This document shows positions 1-64,000 of a stretch of DNA of 64,000 nt, one piece after another. This DNA is from SAR324 cluster bacterium. Lineage in GTDB: Bacteria > SAR324 > NAC60-12. The DNA is taken from contig JADFZZ010000019.1 of assembly GCA_015232315.1 (NCBI GenBank), positions 1 through 64,000 on the forward strand, read 5' to 3'. The notes under the pieces are model-generated. The model had not been told where the DNA came from. It saw nothing but the letters and a program-made list of their open reading frames with translations, and did no database searches. Within the stretch, counting starts at the first letter, position 1; each line of letters opens with the position of its first letter. Made by a program: the position numbers and the translations under genes.

Positions 1-138
1 GAAGGCACCTGGATTCCACCGGAATATCGTGCAAAATCCCGGGAAGATGACACCCAAAAAGAGACGGATAAAAAAGCTGAAGATGAAAAGCTGTATGAAA
101 TTGACAAACGAACTCTGCGTTGGAGGGCGTTGTGGTAA
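1..138 (+). CDS. C-terminal end of an unidentified protein (partial)
   Basis: Frame 1 is open from the first base to a TAA at 136-138 and encodes the last 45 residues of a protein whose start lies outside the window. The visible part is strongly charged, with many Lys, Glu and Asp residues, and ends in a short Trp/Arg-containing tail (RWRALW). Nothing in it identifies a family. The next gene lies on the other strand, so this is the end of its transcription unit. A weak hairpin (GGGAG at 166-170 with CTCCC at 178-182) followed by a T-rich stretch could terminate it. Confidence 0.6.
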   Translation, partial: EGTWIPPEYRAKSREDDTQKETDKKAEDEKLYEIDKRTLRWRALW

Positions 139-201
139 CACTACCCTCTTATCCGACTGGGGACTGGGAGAGAGAAACTCCCGACTACCCGATTTATATT
201 T

Positions 202-1353
202 TTAGAGTTTTTTTTCAGATGACTGAATCGCAATATATTTAATGATTGTCTGAGCTAATGCCACTGTTTTTAAGTTAATTTCTGGATCAAAATTAATAAA
301 ATGATCCAGACCGATTGATACAATAGTTGTGCTGTGAGGCAGTAACGCATCTACAATAAGAGTAAATCCATCATTGGGTCCTTGTGAGTATAGTATATTA
401 TAACCAGTTTTCGCTCTCTCAGAAATATGGCCTGATAATGGAAACCCTGTATAATTGACCGTTACTATATGTGCGGGAATGTGAATTTGTTTAAAACGTG
501 CCTGGCTATTTTGGGCTGACATGCTCTGGATATTTTCCATTTTCCAACCTTGAAACCATGCGAAACCAGATAAAAACCAATTTTTTGGCCAAGTTTGAAA
601 TGAATCTACAACAGGACTTCCTTTCAGAATTCCAACAATATTGAGCCATCCTTTGACTTGTCGGGTCTGTTCAGCGGTAAGTCTTCTTCCTAAAGCATCG
701 GCAATGGCAGGCCCCGCAGAACTTGCTCCAACAAGAAGCAATGGTCTCCCTGATTGACTGTATCTCAGGATGTCCTTCGCAATATATTCTGAATTTTCTT
801 CTACACTTCCTGTTGAAGGAATCTCCACCAGATGATTTTCTAATCCAATTTGAGATAATAATTTGCGAGGCACGGTGAAATCCGCCCCTGTCTTTTCTCC
901 AGAATCCACATAATCCCACCCTGGAATCATTAGGACGATATAAGAAGAATATAGGGGAGGTTTGGTCAATTTTGTTAGATCAGGCGTAGATTTTACTATG
1001 AGAAGCTCTTCTGCGAATAGACGTTGAAGATATTGATTGATCGGCATTTCAAAAGTTTTATACGTTAAATAAAGTGTCGCAAAGTCTGTGGAATATTGCT
1101 GTGATATTTTTTGAAGGCTTCTTCTTGTGGGGAATTCTAGGTTTTCATTATGAACCATATCAATCTGAGCATCAAAAATTGGATTTGTCTTGTGGCCCGA
1201 TAAATAATTTTCCAGATAATATCTTGCAATTTGAGAATCCACCGTAGTCTGGATGGAGTATCCTGCTAAACTTCCTTGTATGGGGATCTGGGGAATTGAA
1301 TCACTACATGAGGATATCGTAATAAAAATTAAGTACACAAAAAAATATTTCAT
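202..1353 (-). CDS. Predicted lipoprotein with alpha/beta-hydrolase fold
   Basis: The 383-residue protein begins with a short hydrophobic segment ending in a lipobox-like ISSC, so it is probably an envelope lipoprotein. The body looks like an alpha/beta hydrolase. A strand followed by PGWD could form the oxyanion region, LLLVGASSAG near residue 210 is a GxSxG nucleophile elbow, and a late His in LDHFINF is a candidate catalytic base. The substrate cannot be told. An esterase, lipase-like enzyme or inactive relative is possible. It is transcribed alone, with about 180 bp upstream that show no further gene. The fold is fairly sure, the activity is not. Confidence 0.7.
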   Translation of the reverse strand: MKYFFVYLIFITISSCSDSIPQIPIQGSLAGYSIQTTVDSQIARYYLENYLSGHKTNPIFDAQIDMVHNENLEFPTRRSLQKISQQYSTDFATLYLTYKTFEMPINQYLQRLFAEELLIVKSTPDLTKLTKPPLYSSYIVLMIPGWDYVDSGEKTGADFTVPRKLLSQIGLENHLVEIPSTGSVEENSEYIAKDILRYSQSGRPLLLVGASSAGPAIADALGRRLTAEQTRQVKGWLNIVGILKGSPVVDSFQTWPKNWFLSGFAWFQGWKMENIQSMSAQNSQARFKQIHIPAHIVTVNYTGFPLSGHISERAKTGYNILYSQGPNDGFTLIVDALLPHSTTIVSIGLDHFINFDPEINLKTVALAQTIIKYIAIQSSEKKL

Positions 1354-1530
1354 TATTGAAACCGTAAAAGCAGGCGGAAAACAGAGAAAACAGACCGAAA
1401 CCTAAGGGCAATGAAGGTCATAACCACTAGCGAAAAGCAAGGGCCAATCCGCGAGGAACGGTCTGAAAATATGACCGAATAAAATACACAACCCCTTGGC
1501 GCTGGGATTTTTTATGGAGGCCTTCTCCTG

Positions 1531-2244
1531 TCAGTGGATTCCCCATTTTTGATGAAGTTCATTTTCCAGAACAGGCGCATATCGGGGATCAAGCAGATAA
1601 CACAGAATCTCGATCCCGTAACTGTTTTCTGATTCCCTCACTGTTTGAATCTGGGGCGCCTTATTGATCATCGTCCAGGGAACATTCAAAATATATTGCC
1701 GGATTTCGCCGATCAGTTGTTCCAGGGAACCCCGTTTGGCAATTTCCAGAGAAAACCTTAAAGTACCAGACTGAAGGGGCGGTGATTTTTGTAGCCATTG
1801 ACGGGATAGTGTTCCATAGGGAATTTTAACCAGTGTCCCGGTATCGGTTTCCAGCCAGAGGGCCGTGTAACCCAGTTTTCTGATAAGTCCCTGATAGCGA
1901 CCTGCGGTAATATGCTCCTGAACCTTGAACGAGCCTTCCATCCGGATAAACAATCCCATGCCCAGATCCCGGATGATGGGCCACCCGGAGCCAATGGCAA
2001 GGAACAACAAAACGCCCAGCAGAATTTCTGAATATAAACGGGGTAAATCAAAAATCGCGTGACTGCTCCAGATCAGCAGGATTCCCCAGAAAATTGCGGC
2101 CATGACAGGAAATCCCTGCTCCAGCCATGCGTACTGAGTTTTGCCGGAAACCATCCATTGCAGTAAGCGATGAACGGCACGCAAACCGGCCCACAGCAAG
2201 AGACACAGCAGTATAAACTTCAATATTCCAAACTCAAGAATCAT
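1531..2244 (-). CDS. Small MscS-like mechanosensitive channel protein
   Basis: The 237-residue protein has three or four hydrophobic segments in its first 100 residues. A region typical of the MscS pore helix and beta domain follows: Gly-rich LAIGSG, then RDLGMGLFIR, a KVQEHI segment in place of the usual VGD-I, a GLIRKLGY strand, TDTGT, and VKIPYGTLSR in place of the usual V-IPN. A short C-terminal alpha/beta part follows. The family opens under membrane tension to release solutes on osmotic down-shock. The start codon overlaps the stop of the upstream cotransporter-ATPase gene (ATGA at 2241-2244), so the two are very likely translated together. The domain order suggests a compact MscS relative with no long N-terminal extension. 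Confidence 0.8.
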   Translation of the reverse strand: MILEFGILKFILLCLLLWAGLRAVHRLLQWMVSGKTQYAWLEQGFPVMAAIFWGILLIWSSHAIFDLPRLYSEILLGVLLFLAIGSGWPIIRDLGMGLFIRMEGSFKVQEHITAGRYQGLIRKLGYTALWLETDTGTLVKIPYGTLSRQWLQKSPPLQSGTLRFSLEIAKRGSLEQLIGEIRQYILNVPWTMINKAPQIQTVRESENSYGIEILCYLLDPRYAPVLENELHQKWGIH

Positions 2245-5200
2245 AACATCTCCTTATCACGAAAACAGTGTGTCAGCCAGGAGGTGATGAAGGGGTTCAG
2301 CGTCCATACACCATGTTCCGGCTCCACAATCAGTCCGGCACGTTTCATGGAATGAATTTCATGCTGAATTTTGGCGTCATTCCATCGCATGATCCGGCAC
2401 AAACGTTCCGTCGTCAGTGCTTTGTGCAAGATCCATTGAAGGAGCAAAATCTGACGGTCTGTTGTTAAATTGGACAGGATCTCCGCATTTCGGGGGTGTG
2501 GATCCATGATGTTCAAGGTACTTTCCTGAACGGACTCGGTATGAGTCAACCACGAGCGCAAGGAATCACCGACATTTCCATGGGCATAATCAAAATGCCG
2601 ACTGAAGAGTCGCGCGATTTTGAGCGGTGACAGGGATTCCTCGGAAGTTCCCTTGAGTTGAAACTTAATGCCGCTGGCCCGATGCCTGAGCATGATCAGA
2701 TCCTTGAGTTCTTCTGCGTTGAAGGGTGTGCATTCGATGAGTTCCAGCAAATAATCCCGAATGTTCCAGAATTTTGAAATAAATGACAACGCATGTTGAT
2801 TGATATTCATGAGGATCAGATATCGATTTCCCCATTTTTCCATAATCATGCTGATTTCCCTTAAAACAGCCATGCCTTCCGGACTGCGTTCCCACCAGAG
2901 TTCAATGTCATGAAACACCAGTACGCAATTGGGGGGAAGATGTTCCATCATCTCATATCCCTGACTTTGGGTTGCCAGTGAAATGCGGTTCCAGAATTCT
3001 GACACATTGCAACTGCCTCCGGAGGGCGGAATGATCTGATAAACCGGAACACGTTTGCAGTATTGTTCCAGAATCATGTGCGTCAGCCCGGTTTTTCCGG
3101 AATAGCGATTGCCGCTGATCATCACCACCCCTCCGGTTCCACCGCGAAAACGTTGAATGGCCTTTTCCGCCTGACGTAATTCGGCTTTTCTTCCCACCCA
3201 GAAGTTTTTGTTGGGAATGTGTTCACCCAGAAACAATTGTTTATAGTGAAAGGGCAGTGCATTCAGAACATCATGTCCGGGCATCATGGTATCCAGAATG
3301 TTCCGCACCGTATGCAGTTCGCCATGAATATGGTTCATTTGCTGCCAACGTTGCGCTTTCAGCAAACTTTCATTTTTATGGTAAATCAAACGTACCAGCG
3401 TTGATTCAAAGGCTTCGTAGAGTTTTTCTCGTTTCTCACCCACATTGGACAACATGCGCTTGCCTTCCTGTTGTCGGATATAACGTTTGAGATCACGGGA
3501 AGACTGAATGATGAGGAATGGATTGAGTTTGTCCGAGGTCAGTTTGAGCTGTTTTTCAAACAATTCATCGAGTTCATGCTGGATGAGGGTGATTTGTTCC
3601 TTTTCACGTAAAATGCGGGTTTTCTCCTGCTCCAGCCAGAGTTCCAGCGTTTTGTCACTGTCAGCATCGCTTTGCAATTCCCTGGAACCTCTGTTGAACA
3701 GTATCAGCCTGCGGGTGTCATGGATGTTCTGATTGGCATTTTCCAGCAGGGGCACCGCGTGTTCGAGATAGGCTTCCAGTGGTTCTATCAAGTCTGAATA
3801 AATAAAATACTCGACCAGTTCCCGGAGATAAATGGTAAGCACCTCCATCTTGCTGAACTGCCCCTCCTGAAAGGATTGTAACGAAACATTGCTGATGGTG
3901 TCCATGGATTCCGGCAGAGTTTCCAGGGCCGGTCTCAGTTCGTTGATCATGTTTTCCACAAGTTCATGGGTATCAATCGAAATTTTTCCATCATAATGAG
4001 CCACATTGACGCCGGAAGTTTCAGCCACCGGATTCAGGGTTTTTCTGGATAAATCCTCCACAAACACATCAATTTTATCAATAAGCTGGTTTTCGATGCT
4101 CAGCAGCAGATCCTGTTCAAATTTCTGAATAATGATGGTCATGCGCCGTTGAAAAGAAACCAGAAACAAATCCATTTTCAGCACTTCCAGCAACAGTGTC
4201 TGATTGTGTTTCCAGGTTGCGGGATAGTCATCTATTCCGGCGATCAGGTTTTCTTCATGAGTGCGCTTTTTCATCTGTTTCAACCGGCCCGAACTTCCGG
4301 GGATCCAGGCTTCCTGAATCAGTGATTGAATGGCGTTACCACAGGATTGTAGCAATTGAGTCTGATAATGTTCAAACATACTGTCATTGATTTGCTGAAG
4401 TGCTTCCTGGTGTTTCTCAAGCCGGGTTTCATGACGGGTGATCAGTTCTCCATTCAAGGCATTGCCTGTTCCCTGCTTTTCCAGGTGTCCCAGGGTGTCC
4501 CGGATGGTATGGCAGAGATTTTGAAGTTCCCTGACAAGTTTGTAATGCTGAAGACCCACAGCCTGCAATCCCGGCCACAGCGTCGAACCGCGTTTCTGTT
4601 GAAAATAATAATGAATCAAGCCTTTCAGGGACAAGTTGGCTTGTGGCGGAACATGGCGCCAGCGTATCTTTTGGCGAGTCACCCATTTAAGCGTTTTCAG
4701 TCTGAAATCATCATGCCGTTGGGGTTCAAAATTTTCTTCAGGATAAAGCACCTGTAGTGACTCCGGATAATCCTGAATCAGTTTGCCGATGGTTCCGGTC
4801 CACCAGGTCAAACCATTATCCCAGAATTCCATTTGATGTTTCAGGGCTTCGTCTTCAAATTCAGAAACGTTGCGCAATAATTGAAACAGAATATCGCCCT
4901 GTATCTTGGAAACAATTTTTTTATTTCGTAGATCATCGCCTTTTCCAATCTGTTTGGAAAAGCGGTTCAGTCCCGCATAACCGACTTCCGTCAGCGCATT
5001 GATGAGTTCCTGATTTTTTTTACGTAGAGGCAATACATAAAATTCCATATATTGTTTCAGTGCTTCTTCAATCTGCGCAATCAACCGGTTGATATACTGC
5101 GACAACTGCGGGTCAGGCGGCAATTCAATTTTTTCATGTTCCGTAAACTGACTCAAGGACAACGCCAAAGCCTGTTCCTGCCCGGTCACTCCGGAGGTTT

Positions 5201-7370
5201 GATGCCATTCAATGCCCGTAGCGACTTCATTGAAAAAGGAGGAGGCATGAATCAACAGGGTAGGCCCCAGCGAAGACAGCAGATTGTTGGTGGACTTAAT
5301 CATCTGACCTGCGTTGGTCTCATTCATCAACGGCATTCCCAGAATGGTCAGATCCGCTGAGCCTGATTGTTCTGACAAAATTTGGGGAAATGGTTTTTGT
5401 TCAATGGCGTTGTTGATGATGTTGATGGTGGCATCCAGTCGTGCGTCATCCAGCAATTTTTTCATGTTTTTGTAAATGGTATCCACCATGGCGCTGGTTT
5501 CGGTCATGATCAGGAAACGAACTGTCGTATCACGCCATTCAGGGGACAATAACAAAAATTTAACCAGCATCAGGCTCAGATTTCCATTATTTCCCGCGCC
5601 ACGCCACCAGACATCAATCTGTTTACGCTCGCCAAAACCACGTTCAGAATTATATTCAAGAAACAACAGATTATAATCCAGTTGTGTCAGGGTCTGGATC
5701 ATGTGTCCGAATTTTTCAGGGTTCCGGGTTTCGCCCCCCCAGCCCATCAGAATGGAATTAGGGTCAATGCCTGAAAATCCATACGTTTGAGCGATATTTT
5801 CAATGCCCTGGTAAATATCCTTGCATTCCTGTTTGCGGATGAACACGCCCGGTATGGATTCATCTTCAGAGACCACAATCTGTTTGGAGCGGGGAAACAG
5901 AATTTTGGCGGTCGGATTTTCAACCAGATCAAAATCAGACAGCATGCCCATCTGTCCGATGGTCCATTTTCCGAATTCCATCAGATAGGGCCTGGCCTGA
6001 GAACCGCCACTGAACAACAGAAGGTTTGGCCTCCAGTTCTGACTTTGTGAATCGCTCTTACTCAACTTGAACAAGCCCTGTCGCACCAGCGCTCCCCAGA
6101 CTCCGGCCCAGATATCACCGACGCTGGTCATTTCCTTGCGTTTGAGATAGGAAAAAACTCCGGTCAGGATCACAGTCCCCCCAACCATTGCGACCAGATC
6201 CAGTTCCAGCATGATGATCGCACATGAAAGCGCGCCGATGATACTCAGAATTCTGGGGGTTCGGAACGATGGTCTGAAATCAGGACTGGCCCAGCTTTCA
6301 ATGGCGCAGGTCAGATTGAGAAAACCATAGGTGGTGAGAAAAAAAATTGAAACAATCCGGGCAATGACATCCAGTTCTCCAATGAGAATTCCTGCTTCAG
6401 CAATCAGGAATGTCAGCATCAGCGCGTTGCGGGGTTCATTGTCTTTTCCATGTCCCTTGCCAAATATCGCGGGAGTGATTTTATCAATGGATGTCGCCTG
6501 CAAAATACGGGGGGCGCCAAGGATACTTCCAATCGCGGAAGACACGGTGGCTGACCAGATTCCGGCAATAACCAGCGGAGGATACAGCGAAGCTTCCAAT
6601 AGGATTTTCGGATTATTGACCAGGGCCTCAGGCATGATTCTGAACCCCAGAAAAATGGCAATTCCCATATAAATCACCAATCCCAGCGCAATGGCGATGA
6701 TTGTGCCCAGCGGGATGGATTTCTTGGGATCTTCGAGGTCGCCTGACATGGAAACACCCGCTTCAAAACCTGTCACTGCCGGGAAAAAGATACCAAATAA
6801 AATCATCATGCCCGGCGCATTGTCCATGGGCATCAAATGCGGTGACTCCGGAATTTGGGGCGGGGTTCCCAAAAATACGGACAACAGTGACAGGGCGATG
6901 GTCACCATAATGAAATACTGGCTTTTTACCGCTAGGGAGGTGCTGATAAACGTCAGGGTGGTGACCGCCAGCAACGAGACAGTTCCCGCGATTCGAATGT
7001 TATTGATGGTTTGCTCCCAGCCCCAGAATCCCAGAAAACTTTCGGAAAAACCAATCAGATACAGACTCACGCTGAAAGACAGTCCCACGAACAACGCCAG
7101 TCCCAGTGTTCCGCCAATCGGGAGACCCAAACTTCTGGAAATCATGAAATAGGAACCGCCACCTTCTACTTTTTTATCCGTAGCGATCGTTGAAATGCTC
7201 AAACCTGTCGTCACTGAAATCACATGCGCGATCACAATGATTCCGACAGTCATATAAATCCCGGCATTGCCTGTGATCCAGGGCAGGCGCATGTACATGA
7301 TCACACCGAGAATTGTCAGGATCGAAGGAGTGAACACGCCTCCGAAGGTACCAAATTTTTTTGAGGACAT
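2241..7370 (-). CDS. SLC12-like cation-chloride cotransporter fused to a C-terminal P-loop ATPase
   Basis: Residues about 1-430 form a 12-helix APC/SLC12 permease. The start resembles NKCC/KCC transporters, with FGTFGGVFTPSILTILGVI, then GGGSYFMISRSLG and GFEAGVSMSGDLEDPKKSIP. Residues about 430-750 match the cytosolic SLC12 C-domain. A long, mostly helical and coiled-coil-like region follows to about residue 1370. The last 350 residues look like an AAA/STAND or Orc1-type ATPase: WVGRKAEL, a Walker A GNRYSGKTG near 1420, a Walker B-like VLVFHDIE near 1488, an LILMNIN sensor-like strand, and a C-terminal winged-helix-like segment. Cotransporters of this family move K or Na with Cl. The ATPase suggests regulation or signalling and is an inference. 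A TTG start at 7409 would add 13 residues. I chose the ATG at 7370 because it directly precedes the conserved start. The downstream MscS gene overlaps by 4 bases. Confidence 0.85.
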   Translation of the reverse strand: MSSKKFGTFGGVFTPSILTILGVIMYMRLPWITGNAGIYMTVGIIVIAHVISVTTGLSISTIATDKKVEGGGSYFMISRSLGLPIGGTLGLALFVGLSFSVSLYLIGFSESFLGFWGWEQTINNIRIAGTVSLLAVTTLTFISTSLAVKSQYFIMVTIALSLLSVFLGTPPQIPESPHLMPMDNAPGMMILFGIFFPAVTGFEAGVSMSGDLEDPKKSIPLGTIIAIALGLVIYMGIAIFLGFRIMPEALVNNPKILLEASLYPPLVIAGIWSATVSSAIGSILGAPRILQATSIDKITPAIFGKGHGKDNEPRNALMLTFLIAEAGILIGELDVIARIVSIFFLTTYGFLNLTCAIESWASPDFRPSFRTPRILSIIGALSCAIIMLELDLVAMVGGTVILTGVFSYLKRKEMTSVGDIWAGVWGALVRQGLFKLSKSDSQSQNWRPNLLLFSGGSQARPYLMEFGKWTIGQMGMLSDFDLVENPTAKILFPRSKQIVVSEDESIPGVFIRKQECKDIYQGIENIAQTYGFSGIDPNSILMGWGGETRNPEKFGHMIQTLTQLDYNLLFLEYNSERGFGERKQIDVWWRGAGNNGNLSLMLVKFLLLSPEWRDTTVRFLIMTETSAMVDTIYKNMKKLLDDARLDATINIINNAIEQKPFPQILSEQSGSADLTILGMPLMNETNAGQMIKSTNNLLSSLGPTLLIHASSFFNEVATGIEWHQTSGVTGQEQALALSLSQFTEHEKIELPPDPQLSQYINRLIAQIEEALKQYMEFYVLPLRKKNQELINALTEVGYAGLNRFSKQIGKGDDLRNKKIVSKIQGDILFQLLRNVSEFEDEALKHQMEFWDNGLTWWTGTIGKLIQDYPESLQVLYPEENFEPQRHDDFRLKTLKWVTRQKIRWRHVPPQANLSLKGLIHYYFQQKRGSTLWPGLQAVGLQHYKLVRELQNLCHTIRDTLGHLEKQGTGNALNGELITRHETRLEKHQEALQQINDSMFEHYQTQLLQSCGNAIQSLIQEAWIPGSSGRLKQMKKRTHEENLIAGIDDYPATWKHNQTLLLEVLKMDLFLVSFQRRMTIIIQKFEQDLLLSIENQLIDKIDVFVEDLSRKTLNPVAETSGVNVAHYDGKISIDTHELVENMINELRPALETLPESMDTISNVSLQSFQEGQFSKMEVLTIYLRELVEYFIYSDLIEPLEAYLEHAVPLLENANQNIHDTRRLILFNRGSRELQSDADSDKTLELWLEQEKTRILREKEQITLIQHELDELFEKQLKLTSDKLNPFLIIQSSRDLKRYIRQQEGKRMLSNVGEKREKLYEAFESTLVRLIYHKNESLLKAQRWQQMNHIHGELHTVRNILDTMMPGHDVLNALPFHYKQLFLGEHIPNKNFWVGRKAELRQAEKAIQRFRGGTGGVVMISGNRYSGKTGLTHMILEQYCKRVPVYQIIPPSGGSCNVSEFWNRISLATQSQGYEMMEHLPPNCVLVFHDIELWWERSPEGMAVLREISMIMEKWGNRYLILMNINQHALSFISKFWNIRDYLLELIECTPFNAEELKDLIMLRHRASGIKFQLKGTSEESLSPLKIARLFSRHFDYAHGNVGDSLRSWLTHTESVQESTLNIMDPHPRNAEILSNLTTDRQILLLQWILHKALTTERLCRIMRWNDAKIQHEIHSMKRAGLIVEPEHGVWTLNPFITSWLTHCFRDKEML

Positions 7371-7505
7371 ACGGTTACAGGTGTTGAAATTTTTATAAAA
7401 GACTGACAACAGATAAACAGCGACTCTCAGGATGTGTGTGTATCATGGTGCCTTTGAGAGTTGCAATGAGTAACTTTTTACCAACAGAACAATCAAGGAG
7501 AGTTT

Positions 7506-7928
7506 ATGTCACAAGAAGATTATTACGTGGAAGCCGCCCAGAAAGGGAATCTGGAGGTCGTCCGGGAACTGGTTGAAAAAATGACCCATGCCGCCGCCCT
7601 GGAAGGGCATTATGAACTGGTCAAACTGCTGGTCAACCATCGAACTGATATTGATCAGGTCCTGTTGAAAGCCGCAAGTCGGGGGCATTTGAAAATTGTG
7701 AAGCTTTGCCTCAAACAGGGGGCCATTCCTGATCCCTGGGATGACAACAAATGGACTCCCCTGATGTGGGCCGCCTATCGGGGCCATGATGACCTGGTGG
7801 AACTTTTACTGGAAGCCGGAGCAAATCCTAATGTTTCTGATGACGCACAGCGGTCGCCCCTCAGTCTGGCGAATCAGCGACAGCACAAAAAAATCACCAA
7901 ACTCCTGAAAAAAGCTGGCGCAAAATAA
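7506..7928 (+). CDS. Ankyrin-repeat protein
   Basis: This is a 140-residue soluble protein preceded by a good ribosome site (AAGGAGAG ending 7 bases before the ATG). It consists almost entirely of ankyrin repeats: repeated A-x-G-H-x-x-x-V-x-x-L units, a canonical WTPLMWAAYRGH repeat near residue 80, and a capping SPLSLANQR repeat. Ankyrin repeats bind proteins; no enzymatic domain is present and no partner can be inferred. It has no signal peptide, so it should be cytoplasmic. It is divergent from the cotransporter gene, with about 135 bp between the two starts. It directly precedes the decayed mobile/defence remnants. Confidence 0.85.
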   Translation: MSQEDYYVEAAQKGNLEVVRELVEKMTHAAALEGHYELVKLLVNHRTDIDQVLLKAASRGHLKIVKLCLKQGAIPDPWDDNKWTPLMWAAYRGHDDLVELLLEAGANPNVSDDAQRSPLSLANQRQHKKITKLLKKAGAK

Positions 7929-7992
7929 AAGTTCCATCATTCATCAGTTGTTTATGTGATGCGATATTTGAATATATGGATCAAATTCCAGC

Positions 7993-8199
7993 ATGGTTGA
8001 AATGAATCACGACCGATACAGCCTCTCATTCACATCAGGGACACTTTTTCATCAGAATTCGGTGCAATTGGTGGAACTTTTTTTTGTTTCGAGAGACTGG
8101 GTGCGTGTCCGGGAGGAGGTTATCCTTCGTAATTTGTTGCAGTCCCGAACCCAAAACGCGCTGAAACGAATCTGCCGCGAAATCATGATTATGGCATAG
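7993..8199 (+). pseudogene. brxA: BrxA-like (DUF1819) N-terminal fragment, BREX remnant
   Basis: The 68-codon frame resembles the first 60 residues of BrxA/DUF1819, a component of BREX phage-defence systems: YSLSFTSGTLF, then a S-VQLVELF helix, then DW-VREEVI, NLLQSRTQNALKR and ICREI. Full-length BrxA proteins are about 200 residues. Here the similarity ends right after ICREI and a stop follows at once. None of the other BREX genes (brxB, brxC, pglX, pglZ, brxL) is nearby. It is therefore read as a truncated remnant. The resemblance is from memory of the family and needs a profile search. The next recognisable piece is a recombinase tail. Confidence 0.6.
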
Positions 8200-8473
8200 G
8201 AGAAAAAAATATAAGGAACTGGATAAACTCACTCAGGCGGTTAGAAGGAAAAACTGGATATTAGGATTTAACCCTGCTATTGATCCCCTGCATGAATGGC
8301 GGAAATCAGGAATCACTCCTTTGCTGATTATTGGTGCTCCGGTTTCACTGGTTCAGGCAATGGCAGGTCATGCCAATCCACAAACCACCCTGAAGCATTA
8401 TACCAATAAAAAACACATGTTGGAACAATCTCTGGCTTTGCCTCGAATCGTACACAGAAAAAGAATCAGATAA
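8189..8473 (+). pseudogene. Tyrosine recombinase (phage-type integrase) C-terminal fragment
   Basis: An open frame without a convincing start runs from a TGA at 8186 to a TAA at 8471. From about 8333 it reads like the end of a tyrosine recombinase: GAPVSLVQAMAGHANPQTT, then LKHYTN with the nucleophile Tyr. The GH of the AGHA box provides the second catalytic His. The upstream catalytic Arg-Lys-HxxR segment is missing; the preceding 45 codons do not resemble an integrase and may be fused foreign sequence. With the tRNA 3' fragment 40 bp downstream, this looks like the scar of an integrated element that has largely been lost. Confidence 0.6.
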
Positions 8474-8513
8474 AATAGCGCTTATTTATCAACAAATTAT
8501 GAATGAGTGAAAG

Positions 8514-8562
8514 TGGGACTGAAAATCCTCGTGTCGGAGGTTCGATTCTCTCTCTGGCCACC
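8514..8562 (+). pseudogene. 3' half of a tRNA-Phe (att-site remnant)
   Basis: The sequence contains a Phe anticodon loop (CTGAAAA, anticodon GAA, 8519-8525), a GTGTC variable region, a TTCGATT T-loop, and an acceptor 3' strand TCTGGCC followed by ACC. The matching 5' half (GGCCAGA and the D-arm) is absent upstream, and the T-stem pairs poorly. It is a fragment, not a working tRNA. Integrases of the tyrosine family commonly use the tRNA anticodon-to-3'-end segment as the attachment site, so this is probably one att copy. The intact tRNA-Phe would be elsewhere in the genome. Confidence 0.65.
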
Positions 8563-9016
8563 TTCTTCAAGCCTTGAAAACACAGGCATTCCAAAATTCT
8601 AATAAAAATCTCAAGAGTTGTAAGTTTTCAGTTATCAGCCTTCAGCTTTTCGTAAATCATTGAAATTAAATTTTTTATGAACATCAAACTTTCAAAGCAA
8701 CTTTTAGGCTTATATAAAAACCATACTAATTTCAATTAGTTCAAAAAATTGAAAGCTGAGAACTTACCACTGTCGAGTAAAAATCAATACACGACATAAT
8801 ACGAATCGAGAGTGCTTCAGTATGTGGGTCTAAACGGTATAAATTTCCATAAATGCCCGGATATTTATCCAAAACACCTTCAGCGGACTCTGGTCCGGAA
8901 TTTTGTGCCTATACCAAAAATTTGATTCTAAATATCAAAGGAAAACTTTAGAAAGATCCCGTGTGTGGGGATTTGCCATGCCTCAAATTCAACAAAATTA
9001 TTCAGGATGAAAAACC
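8563..9016. other. Non-coding stretch between tRNA fragment and ABC-F gene
   Basis: This 454-bp AT-rich stretch has no convincing gene. It contains an imperfect inverted pair: GTAAGTTTTCAG at 8620-8631 against a reverse-complement-like CTGAGAACTTAC at 8756-8767. This pair may bound a small repeat element. Nearer the ABC-F gene there is a short hairpin (ATCCC...GGGAT around 8957-8974). ABC-F genes are sometimes controlled by leader attenuation, but nothing here proves it. A weak ribosome site (CAGGA) precedes the ABC-F ATG. Confidence 0.4.
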
Positions 9017-10609
9017 ATGATCAGTACAAATAATATTAGTTTAAGCTTTGCGGGTAAAAAACTTTTTGATGAAGTTAATATTAAATTCACACCGGGAAAT
9101 TGTTACGGACTGATTGGCGCGAATGGTGCCGGGAAATCAACTTTTCTCAAAATTCTTTCAGGAAAAATTGAAAGTAATTCTGGAACCGTCAGTATCACCC
9201 CGGGGAACCGATTATCCGTTCTGGAGCAAGATCATTTTGCCTATGATGAATATCAGGTGTTCAAAACAGTACTCATGGGAAATAAAAAACTGGTGGAAAT
9301 CATGGAGGAAAAAGAGGCTATTTATCTGAAACCTGATTTTTCTGAGGAAGATGGTTTAAGAGCCGCGGATCTGGAAACCGCTTTTGCGGAAATGAATGGC
9401 TGGGAAGCAGAATCCGAAGCCGAAAAATTATTGGCGGATTTAGGGATAAAACAGGAAGATTTTACCAAATATATGAAAGACATGAAGGAAGATGATAAAT
9501 TAAAGATTCTTCTGGCCCAGGCTCTTTTCGGGCAACCTGATATTCTGTTACTGGATGAGCCCACCAACCATCAGGATATCAAGACAATCAACTGGCTTGA
9601 GAACTTTTTGCTGGATTTCAAAAACACTGTCATCGTGGTGTCCCATGATCGCCATTTTTTGAACAAAGTTTGCACGCATATGGCAGATATCGACTTTGGC
9701 AAGATCACTGTTTATACGGGAAATTATGATTTCTGGAGAACATCGTCTGAATTAGCCCAGACACTTCGTTCTGACGCAAAGAAAAAAAATGAAGACAAGG
9801 CCAAAGAGTTGAAAAGCTTCATTCAGCGATTCAGCGCAAACGCGTCCAAAGCACGACAAGCGACATCCAGACAAAAACAGTTGGAAAAACTGGATTTGAA
9901 GGATTTACCTGTTTCCACACGAAAATATCCCTTTGTGCATTTTGAACCCAAACGGGAATTGGGAAAAAATATTTTAACGGTTGAGGGCTTGAGCAAAACG
10001 ATCGACGGTGTAAAACTTCTCGATAATATAAGTTTTTCCCTATACAAAGATGACAAGGTGGTTTTTTTGGGAAATAACGATATTGCCAAGACGACTCTGT
10101 TTCAGATATTAATGGGAGAACAACAAGCTGATTCTGGAAGTTATGTGTGGGGACCCAGCACGACTCAAGGCTATTTCCCCAGTGATAACTCGGCCTATTT
10201 TGATGCCGGGCAATATGATTTGATCAACTGGTTAAGGCAATATTCCGAGGATCAGGATGAATCCTTCATACGTGGATTTTTGGGGAAAATGCTCTTTTCC
10301 CGGGATGAATCCCTTAAAAAGACCAATGTTCTTTCGGGGGGCGAAAAAGTACGTTGTATGCTGGCGAAAATGATGGTTTCCGGGGCAAATACTTTAATTC
10401 TGGATGGACCCACAAATCATCTGGATCTGGAAAGCATTACTGCCGTCAATGAAGGCTTACGGCGTTTTAAAGGCGCGTTGTTGTTCACTTCACATGATCA
10501 CGAATTCATTCAAACCGTGGCAAACCGAATTATTAATATTGATGTCACAATCACAGTCGATCAGTACAGCACCTATGATGAGTTCCTTGAATCTAAAAAT
10601 ATAAAATAA
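9017..10609 (+). CDS. ABC-F family protein, YbiT type, with degenerate second ATPase site
   Basis: The 530-residue protein has the exact length and layout of E. coli YbiT: two ABC domains joined by a linker, and no membrane segment. ABC-F proteins bind the ribosome E site and modulate translation. Domain 1 has an intact Walker A (GANGAGKST near residue 35), the YbiT-style loss of the LSGG signature, and a normal Walker B (LLLDEPTNH). Domain 2 keeps LSGGEKVR, but its Walker A reads GNNDIAKTT, with two glycines replaced, and its Walker B reads LILDGPTNH, with Gly instead of the catalytic Glu. The second site may therefore bind or hydrolyse ATP poorly. It sits next to the mobile-element scar and may have come with it. 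Confidence 0.88.
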   Translation: MISTNNISLSFAGKKLFDEVNIKFTPGNCYGLIGANGAGKSTFLKILSGKIESNSGTVSITPGNRLSVLEQDHFAYDEYQVFKTVLMGNKKLVEIMEEKEAIYLKPDFSEEDGLRAADLETAFAEMNGWEAESEAEKLLADLGIKQEDFTKYMKDMKEDDKLKILLAQALFGQPDILLLDEPTNHQDIKTINWLENFLLDFKNTVIVVSHDRHFLNKVCTHMADIDFGKITVYTGNYDFWRTSSELAQTLRSDAKKKNEDKAKELKSFIQRFSANASKARQATSRQKQLEKLDLKDLPVSTRKYPFVHFEPKRELGKNILTVEGLSKTIDGVKLLDNISFSLYKDDKVVFLGNNDIAKTTLFQILMGEQQADSGSYVWGPSTTQGYFPSDNSAYFDAGQYDLINWLRQYSEDQDESFIRGFLGKMLFSRDESLKKTNVLSGGEKVRCMLAKMMVSGANTLILDGPTNHLDLESITAVNEGLRRFKGALLFTSHDHEFIQTVANRIINIDVTITVDQYSTYDEFLESKNIK

Positions 10610-10727
10610 CACGCCTCGTATGCTTGATTTCCGCTTGACGCTTGTTAAACTCTCATTGTAGTTCTTAAATAGACTGTTTTTATCAAGAAAAACAGCTATT
10701 GTCGCACCATTCCAGACAGGATGACAC

Positions 10728-12023
10728 ATGAAGTTCAGCATTAATCTGAAAATCAACGGATTGAATATTTTTTTACTTGGATTGATCCTGCTCAATGTAT
10801 TTGCGGCATACTCCAACTTTAAGGAAATTGGCAGGGAATCACAACAGATCAGTCGTCTTGTTGAGCGTAACAATCAGGTTCTGGCCAATCCAAACCTTGA
10901 TTTTCTGGAAATGCAGGAAACGATGGTTCAATCCAATCAGGAATTCACCAAAATTGCTGAAACCATCTATCATCTGGAAAATCGTGCGGTGCGTTTGCAG
11001 TTTCTCATACTGATCTTCAATGTGCTGGTTGGCATCGCACTCAGTATTATTCTGTCCCGGCAAATAACCAATCCCCTGAAACATACCATTCTGCAATTAA
11101 ACCATATTGCCAAGGGAAACCTCACACAGCCCAGTCTGCATATCACAACCAGCGATGAAGTCGGAGAAATCGCGGAAGCCCTGAATTCCATGAAAAAAGA
11201 TCTCACACGCACCTTCAGCAATGTGCTGAAAACCGGGCTTGAGGTTGAAAAAGTGGCTCATGCCATGACCCAATCCGCTAACAGAACCAGTAGCAGTGTC
11301 AAAACCATCGTGACCGGTGCGGACAATCAGGCCAAAACTGTGAAGGAAGCATCGTCATCCATGGATGCCATGAATACCACCATCCGGCATGTGACGAACA
11401 GCACTCATGAAGCCTTGTCTTCAGCCAGGGCTGTCAGCAAGCAGGCTCGAGATGGAGAAATTGCGGTAACACATACTGTGGAGGCCATGAAGCAGATCGA
11501 GGAGAGCTCCGGGAAAATTGAAGCGATTGTCGCTGTTATTACCGATATCACCAATCAAACCAATCTGCTGTCCCTGAATGCCGCCATCGAAGCCGCCAAA
11601 GCGGGCGAAATGGGAAAAGGATTTGCCGTTGTCGCTGATGAAATTCGTCACCTTGCCGAACGATCCGCAGGGGCCACCCAGGAAATTTTTGATCTGATCA
11701 CTGAAAGTACGGAACGGGTCAATAATGGAACAGAACTGGTGGAAAATACAGGACGCGCGCTAAAAGATATTTTGAACAGTGTTCAGAAAGCCAGCGGATT
11801 GATTGACACCATCGCGGATTCAATTTCCAAACACCGGGAAGAAATTATTCATGTGGAAGACACACTCAAAATTCTGGACAATATCAGCCAGAATACGGTC
11901 ACCAGCGCGGGGCGCTTGTCCCACACCACACAGGAACTGGACCACACGACCAATTATCTGGAAAATGTGGCGACACGGTTGCATTCTATCATTGAACAGT
12001 TCAAATTGCCTCACGATGAATGA
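10728..12023 (+). CDS. Methyl-accepting chemotaxis protein
   Basis: This 431-residue receptor has one transmembrane helix at about 11-30, a short periplasmic part of about 60 residues, and a second helix at 91-110. A HAMP domain follows (ITNPLKHTI...GNLTQ...[11 protein letters not shown]), then the cytoplasmic signalling helices. The conserved hairpin tip is clear ([18 protein letters not shown] near residue 300). The sensory part is too small for a Cache domain and is probably a helical bundle. The receptor would couple to CheA/CheW, which are not in this window. It ends 11 bp before the convergent CoA-ligase gene. An inverted repeat (10674-10695) lies in its leader. Confidence 0.92.
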
Positions 12024-12034
12024 TCTCAGCCGAG

Positions 12035-13540
12035 TTAATGTTGTCCAGAATTGAGAGCCTGCGAAATGAGGTGTTTCTGAATTTTCCCCATCGCGTTTCG
12101 GGGCAGGCTGTCGGTGAATAAGTATTTTTTCGGAATTTTATATGCCGCCAAATTTTTTTGGCAAAATGATTTCACCAGAGTGTCATCCACAGGAACACTG
12201 CCTTTTTTGACCATCACCGCACACACCACTTCGCCCCACTCCTCATTCGGAATCCCGACAACGGCGCATTCACTGATACCTTCGAGAGATTCGATGACGT
12301 GTTCGATCTCACCCGGATAAATATTGAATCCTCCGGAGATGATCAATTCCTTGATCCTGCCAACAATCCGCAAGTATCCGGACGCATCGTAACAACCGGA
12401 ATCACCCGTGCGGAACCAGCCCTCATGAAAACAGGCTTTCGTTGCGTCTTCACGGCGATAATATCCTAAAAACACATTGGGACCTTTGATCTCAATTTCT
12501 CCTATTTGGCCAGTAGCGCATTCTTTTCCAGTGGCATCCATCAGACGCAGTTGAATTCCCTCCAGTGGCAACCCCACCGTTCCCGGTCTCTGTTCCCCCT
12601 GATAAGGATTTGTGGTGTTGATCATCGTTTCTGTCAGGCCATAACGTTCAACAATCCGATATCCTGTTCGTGCATGGAACTGGTCAAACAAGGCCTGACT
12701 CAACGCGGCTGAACCTGAAGTGAATAAGCGCATGGCAGAATGTCTCAATTCCTCCAGGCGGGATGATTGGGCAAAACGGGCATACATGGTGGGAACCCCC
12801 ATGAACAGGGTGATCCGTTGTCTGATGATAAGATCCAATACCACATCGACGTCAAAGGCTGTCATGATATGAGCGGAGTGTCCCCGAATGAAACATCCAA
12901 GCAACCCCAGCATCAATCCATGAACATGAAACATGGGTAAACTGAGTAGCAAGTTGTCGTTGGGGGTGATTTCCCAATTTTGGAACAGGCTCTGTAGATT
13001 GGAAACAATATTGCCATGGGTGAGGCATGCCCCTTTAGGTTGACCTGTCGTGCCGGACGTGTAGCAGATATAGGCGATTTGATCGGCGTTTTCTGCCGGG
13101 GTTGGTGCAGATTCCCCTGACAAAAACAGATTAGCGTATTCCGCTGGATGGGCTTGGAGATCGATCCATTTTTTCAGAGATGGCAGTTTCTTCAGAGGTT
13201 CCGCATGGGACTGCTGAAAAAATCCGTCAGTGAACAGCATGGTCGCTTCGGAATCCTGCAGAATGTAGTTTAGTTCTCGTGCTGTGAATCTGGGGTTCAA
13301 CGGGAGCGCTATTGCACCGGAATGAATGACAGCCAGGTGGAGAAGCGCCAGTTCCAGACCGTTTGGAAGGCAAATCGCGACAATAGAACCTGACGAAATA
13401 CCTGATCGCATCAACCCTTGTGACAATTGCAGGGCTGAATCATTCAAATTCTGCCAGGAAATAAAAAAATCGGGAAAACTCAGTCCCTGATGGGGATATT
13501 GTCGGACGGTTTTCTCAAAACATTGTCCCAGTGTGAGCAT
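12035..13540 (-). CDS. AMP-forming acyl-CoA synthetase, possibly malonyl-CoA synthetase type
   Basis: This 501-residue enzyme of the ANL superfamily activates a carboxylic acid with ATP and then CoA. Visible motifs are the P-loop YTSGTTGQPKGA near residue 163, the A5 motif ERYGLTE near 295, the GWFRTGDSG motif near 376, the hinge GRIKELIISGGFNIYP, and a C-terminal catalytic Lys in NAMGKIQK. The stretch NPYQGEQRPGTVG resembles MatB malonyl-CoA synthetases, which suggests a short dicarboxylate substrate. A medium-chain fatty acid remains possible. The gene starts 3 bases after the peptidase stop, so the two are likely one operon, although their roles are not obviously linked. Confidence 0.85.
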   Translation of the reverse strand: MLTLGQCFEKTVRQYPHQGLSFPDFFISWQNLNDSALQLSQGLMRSGISSGSIVAICLPNGLELALLHLAVIHSGAIALPLNPRFTARELNYILQDSEATMLFTDGFFQQSHAEPLKKLPSLKKWIDLQAHPAEYANLFLSGESAPTPAENADQIAYICYTSGTTGQPKGACLTHGNIVSNLQSLFQNWEITPNDNLLLSLPMFHVHGLMLGLLGCFIRGHSAHIMTAFDVDVVLDLIIRQRITLFMGVPTMYARFAQSSRLEELRHSAMRLFTSGSAALSQALFDQFHARTGYRIVERYGLTETMINTTNPYQGEQRPGTVGLPLEGIQLRLMDATGKECATGQIGEIEIKGPNVFLGYYRREDATKACFHEGWFRTGDSGCYDASGYLRIVGRIKELIISGGFNIYPGEIEHVIESLEGISECAVVGIPNEEWGEVVCAVMVKKGSVPVDDTLVKSFCQKNLAAYKIPKKYLFTDSLPRNAMGKIQKHLISQALNSGQH

Positions 13541-13543
13541 GAT

Positions 13544-14698
13544 TTACATGAGTGGTGGAGTAGATTGTTCCTTGAGGGCTGTGCGTTGTGTGCCCAGAAT
13601 CGCATTGAATGTTTTCACAAAACTACTGCGGAACCGTTCAAAATACTTATGAGCCTGGAATGGATCCGAGGAGGGCATTTCGAGGGTGTAAACCGGAATT
13701 TTCCATTCATCGCCATAACGTCCGAGGCTTCCGGGAAAGGTGCGGTAATCCTTATAGACAAACTGACTTTCTTCAGTAAATTGAACAGCCAGGGCATTGG
13801 CTTTTTCGTTCACTTCCTGGACAGCCTTGTCATCAATCGATTCATCCATATAATCCAGATCAAGAAAATTGAGCGGAGAATGGATGGAAAACAGTTTATC
13901 CGGAGAATAGGTGCTCATGAGGGAAATCAAAAACTGGTTTTCCGGCTCGGAATTAGCCAATTCGCCGGGATAAAGCCGCTTGTCACGCTGATAATGTCGA
14001 CCCCACGCCTTTTGTGCCATTTGATACCAGTCACTGGTCGGAAGGTTCCGGTTGAGATCAATTCGATTTGCGTTGGTTCGTGTTTTATACTGCCCGAAAA
14101 AGCCGTCAGGATTGATAAGCGGCACAATAACCAGTTTTGTTTTGAGAGCTGATGGATTTTCTTTCAACCACTGAACCAGTCTGAAACATTGATAAGAAGT
14201 ATTTTCATCCGAATGGACGCTACAAATGAGCAGGGAGGTCGGAGCTTTTTCTCCAATGATTGTGTAAATCAACGGACGTCCCTGAACTGAAAAAAAATTA
14301 TTCTGCCATTCTTCAGGCTTGCAATCAATGTCTTGCCAGCGCAATTTTTTGAATTCCTGATTCAAATCCTGACAATATTGTTCTACGGTATGACGCCCCT
14401 CAGGCGATTTCACAGTTTGCACATAGTCCAGGTGCACCCATCCCATGTGATCGCGTTCAAACTGGATCATTCCCCAGGAATCCTGTCGCTGTAATAATTC
14501 AAACTGCTGTCCCCAATAGACACGGCCAATCCGGTTCCCATCCGGTTCATGCCTGACATTCAGGACATCACCTGTCACCAACACCAACTCACCTGCGGAG
14601 ACGATCGTGATACACAAATACAGGGCAACGCTCCAGATGATCATCGGCCGGAGATAGTTCAAAAATTTCATGCTGTTGTCATTATTTGGATGATTCAT
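13544..14698 (-). CDS. SH3-domain M14 zinc carboxypeptidase (murein-peptide type)
   Basis: The 384-residue protein starts with a hydrophobic leader ending near VSAGE. It continues with a bacterial SH3-like domain (about 35-95; LNVRHEPDGNRIGRV...WVHLDYV) and then an M14 metallopeptidase domain. Zinc ligands are HSDE near residue 163 and SIHS near 269; the catalytic Glu is in TLEMPSS near 338. The NPDGFFGQYKTRTNA and DLNRNLPTSDW segments resemble MpaA-type murein tripeptide amidases, which cut the gamma-Glu-diaminopimelate bond. SH3b domains often bind cell-wall peptides. It probably acts in the periplasm. A TTG three codons upstream (14707) is an alternative start. Confidence 0.8.
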   Translation of the reverse strand: MNHPNNDNSMKFLNYLRPMIIWSVALYLCITIVSAGELVLVTGDVLNVRHEPDGNRIGRVYWGQQFELLQRQDSWGMIQFERDHMGWVHLDYVQTVKSPEGRHTVEQYCQDLNQEFKKLRWQDIDCKPEEWQNNFFSVQGRPLIYTIIGEKAPTSLLICSVHSDENTSYQCFRLVQWLKENPSALKTKLVIVPLINPDGFFGQYKTRTNANRIDLNRNLPTSDWYQMAQKAWGRHYQRDKRLYPGELANSEPENQFLISLMSTYSPDKLFSIHSPLNFLDLDYMDESIDDKAVQEVNEKANALAVQFTEESQFVYKDYRTFPGSLGRYGDEWKIPVYTLEMPSSDPFQAHKYFERFRSSFVKTFNAILGTQRTALKEQSTPPLM

Positions 14699-14898
14699 AG
14701 CGGGCAAAAATATTTAGGGTGCTGTGTATAAAACAAACCCAATCTGAAAATTTTAGTTTGTAAAGGTTCCTCACGTTGTTCGGGATGACAGCGGGTTGAC
14801 TGTGTCATTTCGAGCTGAAGATGAGAAATCATGAGAAAAAACTCTGAAACGGCAATCACTATCTTAAATTAGTGGTTCCATATTCAGTAATCAAGAGT

Positions 14899-15630
14899 TT
14901 ATTGTTCAAGCATGATGCCATCGGCGAACAATGCTTCAATACTGTTCCACAGAGAGTGAATCTCTTTTTTGAGCAGAGGACAGGATTCGATTTGATTCAC
15001 AATTGCCTTGAGATCAGAGGTGGTGTCTATGTCAATTTCCACAGGTAGCGTTTGATACGAAATTCCTGCATGTTTGCAACGGTCACATATTTGAGTGAAA
15101 TCAACGCCTTGACTCCAGGTAATTCCATGCTTCATAAGTCCCAGCGGTTGTTGGTATCCTGCCAGATAAATTCCCCCACCCTTGTCTGGTCCCAAAACCA
15201 TTTGGTTGTGTTCCAGTTGTGCAAACGCCGCGTCAATATGGTTTACAGAAAGAAATGGCGTATCACTTCCTGTCAGTACCAGTGAGTTGTATCCACGAAA
15301 ATGAAACATTTCAAAACAGTGTTCCATCAAATTCCCGATATCTCCTGAAATTTCAGGGATTAGCTCACAATGAACCCGTTGCAGTCCAAACATTTCTTTG
15401 AAATTCGACAATCCCTGCTTGTCCGTGCCGCCCACCAGAACAAACCAGTCGACATGATGAAGGGTTTCCAGTCGGAGCATTAAATCTTTCAACAGTGCAA
15501 TATAGATATCAAGAGCCTGGTGCGTTGATAGTGCGGGATTTGAATAGTCGGGGTTGCACAATCGGGTCTTTACAGTCCCGATTTTGGGAAAACGCGCAAA
15601 GGTAATTCCGACATGCCTTGTTGTTTCCAT
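14899..15630 (-). CDS. DUF2064 / TIGR04282 family glycosyltransferase-like protein
   Basis: The protein resembles the GT-A-fold family often annotated as rSAM/selenodomain-associated transferase 1. It shows the N-terminal FARFPKIGTVKTRL nucleotide-binding motif, LTGSDTPFL in mid-protein, and GPDKGGGIYLAGYQQ. The ATG at 15630 is chosen because family members begin just before this first motif; a longer reading to 15705 would run into the sdh promoter region. Its substrate is unknown. It is divergent from sdhC, with about 95 bp between the two starts. Confidence 0.8.
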   Translation of the reverse strand: METTRHVGITFARFPKIGTVKTRLCNPDYSNPALSTHQALDIYIALLKDLMLRLETLHHVDWFVLVGGTDKQGLSNFKEMFGLQRVHCELIPEISGDIGNLMEHCFEMFHFRGYNSLVLTGSDTPFLSVNHIDAAFAQLEHNQMVLGPDKGGGIYLAGYQQPLGLMKHGITWSQGVDFTQICDRCKHAGISYQTLPVEIDIDTTSDLKAIVNQIESCPLLKKEIHSLWNSIEALFADGIMLEQ

Positions 15631-15640
15631 AATTTTTCGA

Positions 15641-15669
15641 TTGACCTTTGGTGACGCTTTTCTTAGAAG
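15641..15669 (+). promoter_or_regulatory. Candidate sigma70 promoter of sdhCAB
   Basis: TTGACC at 15641-15646 is separated by 17 bases from TAGAAG at 15664-15669, which puts transcription start near 15676, about 50 bases before the sdhC ATG. The -10 box matches the consensus in only four of six positions. Confidence 0.35.
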
Positions 15670-15725
15670 CATGGGTGTCCCACCGACATTCTGAACATTT
15701 TGCAACTTTAATGGAGAGAAACGCT

Positions 15726-16340
15726 ATGGATTCTGCTTATGTGACACGCAGACTGCACAGTCTCACAGGAATTATCCCTGTCGGGCTGTTTCTGGTATAC
15801 CATCTGTATCTGCAGTTATTTCTGCATGCGGGTGCCGACATTTACAATGCCAAAGTGAACAGTTTCTATGACAGTCCACTTGCGATCTGGATTCTCGTTT
15901 TTCTGGTGTATCTGCCTTTGTTATTCCACACTATTCTTGGTATCAAGCTGGCTGTGCAAGCAAAGATCCAGCCAACCTACAAATATTTCAATCATTTACT
16001 GTACTGGCTTCAGCGTTTGAGTGGTGCCGGTGTATTTCTTTTTATCGGAGGTCATCTGTTTTTTACCAAAGTTCAACCCATGCTTGCCGGTACATGGGGC
16101 GCACATTGGCAACATCTGAATGAAGGCTATCACTCACCAACAGCATTGGTCACCAAGGCTGTTTATGTATTCGGAATTCTGGGTGCGACCTTTCACTTTT
16201 CAAACGGCATCAACACTTTCTGCATGACATGGGGAATTGCCCTGACCGCCAAGGCACAGGACAGAATTCGTTCTATCAGCATTCTTGTGTTTGTTCTCCT
16301 CACCATCAGTGCTTATTATGCAATATCTGCAATCTGGTAA
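15726..16340 (+). CDS. sdhC: Succinate dehydrogenase/fumarate reductase cytochrome b subunit
   Basis: The 204-residue membrane protein has five hydrophobic segments and conserved haem-ligand-type histidines: LHSLTG near the start, LVYHLYL, LLFHTILGIK, FIGGHLFF, and the late TFHFSNG. This matches the single-subunit, di-haem cytochrome b of Bacillus- or epsilon-type menaquinone-linked complexes, where one subunit replaces SdhC and SdhD. It anchors SdhAB in the inner membrane and exchanges electrons with quinone. The ATG at 15726 is chosen over an upstream one because GGAGAG lies just before it. It is the first gene of sdhCAB. Confidence 0.9.
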   Translation: MDSAYVTRRLHSLTGIIPVGLFLVYHLYLQLFLHAGADIYNAKVNSFYDSPLAIWILVFLVYLPLLFHTILGIKLAVQAKIQPTYKYFNHLLYWLQRLSGAGVFLFIGGHLFFTKVQPMLAGTWGAHWQHLNEGYHSPTALVTKAVYVFGILGATFHFSNGINTFCMTWGIALTAKAQDRIRSISILVFVLLTISAYYAISAIW

Positions 16341-16392
16341 TAGCCTGTATAACCCGGGTATTTTATAACCCGCTCAAAAAGGAGTTTTATTT

Positions 16393-18327
16393 ATGGCAAA
16401 ACAACGTGTAATTGTAATTGGCGGCGGACTGGCAGGATTAGCGGCCACCATGAAACTTGCGGAACAGGGAATGCCGGTATTGCTGGTTTCGTTCCTTCCG
16501 GTCAAAAGATCTCATTCGGTGTGCGCACAGGGGGGAATCAACGGTGCTGTCAATATCAAGGGTGAAGGCGATTCACCGGAAATTCATTTTTACGATACGG
16601 TCAAGGGGGGAGATTTTCTGGCCCATCAACCGCTTTGTAAGGATATGTGCTACAATGCGCCATTTGTCATCAATCTGATGGCTCGCATGGGAGTAACCTT
16701 CAACCGCACCCCGGAAGGAAATCTGGATTTCAGACGTTTCGGCGGAACCCTCCACCACAGGACAGCTTTCGCAGGTGCGACCACTGGTCAACAGTTGCTG
16801 TATACACTTGATGAACAGGTTCGGCGCTATGAAGTTGAAGGGCTTGTTGAAAAACTGGAATGGCACGAATATCTGGGGGCTGTTCAGGATGATACCGGTC
16901 GTTGTGTCGGCGCAGTGATCCATAATCTGCGCTCCGGAGAAATTCAGGGCGTTCGCGGAGACGCTGTGATTCTGGCCACAGGTGGACCCGGACTGGTTTA
17001 TGGACGGTCAACCAACTCCATGGTCTGCACAGGAACAGCCACCACCTCAGCCTATCTGCAAGGCGCAAAATATGGCAATGGTGAATTCATTCAGATTCAT
17101 CCCACCGCGATTCCCGGGCAGGATAAACTCAGGCTTATGAGTGAATCCGCACGAGGTGAAGGTGGACGTGTCTGGGTTCCAAAAAAGAAGGGCGACACCC
17201 GACCACCAAAGGAAATTCCAGAAGCCGAACGCTATTATTTTCTGGAAGAACGCTATCCACTATTTAAAAACCTGGTTCCACGCGATGTGGCTTCCCGTGA
17301 AATATATGACATCTGCATCAATCAGGATTTGGGTGTTGGTGGAGAAAACAGGGTCTATCTGGACCTGACCCATCACTCTCGAGAATTTCTGGATCGTCGA
17401 CTTGGCGGAATTTTGGAAATCTATGAAAAATTCACCGGTGTGGATCCACGTGAAAATCCGATGGAAATCTTTCCTGCTGTTCATTATTCCATGGGTGGAA
17501 TCTGGACCGATTATGAAGCCTCTAAAGATGGAAGAATCAATCATCAGTCTCCACGCAATCAGATGACCTCCATTCAGGGACTTTATGCCGCGGGTGAAGC
17601 GGATTATCAATATCATGGCGCAAACCGTCTGGGCGCAAACTCACTGCTGAGTTGCATCTATGCTGGTATGATGATGGCTCCCGGTGTGATGAATTATGTT
17701 AAAAATGTGCCTCAATCCGCAGACGGCATGGCTAACACTATTTTTGAAAACGCCGCAAAACAATGGAATGAACGTTATACTTCCATCAAAAAAATGAAAG
17801 GTAAGGAAAATCCCTACGAACTTCATGCTGAACTTGGTGAACTCATGATTGCCAATGTTCTCATTGTTCGTGAAAACAAACGGTTGGAAGCGACATTGGA
17901 TAAAATCAATGAAATGGAAGCCCGCTGGAAAAATATTGCCTGTGTGGATACCTACGAATGGAACAATCCCGTTCCGAGTTTCATCAATCAGTTATACAAC
18001 ATGATCCATTTGTCCCGGATCATCACCAAAGGCGCATTGCTGAGAGATGAGTGCCGTGGTGCCCATTCCAAACCAGCCTTTGACCTGAATCAGCCTTCTG
18101 ACTTCAAACCGGAAAGCTATCTGAAATATCTGGATCAGAAAAAGAATGGTGGTGTCAAAGCAGACAATTTCAAACCAGATCATCTGGATTATATGATAAA
18201 GTTTGAAGCCAACAATGAAAAATGGTTGAAAAGCACAATTGCGGTTAATAACAATGGCCAGCCTGATATCAGTTATGAAGAAATCAACACATCGCTGGTC
18301 ACCCCACGTCCTCGTAAATATGATTGA
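16393..18327 (+). CDS. sdhA: Succinate dehydrogenase/fumarate reductase flavoprotein subunit
   Basis: The 644-residue subunit oxidises succinate or reduces fumarate. It begins with an FAD-binding Rossmann motif (VIVIGGGLAGLAA), then RSHSVCAQGGINGA, where the His is the usual covalent FAD site. HPTAIPG and SESARGEGGRVW line the active site, and HYSMGGIWTDYE is the late conserved segment. Length and motifs fit the Bacillus/epsilon-type proteins paired with a single cytochrome b. A strong ribosome site (AAGGAG) precedes the ATG. It lies 52 bp after sdhC and 11 bp before sdhB, as part of one operon. Confidence 0.95.
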   Translation: MAKQRVIVIGGGLAGLAATMKLAEQGMPVLLVSFLPVKRSHSVCAQGGINGAVNIKGEGDSPEIHFYDTVKGGDFLAHQPLCKDMCYNAPFVINLMARMGVTFNRTPEGNLDFRRFGGTLHHRTAFAGATTGQQLLYTLDEQVRRYEVEGLVEKLEWHEYLGAVQDDTGRCVGAVIHNLRSGEIQGVRGDAVILATGGPGLVYGRSTNSMVCTGTATTSAYLQGAKYGNGEFIQIHPTAIPGQDKLRLMSESARGEGGRVWVPKKKGDTRPPKEIPEAERYYFLEERYPLFKNLVPRDVASREIYDICINQDLGVGGENRVYLDLTHHSREFLDRRLGGILEIYEKFTGVDPRENPMEIFPAVHYSMGGIWTDYEASKDGRINHQSPRNQMTSIQGLYAAGEADYQYHGANRLGANSLLSCIYAGMMMAPGVMNYVKNVPQSADGMANTIFENAAKQWNERYTSIKKMKGKENPYELHAELGELMIANVLIVRENKRLEATLDKINEMEARWKNIACVDTYEWNNPVPSFINQLYNMIHLSRIITKGALLRDECRGAHSKPAFDLNQPSDFKPESYLKYLDQKKNGGVKADNFKPDHLDYMIKFEANNEKWLKSTIAVNNNGQPDISYEEINTSLVTPRPRKYD

Positions 18328-18338
18328 TCGGAGGTAAA

Positions 18339-19088
18339 ATGTCTGAAAAAACAGTCACAATTAAAATTCAGCGCCAGGATTCACAAAGTAGCCAGCCTTA
18401 CTGGCAAACATTTGTGATTCCGCGCAAACCCAATGCGAATATTATTTCCTGTCTGATGGACATTCGAAAAAAGCCTGTCACGACAGAAGGCCAACAGGTC
18501 ACTCCCGTGGTTTGGGATTGTAATTGTCTGGAAGAAGTCTGTGGCGCCTGCACCATGGTGATCAACGGAAAAGTCCGTCAATCTTGCAGTACACTGGTTG
18601 ATAAACTTGAAGAGCCGATCACACTGCAACCCATGAGCAAGTTTCCGGTGGTTCGGGATCTGATGGTGGACCGTTCCAGAATGTTTGAAGCCCTGAAACG
18701 TGTGAAGGCCTGGATCAATGTGGATGGATTCCATGATTTAGGCACTGGTCCCAAAATTCCTGAGAAACAACAGCAAGTGGCGTATAAGCTTTCAGAATGC
18801 ATGACTTGCGGTTGTTGTGTGGAAGCATGCCCGCAGTTCACCAAGGGTGGTGATTTCATTGGTGCGGCCGCAATCAGCCAGGCGCGGTTGTTCAATATGA
18901 ATCCCACGGGAGAATACAATGCGGATGAACGTCTGGACGCTCTCATGCAGAAAGGTGGAGTCGCTGATTGTGGCAAAGCCAAAAACTGTGTGGAAGTTTG
19001 CCCCAAGTCCATTCCCCTCACAGAATCCATCGCCGAGATGGGACGTCAGACCAGTCGACGTTTCTGGAAATCTTTGATTCGCATCTGA
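18339..19088 (+). CDS. sdhB: Succinate dehydrogenase/fumarate reductase iron-sulfur subunit
   Basis: The 249-residue subunit carries the three Fe-S clusters that pass electrons from SdhA to the cytochrome. The N-terminal 2Fe-2S ligands are in CNCLEEVCGAC and the following QSC (residues about 62-85). The 4Fe-4S and 3Fe-4S ligands are in CMTCGCCVEACP near 153 and NCVEVCP near 215. The ATG at 18339 has GGAGG 5 bases upstream, so it is preferred over an ATG at 18324 that overlaps the sdhA end. A clear terminator follows. Confidence 0.95.
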   Translation: MSEKTVTIKIQRQDSQSSQPYWQTFVIPRKPNANIISCLMDIRKKPVTTEGQQVTPVVWDCNCLEEVCGACTMVINGKVRQSCSTLVDKLEEPITLQPMSKFPVVRDLMVDRSRMFEALKRVKAWINVDGFHDLGTGPKIPEKQQQVAYKLSECMTCGCCVEACPQFTKGGDFIGAAAISQARLFNMNPTGEYNADERLDALMQKGGVADCGKAKNCVEVCPKSIPLTESIAEMGRQTSRRFWKSLIRI

Positions 19089-19104
19089 TTTAAGATAACC
19101 TGAA

Positions 19105-19135
19105 AGACGATCGTTTAAACAGCGATCGTCTTTGT
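19105..19135 (+). terminator. Rho-independent terminator after sdhCAB
   Basis: AGACGATCG at 19105-19113 pairs perfectly with CGATCGTCT at 19123-19131, with a 9-base loop and T-rich bases after it. It could also serve the convergent hydrolase gene that ends at 19150. Confidence 0.8.
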
Positions 19136-19149
19136 TCATCTCTAACTCA

Positions 19150-20004
19150 TTACCTTTGTGCAAGAAATTTTTTGATAGTGGTAGCCGTAACCTCTGGATT
19201 TTCCAGGTGCAAGTGATGCCCACCAGATAAGGAAACATGAGTTAGGTTTTTTACATGCTGATATCGTATTTCCATAGCATCCCGTTGTGGAACAAAACCT
19301 GTATCTGACGTCAGTAACAGCACAGGAGCTGTTATTTCGTCGATAAAGGCCAACACCTGTTCTTGAGTCAGTCTGAGACGAGACGGCACTTTCCATCGAC
19401 GATCCAGATTCCAGGTAACGCCATTCTCACAAGCAATGGTGCCTCGTTGTGCCAGAGGCCTTGCCGCCTGTTCAGAAAGATTTCCCGCCTTCTGTCTGAT
19501 TTTAACAGCCTGCTCCAGTGCTATGACCGATGGTTTCAATTCTCTGGTTTTGTGCAATTGCCATTGGGTAATGGAGTCCCTTAACAATTGCGGTGCGGCT
19601 TGGGGCAATTCTGTTAACGGACCAAGTCCCTCAATCAGAATCAGTAGGGAAATCCTTTCGGGAATAGTTCCTGCTGTAAGAGTGGCAACACCTGCCCCCA
19701 TTGAATGTCCCATCAGGATGAACTGATCCCATCCCAGTTGATGAGCAATTTCGATCACCAGTTGTACCAGATCAATGAAGTGGAAAAAAGTGCCTTCAGG
19801 GAACGATTCCGACCAGCCATTTCCGGGAAAATCAACAGCCACAACTTCAAAGTCATCCAGCAATGGAGCCAACAGGTCATACGTCCCTGCATTATCCAGC
19901 CAGCCATGCAAGGCAAGAATCGGTGGATTGCCCGCGATTCCCCACCGTTTCGCGGCCAGTTTTAACCCGGAAATTTCAATCGTAATTTCTACAGCGTGAT
20001 TCAT
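19150..20004 (-). CDS. Alpha/beta-hydrolase fold protein
   Basis: The 284-residue soluble protein has the classic layout. LHGWLDNAGT forms the oxyanion part, GHSMGAG near residue 105 is the nucleophile elbow, an Asp follows strand six (LLLTSDTGF), and GGHHLHLE near 268 provides the catalytic His. It resembles serine-hydrolase relatives such as epoxide-hydrolase-like or MEST-type proteins; the substrate is unknown. No signal peptide is seen. It starts 12 bases after the stop of the upstream membrane coiled-coil gene, so the two may be co-transcribed. The sdh terminator lies between it and the opposite operon. Confidence 0.85.
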   Translation of the reverse strand: MNHAVEITIEISGLKLAAKRWGIAGNPPILALHGWLDNAGTYDLLAPLLDDFEVVAVDFPGNGWSESFPEGTFFHFIDLVQLVIEIAHQLGWDQFILMGHSMGAGVATLTAGTIPERISLLILIEGLGPLTELPQAAPQLLRDSITQWQLHKTRELKPSVIALEQAVKIRQKAGNLSEQAARPLAQRGTIACENGVTWNLDRRWKVPSRLRLTQEQVLAFIDEITAPVLLLTSDTGFVPQRDAMEIRYQHVKNLTHVSLSGGHHLHLENPEVTATTIKKFLAQR

Positions 20005-20016
20005 TGGCGTATCTTT

Positions 20017-20535
20017 TCAGAAGTTTATTGTTGCCTTGTGTTTCAATTCGTTGAAGCTCATGTCATCCACCACTTCAAGATGCCTGATTTCGTCTTCAAT
20101 TTTGGTTTGTACCCATTGATATTTTTTCAGCAGTTCCTGATATTCCTTGCATTTTGAGCGACCGGCAAGTTTTCGCCACCATGGCAGAGACTCAAACAAT
20201 TGATGCATCTGATGCCAGAGCATCTCACGATGATGACACCCTTTGTCATATTCCTGTTGTTCCTGTTTGAAGCGTTCCCTGTATTTTTCAGTGAGTTGGA
20301 ATAATTCTTCCAATTCTTTTGTATTCGCTTGCGCTTCAGAAATTTTTCTTAATTTCAGCAATTCCTTGAGTGTTTTGAATTCGGGCGTTTTTTTATGAGG
20401 GAACACAGCCAGTGGGTCTTTTTCTCCAGTAAGCCATCGGACAAAACTCACCAGCAAAATAATGCCGGTAACAATCACCAGCAGATAGGCATAAAAGGAC
20501 AATTCCAGCAAAATTCCCAGGCTACGGTTATCCAT
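20017..20535 (-). CDS. Unknown small membrane protein with long helical cytoplasmic part
   Basis: The 172-residue protein has one strong transmembrane segment at about 10-31, followed by a basic turn and about 130 residues of charged, helix-forming sequence rich in Glu, Lys and Gln, typical of a coiled coil. No family is recognised. A modest AGGA ribosome site lies 10 bases upstream of the ATG. The rnpB promoter sits just upstream in the opposite direction, so the two genes share a very short divergent region. It could be a scaffold or adaptor for membrane proteins, but that is a guess. Confidence 0.7.
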   Translation of the reverse strand: MDNRSLGILLELSFYAYLLVIVTGIILLVSFVRWLTGEKDPLAVFPHKKTPEFKTLKELLKLRKISEAQANTKELEELFQLTEKYRERFKQEQQEYDKGCHHREMLWHQMHQLFESLPWWRKLAGRSKCKEYQELLKKYQWVQTKIEDEIRHLEVVDDMSFNELKHKATINF

Positions 20536-20537
20536 GC

Positions 20538-20566
20538 TTGCAAGATCCTTTCAAACGAATTAAGGT
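20538..20566 (+). promoter_or_regulatory. Candidate promoter of rnpB
   Basis: TTGCAA at 20538-20543 and TAAGGT at 20561-20566 are spaced by 17 bases, and a start 7 bases downstream would fall exactly on the first base of the RNase P P1 helix (20573). The -35 box sits in the divergent gene's leader. Confidence 0.45.
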
Positions 20567-20571
20567 GAGGG

Positions 20572-20933
20572 GGCCAAAGCCTGAAACACAGTCGCTGGTA
20601 TCGCAAGATGCTGGAGGAAAGTCCGGGCAACACAGAGCGTAGTGCTGGCTAACGGCCAGGCAGAGTGATCTGACGGAAAGTGCAACAGAAAATATACCGC
20701 CGATGGCAATTCGCACAGGTAAGGTTGAAATGGCAGGGTAAGAGCCTACCGCAGGGCTGGTAACAGCACTGGCAATGAAAACCCCACTCGTTGCAAGTCC
20801 AAATATAATCGCATTCAGGTGGCTCGCCTGGCGGTTGGGTAGGACGCAAGAAGTTGTTGGTAACAGCAACTCCAGATAAATGGCTGTGACCATTTCCAAT
20901 GGTACAGAACCCGGCTTATTGAAGACTTTGGCA
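20572..20933 (+). ncRNA. rnpB: RNase P RNA, bacterial type A
   Basis: This is the catalytic RNA that matures tRNA 5' ends. The conserved cores are present in order: GGAGGAAAGTCCGGGC (20612-20627), AGTGCAACAGAAAATATACC with CCGCCGATGGC, CAGGTAAGGTTGAAA, GGTAAGAGCCTACCGC, GGCTGGTAACAG, CCAGATAAATGG, and ACAGAACCCGGCTTA near the 3' end. The ends pair as helix P1: GCCAAAG at 20573-20579 with CTTTGGC at 20926-20932. The size of about 360 nt and the motif set fit type A. A U-rich tract directly after P1 would end transcription. Confidence 0.95.
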
Positions 20934-20957
20934 TCTATTTTTTCTTTTTTACTCTGG
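20934..20957 (+). terminator. U-tract after RNase P RNA
   Basis: After the P1 helix the + strand reads a T-rich run (TATTTTTTCTTTTTTAC at 20937-20953), a usual 3' end for rnpB. The same bases, read on the minus strand, encode the Lys-rich last residues and stop codon of the J-like protein. Confidence 0.55.
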
Positions 20958-21888
20958 CCCATTCTTCATAGCTCTTCACATAATCTGACACTACTTTTTC
21001 AAGTGGAAGTTGCAGAGCCTTGACATACCCATTGAGATATCCCCTCAGGTAGACTATCGCTTTAAATTCAGGAAAATCGTTTTGTTCAATCGCCTGTAAA
21101 AAATGTTCCCGAATACAGGTTTCCATAGAAACTTCATGTAATGTGATATGTTTAAGTTCCCGGATATGCTTTAAGATTTCCCCATCGAACGTCATCACTG
21201 AATCCAGAAATTTCTGAATAGTTTCATCCGCTACCTGATTTTTGGAAATAAGATTTCTCCGGTTCTCCTCACGTTTCAGCATATTCGCATGCAGCATTTG
21301 ATCCGAGGCCTGTTCGGGCGTTTTTTTCGGACTGCTTTCTTTGAAGACTGGAATTGGTATCTGTTTATCAATGTTTTGTACTACGGTGGTTCCAACCTCT
21401 TTTTCAGGATATGGATATTCCTGAACAGGCACTGACGGTCGATCAATCTTATAGGATTTTCTGGGGAAAATATTTCCAGACATTACCGTTTTCTGGGGAA
21501 GTTCATAGGCCGTATGAACGGTTTGGTCGGCTCTTACCGCAAGTATATGATAATCATTGGTCAGATTCGTGTTTTGAATAGAGGTACTGGACGGTAAAGT
21601 TTCTTGAGTTCCGGTTACTTCTGCTGGCTCATTGGCAGTTCGGAATAATTTTTGATCGTATTCACGGCGTGAAACAGGATCTTTTAACGTCATGTAGGCC
21701 AAAGAAATTCTTCGTAAGATCTGATCATTTTCTTCGTCAGAAAAGAGCGAGTACGTCGCAAGTGAATTTTCGTGAAAGGTCTGCATGGCCATTTCATAGG
21801 CAATACGAACTTCTTCAGTGGTTGCCTTGTATGACAAGTTGAGGATTTGATAGAAGTTCTCAATATCTTGAACTGTCTCTAATTGCAT
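20935..21888 (-). CDS. J-domain-like protein lacking HPD
   Basis: The 317-residue protein opens with a segment laid out like a DnaJ J-domain: YQILNLSYKATTEEVRIAYE, a second helix, and a closing LAYMTLKDPVSRREYD. At the loop that should carry His-Pro-Asp it reads His-Glu-Asn. It is therefore unlikely to stimulate DnaK by the usual mechanism. The rest is low-complexity and helical, with no membrane segment. It lies 7 bp after the FleN gene and is probably co-transcribed with it, which hints at a role in flagellar placement or number. Its last codons are read from the complement of the rnpB U-tract. Confidence 0.75.
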   Translation of the reverse strand: MQLETVQDIENFYQILNLSYKATTEEVRIAYEMAMQTFHENSLATYSLFSDEENDQILRRISLAYMTLKDPVSRREYDQKLFRTANEPAEVTGTQETLPSSTSIQNTNLTNDYHILAVRADQTVHTAYELPQKTVMSGNIFPRKSYKIDRPSVPVQEYPYPEKEVGTTVVQNIDKQIPIPVFKESSPKKTPEQASDQMLHANMLKREENRRNLISKNQVADETIQKFLDSVMTFDGEILKHIRELKHITLHEVSMETCIREHFLQAIEQNDFPEFKAIVYLRGYLNGYVKALQLPLEKVVSDYVKSYEEWARVKKKK

Positions 21889-21895
21889 AAGATGC

Positions 21896-22837
21896 TCATG
21901 GATTTTTATAGTACATTTGTGGCTTCAATTGTCGGTTCTGAATCAGATTATTACAGATCATGCTGATCCTTTTTGCGACAATGGAATCTGGCGCGTTCAT
22001 CAGGACAGGTTTACGTTGCAAGACAGATTTCCAGACAATCTCATCATGTTCCACATAACCCGCAAAATCGATATGGATACCGAAATATTTGACGCAGGCG
22101 TTGTCCATGGCAAAACCAATTTTGATGTCATTTGCGGATCGAACCTGATTGAGAATAAGGCGCGGTCTGAATTCATTCGCCTGGCGGTCAATAAACTCAG
22201 CAACTTCTTCATCCTGTTGCTTCAAATATTCCAGCAATTCCCGTGGTGTGCGAATACCATACTGATTATTCCGGTTCATGACTTGATCCACCAGAGTTCG
22301 TATTCTGGACGATGGACTGCTGTGGCGTATTTTCCTGTAAAACGCGCTTTTAATGAATCGATACGCGTTCTCAATGGAAGTTGGTTCAGGCACCACGACG
22401 ATAATCTGTGAATTAGCTGACAGAAAAAAATCGATTGTATTGAAAGCCGTGCCAGCACCAAGGTCCAACAATACATAATCCACATCAATATTCTGGATTG
22501 CTTTCAAAATTCTTAATTTCTGGGCATGTCGGGGATTGGCGATGTCCAGTCCATCCTGTGCGCCGCTGATCAATCGAACACCGTTGATTGGTGTTGGAAT
22601 CAGAATATCCTCGATGGTTGTCATTTCGCGGTTGACAAAATCAGAAAGTCCCTTTTCCGGATTATTGATACCGAGACATGTATGCAGATTTGCTCCACCA
22701 AGATCCATGTCGGCCATGACCACACTATAGCCTTTTTGTGCCAGTGCGATACCCAGATTTCCGGTAAGAAAACTTTTCCCTACCCCACCTTTACCCCCAC
22801 CTACGGCCCATACTTCTTTAGTTGGCATTGAAACCAT
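21896..22837 (-). CDS. FleN/FlhG-type MinD-family ATPase
   Basis: This is a ParA/MinD-family ATPase. The deviant Walker A GGKGGVGKS lies near residue 10, followed by VVMADMDLGGAN, DYVLLDLGAGT (Walker B), and VVPEPTSIENAYRFIKSAFYRKI. The last segment is typical of FleN/FlhG proteins, which control flagellar number and position. The open frame continues 39 codons upstream, but the family start lies just before the P-loop, so an ATG at 22837 or 22828 is likely. FliN is encoded about 200 bp upstream on the same strand, and the J-like gene follows 7 bp downstream. Confidence 0.85.
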   Translation of the reverse strand: MVSMPTKEVWAVGGGKGGVGKSFLTGNLGIALAQKGYSVVMADMDLGGANLHTCLGINNPEKGLSDFVNREMTTIEDILIPTPINGVRLISGAQDGLDIANPRHAQKLRILKAIQNIDVDYVLLDLGAGTAFNTIDFFLSANSQIIVVVPEPTSIENAYRFIKSAFYRKIRHSSPSSRIRTLVDQVMNRNNQYGIRTPRELLEYLKQQDEEVAEFIDRQANEFRPRLILNQVRSANDIKIGFAMDNACVKYFGIHIDFAGYVEHDEIVWKSVLQRKPVLMNAPDSIVAKRISMICNNLIQNRQLKPQMYYKNP

Positions 22838-23035
22838 TCCATGAAAAAGAAGGCCCCTTTCAAAAGTAGTTGACACTTTGCTGTCGTTTCCGCGCAGGCA
22901 AGACATTGAAGGGCAAACTGTAAACTGAAATTCAGTCTTTTTGAAAGGTGCCAAAAAGAATTTAATAATTCATAAGTCTATAGCAAATAACCGGCCAATT
23001 TGCAGGTACGATAAAACAAATTTATTTTGCTAGTG

Positions 23036-23377
23036 TTATTCACGACGATCCCCAATTTTTTCGTCTGGACGAGTCACTTCACTGATCCGTATTCCATAGC
23101 GTTCGTTGACAACCACCACTTCGCCCCGGGCCATGAGTCTGTCTGCCACTAAAACATCCATGGGTTCACCAACGATTTTTTTAAATTCGACAACAGAGCC
23201 TTTTTTCAGATTAAGCACTTCTTTGATGGTCATTTCTGTTCGGCCGATTTCGACATTCAGGATCATGGGAACGTCTTCGAGAAATTTGATCGTATGGAAA
23301 ACATCACCATCTTCATCGCCTTTGAGCAATCCCTTGAAATTGTCCTGACCAAAAAACGCGGCTTTATTATCTGCCAT
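23036..23377 (-). CDS. fliN: Flagellar motor switch protein FliN
   Basis: The 113-residue protein matches the C-terminal SpoA/FliN domain: ILNVEIGRTEMTIKEVLNLK, GSVVEFKKIVGEP, DVLVADRLMARGEVVVVNE and YGIRISEV. FliN forms part of the C-ring that reverses the motor when CheY-P binds. The start has a strong AGGAGG site. FliM and other switch genes are not in the window, so this fliN is separated from the main flagellar cluster or is a second copy. Confidence 0.92.
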   Translation of the reverse strand: MADNKAAFFGQDNFKGLLKGDEDGDVFHTIKFLEDVPMILNVEIGRTEMTIKEVLNLKKGSVVEFKKIVGEPMDVLVADRLMARGEVVVVNERYGIRISEVTRPDEKIGDRRE

Positions 23378-23545
23378 AATCCTCCTGACTGAGTTTTATT
23401 GTGGATCAAGGTGCAACCGTGATGGTTCATACAGGAATCATACCCTTTATTTCATATTTCATGAAGCGATATGATTGAAGTGAAACTGGAGATCAAACAA
23501 ACAGGGCTTGATTTGCCGGGCCTGTCAACGGAGTCGAACTCCTGC

Positions 23546-24364
23546 TTAGAGCTCGACCCAGACATAAAGGGGTAAATGCGAACTGATTTTCTGAACCTGT
23601 CCCAGACCATAGCTCGGGACAATGTCTATCACACCAGTCGCACAGATGTTGGCCTCTTGAAAAAAAACATTATTAAATCCGGAGGCTAAATAGTCCTTGT
23701 CGGTGGCATTTTTTTTGAGATCACCGGGTTCTTTAATCAGAGGCAATAATTTGTTTTCCTTGAATTTTGCAAATTCCGGAGCATCAAAGGATCGTCCCCA
23801 GAATCCAAAAATACCCAAAGCCCCCTGATTTTTAGATAGTTTTTGATGGAGTTCCAGAAATTGTTTGATACGTTCTTCAAAAATTTCAGATCGGCCGATT
23901 AGATTGAAATTGACTAAAGCGAGACTTTGTCCCTGTACCTTGAAAGCCCCGATAAACGGGTCATTGAGTTGGATGGATTCCAACTGACTGGTGAGCTTTG
24001 TACTGACCTTTTTAACCCAGCGGGTTTTCCATAGAAAAACGTATCGGAGTTCGCTGCCGTCACGTGTTCCTTCACTGACAGAATAATCCCAGAGAAACCC
24101 CAGATCGCTCAACTGAATATCCAGTTCAGACATGATCTGCAGTCCCTTGTTGGAACTGGAAAGTCCCTGAAAACCGACGATTGACGCGTCATTGATGGTT
24201 TCAGCGACAATTTTCAGACTTTCCGCGGAAAGTTTTTCAAATTGGGGAATATTCCAGGATACCACCAGTGCCGCTGTGGAGGCACAACCTTGAGGTGGTG
24301 ACGCCCAGGATGACGTCTGAAAAAAAAAGGCAAAGATAATAAACAAACAGCATTTCACTGACAT
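23546..24364 (-). CDS. Secreted endonuclease/exonuclease/phosphatase-fold protein, probably inactive
   Basis: The protein has a signal peptide cleaved near SWAS-PP and then an EEP (DNase I-like) fold. The Asn of the first motif is kept (VVSWNI), as is a late His (SSHLPLYV). The catalytic Glu of the QE motif is Gly (IVGFQGL), the GDFN motif reads GFWG, and the Asp of the final SDH motif is Ser. With the metal and catalytic residues gone, it is probably a binding protein and not a nuclease. The ATG at 24364 is favoured by AAGGGGAG upstream; a frame start at 24379 is possible. Confidence 0.7.
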   Translation of the reverse strand: MSVKCCLFIIFAFFFQTSSWASPPQGCASTAALVVSWNIPQFEKLSAESLKIVAETINDASIVGFQGLSSSNKGLQIMSELDIQLSDLGFLWDYSVSEGTRDGSELRYVFLWKTRWVKKVSTKLTSQLESIQLNDPFIGAFKVQGQSLALVNFNLIGRSEIFEERIKQFLELHQKLSKNQGALGIFGFWGRSFDAPEFAKFKENKLLPLIKEPGDLKKNATDKDYLASGFNNVFFQEANICATGVIDIVPSYGLGQVQKISSHLPLYVWVEL

Positions 24365-24403
24365 GCTCCCCTTGTTCATGTGAGTTTCATTACTGGAAGT
24401 ACA

Positions 24404-24850
24404 CTAGAAACGTATGCCTAGTAATGATGATGTCCAGGCGGTCTCTCCTGTCTTGAAAACAGGTAAACCGTGTACCGGTGAAATCACAATCAGATCTTTT
24501 GAAGTATCCCATGTGACCAGATTCTGAGGTCTGCTGTTTTGAGAATCTCCAAAAGCACCACCTCCCTTAGATTCATTTTCATAAAAACCATAGGCCATTC
24601 CACCCAGAACGCCCAGAGCTGTTCCTTTGATTATATAGGCTTCAAGGGCCATATTCTTGTCATCATTGTCATTGTTTCTATCATTGGCAAGTGCCCACAC
24701 AGAAGCACCAACTACAGCTCCTAGCGCACCTCCGTAGAGTGCATCAACAAATACAAGTTTCATTCCGGCTGCATAACTTTGGGATGTGATTGTCACATTG
24801 ATCATTAAAGCACTGACCGCGATTATGATAATTTTTTTAAACATTTTCAT
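24404..24850 (-). CDS. Secreted glycine-zipper protein with C-terminal beta-signal (paralogue A)
   Basis: The 148-residue protein has a signal peptide (cleavage near SYA-A). Two helices rich in GxxxG follow (YGGALGAVVGASVWAL and KGTALGVLGGMAYGFY), separated by an acidic Asn/Asp loop. The end is SSLLGIRF, alternating hydrophobic residues with a terminal Phe. That ending resembles the C-terminal strand recognised by the outer-membrane BAM machinery. Three similar proteins follow in this locus. Function unknown. The 270-bp divergent region upstream leads to the ExbB-like gene. Confidence 0.7.
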   Translation of the reverse strand: MKMFKKIIIIAVSALMINVTITSQSYAAGMKLVFVDALYGGALGAVVGASVWALANDRNNDNDDKNMALEAYIIKGTALGVLGGMAYGFYENESKGGGAFGDSQNSRPQNLVTWDTSKDLIVISPVHGLPVFKTGETAWTSSLLGIRF

Positions 24851-25121
24851 ATCTCCATAATAAGAATACTATCTGGCGAACAAGGATAGTCACAAATTGT
24901 AATGTTCGTTGCAAACACACTTGAAGCAGACCCGGAAAATATCATCACTATCTGATAGATCTGTTGTCATATTTCAAATGAAGAGTGCAAGAGTTTTACA
25001 CAATATGCATTGTAAAACATAGGTCAAGCCAACATTCATGCAATATCGCTTGAAATACAGGATGCTCTTATTTACATTGTCCCGCAACCAATTTTGACAA
25101 CCTTAAACGATTGATCACTCC

Positions 25122-26360
25122 ATGAAATGTTTAAAATGTGGAAAGCATAATTCTGAAATCACGATCTACTGCGCTCAATGCGGGAGCTATCTGGCCGCTG
25201 AAAATTACAATGATCAGACGGATACCACCAAAGCACTTGCGCTCAGTCTCATGACCACGCCCCTGGTCTATTTGTTTCTTAAATTTGCCGATGGTGAAAA
25301 TGCGAACCTGACCACAATATTTTCCGGTCATGTGTCAGAAGCGATTACGGCTTTGAGCTTATGGTCACTTTATCTGGTCATGATCAAATATTTTACTTAT
25401 CGTACACAACGTCGTTCGAGTGAAATTTTTCGTGGAATCACCATGCATGAACTGATCATTCAGGGGATTTATGTTCAGGATGTCCGGAAAATATCCGATC
25501 AGATAACCGATATTTTGCGGAAGTCAGGAATCAAATCGTACCAGACCACGATCATCTACCGTCGAATCAGAAGAATATTGCAATATATCCAGGCCGTTCC
25601 CAAAAAAGAAGAAGCGCATGGCATTCTGAATTATCAGGCTGAAATTGATTTCAACCACATGGAAAATGGTTATGTACTGCTGAATGTGTTTATTTGGGCA
25701 ATTCCTATTTTGGGCTTTATCGGGACCGTGATGGGCATCGGGGACGCAATTGGGGAGTTTTCCGAATTTATCCGTGGACTGGATTCTGTCAATATCGGTG
25801 GCCAGATGCGTTCTGCGCTGGGTGGGGTTACAAGTGGCCTTTCGCTGGCATTCAATACCACGTTTCTGGCACTTCTGTTTGTGATTCCCATCATGATGCT
25901 CACTTCGTTTTTGCACAAGGCAGAGGAACGACTGTTGCTGGGCATTGAGGAATATTGCCTTGAAGAACTTCTGCCCAATCTCCACATTCATCCGGGCAAT
26001 GAAACACCTTCACAAACGGCTGATGAACATTTGTATCAGCTCATGCGTTTTTCAGAGAACTGGGTCAATCAGATCAGTCCATTACTAACATCTGTGACCC
26101 AATATGCTGAAGCGCTCAAATATCAGATCGAAGGGCTTCACCCCCTGGTTCGTGATTTCAGCAATCAGTTTTTTCAGGTAAAAGATACCGTATCGCAACA
26201 ACAGGGGCCGACACCGGAATCAGCGTCTTCCGCAACAGCAGTAGCAGAGACTCTTGGCGAAACGCCTGCGGATACAGCAGAGTCTGATAAGAGCAATGCT
26301 ACAGAAAATCTCACAAAGTTTCAGGAAACGGAACACACTGTTGAGACTAAAGATTCATGA
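25122..26360 (+). CDS. Zinc-ribbon MotA/TolQ/ExbB-type proton-channel protein
   Basis: The 412-residue protein starts with a zinc ribbon (CLKC near residue 3 and CAQC near 17). One or two membrane helices follow, then a cytoplasmic region, and then the MotA/TolQ/ExbB core: FIWAIPILGFIGTVMGIGDAI, then GGVTSGLSLAFNTTFLALLF. The family forms proton-driven pentameric motors with a two-helix partner. The C-terminal 80 residues are Ala/Thr/Ser/Glu-rich and likely disordered. The next gene overlaps by 4 bases (ATGA) and supplies a candidate ExbD-like partner. The zinc ribbon is unusual for the family. Confidence 0.85.
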   Translation: MKCLKCGKHNSEITIYCAQCGSYLAAENYNDQTDTTKALALSLMTTPLVYLFLKFADGENANLTTIFSGHVSEAITALSLWSLYLVMIKYFTYRTQRRSSEIFRGITMHELIIQGIYVQDVRKISDQITDILRKSGIKSYQTTIIYRRIRRILQYIQAVPKKEEAHGILNYQAEIDFNHMENGYVLLNVFIWAIPILGFIGTVMGIGDAIGEFSEFIRGLDSVNIGGQMRSALGGVTSGLSLAFNTTFLALLFVIPIMMLTSFLHKAEERLLLGIEEYCLEELLPNLHIHPGNETPSQTADEHLYQLMRFSENWVNQISPLLTSVTQYAEALKYQIEGLHPLVRDFSNQFFQVKDTVSQQQGPTPESASSATAVAETLGETPADTAESDKSNATENLTKFQETEHTVETKDS

Positions 26361-26878
26361 AGCGACGTCCAGCATCTCCCATGGTCTCACTATTCCCGTT
26401 TCTCAGTGTTCTGGTGTGTACCATGGGTATCCTCGCCTTTATTTCCATCACCTTCATTCTTGAAAGTGTTCCTGACATTCAGCAACAGACGGAGCACGTT
26501 ACCATTGAATGGACCGGCGCTCCTGCTTATGTTCAGCCCATTATTTTTCGCTGTCGCGATAACAGGGTGAGTTATTATGATTTGTTTGAGAAACAGGAAA
26601 AAATACTCTCGCTGGAAGAACTGCTGGGTGAACTTAAAGGTGAGAACAGTGAGTTAAAAAAATATCTTCACCAACTAGCCGCTTTGAACCAGCAAATTAA
26701 ACGCAATTTCGGAGAGCGTGAATATTATCCATTATTGCTGGTCTATCCTGATGGCATCTGGGTCACTGAGTTTTTGACCCCTTTGATTGAGCAGGTTGGT
26801 ACACTGAACATGGGACTCGAACCCATGAAAGACAACTGGAAAGATCCCTATTCAGATATATCAAGACGAACTGAATGA
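26357..26878 (+). CDS. ExbD/TolR-like single-helix partner protein
   Basis: The 173-residue protein has a basic N-terminus, a single membrane helix (SLFPFLSVLVCTMGILAF) and a periplasmic remainder with a coiled-coil-like part. The position and FPFL...CTMG pattern fit small ExbD-like partners of ExbB/MotA proteins. The Asp that carries protons in ExbD and TolR is replaced by Ser, so proton transfer would need another residue. It overlaps the upstream ExbB-like gene and ends immediately against the stop codon of paralogue B on the opposite strand. Confidence 0.7.
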   Translation: MKRRPASPMVSLFPFLSVLVCTMGILAFISITFILESVPDIQQQTEHVTIEWTGAPAYVQPIIFRCRDNRVSYYDLFEKQEKILSLEELLGELKGENSELKKYLHQLAALNQQIKRNFGEREYYPLLLVYPDGIWVTEFLTPLIEQVGTLNMGLEPMKDNWKDPYSDISRRTE

Positions 26879-27508
26879 TCAAAACGTCCAACCAAACGCA
26901 ATAGTAAGACCTGCAGGAGGTTCCACAGATGCACCGGCAGGAACATCCATAGCGCTAGGAGGTCTGGGCGCTCGAGGATCCCACACAGAACGGGTGCCAA
27001 TCACCGCACCAATGATGCCACCAACCACGACTCCCAAACCGATCGATCTCAACGTGTCGCGACTGTTTCTCGCCGAGAGCAGAGCTAGCCAGCCACCGAT
27101 CATGAGTCCGGTTCCAGCGCCAAACGCCACGTTGAGGGGGGCGTTGATTTTTTCTTCCAGGAGAAGTTGTTTCTGTCTCAATAATTCGAGTTCCAAATCC
27201 TTTTCGGCACCATCTGGAATCAAACTATCATCCAGATATTGATCATCCGCACTTTCCGGATCACCAAAAAAAGACGAATCTTCCCCGTCAAATCCTTCCT
27301 CATCAAACATCATTTCCTCATCAGGCAGATCTTCTTCATCCTGAAACTGGTAAAGATCATTGATTTCGGAAGAATTATCCCAGGGATCCGGGGGTTGAGC
27401 CACTGCCAATGTTGGTAACAAATAACAAATCACCAGCAATATGGATATGACTCGAATAAATTTTTGATTTTTTGGAATTACAGGTCCAAAATGGAGTTGG
27501 ATATGCAT
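26879..27508 (-). CDS. Secreted glycine-zipper protein with acidic linker (paralogue B)
   Basis: The 209-residue protein has a signal peptide cleaved near AVA-Q. A very acidic low-complexity region of about 80 residues follows, then two GxxxG-rich helices (GTGLMIGGWLALL and GLGVVVGGIIGAVIGT), a Pro-rich stretch, and a C-terminus ending LTIAFGWTF. This repeats the plan of the neighbouring paralogues. The start has an AGGAGA site. It converges on the ExbD-like gene with no gap. Function unknown. Confidence 0.7.
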   Translation of the reverse strand: MHIQLHFGPVIPKNQKFIRVISILLVICYLLPTLAVAQPPDPWDNSSEINDLYQFQDEEDLPDEEMMFDEEGFDGEDSSFFGDPESADDQYLDDSLIPDGAEKDLELELLRQKQLLLEEKINAPLNVAFGAGTGLMIGGWLALLSARNSRDTLRSIGLGVVVGGIIGAVIGTRSVWDPRAPRPPSAMDVPAGASVEPPAGLTIAFGWTF

Positions 27509-27639
27509 TCTCTCAATCTCCTGATCAAGTTCGGTCAGTATAATTAAATGAATAAGTCATGGTCTGGTAATGCAATTACCATTCACTGAATGAGAAGAAC
27601 ATTCAAAATAATATCATCCAGATTGGATAATGAGGTACG

Positions 27640-28077
27640 ATGAAAACAGAAATCTGGAATAAAATTTCAAAATCCCTGTTGTGTCTGTTAGTCATTTTTT
27701 CAGTATTGAACAATACAGCACAGGCTCAGGAAAGAGGCCCCCTGATGATGAACGTTGAATTGGGTTTCACCTTAGGCGGTGTAGTCGCCGGAGCTGGTCT
27801 GGGCATACTTGTTTGGGTCACAGACCCTTTAGGTCCGACGCCACTTCTGGACGCGATGGAAGTTGGTGTGGTTATTGGTGCCGTGCTTGGTGCCGGCCTT
27901 GGTTTTTATGTGCTTCGGCAATCTCTGGTATATCCACCCGGTGAGGATCCCAATGTGGATTTTTATAATCAACTTCTGGGACAGCGTGAATTGTACAGAT
28001 CAATCACGCCCACCAATCGTTATGCATCGTCTGCGTCACGGGCATTCAAGATGAATCTTGTAAATTTTAAATTTTAA
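27640..28077 (+). CDS. Secreted glycine-zipper protein (paralogue C)
   Basis: The 145-residue protein has a signal peptide cleaved near AQA-Q. Two glycine-zipper helices follow (GGVVAGAGLGILVW and GVVIGAVLGAGLGFYV), then a linker and a C-terminus ending MNLVNFKF. It is probably translated with the next gene, 7 bp downstream. The two-helix and terminal-Phe plan matches paralogues A, B and D, although the sequences have diverged. No known domain is recognised. Confidence 0.7.
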   Translation: MKTEIWNKISKSLLCLLVIFSVLNNTAQAQERGPLMMNVELGFTLGGVVAGAGLGILVWVTDPLGPTPLLDAMEVGVVIGAVLGAGLGFYVLRQSLVYPPGEDPNVDFYNQLLGQRELYRSITPTNRYASSASRAFKMNLVNFKF

Positions 28078-28084
28078 ACACGTT

Positions 28085-28567
28085 ATGAAAAAACAGCTTC
28101 TAAAATCTTTATTGCTGATTTCATTGTTCTGTTTTTCTGTCACGCTATCCTTTGCCCAGAATGCGGCACCTGGCGCAAACGCCGCGGCAGCACCGGTGGC
28201 ACCCAACATCAAACCTCCCGTTATGCAATCAGTGTTCTGGAACACTTTGCTGGGTTCCGCATGGGGGGCGCTGATGGGAAGTGCCTATGCAATGCAGGAT
28301 AAAAGTGTCGATTTCAGACAATCCCTGATTTATGGCACAACACTTGGTGGATTCATGGGGTATGGCTTTGGAATAGTTCTGGTCATTCGGGGATACAGTT
28401 TTGATCCGACCATCATTCCTGAATCGCCTCTGCCCAAACTCGGCCCGCGACAAGCCAGCAATTTTCCGGATAAACCCGTGCTGGAACTTCAATTGCCTAC
28501 GACCCTTGCGCAAGGCGATTTTAACGTTAATAGTCCCTGGCGGGCATCACTCTCATTTAGCTTTTGA
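28085..28567 (+). CDS. Secreted glycine-zipper protein (paralogue D)
   Basis: The 160-residue protein has a signal peptide cleaved near SFA-Q and a short Ala/Pro-rich spacer. Two GxxxG helices follow (LLGSAWGALMGSAYA and GTTLGGFMGYGFGIV), then a Pro-rich linker and a final WRASLSFSF strand. It overlaps the 3' end of metF on the other strand by 15 bases. Like its three neighbours it may insert in the inner membrane by its helices or reach the outer membrane by its C-terminal signal; the sequence alone cannot decide. Confidence 0.7.
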   Translation: MKKQLLKSLLLISLFCFSVTLSFAQNAAPGANAAAAPVAPNIKPPVMQSVFWNTLLGSAWGALMGSAYAMQDKSVDFRQSLIYGTTLGGFMGYGFGIVLVIRGYSFDPTIIPESPLPKLGPRQASNFPDKPVLELQLPTTLAQGDFNVNSPWRASLSFSF

Positions 28568-29434
28568 GGGACTTCCCGTAATAACCGGCGCTAATTTTTC
28601 AACAGTGTCCAGACGGTTGAGGGCATACAAATGAATTCCCTCAATACCTTCTTTCAATAATCCTTCAATCTGTATCCGGGCATGATCCAGTCCGACCTGG
28701 CGCATGGCCTCGGCATCGTGCTGGTGTGTTTGCAAAGCGTTCAGCAGGGAATCCGGAAGATGGCACCCACACATTCCGGCAAAACGGGTGATTTGTTCCA
28801 GTGACTGTGCCGGCAGAATTCCGGGAATCAGTGGCACATGAATTCCCTGTTTTCGTACTAGATCCCGCCATTTTAAAAACAGATCATTAGCCATAAAACA
28901 CTGGGTAATGATAAACTCCGCACCAGCATCCACCTTTTTCTTCAGGTACATGATATCTGACGCCAGACTTTCAGCTTCAATGTGCCCTTCAGGATAGCCC
29001 GCCGCACCAATGCCAAACTGTTTGCGCTGAACAATCGCTTCAATCAATTCATTGGCATAGGAAAACCCTCCCGTGGGGGGAATAAAATGCTCATTCCCTT
29101 TAGGTGGGTCACCTCTCAACGCCAGAATGTTTTCAATGTTGGAAGCTTTCAGTTCATCCAATACCGTTTCGATTTCATTCCGGGTATGCGCCACACAGGT
29201 GAGATGTGCGGTAGCCTCAATCTGAAGATAATTTTTAATGTATGAAGCCAGTTCATGGGTATTGCTCCGTGTGCTGCCACCAGCACCATAAGTCACTGAA
29301 ATATAATCAGGATGAAAATCCTTGAACTGAATCAGTTTATTTTTGAGTGCCAGCAGTCCCTCAGGTGTTTTCGGCGGAAAAATCTCAATTGAAAAAACGG
29401 GACGCTTTTGATTGTAAATGTTGATAATTCTCAT
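28553..29434 (-). CDS. metF: Methylenetetrahydrofolate reductase
   Basis: The 293-residue flavoenzyme reduces 5,10-methylene-THF to 5-methyl-THF for methionine synthesis. Motifs are FSIEIFPPKTPEG with the catalytic Glu, VTYGAGGSTR, LALRGDPPKG, FIITQCFM for substrate and flavin binding, and PGILPAQS. The length is typical of bacterial MetF. Its 3' end overlaps the convergent paralogue D gene by 15 bases. Confidence 0.95.
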   Translation of the reverse strand: MRIINIYNQKRPVFSIEIFPPKTPEGLLALKNKLIQFKDFHPDYISVTYGAGGSTRSNTHELASYIKNYLQIEATAHLTCVAHTRNEIETVLDELKASNIENILALRGDPPKGNEHFIPPTGGFSYANELIEAIVQRKQFGIGAAGYPEGHIEAESLASDIMYLKKKVDAGAEFIITQCFMANDLFLKWRDLVRKQGIHVPLIPGILPAQSLEQITRFAGMCGCHLPDSLLNALQTHQHDAEAMRQVGLDHARIQIEGLLKEGIEGIHLYALNRLDTVEKLAPVITGSPSKAK

Positions 29435-29493
29435 GAAATATTCCTTGTTGGAGGATGCCTGGCAAGCAGGTTAATTTTGCCTTTCTATCAACA

Positions 29494-29572
29494 GGTAGGG
29501 GCGACTGGCGGGTCGCCCTTACATCATGTCTAGGGTGATGCGGAAAGGTAGGGGCGACCGGCGGGTCGCCCG
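29494..29572. repeat. Two GGGCGACC...GGTCGCCC palindromic repeat units
   Basis: Two direct copies of a short hairpin (GTAGGGGCGAC-TGGCGG-GTCGCCC at 29495-29518 and a near-identical copy at 29548-29571, with GACC in place of GACT) sit between metF and the first RND operon. Each folds into a strong stem of about 8 pairs. REP-like palindromes of this sequence type occur in many unrelated genomes. Confidence 0.7.
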
Positions 29573-29633
29573 TTTTAAATTCAGTCATCAAAAAAGGTGC
29601 ATCATAGTGGAATAACAATGGAGTGCAAGATGA

Positions 29634-32600
29634 TTAGCTCACTGATTCCTGAAAAGGAGAAGACAACCATGCTGTTGTTTTTTTCACAAAAGACACAGCG
29701 TCATCCAGAATCAAATACAGCACAGGAATCAGCACCAGGGTGATGACCGTTGCGAACATCACACCAAAAGCCAGACTCAGTGCCATGGGAATCAGGAACC
29801 TGGCTTGCAGGGATTGCTCAAAAATCATTGGAATCAGACCGAAAAAGGTGGTCAGTGAGGTGAGCAATATCGGGCGAAATCGCCGCACACCAGCCTCCAG
29901 AATCGACTGAATCAGCGTTTCACCATTTTCTCGTGCCTGATTGATAAAATCCACCATGATCAACGAGTCATTGACCACAATTCCAGTGAGAGCGACAATT
30001 CCCATCATGCTGATGATACTGAGATCATAGCCCATGAAAAAATGTCCCCAGATTGCGCCAATGACGCCAAAGGGAATCGCTGACATGATGATGATCGGTT
30101 GCAGATAACTCCGGAATTGCAATGCCAATAAGCCGAAAATCATGAACAGTGCCAGAATTCCATATTTTTTCAGACTGTCCATGGATTCCTTTTGTGCACT
30201 GCTGGCACCTTCAAAGGAAATGTGTAACTGGGGAAACTGCTCTTTGAGTTCCTTCACAATCCCGGACTGAAGACCAAGGACAATTTCGTTGCTGTTGCTG
30301 ACATTCTCATCGACAGACGCTGAGACATTGACAATCCGTTGTCCATCAATCCGTTCGATCTGACTGAAGGCCTGATTTTTCCGCAGAAAAGCTACCTGAA
30401 ACAGTGGCATTTCCTGTCCTTGCGGAGATCTCACGATCATGGTTTCCAGATTTTGAAACCAGCTTCGTTCCTCAATCGGATATCGCAATTTGACGTTCAC
30501 CTCATTCTGATCCCTGATGAATTTCAGGACTTCAATGCCTTGAAATGCCGCACGGATCTGCTGGGTAAGTCCCTGCTCATTGAATCCGGCCAACACACCT
30601 TCCGGCCTCAAGGACAACTGGATTTCCGGTTTTCCGTCAGAAAGATTATCGTCAATGTTACTCACTCCGGGATATTGGGACATTTCCTGTTTCAGACGAC
30701 TTACCAGTGTGTCCAGAATGAAAAAATCAGGATGGGACATCTGAATTTCCAGATCGTTTGCCGGGCCGGCACCCGTGCTGAAACGAAACTGTAACGCTTC
30801 CGCACCTGGAATTTCTCCAACGAGAGTCTGCCATTTCCGGGTAAATTCTGCGGCTGAAAAGCCACGCTCGTCCAAGGACTTGAGGTACACATTGACACTG
30901 GACTCATTGCCGCCGCCATTGCCGGACACACTGAACACGCCTGTGGAAACCGGATGTTTTTTCTCGTCTTCATATTTTCGTATCAAGACCTGCGCATCCT
31001 GAATCATTTTTGCGGTGGCCGCCTCTGTCAAATGAGCGGGGGTTCCAAATGGCATGGTCAACGATGCCCGCACCACATCCGCGTCAATCTTGGGCATGAA
31101 CGTGAATTTCATACGTCCTCCAGCCACAAAACCCACAGAGCAAAGAATCATGAACACCGCCAAGGCCAAGGAGGTGTAGCGGAATTCCAGCGCGATCCGG
31201 AGCGACACCAGATAAATTTTATGACTGACAAATTCAAGGCCTCTGCTGACATAGCGTCTTACAATTTCGAGCAAACCCGAACCGGGGAATTTCCAACGGG
31301 AAGGATGCGATAGATGCGCAGGAAGAATGAACAAGGATTCAATCAGGGAAAAGCCAAGAATGATGATCACAATATATGGAATGATGACAAAAAACTTGCC
31401 GGTTGTTCCCGGTACAAAAAAGAGTGGCGTGAAGGCGGCCATTGTGGTCAGAACCGACATGACGACTGGAATACTGATCTCCCGGGCACCTTCCACAGCC
31501 GCCTGTTCCGGTGTCAGGCCTTTTTCCTGGTAGGTATAAATATTCTCTCCGACAACAATGGCATCATCCACCACAATTCCCAACATCAGAATATACGCGA
31601 ACAATGAAATCATATTGATACTCGCGCCAAGAGCCGGCATGAGTCCCAATGCGCCCAGAAACGCGACAGGAATACCCATCATGATCCAAAAGGACAGTTT
31701 GACATCAAGGAACAATGCCAGAACCACAAACACCAGGATCAGTCCCATCCGCAGGTTCCGCATCAGCAGATCGATCCTGTCCTGAAGAATCCGGGAACGA
31801 TCATTGAGAATGGCAATACGCAGAGATGCCGGAAGCCGTGGATTGAGGCTTGTCAGCATTTCCTGGACAACCTCTGAAATGCGGGTAGGTGTTTGATCCC
31901 CAACACGGTAGACATCAATCAGCGTTGCGGGAAATCCATTGTAGGTTTTTTTGAGATCCGATTCTTCCAGAGTATCCTGAATGTTGGCGATTTCTCCAAG
32001 AGTCACCACCCCCTGAGAGTCGGTGATGACAGGAATTTCAGCATATTCAGCAGCACTGTATCTTCGTGATTTTGTGCGGATCAGGATGTCCCCCGCGGCC
32101 GTTTTAAGCTTGCCGGCCGGAAGATCCAGCGTGTATTGACGGATAATCTGTGAAATTTGAGGGAGCGTGAGCTGATATCTGCGTAACTGGGCTTCTGAAA
32201 TTTCAATACTGATTTCAGAACCAAGACTGTCTGCTGTTTCAGCCTGTGTGATTTCGGGATTTTGAAGCAACGTGTCTTTAACGATTTCAGACCATTCTTT
32301 GAGAATTTGTGGAGAAGCATCCCCATAAATGACCAGCGAAAGCACACCACGTTTGATCTGTACGAGCTGAACCATTGGGGCTTCAGCGTCTTCCGGAATG
32401 GTGGTAATCCGGTCAACCGCGTATTTGACTTCTTCAAGAACCTTGGCCTGATCTGAATCCGCCTCCAGTTCAAGGAGCAATCTTCCTGCCCCTTCATAAG
32501 ACCAGGACTGGATTTTTTTTATCCCATCAATGGATTGAACCGCCTTTTCCACCGGGATGCACAAGGCTTCTTCGATTTCTGAGGGGGGGGCTCCCGGATA

Positions 32601-32744
32601 AGGGATGACGATCTGGATACTGTCCAGATCAAACTCCGGAAAAACTTCCTGACGGGTATCCGTTCCAATCAGCAATCCCGCGCCCACAATCATGAACATC
32701 AGCAAGTTGGACGCGACCTTGTTCTGTGCCATCCAGCGAATCAT
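29634..32744 (-). CDS. RND efflux transporter inner-membrane subunit (pump 1)
   Basis: The 1036-residue protein has the AcrB/HAE layout: 12 membrane helices and two large periplasmic loops, with an N-terminal helix of the form NKVASNLLMFMIV. A conserved proton-relay pair is visible in LGIVVDDAIVVGEN near residue 395. Members export drugs, metals or lipids using the proton gradient. The start codon overlaps the stop of the adaptor gene by 4 bases (ATGA). An outer-membrane TolC-like factor is not present here. Confidence 0.92.
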   Translation of the reverse strand: MIRWMAQNKVASNLLMFMIVGAGLLIGTDTRQEVFPEFDLDSIQIVIPYPGAPPSEIEEALCIPVEKAVQSIDGIKKIQSWSYEGAGRLLLELEADSDQAKVLEEVKYAVDRITTIPEDAEAPMVQLVQIKRGVLSLVIYGDASPQILKEWSEIVKDTLLQNPEITQAETADSLGSEISIEISEAQLRRYQLTLPQISQIIRQYTLDLPAGKLKTAAGDILIRTKSRRYSAAEYAEIPVITDSQGVVTLGEIANIQDTLEESDLKKTYNGFPATLIDVYRVGDQTPTRISEVVQEMLTSLNPRLPASLRIAILNDRSRILQDRIDLLMRNLRMGLILVFVVLALFLDVKLSFWIMMGIPVAFLGALGLMPALGASINMISLFAYILMLGIVVDDAIVVGENIYTYQEKGLTPEQAAVEGAREISIPVVMSVLTTMAAFTPLFFVPGTTGKFFVIIPYIVIIILGFSLIESLFILPAHLSHPSRWKFPGSGLLEIVRRYVSRGLEFVSHKIYLVSLRIALEFRYTSLALAVFMILCSVGFVAGGRMKFTFMPKIDADVVRASLTMPFGTPAHLTEAATAKMIQDAQVLIRKYEDEKKHPVSTGVFSVSGNGGGNESSVNVYLKSLDERGFSAAEFTRKWQTLVGEIPGAEALQFRFSTGAGPANDLEIQMSHPDFFILDTLVSRLKQEMSQYPGVSNIDDNLSDGKPEIQLSLRPEGVLAGFNEQGLTQQIRAAFQGIEVLKFIRDQNEVNVKLRYPIEERSWFQNLETMIVRSPQGQEMPLFQVAFLRKNQAFSQIERIDGQRIVNVSASVDENVSNSNEIVLGLQSGIVKELKEQFPQLHISFEGASSAQKESMDSLKKYGILALFMIFGLLALQFRSYLQPIIIMSAIPFGVIGAIWGHFFMGYDLSIISMMGIVALTGIVVNDSLIMVDFINQARENGETLIQSILEAGVRRFRPILLTSLTTFFGLIPMIFEQSLQARFLIPMALSLAFGVMFATVITLVLIPVLYLILDDAVSFVKKTTAWLSSPFQESVS

Positions 32745-33748
32745 AGTGACACTCCTGCCGTTTGCGGACTGATATTGGTCCGGGCGGAATCCACACGTTC
32801 CATCCTGACCTTTAATCCTGAGGAGGCACCTTTCAGTGGTGACGTGATGAGTTCATCACCGGGCATGATCCCTGATTTCACAAAAGCAAACTCCATATTT
32901 TTGAAAATAACCTGAACTGGTTGCACGAATAGCAGGCCTTCCTTAACCAGCCAGACCGTATCTGATCCATGCAGGGCCGCAATCGGCACAGGATAGACAT
33001 TTTCCAGTGTCTGTCCGGGAATTGTCACATCCACAAACGCTCCCAGAAACAGGGGAACCAGAGCCTGTGTGTCAGAAAGGCGAAAGGGATCCTGAACTTC
33101 CAGGATGATCTGCATCATCATTCCCTGGTTGGTCACGCCCATCAGATAACGGCGTGCCATGGCTCGCCATGTTTCGGTGTCTGTGCCGGTTTTCATGGAA
33201 ATCATGGAAATGGCGTTGATCTGGTTTGGTGGTGTCTGCTGTGGGATCCATTTGAGCAGGGAGAGCGGCAAGTCCATGACCACTTCAGCGGTATCGCTGT
33301 TGACGAGCGTGGCCAACGGGGTTCCGGGCGTGATATATTGTCCGATGGTCAGATTTGAGGATTGTACGGTTCCATTGAACGGCGCTTTGAGCACTGTCAA
33401 CTCCAGATTAGCATTGTTCAGCGGGTTCAGGGAAATAAGGATTTCTCCTTTTCTGAAAAATTTTCCTTTATCCAGTTTCTCATTGATCCATTGAATCGTC
33501 CCTGTAATTTGTGGCGTCAAAATCATCTGTTGTGAGGCTTTGACCACACCATGCCCCTTGATTTCAATCTGATGTTGTGTGGGGTGCATGGTTCGTGTCT
33601 GAACCAGATGTCCCTTGAATTCAGGAATCTCTTTTTTCGCGACGGGACGAGACTTGACCAGGAACAGCATGAGAACAACTCCTGCGGCAAGGATCAGGGG
33701 CGGAAGTGAAAAACGAATTATTTTTTTGATCAGCGACACGAGGCGCAT
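32741..33748 (-). CDS. Membrane-fusion (periplasmic adaptor) protein of RND pump 1
   Basis: The 335-residue protein has an N-terminal membrane anchor (about 12-30) and the adaptor layout with a lipoyl-like barrel: GHGVVKASQQMILTPQITG, LDKGKFFRKGEILISLNP, then LKAPFNGTVQSSNLTIGQYI. The helical hairpin is nearly absent, as in short adaptors. It bridges the pump to an outer-membrane channel. It overlaps the RND gene by 4 bases, so the two form one operon. Confidence 0.9.
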   Translation of the reverse strand: MRLVSLIKKIIRFSLPPLILAAGVVLMLFLVKSRPVAKKEIPEFKGHLVQTRTMHPTQHQIEIKGHGVVKASQQMILTPQITGTIQWINEKLDKGKFFRKGEILISLNPLNNANLELTVLKAPFNGTVQSSNLTIGQYITPGTPLATLVNSDTAEVVMDLPLSLLKWIPQQTPPNQINAISMISMKTGTDTETWRAMARRYLMGVTNQGMMMQIILEVQDPFRLSDTQALVPLFLGAFVDVTIPGQTLENVYPVPIAALHGSDTVWLVKEGLLFVQPVQVIFKNMEFAFVKSGIMPGDELITSPLKGASSGLKVRMERVDSARTNISPQTAGVSL

Positions 33749-33903
33749 AGTTATCCATCACTCAAGGTTGTCAAATACTGATGCTGAAAGAAGGCCGTCA
33801 AGTGGGGGAAGCGTAAAATTGAATCATTGGAGAGGCAAGGGATTTTATTAAAGAAATCCCCCTGAAATCATGGAGAACATCGACCTCAGGGAGAAAACCG
33901 GTT

Positions 33904-36048
33904 TTACATTACAGGTTGGCTGTCCAGAACCTTGGCATGATAATCCTGAATCTGTTTATTGAAGGAACGGGAAACCCCATTGCCTTTGTAGGTTGCCCCC
34001 AGATAGAGGGTTCCCAGTGAGATTTTGCGCTCAACACTTTTGTTGGCGGGGACACGGACTGTGAATTTTTTGACATATTTTTCAGTCTGGCTTCCAGATC
34101 TAACATTGCCTGACATATCCACACTCCATGTCGAAATCACGTTGGTATCCACAAAAACCTGAACATCGAACGCTTTTTGCGCTTTGGATACTAACTTTAA
34201 ATTGAATTCCAGTGGGATTTTTTCACGTTCATACTGTGATTTCTGGATCACTCGTGAAAGCAACGTCATTGATACATCAAATTCCGGTGGAGCCTCATCC
34301 AGTCCGATAACCTTGACAACTTCAGGCTTTTTCTGTGGAGTCGGAATCGGAAGTTCTTCGGGGGTATCGTCCATATTGATGTTGACCACTTTTTTCTCAG
34401 GAATAGGTGGCGTGATGATTTTCTTTTCAGGAATCACCGGTGCGGGCTCATCCATATTGATGCTGATCAGTTTTTTTTCTGGAATTACCTGGGTCGGTTC
34501 AGGATTGATTTCAATCTTTTTCACCGCAACCTGAGCAGGTTCAGGATTGATTTCAATCTTTTTCACCGCAACCTGAGCAGGTTCAGGATTGATTTCAATC
34601 TTTTTTACAGCAGGCTGTGGTGTTTCCGCGATTTCAATTTTTTTCTCTACCACAACCGGAGGAGGTTCCGGTTGTCTGGATTCAATCACAATTGCTTTGA
34701 CTTCAGCCGGTTGAGCCATGTCAATGGTTTCAGGTTCTTTTCCGGAGCCGTCAGGAACAATATAATCACTTCCGCGGTACTGGACAAAATAGGAATACAT
34801 TGCCGGTAAATGATAGGCGGAAGTCACTGTGATTTCACCACTTTTCCCCGGGGATAAGGCCGCGGCCGGAACTTTAATGGCTGTGGACATTCTCAAGGCT
34901 GGTTGCATGACTGATATTTCATCATGTGTGATTGAAATATTTTTTGCCAGAAGTTTGGCTTTGGTATTCACCGCAATCGGCAGGTACCGTTCCTGGTATT
35001 GATATACTCCCGGCCGAAGTTTTTTAAGATAAACAGTATCCTGCCAGTTCACCAGCACTTCAGGGAGTGGAAGGGATGACAGCTCCAGGTCTTTCTGAAC
35101 GCGCTGGTCAAACAATTCTGCTTTATTCACAAATTGTTGGGTTGCCAGATCATAAACCGATTGTTTGCTCTGTCCTGTTTTACCTTCGCTCAACACATAG
35201 ACGCCTTCAAAATCGAAAGCGATTTTTGAGGTGCTGCGTGAGGTGTTGAACGAGGTTACGAGCTTTTGACCATTGATTTCCCATACCCTGATTTTGCCAT
35301 CGTTGTTCAAGACTGCCAGCAATTGTTTGTCAGGACTGATCGCTGTTGCCTGGATTGCCCCCATGTCTTTGAACACACTCAGTTCTTTCTGGGTTTCCAT
35401 ATCATAGACAATCACACTGGTCGGCTTGTCTGCCGGTTGTTCTGAAACTACAACCAATTTGTTATCCCGACTGAAAATCAGCATGCTGTCCGCATTTTCA
35501 TTTTTTTTGATATAGGCCACCGCAGTACTTTCCGGAATTTTAACAATGGTGATATGGGTCGGAAAAATGTGTGCCATCAAACTGAGATCAGCATTCAACA
35601 CTTCAAATGCGCCGCCGCCTTTTCCACGGGCCAGATCAATGGCCACCGGAGAAAAATTGGTTCCAATCCCAAATTGTTTGCTGTCTGGCGGTTGCAAAAT
35701 ACGGAAGTTGATCGCAAACGCGCGTTGGTAAATACGTGTGTCTGTGAAGGGGGCAATCTGTTTCTGATGAAGATGATTCACAGCTTTTTCAAAGGCTTCC
35801 TTGCTCCAGGGACTTGCAGGGAACAGCTTTAGAAATTCCCGGTACCCCCTTTCAGTGCCATGCAGGGATACGACTTCCCAAAACTGTTTGGCAATTGCTT
35901 GCTGTTCTGCGGGAGAGCGTTCCGCAACCGGCGTTTTGTTGAGATCTTTTTGAAGCAGATACATCGGTTGTGCTGAAAACAGTGGTACGGGATGAATGCT
36001 TAAAACAACAATCACCATCAAAATTTGAGTCAACCATTTTTTAGACAT
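33904..36048 (-). CDS. Periplasmic WD-like repeat protein with TolA-like KKIEI repeat linker
   Basis: The protein has a signal peptide (MSKKWLTQ, cleaved near LFSA-Q). An alpha-helical segment follows, then about 300 residues of WD/beta-propeller-like strands (AISPDKQLLAVLNNDGKIRVWE is typical). A long repetitive Pro/Lys/Glu linker comes next with KKIEINPEP units, and the protein ends in a C-terminal beta-rich domain. An ATG at 36048 is chosen because it opens the signal peptide; a longer frame begins at 36126. The linker could span the periplasm, as in TolA. Function unknown. Confidence 0.65.
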   Translation of the reverse strand: MSKKWLTQILMVIVVLSIHPVPLFSAQPMYLLQKDLNKTPVAERSPAEQQAIAKQFWEVVSLHGTERGYREFLKLFPASPWSKEAFEKAVNHLHQKQIAPFTDTRIYQRAFAINFRILQPPDSKQFGIGTNFSPVAIDLARGKGGGAFEVLNADLSLMAHIFPTHITIVKIPESTAVAYIKKNENADSMLIFSRDNKLVVVSEQPADKPTSVIVYDMETQKELSVFKDMGAIQATAISPDKQLLAVLNNDGKIRVWEINGQKLVTSFNTSRSTSKIAFDFEGVYVLSEGKTGQSKQSVYDLATQQFVNKAELFDQRVQKDLELSSLPLPEVLVNWQDTVYLKKLRPGVYQYQERYLPIAVNTKAKLLAKNISITHDEISVMQPALRMSTAIKVPAAALSPGKSGEITVTSAYHLPAMYSYFVQYRGSDYIVPDGSGKEPETIDMAQPAEVKAIVIESRQPEPPPVVVEKKIEIAETPQPAVKKIEINPEPAQVAVKKIEINPEPAQVAVKKIEINPEPTQVIPEKKLISINMDEPAPVIPEKKIITPPIPEKKVVNINMDDTPEELPIPTPQKKPEVVKVIGLDEAPPEFDVSMTLLSRVIQKSQYEREKIPLEFNLKLVSKAQKAFDVQVFVDTNVISTWSVDMSGNVRSGSQTEKYVKKFTVRVPANKSVERKISLGTLYLGATYKGNGVSRSFNKQIQDYHAKVLDSQPVM
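34496..34609 (-). repeat. 42-bp tandem repeat in coding sequence
   Basis: Three copies of a 42-bp unit, starting at about 34496, 34538 and 34580, encode the VKKIEINPEPAQVA repeats of the surrounding gene; the third diverges. Near-identical DNA suggests recent or homogenised expansion. Confidence 0.85.
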
Positions 36049-36173
36049 AAGCTTACTTTTAGAACAAAAGTTATAGAAACAAAGTGAGTCTGTGTTTCTT
36101 TTAAAAGAAAGAAATATTTTAATCAATCCCCTGATGAAAATTTATTTCATTCTGAGCAAATATTTTTCCGACA

Positions 36174-36527
36174 TCATTCCTGTCTTTTTAAGTCATTGCC
36201 GCAGATTTTAAGTTCTTTTCCAAGATTCCATCCCTGGCAAATGAGGGCGAGTTTGCAGGCCTCTTTCCAGTCAACACAAGCGTTTTCATAATTTTTCAAT
36301 CCATACCACGCGCTTCCACGTTTATGGTATGCTTCCGCGAAGTCGGGTGAGAATTGCAGTGCCAATGAAAAATTATCAATACTTTTCAGAAATTCCTGTG
36401 TTTTCAGGTAAGAGTTGCCTTTAAGAAAATAGACCCGGGCGTTCAACATCCTGTTTTCCGCCAATCCTGTGGAAGCCTGGAAACAAAAAAATATAATTGC
36501 GAGCAAGCCGGGAATCGTTTTGTTCAT
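36174..36527 (-). CDS. Secreted TPR-like protein
   Basis: The 117-residue protein has a signal peptide cleaved near GLAE. One or two tetratricopeptide repeats follow, with typical spacing: YFLKGNSYLKTQEF, FSLALQFSPDFAEAYHKRGSAWYGLKNYENA and a last helix with three Cys. TPR domains bind proteins, probably in the periplasm. Nothing suggests an enzyme. The large repeat protein gene follows on the same strand and may be transcribed with it. Confidence 0.7.
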   Translation of the reverse strand: MNKTIPGLLAIIFFCFQASTGLAENRMLNARVYFLKGNSYLKTQEFLKSIDNFSLALQFSPDFAEAYHKRGSAWYGLKNYENACVDWKEACKLALICQGWNLGKELKICGNDLKRQE

Positions 36528-36591
36528 TTTTTAAATGGGGAAGGGTGTTCGTGTCTATATTATTGACAGGACATTAAGCTGGAAGAACAAT

Positions 36592-36972
36592 TCAGAGGAT
36601 ATCCTCAAACAGGGAATCCTCTGCCCTGACATCCTGCAAAAATTCCTCTGAAATGTCTGGTTCTGAAACAAATGGAATTTCCGCGATCGGAGTGGGTAAG
36701 GTTCTGGTTTTCCATGTTTCAAACTCACTGGAAATCACTTCTGGAGATTCTCCTGAAAACAGTCTTTTTTGCAAGGATTCCAGTATTTGTCTTTCCTGGA
36801 TGTCGTCTCTGACAGTATGCCAGCCTTGCTCTTCAATTTCCTGATGTATCTTCACAAAAATCTGTTTTGCGGGGCCGGACAGCGTTGCCGTAGGTTTTTG
36901 TTGTCTATTGTCTGTCGGTAACATGCCAGAAACAGCATCCATTTTTTTATTACCGGCATTTAGATTTTTCAT
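36592..36972 (-). CDS. Small hypothetical cytoplasmic protein
   Basis: The 126-residue acidic, Ser/Glu-rich protein has no signal peptide or membrane segment. It may contain a helical anti-sigma-factor-like or FlgM-like part (helix-rich, ending EDSLFEDIL), but no motif supports this firmly. It is followed by the TPR gene on the same strand. Its existence rests on ORF length and codon pattern only. Confidence 0.5.
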   Translation of the reverse strand: MKNLNAGNKKMDAVSGMLPTDNRQQKPTATLSGPAKQIFVKIHQEIEEQGWHTVRDDIQERQILESLQKRLFSGESPEVISSEFETWKTRTLPTPIAEIPFVSEPDISEEFLQDVRAEDSLFEDIL

Positions 36973-37271
36973 ACTGAATCTCTCCCTGTTTTACAAAAGT
37001 GGACCATCCTGGTCACAGATATTCGGGAATTTGGCTTTTCCATGAACACCAAACGTTGATATATCAAGCAATACCTTTGCCAATAAATAGGAGTGAGACG
37101 CATTTATCATTAAATTCAAGTGTCACAATCGTGATTATGAGGAACCGGTTCTGTGATATCATCGCGATTTCAATGATAATTCTGAGTTTCTATAACATTG
37201 ACTATCATTGGCCAAATGGATAAAAACACACCCATTGCGAAAAATTTTAGAACATCCAACAGGAGGGGCTT
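36973..37271. promoter_or_regulatory. Divergent intergenic region with CAATGATA inverted repeat
   Basis: This 299-bp gap separates two divergent genes. CAATGATA at 37171-37178 and TATCATTG at 37203-37210 form an inverted repeat with 24 bases between the arms, the layout of an operator or a hairpin. A short palindrome GAACCGGTTC (37142-37151) is nearby. No gene or RNA is recognised. Confidence 0.35.
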
Positions 37272-38543
37272 ATGCGGAAAATGTCAGAAATTATTGGAGT
37301 GATCAGTGTTATCTTGTTTTTCATGGTTTCCAGTGGGTGGGCCATGGGACCCGAACGCAGAAAAGATCAATTCGACCAGAATTCAGGCTATCTGATAATT
37401 CCTGCTCCTTATAATTATCCCGGTATTGGTGAGGGCTTGATGCTGGTGGGGTACATGGGAAACATCATGCAAACCTCAACAGATGCCTATATCATTGGAC
37501 TCACTGGTGATGCCGAGGGGTATGTGTCATCCATGACGGAATTCTTTGTCATTCCCAAATTAGTCTATTTGTCGGCCTCACGCCTGGACATCCGTAAGTT
37601 TGGTGTCAACTTTTACAGCACTCGCGGAATGGAAAGCGAAAAAGAGGACTATAATATTTATGTGGGCAACAAGTATGTGAACAACGAATTTTTAGTCACT
37701 TTGAGCTTGTTTGACCGACGTATGGAGACCGGAATCGTTTTTCGGAACGCTACTGGAAGAGCCACTGAAATTCTGGATTCCGAAGGCATCCTGATTACCA
37801 AAATTGAAAATCCTGATGATTTCCACTCCAAAGGAAATGGTTTGCGGCTCCAACTGGACCTGACGGATGATTTCAACGATCCCCGTGCAGGCTTGCGTTA
37901 TAACATGTCATTTGACAAATCCTATGCTGAAGAAGTTGACAACCCTGAATTCATGACACTCGCCAATGGTTTGACATGGTATCTTCCGCTGATGAAGGAA
38001 AGCACGATGGTTTTCCATCTGTTTCGCTCAGATGCTTTCGTAAGCCATGAGGGGAATACCAATCTGGAACGTCTACTTGAAGAAAATGGCTATGCCTATT
38101 GTCAGTTTGTCCCCGACCAGGCGGCCTGCGAACAAGCCAAACTGGAAGAAGCTCAAAACACCATCAATGCCAATACCCATGGAACAGCACATGCTTTGGG
38201 TGGACCCGACCGGTTGCGCTCATATCCGCAAGGCCGTTATCAGGCCGCTCATACCCTGCTATACGGCACAGAATTTCGCTGGAATTATAACACCAGCACC
38301 AGCAACATGGATTTATATTTTTTCAATGACATCATGCAGGCAATGCAATTTGTTTTTTTTCTGGAACAGGGCAGTGTTTCGGAAAAACAGGAAGATTTGG
38401 GTAAAATTGTCAGAAGCACTGCCGGCACAGGGGTTCGTCTGGTTGGAGGTTCCGGCAATGTATACCGGTTAGAATATGCGACCGGTGATGAAGGCGGTGA
38501 AGTCATCATCATGTTCCAGTATCCCTGGCGAGGTGTGGACTAA
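37272..38543 (+). CDS. Omp85/surface-antigen-like outer-membrane beta-barrel protein
   Basis: The 423-residue protein has a signal peptide cleaved near GWAMG and a good AGGAGG ribosome site. The body is mostly alternating strands. The segment DRLRSYPQGRYQ near residue 315 resembles the VRGY/F...GRY motif of loop 6 in Omp85/BamA/TamA barrels. No POTRA domains are seen, so it would be a barrel-only relative, as in surface-antigen D15 and patatin-fused proteins. Substrate and partner are unknown. Confidence 0.65.
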   Translation: MRKMSEIIGVISVILFFMVSSGWAMGPERRKDQFDQNSGYLIIPAPYNYPGIGEGLMLVGYMGNIMQTSTDAYIIGLTGDAEGYVSSMTEFFVIPKLVYLSASRLDIRKFGVNFYSTRGMESEKEDYNIYVGNKYVNNEFLVTLSLFDRRMETGIVFRNATGRATEILDSEGILITKIENPDDFHSKGNGLRLQLDLTDDFNDPRAGLRYNMSFDKSYAEEVDNPEFMTLANGLTWYLPLMKESTMVFHLFRSDAFVSHEGNTNLERLLEENGYAYCQFVPDQAACEQAKLEEAQNTINANTHGTAHALGGPDRLRSYPQGRYQAAHTLLYGTEFRWNYNTSTSNMDLYFFNDIMQAMQFVFFLEQGSVSEKQEDLGKIVRSTAGTGVRLVGGSGNVYRLEYATGDEGGEVIIMFQYPWRGVD

Positions 38544-38604
38544 GGCTCACGTCTGGTGAATCACTGTCTTGATTTGCCTGGTAAGGGGAGGTTCAAGGCT
38601 GTTA

Positions 38605-38694
38605 AGGAATACCGAAAAATAACTTCCATAACTTTTCAACATACATTTCCTGCCGGGTATGCGTAGAGACGTGCTATAGCGCGTCTCTACAGAC
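38605..38694 (-). repeat. GTAGAGACG palindrome repeat, copy 1
   Basis: A 28-bp palindrome (GTAGAGACGTGCTATAGCGC followed by GTCTCTAC, at 38661-38688) lies in the convergent gap between the barrel and lipoprotein genes. The flanking bases, read on the minus strand, match about 50 further bases at the 55.8 kb copies, including GGAAGTTATTTTT. The shared unit is about 90 bp and non-coding. Confidence 0.75.
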
Positions 38695-38750
38695 CTAGGC
38701 AAGGGGAGGCTGGGAGGGTAACACTTTTACAACTTATTTTTCATCAGCCT

Positions 38751-40616
38751 TCAAGGCGCCGACGGTGCGGTGGGTTGAGTAAATTCCGTCCGGTAAGTGG
38801 CCAAATCATACAGCTTGTTGGTCACAGGAAAAGTCAAAGCTGTAGTTCCTTCACCAAAAGTAGTAGAACCCTGACTTTGATTCCAGTCACAACTGTTGGT
38901 TGGCGCATACAGGATATAAGACGTAGCCGATTCCCATACACCTGAGGTACTGTTCAGTTTAAGTTCCTGCTTCTGAACTTTGGACAATCCTGTTTTCTGA
39001 TTGTTGGGTCCTGCCCAGTTACAAACCATTCGGTCTATAACCGTTGGTCCATAATTGCTGGAGGCATCAGGATTTTTGGCAAATCCAAAATAGGCATTGC
39101 CAGTGCCATCCGCTTTGGTTTCCACATTGAATGTTCGGGTGTAGCCATCCCCACTTCCAGCTTGCCACGAAAACACCAGTTTCCCAACGCCATCCTTGTC
39201 CACATCACCAATCATGACATGATAGCCCTCTGTCCAGCCTGTAGTGGTGACCCTTGTAGCAGGTGTGGTGGTCGTAGGCCCCGTTGGTGTGGTGGTCGTT
39301 GCAGGCCCTGTTGGTGTGCCGGGTGTGATTGTGCCTGGAGGTGGTGCCACATTCGATCCGCCAGCATTGGAGGTCGATTTTGGAATTGAATAAACCTGTC
39401 CATCTTCCTGAAAGTAATCATCTGACGTTTGTTCAGCAAACGAAGACTGCACCATCCGATAATTCAGGTTGCTCTCCGTTTTGTTATACACAACGGATGT
39501 GGCCAAATCGGAACTTGTTCCAACTTTATTATCTTTCAACCCCTTGATGATGAGGGTCAGCAGGCCTTTTCCTGTTGTATTGGCTTCATTCGTCGGAACA
39601 TGCTTGAGGGTCAATTTGAAATTCTGGGGTGTGGTGTCACCTGCTTTAGGTGTGATCGAACCATTGAGCTTAGACTGATACACCTTGAATCCATCGCTAC
39701 TGTCGCTCAACCGTTCAATGGACGCACTGCTGACACTCAGATTGATATCCGCACCGACTTTATTGGACGTCAGAATTGTGGTCAAATCTACCGTCTGTCC
39801 GACTTCAGGCAAGCTTTGTCCGGCAATCTGTGCGGCACAAATCATCATGGCTTCAGCACCAAGTCCCAGATCAATTTTTACAGCAGTATTCATCACCAGT
39901 GAATTCAGTTTGGCCGCGCCACAGGCTTCCCCTGTACTGGCTTCTGTCTCAGACCATAGTCCCAGATCTCCCGTAGGAAGTTCAGAACTGGAACCTCCAT
40001 TTCCAGTCGCGGAAGTTCCAGAGGTTGCATCTGGGTGGTTTGTGTATTTCAATGCTGGTCCATAACAATCCGCAACCCTGACTCCTGCGATAATATCGCC
40101 CGGAATGGCATCATCACAGGTGCCATAGTCAGTTGCTGTCAACACACCTGCCAGATCCGCCAATTTTCCAGACATATCTTCAGGTGGTGTTTCTGAATCA
40201 CTGGATGTTGTGGTTGTCTCCTGGGGTTTGGAATCACTGCCTGTAGTCGTTGTGCCGGTTGTCGCTGGAGTTGCAGTACCAGTTGTTGCGGGCTGTGTTG
40301 TCGTACCAGTTGGTTGATTGGTTGGCGGGTTAGCGGGTTGAGTTGTTTGCCGTTCCACTCTGGCTTTTTTTGAAGTGCGTTTGGCCGTGTTGGACGCAAT
40401 TGCCACATTAATCGGCATGGCAGATTTCATTCCGGAAGATCCCTCGGTCAATGTGGTGGCAGAACTGGAACTGGAACTGGATGACGATGAAGTGGTTTTC
40501 TCTTCCTCTTCAGGTAGCAGTCCGCAACTCACCATGCTCACCAGACCAAGTGCGACCGTGGTCTGCTGAAAAAAGCGCAACCAGTTATTTTTTTTATGAT
40601 TATTTAGAGTTTCCAT
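38751..40616 (-). CDS. Large Thr/Ser-rich lipoprotein
   Basis: The 621-residue protein begins with a lipoprotein signal (GLVSMVSC, Cys 31). A long low-complexity segment of Ser, Thr, Pro and Gln follows, including a run of about 10 Ser. Two Cys-containing, beta-rich domains follow, split by a Pro/Thr-rich repeat. Nothing identifies a family. It is probably a surface or outer-membrane lipoprotein; the Thr/Pro spacers look like stalks. The composition of the DNA repeats (Thr/Pro codons) suggests slippage-prone sequence. Confidence 0.65.
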   Translation of the reverse strand: METLNNHKKNNWLRFFQQTTVALGLVSMVSCGLLPEEEEKTTSSSSSSSSSSATTLTEGSSGMKSAMPINVAIASNTAKRTSKKARVERQTTQPANPPTNQPTGTTTQPATTGTATPATTGTTTTGSDSKPQETTTTSSDSETPPEDMSGKLADLAGVLTATDYGTCDDAIPGDIIAGVRVADCYGPALKYTNHPDATSGTSATGNGGSSSELPTGDLGLWSETEASTGEACGAAKLNSLVMNTAVKIDLGLGAEAMMICAAQIAGQSLPEVGQTVDLTTILTSNKVGADINLSVSSASIERLSDSSDGFKVYQSKLNGSITPKAGDTTPQNFKLTLKHVPTNEANTTGKGLLTLIIKGLKDNKVGTSSDLATSVVYNKTESNLNYRMVQSSFAEQTSDDYFQEDGQVYSIPKSTSNAGGSNVAPPPGTITPGTPTGPATTTTPTGPTTTTPATRVTTTGWTEGYHVMIGDVDKDGVGKLVFSWQAGSGDGYTRTFNVETKADGTGNAYFGFAKNPDASSNYGPTVIDRMVCNWAGPNNQKTGLSKVQKQELKLNSTSGVWESATSYILYAPTNSCDWNQSQGSTTFGEGTTALTFPVTNKLYDLATYRTEFTQPTAPSAP

Positions 40617-41039
40617 AAGGTCTCCGTATAGATGTTAGGGGCATTGTTCAGGGTTAGTAAACATACAAAATCTATTTCATAACAATTTTCTTTTGGCAAT
40701 TAGATTTTATCGTGCACAAAACAGGATATATGGCTTGTTCCATTGGTTGATATGATATTTTGCAGACTTGAACGCAAGTAAGTACCCGACCATAAATCTT
40801 TAAACATTAATCTGGTTCCCTACCTCTGGTGGGAAACCCTCCTTAGCCCACCTCCGGTGGCGTGCCAACGAACCGTGGAAGGGCACCAGAGGTGCGTTAT
40901 GGAACGGTTCCCGACGAGACTTCAGGAACCAGCTTAATATTAAAAAACTTTTGATCGGGTACTTATTGCTTCCAGCCTGGAAAAATAAGGCCGTTTTATG
41001 AGTTTTTCCAATTGCCTGGTTGTTTGCTCATCCCTCCCC
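40617..41039. other. Non-coding gap holding a repeat element
   Basis: This 423-bp gap between the lipoprotein and second RND operon contains the terminal-inverted-repeat element described separately at 40774-40969, and AT-rich sequence either side. No other gene, promoter or terminator is evident. Confidence 0.5.
40774..40969. mobile_element. Small element with terminal inverted repeats (MITE-like)
   Basis: The left end reads TAAGTACCCGACCATAAATC (40779-40798) and the right end, reverse complemented, gives an imperfect match over about 42 bases (GGAACCAGCTTAATATTAAA...CGGGTACTTA). Between the ends lie smaller hairpins (GGTTCCC...GGGAACC-like and CCTCTGGTGG). Near 196 bp, non-coding and with inverted ends, it fits a miniature inverted-repeat element or a structured RNA. 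Confidence 0.6.
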
Positions 41040-44000
41040 TCACTCTTCTTCCTGATGGGTCTTTTTAGGAATCCATTGTTCAAACAGAGAATAGAGTACA
41101 GGAATGAAAATCAGGGTGATCAGAGTGGAACTGGTCAAACCTCCAATGATGACCCTGGCCATAGGAGCCTGGGTTTCACCGCCTTCACCCAATCCCAATG
41201 CCATGGGAACCATCCCCAGAACAGTCGTGGACGCTGTCATTAGGATGGGGCGCAAACGCCGTCGTCCGGATTCGATGATCGCCTCATGCAGAGGAATTTC
41301 GTTTCGGAGCAGATTGACGGTGTCCACCAGCAGAATGGCGTTGTTCACCACAATTCCCGCCAGCATGATGCAACCGATGTAAGACTGCACATTGAAGGTT
41401 GAGTGGGTCAAAAACAAAATCAGCACCACCCCGATAAGGGCAAGCGGTACCGAAAACATGACCAGCAGTGGATCCCGAAGTGATTCATACAGACAGGCCA
41501 TGACCATATAAATCAGAATCAGTGCGAGGATCATACCGATCATCAGTTCGCCAAACGCTTCCTGTTGTGCTTCATAATCCCCGGTGATCACAATGTTGAA
41601 ATCTTTGGGTACAGGAATTCGGGACAGTTGCTGACGGAGTTCATCCACGACAGTCCCCAGGTCCCGACCTGCAATATTGGCGGAAATGGCAATCACCCGT
41701 TGCTGACCACTGCGTTCAATCTGGACAGGAGCCGTGTCCAGTTGTGAACTCACCACATTTCTGAGCATCACAGGCTGGCCCACGGCATTGATCATGGTGA
41801 GTTGAAGCACTTCTTCCAGACTCATAAGATCCGCGTTTTTCACACTGACCAGAATATCATATTCCTTGCCACCTTCCCGAAATTTACTGCCCTGAATTCC
41901 TGACACAATGGCCTGAAGTGTTCTGGCCACACCGGATACCGTCAAATTCAGATCCGCGGCCCGGTCACGATCGACCTTGATCCGCTCCTCGGGTTGTCCG
42001 GATTCCTGACTGATTTGTACATCGGTGATACCACTCACGTTTTCAATGGTTTTTTTAATCTGCTCTGCCAGCAAATTGCCGGTTTTCAGCTCATATCCCC
42101 GTACCTGAATTTCAATGGAATCATTGTTTCCACCAGAAATCATACGGAAGACGAACAACCCCTGCCCCGGACGGGTGCGGATGGTCATTCCCGGAATATT
42201 CACCAGTTTTTTCCGCAGATCATTGGCAACGTCATCGCTGGAACGTGTCCGTTCTGTGGAAGGCTTGAGTGCGATCTGAATATTCCCGGTGTGTCCTCCG
42301 CCACCGCCCCAGTTGCTGGATCCGGCACGACTGATGATGTTGCTGGCTTCAGGCACTTCTGCCCGGACAATGGCTTCAATGTCGTTCAGCTTTGCTTCCA
42401 TGACATCCAGATGGGTTCCAACATCCATTTCCAGATTCACCCGTACTTCATTCTGATCAGCCGCCGGCATGAGTTCCACACCCACCAGCGGAATCAGCAG
42501 AAAGCTTGCCCCAAAGAGCGTCATGGTAATTCCCACCACCCACCAGCGATAACGGAGCGACCATTCCAGACTGGATTTGTAGCCAAGTTCCAGGCCGGTT
42601 AACAGACCTTCCAGTCCATGAAACACTGGCGCCAGAAACTTGCGTTCATGAAACGCGTTGGATGCTGAAAGCGCGGAATCATCCAGCAACCGTGAGGACA
42701 GCATCGGAATAAATGTCAGGGAAACCATCAGGGAACACAGCAATGCGAAGCTGATCACATAGGCCAGTTGCTGGAACATCACTCCGGACATTCCACGAAC
42801 AAAGATCAACGGCAGAAAAATCACGAGTGTTGTGAGTGTGCTGGCGATAATTGCCGGTGTCACTTCACGACTGGCGCTGATGGCCGCCTTGCGGGAAGAA
42901 ACACCTGTGCTGCGGACCCGGAAGGTGTTTTCCAGCACCACAATGGCATTGTCCACAATCATCCCCACCCCAATCGCCAAGCCACCCAGCGTCATCATGT
43001 TGAGGGTGAATCCAGCACTGTAGATCAGGCCAAAGGTCGCAATGATGGACACAGGAATGGACGTGGCAATGATCAGCGTGCTACGGAGATTCCGCAAAAA
43101 GAACAGCAGGATGCCCACCGCCAGAATTCCGCCATAAAATGCGGAACTGCTGACATTGTTGATGGAGCGTTCGATATAATCAGAAGTATCAACGAGTGGG
43201 GTCAGGGTGAGTTGGGGAATGTCCTGGTTGATCCGCTCCATTTCTTTCAACACAGCCCGGGCGACTTCCACCGTATTGGAACCGGATTGTTTCTGCACAG
43301 AAATTCGAATTCCCTTTTGACCATTGATTTTTATAATCTGGCTAACCCGTTGCCAGGAATCCTCGACCGTGGCAATTTCCTTCAACTGAATGGGGATGCC
43401 TTCCCGCATGGCAATGACCGTCTGCTCAATTTCTTTCAGCGAGTTGTATTCGCCGACGGTTCGTACCACAAAGTTGTAGTTGCCTTTTCTCAGGGTTCCT
43501 ACGGGCAGATTGATGTTTTGTGATTGCAATCCTCTCACAATCTCATCAAAGGAAAGTCCCAAAGCCTTGAGTTTATCCGCAAACACTTCCACATGGATTT
43601 CACGGGTCAAGCCACCCCAGATATCCAGACTGGCCACACCGGGCTGACGCTCAATCCGGTATCGGACCTGATCCTGCACAATGCTTTCGGTTTCAATGGG
43701 TTCGAGATGGCTGGTGACACCCATGATCAGGATTGGAAACTGTGAGAGATCAAATTTTCTCAAGGTGGGGCGGCTCACACCTTCCGGCAGACGGCTCATG
43801 ATACGATCCAGTCGATCGCGCAGGTCATTGGCGGCAGTATCCAGATTGGTGCCCCAGGTGAACGCGATTCTTACCAGACTGCTCCCCGAACTGGATCTGG
43901 AGGTGACATCTTCCACTCCGGGCACGGCACTGACAGCCTGTTCAATGGGGCGGGTTATCAGATTTTCAATTTCCTCCGGTCCCGCGTTTTCATAGCTGGT

Positions 44001-44150
44001 GATCACACTCAGGGTGGGATAAGTGATTTCAGGCATCAGATCAATCGGGATGCGTTGCAGGGAAATACCCCCGAGAATCATCACAATCATGACCAGCATC
44101 GTGATCAACACCGGACGCTGTACAGAAATTTGGGACATATTCATCGACAC
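41040..44150 (-). CDS. RND efflux transporter inner-membrane subunit (pump 2)
   Basis: This 1036-residue HAE-type RND protein is similar in length and plan to pump 1 but different in sequence. The N-terminus is ISVQRPVLITMLVMIVMI with a downstream EITYPTLSVITSYENAGPEE. Membrane helix four carries GVGMIVDNAIVVLEN, where the usual Asp-Asp pair reads Asp-Asn, as in many HAE1 proteins. The adaptor gene lies upstream on the same strand, separated by 165 bp of palindromic sequence. The substrate is unknown. Confidence 0.92.
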   Translation of the reverse strand: MSMNMSQISVQRPVLITMLVMIVMILGGISLQRIPIDLMPEITYPTLSVITSYENAGPEEIENLITRPIEQAVSAVPGVEDVTSRSSSGSSLVRIAFTWGTNLDTAANDLRDRLDRIMSRLPEGVSRPTLRKFDLSQFPILIMGVTSHLEPIETESIVQDQVRYRIERQPGVASLDIWGGLTREIHVEVFADKLKALGLSFDEIVRGLQSQNINLPVGTLRKGNYNFVVRTVGEYNSLKEIEQTVIAMREGIPIQLKEIATVEDSWQRVSQIIKINGQKGIRISVQKQSGSNTVEVARAVLKEMERINQDIPQLTLTPLVDTSDYIERSINNVSSSAFYGGILAVGILLFFLRNLRSTLIIATSIPVSIIATFGLIYSAGFTLNMMTLGGLAIGVGMIVDNAIVVLENTFRVRSTGVSSRKAAISASREVTPAIIASTLTTLVIFLPLIFVRGMSGVMFQQLAYVISFALLCSLMVSLTFIPMLSSRLLDDSALSASNAFHERKFLAPVFHGLEGLLTGLELGYKSSLEWSLRYRWWVVGITMTLFGASFLLIPLVGVELMPAADQNEVRVNLEMDVGTHLDVMEAKLNDIEAIVRAEVPEASNIISRAGSSNWGGGGGHTGNIQIALKPSTERTRSSDDVANDLRKKLVNIPGMTIRTRPGQGLFVFRMISGGNNDSIEIQVRGYELKTGNLLAEQIKKTIENVSGITDVQISQESGQPEERIKVDRDRAADLNLTVSGVARTLQAIVSGIQGSKFREGGKEYDILVSVKNADLMSLEEVLQLTMINAVGQPVMLRNVVSSQLDTAPVQIERSGQQRVIAISANIAGRDLGTVVDELRQQLSRIPVPKDFNIVITGDYEAQQEAFGELMIGMILALILIYMVMACLYESLRDPLLVMFSVPLALIGVVLILFLTHSTFNVQSYIGCIMLAGIVVNNAILLVDTVNLLRNEIPLHEAIIESGRRRLRPILMTASTTVLGMVPMALGLGEGGETQAPMARVIIGGLTSSTLITLIFIPVLYSLFEQWIPKKTHQEEE

Positions 44151-44164
44151 CTCGGTATTATTGG

Positions 44165-44317
44165 AAGGTTAAAAAAGGTCAAAGGTCAAAGGTCAAAGGG
44201 TACAGACACCCGAAAGGGTGAACCAAAAATGATAAATTGGGGAGTCCTTAAGTTGAAAACCTATTTTAGGATGCATATGAACCCTTAACCTTTTCCCTTT
44301 AACCTTTTTTAACCTTT
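44165..44317. repeat. Long inverted repeat between adaptor and RND genes
   Basis: AAGGTTAAAAAAGGTCAAAG and its continuation at 44165-44200 pairs with a near-reverse-complement copy at 44282-44317 (CCCTTAACC...CCTTT), giving stem arms of about 36 bases. The stem's right arm overlaps the adaptor stop codon. A separate tight hairpin (CACCC GAAA GGGTG, 44207-44220) lies inside. Folded in mRNA, this could change expression of the downstream RND gene relative to the adaptor. Confidence 0.7.
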
Positions 44318-45509
44318 ATTGCTGAGGGGATTCTGAGGAGGACTCAGTATTTTTTACTGGAAAGACAATTTCCGAACCATCCTGGAGTAAATGCTGTCCC
44401 AGAGTGACCACCTGCCCAGCCAGCAATGGCTGAACAATCTCTACCCATTCCCCCTGAACAATCCCTTGTGTGACAGGTGTGAACACAACTTTCATTTCCT
44501 GGGTGTTGGCCAGAAAAATGCCCTTTTGGCCATCCCGCTCCACAATGGCTTTTAAGGGGATAACAGTGGCGTTGGGATGTTCGCTGAATTGAATGGAAAC
44601 ACGCACAAACATTCCGGGCTTTAGTCCGTGATCCGCATTGGGAATTTCAATTTCAACCCGTGCTTCACGGGAAGTTTCCTGGATCATGGGCGCAATCCTT
44701 ACGACTTTCCCGTGAAACGTTTTCTGTCCCATGACATCATTGAATACGACAGCGTTTTGTCCGGGGTTTAATTTGAAATATTCCCGTTCTGTCACATGAA
44801 TCACCGCAACCAGTGATGAAATATCCAGAATGGAAACAATGGGTGAGTTGGGACTCAGCAAAGCGCCTTCATCCACAAAACGCTCTCCCACCACCCGTTC
44901 CCGCAGGGGAATCTCATCCCAGACCGCACTGATTCTGGTGTAGGACAGTCTGATATTGGCCGCTTCCAATTCCGATTGTTTTTCAGTCACCTGAGCTTGT
45001 GCCACCCGGTAATCGGCCTGTTGCTGGGCAAATTGAGATTCCGCGTTTTCCAGTTCAGTGGCAGACAGCAACTTTTTATTCTTTAACGCACGGGATCTTT
45101 CCAGTTGTCTGCGCGCCAGTTCCATTGCGTTGAGTCTTGTTTCCATATTGGCTTTGGCGACCTCCACCGCAGCTTGTGCCTGATGGCTTTGTTGCACATA
45201 TTCATCATCATCCAGTTGCGCCAGCAATTGATTGGGCTTCACACTGTCGCCAATATTCACCCACAGTTTTTTGAGATGTCCGTTGATTTTGGGGGCCACC
45301 ACAACTCTGGATCTGGCAAACAATGTCCCCGTGAACTGGCCAATATCCTGAATCAGTCGTTGCTGAACCGCTTCTGTTTCAACCGCCACGGCTAATGACC
45401 CTTTTTTTTTGCCTGAAGGTCCACCAGAACTCATGAGACGTTCATAAACCTGCCATCCAGTCAACCCTGCCAATGTCAACAGTAGCAGTGTGGTAATTAT
45501 TTTTTTCAT
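44316..45509 (-). CDS. Membrane-fusion (periplasmic adaptor) protein of RND pump 2
   Basis: The 397-residue HlyD-type adaptor has an N-terminal membrane helix (residues 5-25). A lipoyl half-motif (INGHLKKLWVNIGDSVKPNQ) follows, then a helical hairpin (about 110-180), the second lipoyl half and beta-barrel parts (REYFKLNPGQNAVVF, GLKPGMFVRVSIQF). It pairs with the downstream RND gene. Confidence 0.9.
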   Translation of the reverse strand: MKKIITTLLLLTLAGLTGWQVYERLMSSGGPSGKKKGSLAVAVETEAVQQRLIQDIGQFTGTLFARSRVVVAPKINGHLKKLWVNIGDSVKPNQLLAQLDDDEYVQQSHQAQAAVEVAKANMETRLNAMELARRQLERSRALKNKKLLSATELENAESQFAQQQADYRVAQAQVTEKQSELEAANIRLSYTRISAVWDEIPLRERVVGERFVDEGALLSPNSPIVSILDISSLVAVIHVTEREYFKLNPGQNAVVFNDVMGQKTFHGKVVRIAPMIQETSREARVEIEIPNADHGLKPGMFVRVSIQFSEHPNATVIPLKAIVERDGQKGIFLANTQEMKVVFTPVTQGIVQGEWVEIVQPLLAGQVVTLGQHLLQDGSEIVFPVKNTESSSESPQQ

Positions 45510-45693
45510 AAAAGAACTCCTGTAGGATTTTCAGGTCAAGTATTGATCATTGGTGCCAAAACTTCATCGAAGTTCCGTTTTCAGCGGGCAGACCGATCTA
45601 TCAGAACCTGAACAATTTTTCGAGCGTATGAGCGGTCAGAATACGTTCAGCCAAGGTTTCCAATTGAAAAAAGACCAGACAAAATGTTTCACA

Positions 45694-46266
45694 TCAAACG
45701 GAACCACTGCCGATTGCTTTCGCTAATACATAAAATGTGTTGTAGGGCCAGATCCAGTTTCCCAGTTTTTTGCTGGATAACGGGAAATGCCTTTGTTGCA
45801 GTACTTGAAATCCGGCTTTTTCTATTATTTCCGGCAAATTATGTTCATCCCAATACGTGACATGTGTTGGATCCATCCCCCATCCTTTTTTGTTAGGAAC
45901 AACGATTAGCAGATTTCCGCCCTGTTTCATGACTCTTTTGGTTTCTTTCAGACAGGCCTCAGGCTGATCAATGTGTTCAAACACATTGTCCAGCAGCACA
46001 CTGTCAAATTGTGCCTCTGAAAATGGAAGATTTGTGGCCGTCCCCCTGCGAACATCGAGTTTCTGGTTCCGACAGAAGTCCACAACATCCTGATTCACAT
46101 CCACACCGATAAACTGATCAGCCATTTGCAGGAATTCGCCAAGACCACAGCCTATCTCCAGTCCTCGTCCGGGTAATACCGATAAATAAACTGGGTAAAG
46201 AAGCTTTTTTCTGTAATAATAGCTCAATTGCTTGCGTTGGTTTAAATATTCAAAATAATCATCCAT
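45694..46266 (-). CDS. SAM-dependent methyltransferase, class I
   Basis: The 190-residue protein has motif I LEIGCGLGEFL near residue 37, an acidic ligand GVDVN, and a DSVLLDNVFEHI motif typical of type-11 methyltransferases. A hydrophobic LLIVVPNKK strand follows. The C-terminal part could select the substrate, which is unknown. It lies apart from other operons. A short sequence in its 3' end (45685-45700) resembles a ParB site. Confidence 0.85.
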   Translation of the reverse strand: MDDYFEYLNQRKQLSYYYRKKLLYPVYLSVLPGRGLEIGCGLGEFLQMADQFIGVDVNQDVVDFCRNQKLDVRRGTATNLPFSEAQFDSVLLDNVFEHIDQPEACLKETKRVMKQGGNLLIVVPNKKGWGMDPTHVTYWDEHNLPEIIEKAGFQVLQQRHFPLSSKKLGNWIWPYNTFYVLAKAIGSGSV

Positions 46267-46490
46267 AAGAGAGCTCCTGTTCGGATAAGACGGGTAATGT
46301 TTAAATGTTTTTAAAAAGCCTTATTGGGGATTTGGCCTGAACTATGCTAAAGAACTTCAAACAAGTTCTACCCATGTTTTAGCCGGGACTGAAGGTATTG
46401 TCTGGCATATTTTAGCTTGTCATACAAGCTCTCAATTGTTATTCAATCATTATCAAATCAAACAATTATCAATCTGTTTCAGGCAATAAA
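46267..46490. promoter_or_regulatory. Divergent promoter region of methyltransferase and MltD genes
   Basis: This 224-bp gap is AT-rich toward the MltD gene. No promoter boxes of high score or hairpins were found by eye. The MltD ATG has only a weak CAGG ribosome site. Confidence 0.3.
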
Positions 46491-48812
46491 ATGTTAAATC
46501 AATCTTTGATTCTCGTTATCAGTTCAACTCTGCTATTCATCAATGCGTGCACTGCCACACCAATCAGTACGCCATTGACTGATACTGCATCCACAACTCA
46601 AGCTGTTACAAAAAATGATATCCTTCCTGAAAACAAGTCCTCCAACACAGCCGTTTCTGAGGAGCTTCCTGTCTCTGTGGTTGAAGAGACTCAGACAGTA
46701 GCCCCACAGTCAACAGAAACTGCGTCCGTGCCCCCTGATCCATTCAATGATGTCCAGGAACCTGTGGTTTCAGACAATGATGTTCAGGAATCTGTGGTTT
46801 CAGATGAAAATGAAATATTCTTACCCGTGATTTTTTCTCAAGAAAACGTGGAGGATTCCATTATCACGGATAATACTGGAGAGAATTCTGATACGAATCA
46901 GGAATTCAACGAACAGGACCTGTTTATTTCCGAAGAGGAAAGCTCTGATCTTTTTAGTGATACCGAAGTCTCTGAACAATTGACAGAACCTGAACTTGAG
47001 AACAACTTTGAAATGGATACCGCTTCCGATCTTGAAGAAGAGAGCGATATTCCTGACGACCTGGTTGTGGTTGAAGATCCGGTTCTTTCAGATGAAGATG
47101 AAATTATTGCTGCTGAAACAGAGGATCTCGCAATCAATCAGCCAGAAGTTGAAGAGACTTCCGAACTCATCAATGAGTTTGAAGAAAAACAAACTGAAAC
47201 GGAAACCGTCCAATATGACATTCCTATTGTTGAGAACAAACGGGTAGAACAGTTGAAGTCTTTCTATCTGTATAAACGTCGAAAAGTACTCGAAACCGGA
47301 TTACATCGTTCCGGTAAGTATTTGCCGATGATCAGAAAAATATTTGCTGAAAAAAATCTGCCCCTGGATCTGGCGTATCTGGTCGCCGTTGAAAGTAATT
47401 ATCATCCGCGGGCAAGATCGCATAAAAGCGCCGTGGGATTGTGGCAATTTATTCCTTCAACCGGGCGCTTGTACGGACTTAAGATCAACAAGTGGATTGA
47501 TGAACGTATGGACCCTGTTAAATCAACTGAATCCGCCGCTAAATACCTTACCTACCTATATGATATGTTTGGCAATTGGGAATTGGCGGTTGCGGCCTAT
47601 AATACAGGTGAAGGCCGGGTGATGCGTCAGGTTAGAAAAGCGAAAGCTCTTGGCGTCGCGTCAGATTTCTGGTCCTTGAAACTTCCCCGTGAAACACGAA
47701 ATTATGTTCCAGCGCTCATGGCTGTCACGATTATTTCAAAAAACCTGAAGGCTTATGGTCTGGAGCATATTGAACCTGAATTACCAATGATCGAAGATTC
47801 TGTAAAAATTTCCTCCAATTATTCCTTACAGGAAATTTCAAAAAGAGCAGGAGTCTCCATGGAAGAACTGATGGATCTTAATCCTGCGCTTTATCGTGGC
47901 ATACCACCGTTGCACGAACAGGAATACTCTTTGATTTTGCCCAAAGAAAAGCATGAGCCCTTATTGGCTTCGCTTGAACAGAATCCCGAACCAGAACAAC
48001 GCCTGGATAAATCGTATGCGGATTATCTGGATTACTCATCCAGTATGACACAAATTCTGGCAGAACATGGCGATTCCGTTTATATTTATGTCCATCGGGG
48101 AGATAATCTGTGGACGTTGGCACGAAAACACAATACCTCCGTCCAACGATTGATGGAATGGAATCATCTTCATAAGCATAGTATTCTGCGAATCAATCAA
48201 CGATTAAAAGTTTATATTCCTACATGGAAAGTTTTCAATCTTGCGGCTTCCCGTAAATCACAACCCGTGATTGAACCACCCGCCAATGGCTACTCTATCA
48301 CAGTCAAACCTGGCATGACCTTGTCTCAACTTTCGCGGCAATACCGCGTCAGTGTGAACACCCTCATGCAGTGGAATGGCCTCACACGGCCATCACAACT
48401 GAGAGCAAACCAGAAGTTGATTGTCGGCAAAACGGTCTCCCGACCTGTCTCAACAAAGAATAACATTGATAGCGGAAAATATCGTGTGATTGAGGTTCCC
48501 ACAGGGATGACATTGTCAGAAATAGCGATCCGTTTCAGTACTTCCGTAGAGCAGTTATTGCAATGGAATAACCTTGACCATCCCAGAGATTTGAAGGCCG
48601 GGCAAACCCTGATCGTTGCACCAGGCTCTTCTACGGATAAAGAACAACCTCATCATGTAATCCGAATCCGCAAAGGAGATACCTTGTGGAAAATTGCTCA
48701 AACTTATGGCACCTCTGTAGAAAAATTACTGGTACTCAACGGAATTTCTTCTCCCCACAGCCTGCAACCTGATCAAAAGTTGCTGGTTCCCAACATGTCA
48801 AATGATACATGA
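46491..48812 (+). CDS. mltD: MltD-like lytic transglycosylase lipoprotein with five LysM domains
   Basis: The 773-residue lipoprotein (lipobox FINAC) has a long Asp/Glu/Ser-rich acidic region of about 250 residues. An SLT domain follows, with catalytic Glu in VAVESNYHP near residue 301, then SAVGLWQFIPSTGRLYG and AAYNTGEGRV. About five LysM repeats follow (for example VHRGDNLWTLARKHNTS, VKPGMTLSQLSRQY, VPTGMTLSEIAIRF, IRKGDTLWKIAQTY). SLT cleaves the glycan backbone of peptidoglycan and LysM binds it. Typical MltD proteins have fewer LysM repeats and no acidic spacer. Confidence 0.9.
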   Translation: MLNQSLILVISSTLLFINACTATPISTPLTDTASTTQAVTKNDILPENKSSNTAVSEELPVSVVEETQTVAPQSTETASVPPDPFNDVQEPVVSDNDVQESVVSDENEIFLPVIFSQENVEDSIITDNTGENSDTNQEFNEQDLFISEEESSDLFSDTEVSEQLTEPELENNFEMDTASDLEEESDIPDDLVVVEDPVLSDEDEIIAAETEDLAINQPEVEETSELINEFEEKQTETETVQYDIPIVENKRVEQLKSFYLYKRRKVLETGLHRSGKYLPMIRKIFAEKNLPLDLAYLVAVESNYHPRARSHKSAVGLWQFIPSTGRLYGLKINKWIDERMDPVKSTESAAKYLTYLYDMFGNWELAVAAYNTGEGRVMRQVRKAKALGVASDFWSLKLPRETRNYVPALMAVTIISKNLKAYGLEHIEPELPMIEDSVKISSNYSLQEISKRAGVSMEELMDLNPALYRGIPPLHEQEYSLILPKEKHEPLLASLEQNPEPEQRLDKSYADYLDYSSSMTQILAEHGDSVYIYVHRGDNLWTLARKHNTSVQRLMEWNHLHKHSILRINQRLKVYIPTWKVFNLAASRKSQPVIEPPANGYSITVKPGMTLSQLSRQYRVSVNTLMQWNGLTRPSQLRANQKLIVGKTVSRPVSTKNNIDSGKYRVIEVPTGMTLSEIAIRFSTSVEQLLQWNNLDHPRDLKAGQTLIVAPGSSTDKEQPHHVIRIRKGDTLWKIAQTYGTSVEKLLVLNGISSPHSLQPDQKLLVPNMSNDT

Positions 48813-48919
48813 GTCTCATGCATGAGAGAATCGCAGTTCTCTTGTGCACTCCTGACATACCGCCCATTTTCTCCTTCACAAGTCACACTTCTGTGATTTC
48901 CATCTGACAAACACCCTCT

Positions 48920-49657
48920 ATGAAAACCAGAATTGATCAATTGCTAGTAGAGCGGGGACTGGTGGAATCCCGGGAAAAAGGACAGGCTTTGATTCTTGCA
49001 GGAAAAGTTAAGGTCAATGGTGTTCCCGTGGACAAGGCTGGTAAAATGTTTGAACAGGATGCCACGTTAGAAGTGGAAGCCAAAGTTCATCCCTACGTCA
49101 GTCGGGGGGGACTCAAGATGGAACATGCTCTGGAAGTCTTCGGAATATCGCCTCAGCACAAAATTGTCATGGATATCGGCGCTTCGACAGGTGGGTTCAC
49201 CCACTGTCTGTTGCTTCAAGGGGCCGAACATGTATATGCGGTTGATGTGGGCTATGGTCAACTGGCATGGGAACTTCAGCAGCACCCTGCCGTCACCTCA
49301 CTGGAAAGAACCAATATCCGTCATCTTCCTTTTGAAAAAATTGGTAAAATGATGGATTTGATTGTCATTGACGCATCGTTCATATCGCTCAAGCTTATTT
49401 TCCCCAAAACGCATGAGTTTCTGAAACCGGGAGGCGACGTGATCGCGTTGGTCAAACCCCAGTTTGAAGCAGGGCGTCAGGAAATTGGAAAACGCGGGAA
49501 AGTATCCGATGAAGACGTTCATGCACGGGTTCAACAGGAAATAACCGATGCGGCCAGATTGTTTGGTTTTGAGGTGTGTCAGTGGAGCATTTCCCCCATA
49601 GAAGGTAAAAAAAGCAACAACCGTGAATTCCTGGTTTATCTTAAAAAACTGGTGTGA
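48920..49657 (+). CDS. tlyA: TlyA-family rRNA 2'-O-methyltransferase
   Basis: The 245-residue protein starts with an S4 RNA-binding domain (MKTRIDQLLVERGLVESREK). An FtsJ-like methyltransferase domain follows: MDIGASTGGFTHCLL near residue 85, VDVGYGQLAW, and DLIVIDASFISL near 155, with the K-D-K-E style catalytic site spread along the fold. TlyA methylates ribosomal RNA in some bacteria; other homologues are annotated as haemolysins. parB follows 17 bp downstream. Confidence 0.9.
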   Translation: MKTRIDQLLVERGLVESREKGQALILAGKVKVNGVPVDKAGKMFEQDATLEVEAKVHPYVSRGGLKMEHALEVFGISPQHKIVMDIGASTGGFTHCLLLQGAEHVYAVDVGYGQLAWELQQHPAVTSLERTNIRHLPFEKIGKMMDLIVIDASFISLKLIFPKTHEFLKPGGDVIALVKPQFEAGRQEIGKRGKVSDEDVHARVQQEITDAARLFGFEVCQWSISPIEGKKSNNREFLVYLKKLV

Positions 49658-49674
49658 TTGCCTGAGTCAACTGT

Positions 49675-50490
49675 ATGGTCTCATCCAAAGAAGTTCTTTT
49701 GAAAATTCCCCTGGAAAATATTCTTCCAAACCCCAAACAGCCTCGCAAAAGATTTCATGAAGAATCCCTCAAAGGTTTAGCGCAGTCCATCCGTAATCAA
49801 GGCATCATACAACCACTGGTGGTTCGCCGGTCAAAAACCATGAATGGTTGTTTTGAACTGATTGCGGGAGAACGCCGTTGGCGGGCGATCCAGATGACGG
49901 ATATCACGGATGTCCCGTGTCTGATCAAGGAAGTGTCCGATCAGGATCTGCTGGAAGTTGCGCTGCTGGAAAACATCCAACGTGAAAATCTGACTCCGGT
50001 TGAAGAAGCACGATGTTATGAGGACTTATTGAACACGCATGGATATACTCAGGAACAACTGGCGAGCCGGATTGGAAAAAACAGGGCGACCATTGCCAAT
50101 GCCATTCGCTTGTTGCAATTACCATCTCCAATTTTGAATGACCTGGAAGAAGGTCGATTGAGCAGCGGTCATGCCCGCCCCTTACTGTCATTGGCAGATG
50201 AAGCAGAACAATTACGCATGAGAGAACTGATCTTGCGGCAGGAATGGTCTGTCAGGGAAACAGAAACCAAAGTTCGTGACCGCCTTCATGAATTCAAAAC
50301 AAAAGCCACATCCGCAAGAAAGTTGACTCGTCGGGAAATCGAGGTTGAGTTGTTGCATCAGCAGGAAGAGTGGGTTCAGCAACTGGGAACAAAGGTTCAT
50401 TTGAATTTTCATCAGGGACAGGGATCGATCAAAATCGAATTTTATTCCCTCGAAGAATATGAACGAATCCGAAATCTGCTCTTTAAATAA
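49675..50490 (+). CDS. parB: ParB/Spo0J-type chromosome-partitioning protein
   Basis: The 271-residue protein has the ParB N-domain with LIAGERRWRAI, the GERRxRA CTP-binding motif, and QGIIQPLVVRR. The box 2/3 segment follows (ALLENIQRENLTPVEEA), and a helix-turn-helix-like YTQEQLASRIGKNRATIAN. A C-terminal charged dimerisation part closes it. ParB clamps load at parS and act with ParA, but no parA is next to it here. It could be chromosomal ParB or a Noc-like relative. Confidence 0.9.
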   Translation: MVSSKEVLLKIPLENILPNPKQPRKRFHEESLKGLAQSIRNQGIIQPLVVRRSKTMNGCFELIAGERRWRAIQMTDITDVPCLIKEVSDQDLLEVALLENIQRENLTPVEEARCYEDLLNTHGYTQEQLASRIGKNRATIANAIRLLQLPSPILNDLEEGRLSSGHARPLLSLADEAEQLRMRELILRQEWSVRETETKVRDRLHEFKTKATSARKLTRREIEVELLHQQEEWVQQLGTKVHLNFHQGQGSIKIEFYSLEEYERIRNLLFK

Positions 50491-50496
50491 ACCACG

Positions 50497-52158
50497 CTAT
50501 TGCTTGGGTTGCACAACAGGCAGGTACACATGAAAACATGTTCCGGTGGTTCCATCTGAATGCACTTCCAGACGTCCGCCATGATCCTGAAGAATCCCAT
50601 AGCTGATCGATAAGCCTAAACCAGTTCCCGCTCCGACTTCCTTGGTGGTAAAAAACGGATCAAAAATTTTATCCTGGATTTCTGCTGGAATACCGGTGCC
50701 ATTGTCTTCTACTTCCGTCACAATCCAGGTATCCTTCATATAAACTCTGATATGGATCATTTTATGTTCTCTTCCAGTCAGTGCGTCTTTGGCATTCATC
50801 AGTAAATTGATCAAGACTTGCTCAATCTGGACAGGATAACAATTAATCAGGGGCAACGGCTCAATCGGGAAATGCATGAATATTTGTATATTCTGATGCT
50901 CCAGTTGTCGATTGATCAGTGTGAAGGAATTATGGATGATTTGTGACAAATCATGTTCTGATCGGGATGAATGCTGGGTATCCCGGCCAAAAACCCTTAG
51001 ATAATTGATGATCAATGAAGCCCTTTCGACTTGTTTCAAAATTTTCTGGATGGTGGGAATCGGATCTTCCTGATGTCCTCTGTCAATGGAACGTAAATAA
51101 TTTTTGGAGGACATCTGGATCGTGCTCAAGGGTTGATTGAGTTCATGGGCGATGCCTGTTGCCATTTCTCCCAGGGATGCGAGTTTCGAGGATTGTACCA
51201 ACTGGGCCTGGGTGTTTTTCAGTTCATGGTTGGTTACCACCAGTTGTTCATTGATTTCCATCAGCGTTTCTTCTGTCACTTTTCTTGCGGTCACATCCCG
51301 CTGTACCCATACAAAATGACTGGCTTGTCCCATGGGATCAAACACAGGACTGAGGGTCAGTTCGTTCCAGAAGGGCGTGCCATTTTTCTGATAGGTCATC
51401 AATTCACCCCGGTAAACCGTATGTTTCATGATTGATTGGCGAATTTGTTCCATTGCCAAAGTATCTGTGTGTTCTCCATCAAGAAAATTAACGGGTTGAC
51501 CAATCACTTCTTCTACGGAATAACCTGTCAAACGAAGATACGCTTCATTGGCATAAACAGCCTGATGCCCCCGGGTATGAGGATCTGTAATCAGCACGCC
51601 TTCGGTAAGGGATTCTATCGCACGGGTCAAAACCCTCAAATAAGCTTCTTTCTGCTGGTGCTCCCAGATTTCATGCTGGAGTTTTTCATTGGTTTGCTGG
51701 AGTTCACGAGTGCGGGACCGGATAAGTTTTTCCAGATGATTTTTATATTGCTCCAGTTCCTCCATGTATTTTTTGGATCGGTCCTGTTCAAACTTGGACG
51801 TCAGCGCGTTTTTGACTCTGGCCTTGAGAATCAGTTGTTTGATCGGTTTTGTTAAATAATCAGTCGCGCCATGATCAAAACAATTCGCCAGGGTTTGATC
51901 ATTTTCTTCACCAGTCAGCATAATCACTGGAATCTCATGGAACACCGCATGGTTTTTTAATAATTTGAGCAACGTAATCCCATCCGTTTGCGGCATATAA
52001 ATATCCAGCAGCAGCAGATCAAAGCTTTCCTTCTCAAGACGATCCATCAAGAAAGTCGGTTGAGTAATGAATTTCACTTCATATCCCATCTCAGACAACA
52101 CGGTTCGAACATGTTGAACGACATTGGTGTCATCATCTACGACCAGAATGTTAGCCAT
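50497..52158 (-). CDS. Response-regulator-headed hybrid sensor histidine kinase with PAS
   Basis: The 553-residue protein starts with a REC domain ([18 protein letters not shown], phospho-Asp in [10 protein letters not shown] near 53, Lys of LTKP near 106). A coiled coil follows, then a PAS domain (about 185-290; [15 protein letters not shown]), and a HisKA/HATPase module: [10 protein letters not shown] near 334 with the phospho-His, [11 protein letters not shown] and [11 protein letters not shown]. It is soluble, with no membrane helix. It signals by transferring phosphate from its own REC or a separate partner. It is convergent on parB, 6 bp away, and divergent from the 7TM kinase. Confidence 0.9.
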
Positions 52159-52307
52159 TTCGATTCATCCCAGTTAAAATAAAGAGTTTCCTGATATTTT
52201 GCATTGACCTAACGGATAAGAATTTACATATAAACTATAGACCTTGAAGCCTGTCAATCATTAAATTCAAACTGGGAATTATCCGATAAACAGCTTCCTG
52301 TTGAATT

Positions 52308-52335
52308 TTGACAGTCCCGAAAATTGCTTCATAAT
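52308..52335 (+). promoter_or_regulatory. Candidate sigma70 promoter of the 7TM kinase gene
   Basis: TTGACA at 52308-52313 and CATAAT at 52330-52335 are spaced by 16 bases, with a start near 52342. This close position argues against the ATG at 52348 and for a later start. Confidence 0.5.
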
Positions 52336-52428
52336 GAATTCGGGGACATGAATATTCCTTTCAGAAAAAGGATGGTTGTTCCAGTTAAATTTTTATTCCC
52401 AAAATACCAGTGCTTATGGCAGATCATC

Positions 52429-55400
52429 ATGGCTTATAAAAAATACATGCTATTGATTCATACCTGGATCGCGTCCCTGTCATTTTTCGGGGGCTGGGTT
52501 TTGCTCCTGTATCCGTCATTGATTTTTGCGGAACCAGTCACATGGCAACAGGAAAAGCAAGTGTATGTTTTAGGAAAATCCGTTGATATTCTGGAAGATC
52601 CTGAAGGCAAATTCACGATTGAACAAATTCTTGACACTCCTTCCGACAAACTGTTTCAGCAAAGCACCCAGGAGATTCCCAACATGGGAGTCACCCAGTC
52701 CGTTCATTGGATGCGTCTGGAACTCAGAGATTTTTCCAACGCAACAGGAACCTGGTTGCTGGAATTAGGTGAGCCCCTGGTCGATGAAGTGGATGTGTAC
52801 CTCATTCACCCGGATGGGACTTATGCCTTGATGCGTGGCGGTGAGAGGATTCCGTTCATCGATCGGGATGTTCATCATCGGCATCACTTGTTTCGTCTAC
52901 CGCCCCTGGAAAAAACGCAATTTATCTACCTGCGGCTGTATGATGAAGGTGGCGTGGCATATCCTGTTAGACTGTGGGAAGAAAGCTATTTTCATGAACG
53001 GGATCTGGTTCGGGAACTCTGGTTCGGAATGTTTTATGGCATTCTCGTAGTGATGATTCTCTATAATCTGTTTATATTTCGGACAGTGAGAGATGAGAGC
53101 TACCTGTATTACGTTTTTTTTCTATCCTCATTTTTACTTTTTGAATTGTCTGCTGACACAAGAACCAATCAATATTTTTGGCCCCACCTGTCAACCTGGT
53201 GGACCAATCGTTTTTATTTTGTCTTTATAAGTTTCACTATCGCAGGAGCCGTAGCGTTTGGGCGGTCCTTTCTGGATACCGCGCGTTTTACCCCCGGAAT
53301 GGACAAATGGCTTAAACGACTGATAATCCTCCAGTTACTCATGATCCCCACCATTTTTGTATTCAACTATATCTGGGTCATTGGCTTGTTTCTCCCCATG
53401 CTGGTTTTGGTCCCCCTCATTTTGACAGTCAATGGATTTCTGGTCTGGAAGGAGGACTACCGTCCTGCAGGATATTATCTGGCGGCTTGGGTTGTTTTGA
53501 TGGCTGGCGGCATAACCCGTGGACTGGCGGAAGGCAACATTCTGGCAAAAAGTGGTTTTGCCAGTTATGGAATATATGTCGGTTCAACTCTCGAAGTAAT
53601 TTTGTTGTCACTTGGTTTGGCCGACAGAATCAATATCCTGAAAAAAGACAAGTATCTTGCCCAGCAGGCCGCCTTGGAGGCCCAGGAAGAAGCCCTGTAT
53701 GCCCAGATCAAAGCCGTGGATAATCTCAAACGTTCTGATAAACTCAAAGATGAATTTCTGGCAAATACTTCTCACGAATTACGCACTCCGCTGAATGGCA
53801 TCATCGGAATTGCGGATTCCTTGTTATCAGGAACAGGTGGAACCCTTTCTCCTGAAGTGAAAACCAATCTGCAAATGATTGTTCATAGCGGACAACGTCT
53901 GGCAGGATTGGTGAATGACATCCTGGATTTCTCTAAAATGAAACACAGTGAGATCCAGCTTCAGCTCAAACATGTCGATGTACGCGGGGCTGTGGAAATG
54001 GCTCTAAACCTGTCACATTCGCTCGTAAGTCAAAAAAAACTCAAACTGATCAACACCATTGCGGATGATCTTCCTCTGGTCGATGCGGATGAAAACCGTG
54101 TTCAACAGATACTGCTGAATTTGATCGGCAATGCCATCAAGTTCACACATGAAGGCGAAGTCACCGCTGCCGCTGAGTTGTGTGGCGATCAAATCAAAGT
54201 CAGTATTTCTGACACCGGAATCGGGATTCCAGTCGAAAAACACGCCACCATTTTTGACTCGTTCGAACAGGGGGATGGTTCCGTCGCCAGAGAATATGGC
54301 GGAACCGGACTTGGGCTTTCAGTCGCAAAAACACTGGTGGAATTGCATGGCGGCAAGATTCAGGTGGAAAGTGAATCTGGAAAAGGATCCACCTTCAGTT
54401 TCACCTTACCGGTTTCTAAAAATCAAAATCGTGATTCCACAAAGACCCCTATAGCAATTCAGGATTCCACCTGGCAACACATGGAAGAGGAGTCTGTTTC
54501 TGTGGCGATGACCGGAATATCAGATCCCGATAAGCATGACCTGAAAATCATTTTGGTGGTGGATGATGAACCTGTCAATATTCAGGTACTTAAAAATCAG
54601 TTATCCCTCAAAGCCTATGTGGTCTGGAGCGCGTCAGATGGATTTCAGGCGTTGAGCAAAGTGGAACAACAGAAACCGGATCTAATTTTGCTGGATTTGA
54701 TGATGCCCCGAATGAGTGGTTATGAAGTCTGTTTGAAGTTGCGGGAAAAATGGGAACCTGCCGTGTTGCCCATTATCCTGCTCACCGCCAAAAACCAGCC
54801 TCAAGACCTGGTGCTGGGCTTTCAGGCTGGCGCAAATGATTATGTGGTGAAACCCTTTCAGAAAGAAGAACTGCTGGCAAGAATTGAAAATCATCTCAAA
54901 TTCAAGGAAGCCATTCGGTCACTTCAGGAAGCCCAACGACAGCAAATGGAACTGAAAACAGCACAAACAGTTCAGGATTTGCTGATTCCCAAAGATGACC
55001 CGCATTTACAAGACATTGAAATAGCCAGCTTCTATCATTCCGCGTCTGAAACCGGTGGTGACTGGTATGATTATCGTTACTACCCGGAATTGGAACGGTT
55101 GGATATTCTGATTGGCGATGTGATGGGTCATGGTGTGCCGGCGGCCATCATTACCGGAGTGGTGAACAGTTTTTATCATTCACTGGATGAATATCGCCGC
55201 AACACAGAAAACTGGGGACAAGCGGACCCACGACTGCTCAACCCATCCTTTCTTCTTGGTCTGCTCAATAAAATCCTTTATTCTACAACCAAAGGTCTTT
55301 ACAGTATGACTTTTTTCTATTCAGTCATTGATTTAAAAACCAGAATCATGTCTTATTCCAGTGCGGCCCATACTCCCTGCCTGGTTTGGCGGCCGAACAA

Positions 55401-55740
55401 ATTTACAATCCAGGCCGGGGCTCGTGAACAGAAACGTTCAGTGATCAGTCTTCATACCTATCACAATCAATTGGGTTATGTGGACAACAGTGAATATGAC
55501 GTAAAAAGCATTCAACTGGAACAGGATGATGTCCTGATCTGGTACACTGATGGCATTATTGAAAATGTGAACCACGATGGTGACATGTTTGGTTTGAGAA
55601 AACTCAAACAGGTATTCCAGCAAGCTGAAGGCTTGAGTGCGGCAGAAATCAAGGACAACATTTTGAAATCAGCGTTTGAACATTATGGCGATGCAGATCA
55701 GGAAGATGACATCACCCTCATTGTGGCAAAAATAAAATAA
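52429..55740 (+). CDS. 7TM-histidine kinase-REC-PP2C multidomain signalling protein
   Basis: Domain order from the N-terminus: a signal peptide or first helix ([15 protein letters not shown]), a 7TMR-DISMED2-type periplasmic sensor, about seven membrane helices, a HisKA domain with [13 protein letters not shown] near 447 (phospho-His), HATPase with DTGIGIPVE and [12 protein letters not shown], a REC domain (LILLDLMMP near 754, phospho-Asp), and a SpoIIE/PP2C phosphatase: GGDWYDY near 876, GDVMGHG near 898 and a late [15 protein letters not shown]2C outputs often control partner-switch sigma regulators. The start is uncertain: the frame opens at TTG 52324. The ATG at 52429 fits the promoter position and begins a good signal sequence. 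Confidence 0.9.
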
Positions 55741-55747
55741 AGAATGA

Positions 55748-55915
55748 CAAAAGATAACTTCCCGAATTTTTTAACCACCGCTCAGGTCTGTAGAGACGCG
55801 CTATAGCACGTCTCTACGCATGCCTTGCTCAGGTCTGTAGAGACGCGCTATAGCACGTCTCTACGCATGCCCGGCAGAACATGTTTTTTGAAAAGGAATG
55901 GAAGTTATTTTTTGA
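55748..55915. repeat. GTAGAGACG hairpin element, two tandem copies with inverted ends
   Basis: Two tandem units of CTCAGGTCTGTAGAGACGCG plus the complementary CGTCTCTACGCATG (55782-55823 and 55828-55870) lie between two genes. The flanks read AAGATAACTTCCC on the left and GGAAGTTATTTTTT on the right, which pair as inverted ends. It is related to the copy at 38.6 kb and fits a MITE or repeat element. Confidence 0.75.
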
Positions 55916-55959
55916 ACGTTCCTAAGAGATGAAACCTGTTTTTTCATAAAGGAAAGTAC

Positions 55960-56793
55960 ATGAACTTAACAAAATTTCAGGGCCTCTGCCTACTGTTTCT
56001 GCTTTTACCTGTCCAGTTATGGGGGGGCGAATGTGGTGAACTCAACAGCCGTGAAAAAATTGTGAGTTACGTTCGCGAGTCCTTGAAAGCCAACCCGATC
56101 TTGCGTTCCCAGTTGAGTGTTTACCTGGAAGTGCAGACTTGTGAAGGACAACAGTGTCAGACAAATGAAAAAATTGAACATGCCCTGCATCTGCTGAAAA
56201 TGAAAGAGCAGGAACGGATATTTTTTTCCAGGGGACCTCAAACCCCACAGTGTCTGGTGAAAAACAATGACCGCAGTTATGCCTGCATTGCCTGTGATTT
56301 CAATCTGAGCAGTGAATGCCGACCTTTTGCGAAATCGGAGCAGGTTTCCAAAGTTCAGGGGACCAATCTGGACATGGACGATTTTCAAAAACTGGTGGAT
56401 GATACCAGCCAGATTTCTTGTGAAGAAATGGAAAATCCCCAAGGGGTCCTTAAAATCACCAATCAGATTTCCACGCCATCACCGCAATCTTATGACACCA
56501 TCATCACGTATTATGAACTGGAAAAAAATGTTCCCTTGATGGTGCAGTTTTATAACCAGAATGTTCTCCGCAAGGTTTACCGGTTTTTCCCCAAATACTA
56601 TGTCAAAATCAACGATCAGTGGCTCGCAACCGTCATCCGTATCCGTTCTGTTGCCGGTGATGAACAGAACTATCTGTTTGAAACACTGGTTTACGTTTCC
56701 AAAGACACTCATAACAATTACAGATTGTTCACAGATCCGGCCAAAGATCCCTTGATCAACGGAGTTCTGGGAAATATGTTCAATATGGAATAA
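55960..56793 (+). CDS. LolA-like periplasmic protein beside an RND exporter
   Basis: The 277-residue secreted protein has a signal peptide near LWGGECGE. A beta-rich region follows that resembles outer-membrane lipoprotein-sorting/LolA-like proteins encoded next to MMPL/RND exporters (VSYVRESLKANPILR, and YYELEKNVPLMVQFYNQNVLRKVYRFFPKYYVKIND). It has a Cys-rich insertion with several cysteines in CEGQQC and YACIACDF, unusual for LolA-like folds and perhaps a disulfide- or metal-binding loop. It lies 8 bp before the exporter gene and presumably supplies a lipid carrier. Confidence 0.7.
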   Translation: MNLTKFQGLCLLFLLLPVQLWGGECGELNSREKIVSYVRESLKANPILRSQLSVYLEVQTCEGQQCQTNEKIEHALHLLKMKEQERIFFSRGPQTPQCLVKNNDRSYACIACDFNLSSECRPFAKSEQVSKVQGTNLDMDDFQKLVDDTSQISCEEMENPQGVLKITNQISTPSPQSYDTIITYYELEKNVPLMVQFYNQNVLRKVYRFFPKYYVKINDQWLATVIRIRSVAGDEQNYLFETLVYVSKDTHNNYRLFTDPAKDPLINGVLGNMFNME

Positions 56794-56800
56794 TGAGGTC

Positions 56801-59800
56801 ATGAAACTATCCTACCTCCCCAACCAATTACTCAAGCATCCCCGCCTGATTCTTCTTGTGTTTGCCGGAATTACAATATTTTTGGCTTATTCCGTAACAG
56901 CGCGTCTGTTTGTCCCTGATCAGGGGTTATTGATTGACACGTCTCTGGACAACTATATCAGCCAGAATTCTCGCGCCTATCAATTATTCAATGAAAGCCG
57001 CAGAGTTTTTGGAAATGAACAGTTTGTGGTGCTTGCGGTACAACCACCTCAGAAGAAAATGGATCTGAATTTCATGTTGCGGTTGGAACAACTGACTCTT
57101 GATCTCGAACAAAAAATCCCTCAACTCCTCAAAGTGCAAAGCCTCATCAATATTCCACGCATGACAGGTGATTGTGCGGGAAAATCCTGGTTTCATCAAA
57201 AGAATCTGGGAGACTACTGTGACTCCCTTTTGACGAAATATCAGCAAGGACTGGACTGTTTGCAAAACAAATCTTCCACCCAATCCGGGATTGTTGAACC
57301 AGCGTCTCTGGATTTGTTCATGGAGGATCCACTGGATACACCACCGACACCAACTTCGAACAGGTTTTGTTCTCCGGATGTTCTGGAAAAATCAGCAGAC
57401 ATCCTCTATCAGGAAACAGCGTCCGGGGTTGATCAAATCATTGCTGAAATGAAAGGGAATTCTCTCATTGTAAAAGACCTGATGTCGTCTTCCGCCGACA
57501 CCGCTGGTATTTTGCTGGTGTTCCATGAAAACGCGTCTGTGGATTCAGCACAAATTCAGGGAGAGCTTTCGAAACAGATACAAATTCTGAAGGATGAAGG
57601 CTTCACCGCGTCTTATGCGGGACAGTCACGACAGCAATATGAAACTTCGAAAACACTCCGGAATGATTTGCGCAAGATTCTCCCTGTCAGCTTGCTCGTC
57701 ATGATTATGATTCTGGCCTTTTCCTTCCGCTCAATTCGGGGGGTTCTGATTCCGCTGGGGATTGTCATCAGCGGTACTGTCTGGACAGCCGGTATTTTCG
57801 CTTTGACTGGTAATGTGCTCAATCCGCTCACCATGGTGTTGCCGCCACTGATCATTTCAGTGGGCAGTGCCTACATCATTTTTGTGCTGCATCAGTATTA
57901 TGAGCTATCGGCCAGCATCCAGGAGCCACAACTTCTGATTAAAACCCTGTTCAAAAAAATAGGCCTTCCCTTGCTGGTGACAGCGCTCACAACAGTCGCA
58001 GGGTTTGCCGCTTTGGGCACCAGTCCCGTTCCTGCCATTAAAATCATGGGGTTGTATGCCAGTATCGGGGTGGTAATCATTATTCTGCTGTCCCTGACAG
58101 TTGTTCCGGCACTGCTCACCTTATTACCCGTTGTCCTCCTCAAAAAAGAATCCCATAACCTGGCGATTCTGGAACCTGTGATTCAACATTTTTCAGTCTG
58201 GGTGGGAAAATATCCCCGGTTTTTTATCACCGTGTGGTTGTTGATTGGAATCGTCTCAATTGCCGGACTATTTCAGGTAAAAATTGACAGTTCTACCAGT
58301 GCGTTTCCAGAAAACACGCCTGTCATGCAGGATCTGCGCTTCATCGAACAACATCTGGCTGGAACCAACACACTCAGGATTCTGTTTGAAAAAAAACAGG
58401 AGGAATCCAAGCTACAAAGTGCGGACTTGATGCGGAAACTGGATAAGTTCCAACAGTGGTTGCTGGAAAATTTTTCAGAACAATCTCTTCAGCCTTTGGC
58501 CGGACTTCAGGTGGACAAGATTTATAGCGTGGTGGATCTGATCAAATATCGGTTTCCCGATCTGGAACAGTTGACAGATGGCGAAGTGGAATATTTTTTT
58601 GATTTTCTCAAACGTCAGAACGGACCTGTTTATCTGAGCCCTGATCACAAACTACTGCAAATAACCCTGCGGTTGCGGAGTGAGGGTTCCAGTGCCTATC
58701 TCCAGTTGCGAGATCGACTGGAACCGGAAGTTCGGCAACGGTTCCCTGATCTGGAGGTTGTGTTTACCGGAAGTGAGGTGCTGGCCAGTGAATCTGTCAA
58801 TCAGATCGCCGAAAGTCAGGTCAGTAGTGTCATTCTGGCTCTGGTGATCATCTTTGTCATTTTGTCCATTTTGTTCATGGATCCCAAAATGGGGTTGGTG
58901 GCCTTGTATCCCAATGTGGTGTCCATTGCGGTGTTTTTTGGTTTTCTGGGTTGGATGTCCATTTCCATCGGTGTCACTATTTCGGTAATTGCCGCAATTG
59001 CTCTGGGAATTGGTGTGGATGATACGATTCATTTTTTATCGCATTACAACAGCAATGTAAAACTGCTCAGAAACAAGCGCAAAGCTTCAGAGCAGGCCAT
59101 TCTTCAAATCGGCCGTCCCGCGACCCTGACCACAGTCTCACTGTCAATGGGATTTCTGGTTTTTGTCAGTTCCGACATGCAGACTCAGGTATTGTTTGGC
59201 TTTCTTGTAGCCTTCACACTGGGTGTCTGTCTGCTCGCGGATCTGCATTTTCTTCCGGCAATCATGGTGAATACGAGACTGATCACCGTCTGGGATTATG
59301 CGGAATTAAAATATACTCCTGAATTTCTGAGCAAAATTCCGGTATTCCAGGGGCTGACAGTTCGTGAAACCAAAATAGCGACACTGATGGGCTATCCCAT
59401 TGATATGAAGCCCGGAGAAACTCTGTTTCGGGAAGGCGATATCGGGAACGAACTCCTGATCATTCTGGAGGGGACCATTGAAATTTTCTGGGAAAAGGAG
59501 TTTCATCAGCAGGAAAAAGTCCTGGCCACCTTGACGCAGGGAGACAGTTTCGGGGAAATGGGATTGTTCCGCAGCACCCGGCGGGCCGCGACAGTTCGCG
59601 CAGTCCAAAACACCAAGCTACTGGCTCTGACCAAAGAGGTTTTGCTGCATCTGAAATCCCGTTATCCGGCAATCGCCTCCAAATTATTTCTGAATCTGTC
59701 GTCCAAACTGTATCAGGCGATTCAGAACGCGGATCAGCAAGTCATCGGTCGAACTCATTCCGCCAAGGGGTTGAGTGAATTTTTGCAGAATGTCAATCCT

Positions 59801-60415
59801 ACCGATGAAGAATTGAAGAAGCTGGTGGATAATATCATTCATGAAGCCATTATTACCCAAAAAGCCCGCCAGACACTGGAAAAGCACATTTATGCGGATA
59901 ATATTGTCAGCGCCATGGAAAAGTTCCATCTGGATCGTTTGCAACAGGCCATTGATTCCGGACAGGTTCTGGAAGAACGTTCTGATCTGAGTGATATTTT
60001 TGATACGGTATCCAAACGTGATTATCGCTGGCTGGAATCCCGGTTTGAAATAAAAGAAATGACGATTGATCAGTCGGTCGCTCAGGAAGATAGTCTCCGT
60101 AATTATATGGTACTGATTCTGGAAGGCAAACTGGGGATTGTTCAATATGAGGAGGGTCAGACCATCCCGTTGAGAACCGTCTTTCAGGGGGATGTACTGG
60201 GAGAGGAGATCTGGGTGTTTGGTGAAAAAACATGGAAGGACGACGTGCTTGTTCTTGAAGATGTCAAACTTCTGTTGATTGACCGCCAAGGCTTTGAAGA
60301 CATTGCGGAATACAAACAAAAACTGGCGACAAAACTCAGCTACAATCTGGTGAGTATGCTTTCAAACCGCCTGCAGGAAATGAATTACAAACTGTTCCAC
60401 AAAAGCGTGCGTTGA
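56801..60415 (+). CDS. MMPL/RND exporter fused to cyclic-nucleotide-binding domains
   Basis: Residues about 1-840 form an RND/MMPL transporter with 12 helices and two periplasmic loops, the second helix bundle carrying GIGVDDTIHFLSHY with the RND Asp pair. Residues about 860-960 form a cyclic-nucleotide-binding domain: GETLFREGDIGNELLII and FGEMGLFRSTRRAATV, where Gly-Glu and the Arg contact the ligand in CAP/PKA folds. A second, degenerate CNB domain follows near the end (GDVLGEEIWVFGEK). Ligand binding is an inference. Its paralogue is at 60.5 kb on the other strand. Confidence 0.85.
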   Translation: MKLSYLPNQLLKHPRLILLVFAGITIFLAYSVTARLFVPDQGLLIDTSLDNYISQNSRAYQLFNESRRVFGNEQFVVLAVQPPQKKMDLNFMLRLEQLTLDLEQKIPQLLKVQSLINIPRMTGDCAGKSWFHQKNLGDYCDSLLTKYQQGLDCLQNKSSTQSGIVEPASLDLFMEDPLDTPPTPTSNRFCSPDVLEKSADILYQETASGVDQIIAEMKGNSLIVKDLMSSSADTAGILLVFHENASVDSAQIQGELSKQIQILKDEGFTASYAGQSRQQYETSKTLRNDLRKILPVSLLVMIMILAFSFRSIRGVLIPLGIVISGTVWTAGIFALTGNVLNPLTMVLPPLIISVGSAYIIFVLHQYYELSASIQEPQLLIKTLFKKIGLPLLVTALTTVAGFAALGTSPVPAIKIMGLYASIGVVIIILLSLTVVPALLTLLPVVLLKKESHNLAILEPVIQHFSVWVGKYPRFFITVWLLIGIVSIAGLFQVKIDSSTSAFPENTPVMQDLRFIEQHLAGTNTLRILFEKKQEESKLQSADLMRKLDKFQQWLLENFSEQSLQPLAGLQVDKIYSVVDLIKYRFPDLEQLTDGEVEYFFDFLKRQNGPVYLSPDHKLLQITLRLRSEGSSAYLQLRDRLEPEVRQRFPDLEVVFTGSEVLASESVNQIAESQVSSVILALVIIFVILSILFMDPKMGLVALYPNVVSIAVFFGFLGWMSISIGVTISVIAAIALGIGVDDTIHFLSHYNSNVKLLRNKRKASEQAILQIGRPATLTTVSLSMGFLVFVSSDMQTQVLFGFLVAFTLGVCLLADLHFLPAIMVNTRLITVWDYAELKYTPEFLSKIPVFQGLTVRETKIATLMGYPIDMKPGETLFREGDIGNELLIILEGTIEIFWEKEFHQQEKVLATLTQGDSFGEMGLFRSTRRAATVRAVQNTKLLALTKEVLLHLKSRYPAIASKLFLNLSSKLYQAIQNADQQVIGRTHSAKGLSEFLQNVNPTDEELKKLVDNIIHEAIITQKARQTLEKHIYADNIVSAMEKFHLDRLQQAIDSGQVLEERSDLSDIFDTVSKRDYRWLESRFEIKEMTIDQSVAQEDSLRNYMVLILEGKLGIVQYEEGQTIPLRTVFQGDVLGEEIWVFGEKTWKDDVLVLEDVKLLLIDRQGFEDIAEYKQKLATKLSYNLVSMLSNRLQEMNYKLFHKSVR

Positions 60416-60520
60416 GTTTTCAGGCCGTCAATACTTCGGCTAATTGAAGGAAGCATCAAATGTCTTCCGCTGGAGGAAATCAAGGCTTGGATTAAAAAAA
60501 TGGAGAACAAGGAAACCTGA
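60413..60520 (+). other. In-frame extension past exporter stop codon
   Basis: After the TGA at 60413-60415 the frame stays open for 34 codons (VFRPSILRLIEGSIKCLPLE, then EIKAWIKKMENKET) to a TGA at 60518-60520. The composition looks like real protein, with charged helix-like residues. It may be a decayed C-terminal extension, a readthrough tail, or a small unrelated ORF. Confidence 0.25.
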
Positions 60521-60537
60521 CGTACTCTTGTTTGAAA

Positions 60538-63500
60538 TCACATGATTTCTGTCTGGACAGGTGTCAGGTAGAGTTCATCCAGAGCCGTTTTGAGACGGTT
60601 ACGCTGTTGAACTGTCAGCATGACAAACTTGAGTCCATATTTCCACGCGGGTTCACGGTTAAAACTTTCAGCGACCCGCCCCCATACAATCTGTCCTGCC
60701 AATTCGATGGTATTCTGTTCCAGGTATTGATCGAGGGTGGGTTGTCTGAAAAAGATTTCAACCCGAATCATTTGCCCGGTTTCTACATAGCGCCCCAATT
60801 CGAGTTCTATCCCTGTCAATGAAATGTTGTTGACCATTCCCGCAAAATGCTGGTGGCTGTGATCCAGATAGATATTGGCGGAGGTGTTGAGCAGATACCG
60901 GTTGGCATACCGTGGGCGATACAACTTGCTGGTGGCGGCTTCCAGTCGATTGGACAGCATACACACCATGTTATGCGTGAATTTGGCGGCCAGCTTTTTA
61001 TGATTATTGACCATGCGATCCAGGTTGTAAACATTCAGGAACAAGGCTTCTGAATCTTCACCGGCAACAACGCTTGCCTGCCGGACCTGATCCTGCCCCA
61101 GCAAACAATTTTCTCCAACCAGATCGCGTTCACCGATGGTTGAAACAATCATTTTTTCTCCTACCGCTTCAATTTGGGCAACAAACTTTCCTGACAACAC
61201 CATCATGATGAAATCGCCCCGATCACCGCGGGAATAAACGGTTTTTCCAGCGGGTATGTGCTTGTGTTCACAATATTCATAAAAGGTTTCTTTTTCCCGT
61301 TTGGTCATCCCCTGAAAAATATCGATGAAAATTGGAACATGATCAGACGTGTCCTCGGACTCCCCATCATCCATGGAAGAGTAATCGACCAGATTGATTT
61401 CCTTGAGAGCTTTGCCAACCATACGGTGATCAGTATTTTTGATGGAAACAGCCAGGCTTTTTGACAGATTGAGAAACAGTTTGGACGCAATGCCGGGATT
61501 TCGTTGCTGAAGCTTGAACAGAATGTCTTCCGTGATGACCAGTAGCCGGGTTTTTTCTGAGGCCTGTGCGGTGGCAGTCCGTTTGGTTTTGCGGAACAAG
61601 CCCATTTCGCCAAAGGTTTTTCCTTTGGGAAGCTGTGCCAGAACATTACGTTCCTCATGATATTTTTCATCCAGATAAATGGTGATGTTTCCTTCCAGGA
61701 TCACATAGAGTTCATTCCCGGATTCGCCTTCTTCAAACAGGATATCATCCTTCTCAAGTTCAACCGTGTAGGCGACAAGGGTCGCGATTTTAGCGTCGGA
61801 CACACTCATCTTCTGAAACAGGTCAATGCCTTCCAGAAATTTCGCGTCAAATTTAAGTCCCAGATAATCCCAGACGGTGATCAACTGGGTTTCCATCATG
61901 ATGGAAGGCAGGAAAGTCAGATCGGTGATGAGACAGACAAACAGGGTAAAGGCGGTCAGCGCGCCAAACAGAATTTGCGATTCCATATCCGACATCACAA
62001 AAATCGCAAACCCGGTAACCAGCGAAAACGTGGTGTACATCATGGGTTTGCCGATATGCCGGATGGTGACCTGGGACGCAATTTTGTTGTTTCTGATTTT
62101 TTTCACATTTTCATTATAATGCGTCAAAAAATGAATGGTGTCATCCACCCCAATCCCCAACGCGATGGACGCAATGACCGAAATCGTGATGCCGACAGGA
62201 ATTGAAAACCAACCCAGAAGTCCGAAAAACACCATCACCGCGACAACGTTGGGATAAAGCGCAATGACACCCATTTTCCATGACAGGAATAACATGGACA
62301 AAATGACAAAAATAATCACCAGCGCGAGCATCACACTTTGAATCTGACTCCGGGCAATGTTATCAGCGGATTCGCTGGCCAAAATGCCGGCACCTGTGAA
62401 TTCAACCTTCAGGTGGGGAAGAAACTGAGGGATCTTTTTTTCCAGAATATTTTTCAGTTCGATGAAGGCCGTGGAACCGGAAACGGTCATCCGAACCGTG
62501 ATTTGTAGCAATTCGCGGTTTTCACTCACAAAGGTCGGCAACACGCCTTTCTGAAATTTCTCGAAAAAATGTAGCACCTGATCATCGGTCAGGTTATCCA
62601 GTCCGTGACGATATTTGTCCAGATACTCCACGGGCGTATAAACCTTGTCGATTTGAATGCCTTGAATGTTTCCGAGTTCGTTGGGCGCATCCGTTTGCAA
62701 CAGCCAGGATTTCAATTCTGCCAGACCATACACCGTGTCTGCGGAAAGCATGGACACCGAATTCGTTCTCGGGGAAAACACCAACCGCAGCACATTGGTT
62801 CCACCGAGATGTTGTTCAATGAATCGTAAATCCTGAATGATTTCTGATTCTTCGCTGAAATTGGTGCTCAAACTGTTGATTTCAATCCGGAACAACCCCA
62901 TCAGGGATATTCCGCCAATAATCACCCAGACCAGGATCACGCCTTTGGAATATTCCCGGAGAAAATTGGATTTCAGATGCAGCATTTTATCCAGTATTCC
63001 GTATCGGGCAGGATTTCGTTGTCGTTCGGGAATGGGAAACAGGCACATCATCCACGGGGCCAGTGTGAGTGAAAGAATGGTGATGATGGTGATTCCAATG
63101 CTGGAGTAAAGTCCCAACTGCTGAATGGCTGGAATCGGACTCACCATAAGCGCGGCAAAACCACATACTGTTGTCAGCGCAGTCACAACCAGGGGCACAG
63201 TGATGTGTTCGATAGTCCGTTCGACAATGACCCTGCGTCCGCCTCTGGTCAATCTGGCCTCCGCATAAAACTGGTGAACCACATGGATCACATAGGCACT
63301 GCCAACACAGATCAACACCGGAGGACAGGCCATTGTCACCAGATTGAGCTGGTCACCGATCAGTCCGAACATCCCCATGGTCCAGATAGTACCAAGGAGC
63401 ACAATGACCATGGGCACGATCACACCTCTGAGCGTTCTGAACGAGAACATCAACACAAGTGTGATCATGACAATACTGAGCGGAAGAATACGTTGGAGAT

Positions 63501-64000
63501 CCTGACGGATCAACCGGGTTGCCTCATATTCCTGACGCAATTCGCTGGCATAAGCCATGATCCAGCCATCCTGACGATATTGTTTGAGCAATGCGGTCAA
63601 ACTGTTCTGCGTGTGTTCATCACCAGGGGTCGCTTCAGGTTTGAACAGGACAATGACGGCGGCTGTTTTTCCATCTCTTGAGATCAGATCCTGCTGAATA
63701 ATCTCATCTTTACGCAACTGTTCGACAATTTTTTTGATATGGCTTTGAACCGAGTTTTCGAGATCCTGCAATGTTTTCTGATAAATATCACTGGTACATT
63801 GCGGACCGGAATGAGTGGATGTGTTCAATTCATTGGACATGGAAGATGGCGCGCCGGGAAGTTCAAAGTCTTCATCAAAAGACAATCCGGGACCCGTTTC
63901 AGATAACACATCCACTGACGGGGAGACTTCGAGTTCCGGATGTTCCAGACAATATTTTTCCTGTCGGTACTGTTCCAGAATGGACAGGCACACGGAACCC
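60538..64000 (-). CDS. MMPL/RND exporter with CNB and PilZ-like domains (partial, N-terminus outside window)
   Basis: The reading frame is open to the window edge, so the first helix and start lie outside. The visible part mirrors the gene at 56801: LMTLVLMFSFRTLRGVIVP, ALGIGVDDTIHFLTHYNEN, then a CNB domain with GETFGEMGLF-like GKTFGEMGLFRKTKRTATAQ, and a second weaker CNB (GERDLVGENCLLG). It then adds a PilZ-like C-terminus (RYLLNTSANIYL, ISLTGIELELG, WKYGLKFV). PilZ domains bind cyclic di-GMP in many proteins, but the RxxxR motif is not clear here. It is tail-to-tail with its paralogue. Confidence 0.8.
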   Translation of the reverse strand, partial: GSVCLSILEQYRQEKYCLEHPELEVSPSVDVLSETGPGLSFDEDFELPGAPSSMSNELNTSTHSGPQCTSDIYQKTLQDLENSVQSHIKKIVEQLRKDEIIQQDLISRDGKTAAVIVLFKPEATPGDEHTQNSLTALLKQYRQDGWIMAYASELRQEYEATRLIRQDLQRILPLSIVMITLVLMFSFRTLRGVIVPMVIVLLGTIWTMGMFGLIGDQLNLVTMACPPVLICVGSAYVIHVVHQFYAEARLTRGGRRVIVERTIEHITVPLVVTALTTVCGFAALMVSPIPAIQQLGLYSSIGITIITILSLTLAPWMMCLFPIPERQRNPARYGILDKMLHLKSNFLREYSKGVILVWVIIGGISLMGLFRIEINSLSTNFSEESEIIQDLRFIEQHLGGTNVLRLVFSPRTNSVSMLSADTVYGLAELKSWLLQTDAPNELGNIQGIQIDKVYTPVEYLDKYRHGLDNLTDDQVLHFFEKFQKGVLPTFVSENRELLQITVRMTVSGSTAFIELKNILEKKIPQFLPHLKVEFTGAGILASESADNIARSQIQSVMLALVIIFVILSMLFLSWKMGVIALYPNVVAVMVFFGLLGWFSIPVGITISVIASIALGIGVDDTIHFLTHYNENVKKIRNNKIASQVTIRHIGKPMMYTTFSLVTGFAIFVMSDMESQILFGALTAFTLFVCLITDLTFLPSIMMETQLITVWDYLGLKFDAKFLEGIDLFQKMSVSDAKIATLVAYTVELEKDDILFEEGESGNELYVILEGNITIYLDEKYHEERNVLAQLPKGKTFGEMGLFRKTKRTATAQASEKTRLLVITEDILFKLQQRNPGIASKLFLNLSKSLAVSIKNTDHRMVGKALKEINLVDYSSMDDGESEDTSDHVPIFIDIFQGMTKREKETFYEYCEHKHIPAGKTVYSRGDRGDFIMMVLSGKFVAQIEAVGEKMIVSTIGERDLVGENCLLGQDQVRQASVVAGEDSEALFLNVYNLDRMVNNHKKLAAKFTHNMVCMLSNRLEAATSKLYRPRYANRYLLNTSANIYLDHSHQHFAGMVNNISLTGIELELGRYVETGQMIRVEIFFRQPTLDQYLEQNTIELAGQIVWGRVAESFNREPAWKYGLKFVMLTVQQRNRLKTALDELYLTPVQTEIM

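What the first reader, a model, noticed from the sequence alone, without database searches (positions are those of the whole stretch)
2241..7370. Cation-chloride cotransporter fused to a STAND/AAA-like ATPase and coupled to an MscS channel
A whole SLC12-like permease with its cytosolic domain is followed by a long helical region and a P-loop ATPase with Walker A, Walker B and a winged-helix-like end. The next gene, overlapping by 4 bases, is an MscS-like channel. A salt importer or exporter, a nucleotide switch and a tension-gated pore made as one unit looks like a self-contained cell-volume control device. The fusion is visible in the sequence; the joint function is inference. I do not know a described example.
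Basis: partly seen in the sequence, partly recalled or inferred. Interest (0 to 1): 0.75.

Follow-up and report, generated by a model that had tools for sequence, protein, structure and literature searches.

The report
Salt transporter fused to ATPase switch
In many bacterial phyla a salt carrier is made as one protein with an ATP-driven switch and is encoded directly beside a tension-channel (MscS) relative; the same switch is also found fused to sodium/proton exchangers or beside potassium-uptake genes, which points to an undescribed class of molecular devices that control cell salt and turgor.

Summary
One uninterrupted 1,709-1,722-codon gene encodes a cation-chloride cotransporter (CCC), about 600 residues of long helices and an AAA+/STAND-type ATPase with a winged-helix end. 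An MscS-family gene overlaps it by 4 bases. The same protein occurs in 66 distinct loci from at least eight phyla; 55 of the 59 with enough downstream sequence carry the MscS gene directly behind it.

The finding is larger than first described. The helical-ATPase unit (~950 aa) is a family of its own with no curated model. It is also fused to Na+/H+ exchangers (PF00999), encoded behind TrkA/TrkH, or free-standing. In a sample of 40 members from Myxococcota and Bacteroidota, 38 have an MscS gene immediately adjacent. The window's genome holds three such pairs (CCC-fused, TrkAH-linked, MgtE-linked).

All fused CCCs keep the NKCC-type Na+, K+ and Cl- residues, so a Na+-driven K+/Cl- importer is predicted. 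MscS partners of the transporter-fused forms lack the glycine pore-helix pattern that partners of free-standing forms keep. The partner may therefore be a tension sensor rather than a wide pore.

Coupling of carrier, ATPase and MscS is strongly supported by genomics. Its mechanism is inferred. I found no published description.

The parts
2241..7370 (-). Whole CCC-helical-ATPase gene (ATG start 7370; an upstream TTG at 7409 is possible)
   Evidence: full-length homologues P0004-P0006 start at the equivalent of this ATG or within four residues upstream
6135..7361 (-). CCC transmembrane domain (residues 17-425), APC-type, with NKCC-type Na+, K+ and Cl- site residues
   Evidence: PF00324 E 2e-41; site residues L31, Y117, P210, T213, A287, S290, S291, Y361 invariant in fused CCCs
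5205..6092 (-). CCC cytosolic C-terminal domain (about residues 440-735)
   Evidence: PF03522 E 5e-7, TIGR00930 to residue 677; alignment to KCC1/NKCC1 structures
3300..5150 (-). Long-helix region (about residues 754-1370), helices of up to 76 residues
   Evidence: AlphaFold model; homologous to the helical region of exchanger-fused (hhalign 99.7%, 541 columns) and free-standing ATPases (99.1%, 425 columns)
2535..3257 (-). AAA+/STAND-type ATPase domain (about residues 1385-1625): Walker A GNRYSGKT 1433-1440, Walker B VLVFHD 1496-1501 followed by IELWW, conserved RH 1575-1576
   Evidence: PF13191 E 1.9e-5; conservation; Foldseek to Orc2/Cdc6, RuvB, CED-4
2244..2492 (-). C-terminal winged-helix-like domain (about residues 1640-1722)
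   Evidence: helix/strand order in the AlphaFold model and match to Orc/Cdc6/RuvB, which end in winged helices
1531..2244 (-). MscS-family partner, 237 aa, three transmembrane helices, beta-domain and cytosolic alpha/beta domain; ATGA overlap with the preceding stop
   Evidence: PF00924 E 3.8e-6; AlphaFold pLDDT 91 and Foldseek E 2e-12 to YbiO/MscS; directly downstream in 55 of 59 testable CCC-fused loci

Best explanation
It is a three-part ion/turgor-control module. Shown: carrier and ATPase are one protein; the ATPase belongs to a distinct helical-STAND family found almost only next to MscS genes; the carrier keeps the residues for Na+, K+ and Cl- cotransport. Inferred: (1) the CCC part imports K+ and Cl- on the Na+ gradient to raise cell solute. 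(2) The MscS-like partner assembles as a ring in the membrane and reports membrane tension; in this branch it may conduct poorly or not at all. (3) The long helices connect carrier and ATPase to the MscS cytosolic cage. (4) The ATPase is a nucleotide switch: when tension is low its ATP state licenses import, and when tension rises the MscS partner resets it and import stops. Related versions put the same switch on Na+/H+ exchangers or Trk K+ uptake.
For: Same architecture in 66 distinct loci; MscS directly downstream in 55 of 59 testable ones, mostly with translational overlap. In a 40-locus sample of the wider family, MscS is immediately adjacent in 38. In the window's own genome three of only six PF00924 genes lie beside the three ATPase-family genes. 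Second transporter fusion: Na+/H+ exchanger. TrkA-TrkH-ATPase-MscS operons. NKCC-type ion residues invariant in all fused CCCs where aligned, read against PMC7035313. Walker A conserved in 59 of 60. Pore helix relaxed in the transporter-fused classes only. Unfused CCC genes of related genomes have neither ATPase nor MscS beside them.
Against: No physical contact, ATPase activity or transport was measured. Some CCC-ATPases have no MscS nearby (L054, L064, L068, L072), and some Flavobacteriales ATPases stand alone without CCC or MscS, so MscS is not strictly required or lies elsewhere. Two free-standing SAR324 ATPases have lost the Walker A lysine, so ATP hydrolysis may be dispensable in some. 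Direction of control (tension to carrier, or nucleotide to channel) is not resolved.
Confidence: 0.5

Rival explanations
1. The ATPase mainly gates the MscS-like pore (a nucleotide-controlled vent), and the carrier refills K+ and Cl- after venting. Carrier and pore act as opposite arms of one unit.
For: The most constant partner of the ATPase is MscS, not the carrier; free-standing ATPases pair with MscS proteins that keep a canonical glycine-rich pore helix.
Against: In the CCC and exchanger forms the partner's pore helix has lost Gly104/Gly108 equivalents (CCC) or much of the Gly/Ala pattern (exchanger), and the CCC form has gained Trp/Phe (Trp at position 112 in 40 of 64), which argues against an ordinary tension-opened pore there.
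Confidence: 0.25
2. The unit is an immune or conflict device: a STAND ATPase senses an invader and kills or arrests the cell by ion leakage through MscS or the carrier.
For: STAND/AAA_16-like ATPases are common in anti-phage systems and membrane-permeabilising effectors are known (general knowledge).
Against: No PADLOC match; strongly conserved ion-site residues in the carrier; operon partners are housekeeping ion transporters TrkA/TrkH, MgtE, exchangers; no variable sensor repeats. Defence-island enrichment was not tested systematically.
Confidence: 0.07
3. The helical-ATPase is a scaffold or assembly chaperone that clusters or inserts ion transporters and MscS rings in the membrane, without switching their activity.
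For: Very long helices, AAA+ fold, and several different transporter clients.
Against: A chaperone would not need to stay fused to one client; fusion in two transporter families suggests stoichiometric, lasting regulation.
Confidence: 0.13
4. Chance gene fusion, sequencing error or assembly join.
For: One relative (L098) shows a split CCC and an ATPase-MscS fusion that look like frameshift errors next to its near-identical relative L093.
Against: 66 distinct same-length fusions in independent assemblies, including the sequences of Desulfoluna limicola and Paraliomyxa miuraensis strains.
Confidence: 0.01

Closest known systems
Cation-chloride cotransporters (SLC12: NKCC1, KCC1) and archaeal MaCCC
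   Same: Transmembrane and cytosolic domains alignable along their length; Na+, K+ and Cl- site residues kept
   Different: No known CCC carries a helical-ATPase tail or an MscS partner; the fused clade is its own subfamily (60-64% identity within SAR324 against 29-38% to unfused bacterial CCCs)
MscS superfamily (MscS, YnaI, YbiO, MscK)
   Same: Three helices, beta-domain and alpha/beta domain; PF00924 above cut-off; fold match E 2e-12
   Different: Pore helix lacks the Gly/Ala pattern and G113 hinge, and carries aromatic residues; near-constant ATPase neighbour
STAND / AAA+ ATPases (AAA_16, nSTAND1, Orc/Cdc6, CED-4/Apaf-1)
   Same: 'F.GR..EL' lead-in, Walker A, Walker B with following WW, winged-helix-like end; Foldseek E down to 3.5e-8
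   Different: Carries an N-terminal long-helix domain instead of C-terminal repeats; below Pfam cut-offs; tethered to membrane transporters
TrkAH / KtrAB K+ uptake gated by nucleotide-binding RCK subunits
   Same: A nucleotide-binding cytosolic protein controls an osmotically important ion transporter (established knowledge); TrkA/TrkH even lie in operons with this ATPase
   Different: RCK subunits are Rossmann-fold and not AAA+; no MscS subunit

Membership tests
Cation-chloride cotransporter (SLC12/CCC) | APC-type transmembrane domain plus SLC12 cytosolic domain | tested here: met
   PF00324 2e-41, PF03522 5e-7 above cut-off, TIGR00930 1.4e-116 though below its cut-off; solved SLC12 structures at ~1e-76
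Cation-chloride cotransporter (SLC12/CCC) | Ion-site residues of Na+-coupled members (Leu, Trp on TM1; Ala, Ser, Ser on TM8; Tyr on TM3; Thr on TM6) | tested here: met
   Leu, Ala, Ser, Ser, Tyr and Thr invariant in all fused CCCs where aligned; TM1 Trp is Leu and TM1 Asn is Thr, but both contribute main-chain oxygens (PMC7035313)
Cation-chloride cotransporter (SLC12/CCC) | Electroneutral Na+/K+/Cl- transport | not testable with these tools
   needs flux assays
MscS superfamily | MscS beta-domain and overall fold | tested here: met
   PF00924 27.4 bits against cut-off 20.2; Foldseek to YbiO/MscS 2e-12
MscS superfamily | Gly/Ala-patterned pore helix TM3A with hinge G113 (E. coli MscS type) | tested here: not met
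   Gly/Ala fraction 0.18 in the CCC class against 0.35 in the free-standing class and 0.50 in E. coli MscS; G104, G108 and G113 replaced
MscS superfamily | Tension-gated conductance | not testable with these tools
   needs patch clamp or downshock survival assay
AAA+/STAND ATPase | Walker A | tested here: met
   GNRYSGKT in the window; Lys in 59 of 60 relatives
AAA+/STAND ATPase | Walker B acidic residues | tested here: inconclusive
   Second acid (D1501) Asp in 49 of 60, Asn in 10; first position D/E/N/H, His in the window
AAA+/STAND ATPase | AAA+ core with winged-helix end | tested here: met
   AlphaFold pLDDT mostly above 90 in this part; Orc2, Cdc6, RuvB, CED-4 matches
AAA+/STAND ATPase | Score above curated family cut-off (AAA_16, nSTAND1) | tested here: not met
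   25.7 against 32.6 bits; 26.7 against 27.1 for the L173 homologue
Known anti-phage defence systems (PADLOC) | Match to any PADLOC model | tested here: not met
   0 families

The most novel reading that the evidence does not exclude
A previously undescribed family of helical-STAND ATPases acts as a general adaptor between MscS-type tension sensors and ion carriers (CCC, Na+/H+ exchangers, Trk), so that membrane tension and ATP directly switch ion import. In the transporter-fused forms MscS has been converted from a pore into a pure mechanosensor subunit.
Probability: 0.3. Interest if true: 0.93.

Novelty: categorically new. Interest (0 to 1): 0.82.

Why it matters
How bacteria sense turgor and feed it back to ion uptake is an old open question; MscS is known as an emergency valve and Trk/CCC as carriers, but no direct molecular link is known to me. 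Here the link is written in the genome: one protein joins carrier and nucleotide switch, and the tension-channel relative is encoded directly behind it, across many phyla and with at least two kinds of carrier. It offers testable proteins, including those of Desulfoluna limicola and Paraliomyxa miuraensis, for mechanically controlled ion transport. It also gives a prokaryotic relative of NKCC1 with a built-in regulator.

Tried and rejected
First genome-contig scan with the single protein found nothing; the profile scan worked. L098 looked like a natural ATPase-MscS fusion (Rosetta stone) but is near-identical in the ATPase to L093, which has the normal gene order, so frameshifts are the likelier reason; not used as evidence. 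PADLOC gave nothing. NCBIfam has no family for the ATPase. Trk-type ATPase helical regions could not be shown homologous to the CCC type (hhalign 9.7%), only to the exchanger type (93.4%). CCC-MscS-ATPase, MscS-STAND and MscS-antiporter-ATPase literature searches found no description; subscription papers and preprints are largely not held, so absence is not proof. No PDB match to the long-helix region alone was among the top 50; all were AAA+ or related ATPases.
Full report
WHAT IS THERE. The minus-strand ORF 2241-7409 (1,722 codons; the conserved start is ATG at 7370) is continuous. Residues 25-425 match PF00324 (E 2e-41), residues to 677 match TIGR00930 (E 1.4e-116) and 595-675 match PF03522 above cut-off. 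Among solved structures the best relatives are KCC1 and NKCC1. A P-loop domain follows at about 1385-1625. The next gene (1531-2244) overlaps by ATGA and is an MscS-family protein (PF00924 above cut-off).

CONSERVATION OF THE FUSION. The C-terminal 969 residues found full-length fusions (1,704-1,724 codons) in three more related genomes of other genera or families, each followed by an overlapping MscS-like gene. A profile scan of 84,980 species genomes gave 80 loci. Scripted analysis of these plus the window and the G004 locus (82 rows; L042 and L010 are one contig, so 81 distinct): 66 distinct loci have CCC and ATPase in one ORF. Of the 59 with enough downstream sequence, 55 have the MscS gene directly behind, mostly with a 4-base overlap. 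Four do not (L054, L064, L068, L072). Phyla named by the records include Bacteroidota, Myxococcota, Thermodesulfobacteriota, Fidelibacterota, Gemmatimonadota, Chlorobiota and Rhodothermota; the window itself falls with a SAR324-cluster genome (G004 and record JADGAT010000040.1 share contig length and content). The sample is biased toward the CCC clade because it was found with CCC-clade motifs.

THE CARRIER. In all fused CCCs where the position is aligned (59-64 sequences) the residues corresponding to the NKCC1 Na+ site (Leu on TM1; Ala, Ser, Ser on TM8), K+ site (Tyr on TM3, Pro and Thr on TM6) and the TM10 Tyr are invariant; KCC1 lacks the Ala-Ser-Ser. PMC7035313 reports that this Na+ site is invariant in Na+-dependent CCCs and absent in KCC1, and that the TM3 Tyr plausibly defines K+ use (His in NCC). 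Prediction: a Na+-driven K+/Cl- importer. Unfused CCCs in related genomes are 720-860 aa, 29-38% identical, and have no ATPase or adjacent MscS gene.

THE ATPASE. Walker A is GxxxSGK[TS] with Lys in 59 of 60; the second Walker B acid is mostly Asp; WW follows in nearly all; an RH motif is kept in 58 of 60. An AlphaFold model of residues 754-1722 with 60 sequences (mean pLDDT 86.4, pTM 0.57) shows helices of up to 76 residues, then an AAA+ core and a winged-helix-like end. Foldseek gives Orc2/Cdc6, RuvB and CED-4 (E from 3.5e-8, probability 1.00; TM-scores modest because the query is long). Pfam and NCBIfam have no family that covers it.

THE WIDER FAMILY. Free-standing relatives pair with canonical MscS. 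In the window's own genome there are three pairs: CCC-fused (this window), MscS-ATPase behind an MgtE gene (L013), and TrkA-TrkH-response regulator-ATPase-MscS (L147); the Trk arrangement recurs in two other genomes, without a recognised TrkH in L146. Other versions are fused at the N-terminus to a Na+/H+ exchanger, PF00999 at E 1e-18 to 3e-24. Searching samples of two phyla found relatives in 74 of 237 Myxococcota and 64 of 345 Bacteroidota genomes. Of 40 loci read out, 38 have an MscS gene immediately adjacent, 18 have the exchanger fused in front (one of them, L267, a weak match), and 10 have TrkH and TrkA adjacent. Background: the window's genome has only six PF00924 genes, three of which lie beside the three ATPase genes.

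HOMOLOGY OF THE UNIT. The helical region of the CCC form aligns with that of the exchanger form over 541 columns (hhalign 99.7%) and of the free-standing form over 425 columns (99.1%); the Trk form could not be linked directly. These are single pairwise profile comparisons and long helices can inflate scores, so the collinearity is the stronger point. In a tree of the ATPase domain the CCC-fused forms fall in one fully supported group (SH-aLRT 100), which also holds five CCC-less rows: L074, L076, L116 and L091 (read as later loss) and L098 (probably frameshifted). Exchanger-fused and free-standing forms lie on the other side (quick tree, midpoint root).

THE MscS PARTNER. The partner is modelled with high confidence (pLDDT 91.4) as three transmembrane helices plus beta and alpha/beta domains and matches YbiO, MscS and YnaI at about 2e-12. 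Its pore helix is unusual. In the CCC class, positions equal to E. coli G104 and G108 are mostly large hydrophobics, position 112 is Trp in 40 of 64 and position 113 is Phe in 26. Gly/Ala content is 0.18, against 0.21 in the exchanger class and 0.35 in the free-standing class (Mann-Whitney against the free-standing class p 5e-10 and 3e-5; sequences are related, so p is only a guide). So where the ATPase is fused to a carrier, the MscS partner has drifted away from an ordinary pore.

HOW IT MOST LIKELY WORKS. Shown: physical fusion of carrier and ATPase; conserved, usually overlapping coding with MscS; conserved nucleotide and ion sites; repeated use of the same ATPase with other ion transporters. 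Inferred: the ATPase is a switch between a tension-sensing MscS ring and a carrier, so that ion import follows turgor. The alternative that the ATPase gates an MscS pore while the carrier refills the cell is next most likely, and fits the free-standing class better.

NOVELTY AND LIMITS. Components are known; the assembly is not described in any paper I could search, though many journals are not held. Most sequences come from metagenome-assembled genomes. No interaction, transport or ATPase activity has been measured. The mechanism is therefore a hypothesis on top of a firm genomic observation.

Noticed in passing
L147:2638-11636 (G000:C2, window's genome); L145, L146: TrkA-TrkH-response regulator-ATPase-MscS operons with a distant relative of the same ATPase; MscS partners of 358, 729 and 953 aa.
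   Followed up: yes
L013:4132-9731 (G000:C43): MgtE, canonical MscS and free-standing ATPase in a row in the window's genome; the ATPase Walker A reads GESGSGRTT (Lys lost), and GERGSGHTT in L015.
   Followed up: partly
L180:7796-12004, L178:6503-10714, L264:3525-8387 and others: Na+/H+ exchanger (PF00999) fused to the same helical ATPase, followed by an MscS-like gene and often preceded by TrkH and TrkA.
   Followed up: yes
L074:8960-12331, L076:6579-9941, L116:2446-5814: Flavobacteriales ATPases of the CCC clade without CCC or MscS, in a conserved neighbourhood (panB-like and dnaK genes downstream, a tRNA-modification-like gene upstream); apparently lost both partners.
   Followed up: partly
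L098:6414-12115: CCC split and ATPase-MscS fused in one assembly, while near-identical L093 has the normal order; probably frameshift errors.
   Followed up: partly
L011:5809-6894, L010:15586-16665, L176:8639-9793, L245:5287-6369: CorA Mg2+ transporter genes near or directly beside several members of the family.
   Followed up: no
L142:7537-9726 (G000:C14): A second, unfused CCC of 729 aa in the window's genome beside cytochrome-oxidase-like genes, without MscS or ATPase.
   Followed up: partly
L250:7062-11459: A 1,465-aa ATPase behind TrkA-TrkH with an N-terminal region matching no Pfam family; also L173:8729-13363, whose N-terminal region looks membrane-embedded; perhaps further transporter fusions.
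   Followed up: no
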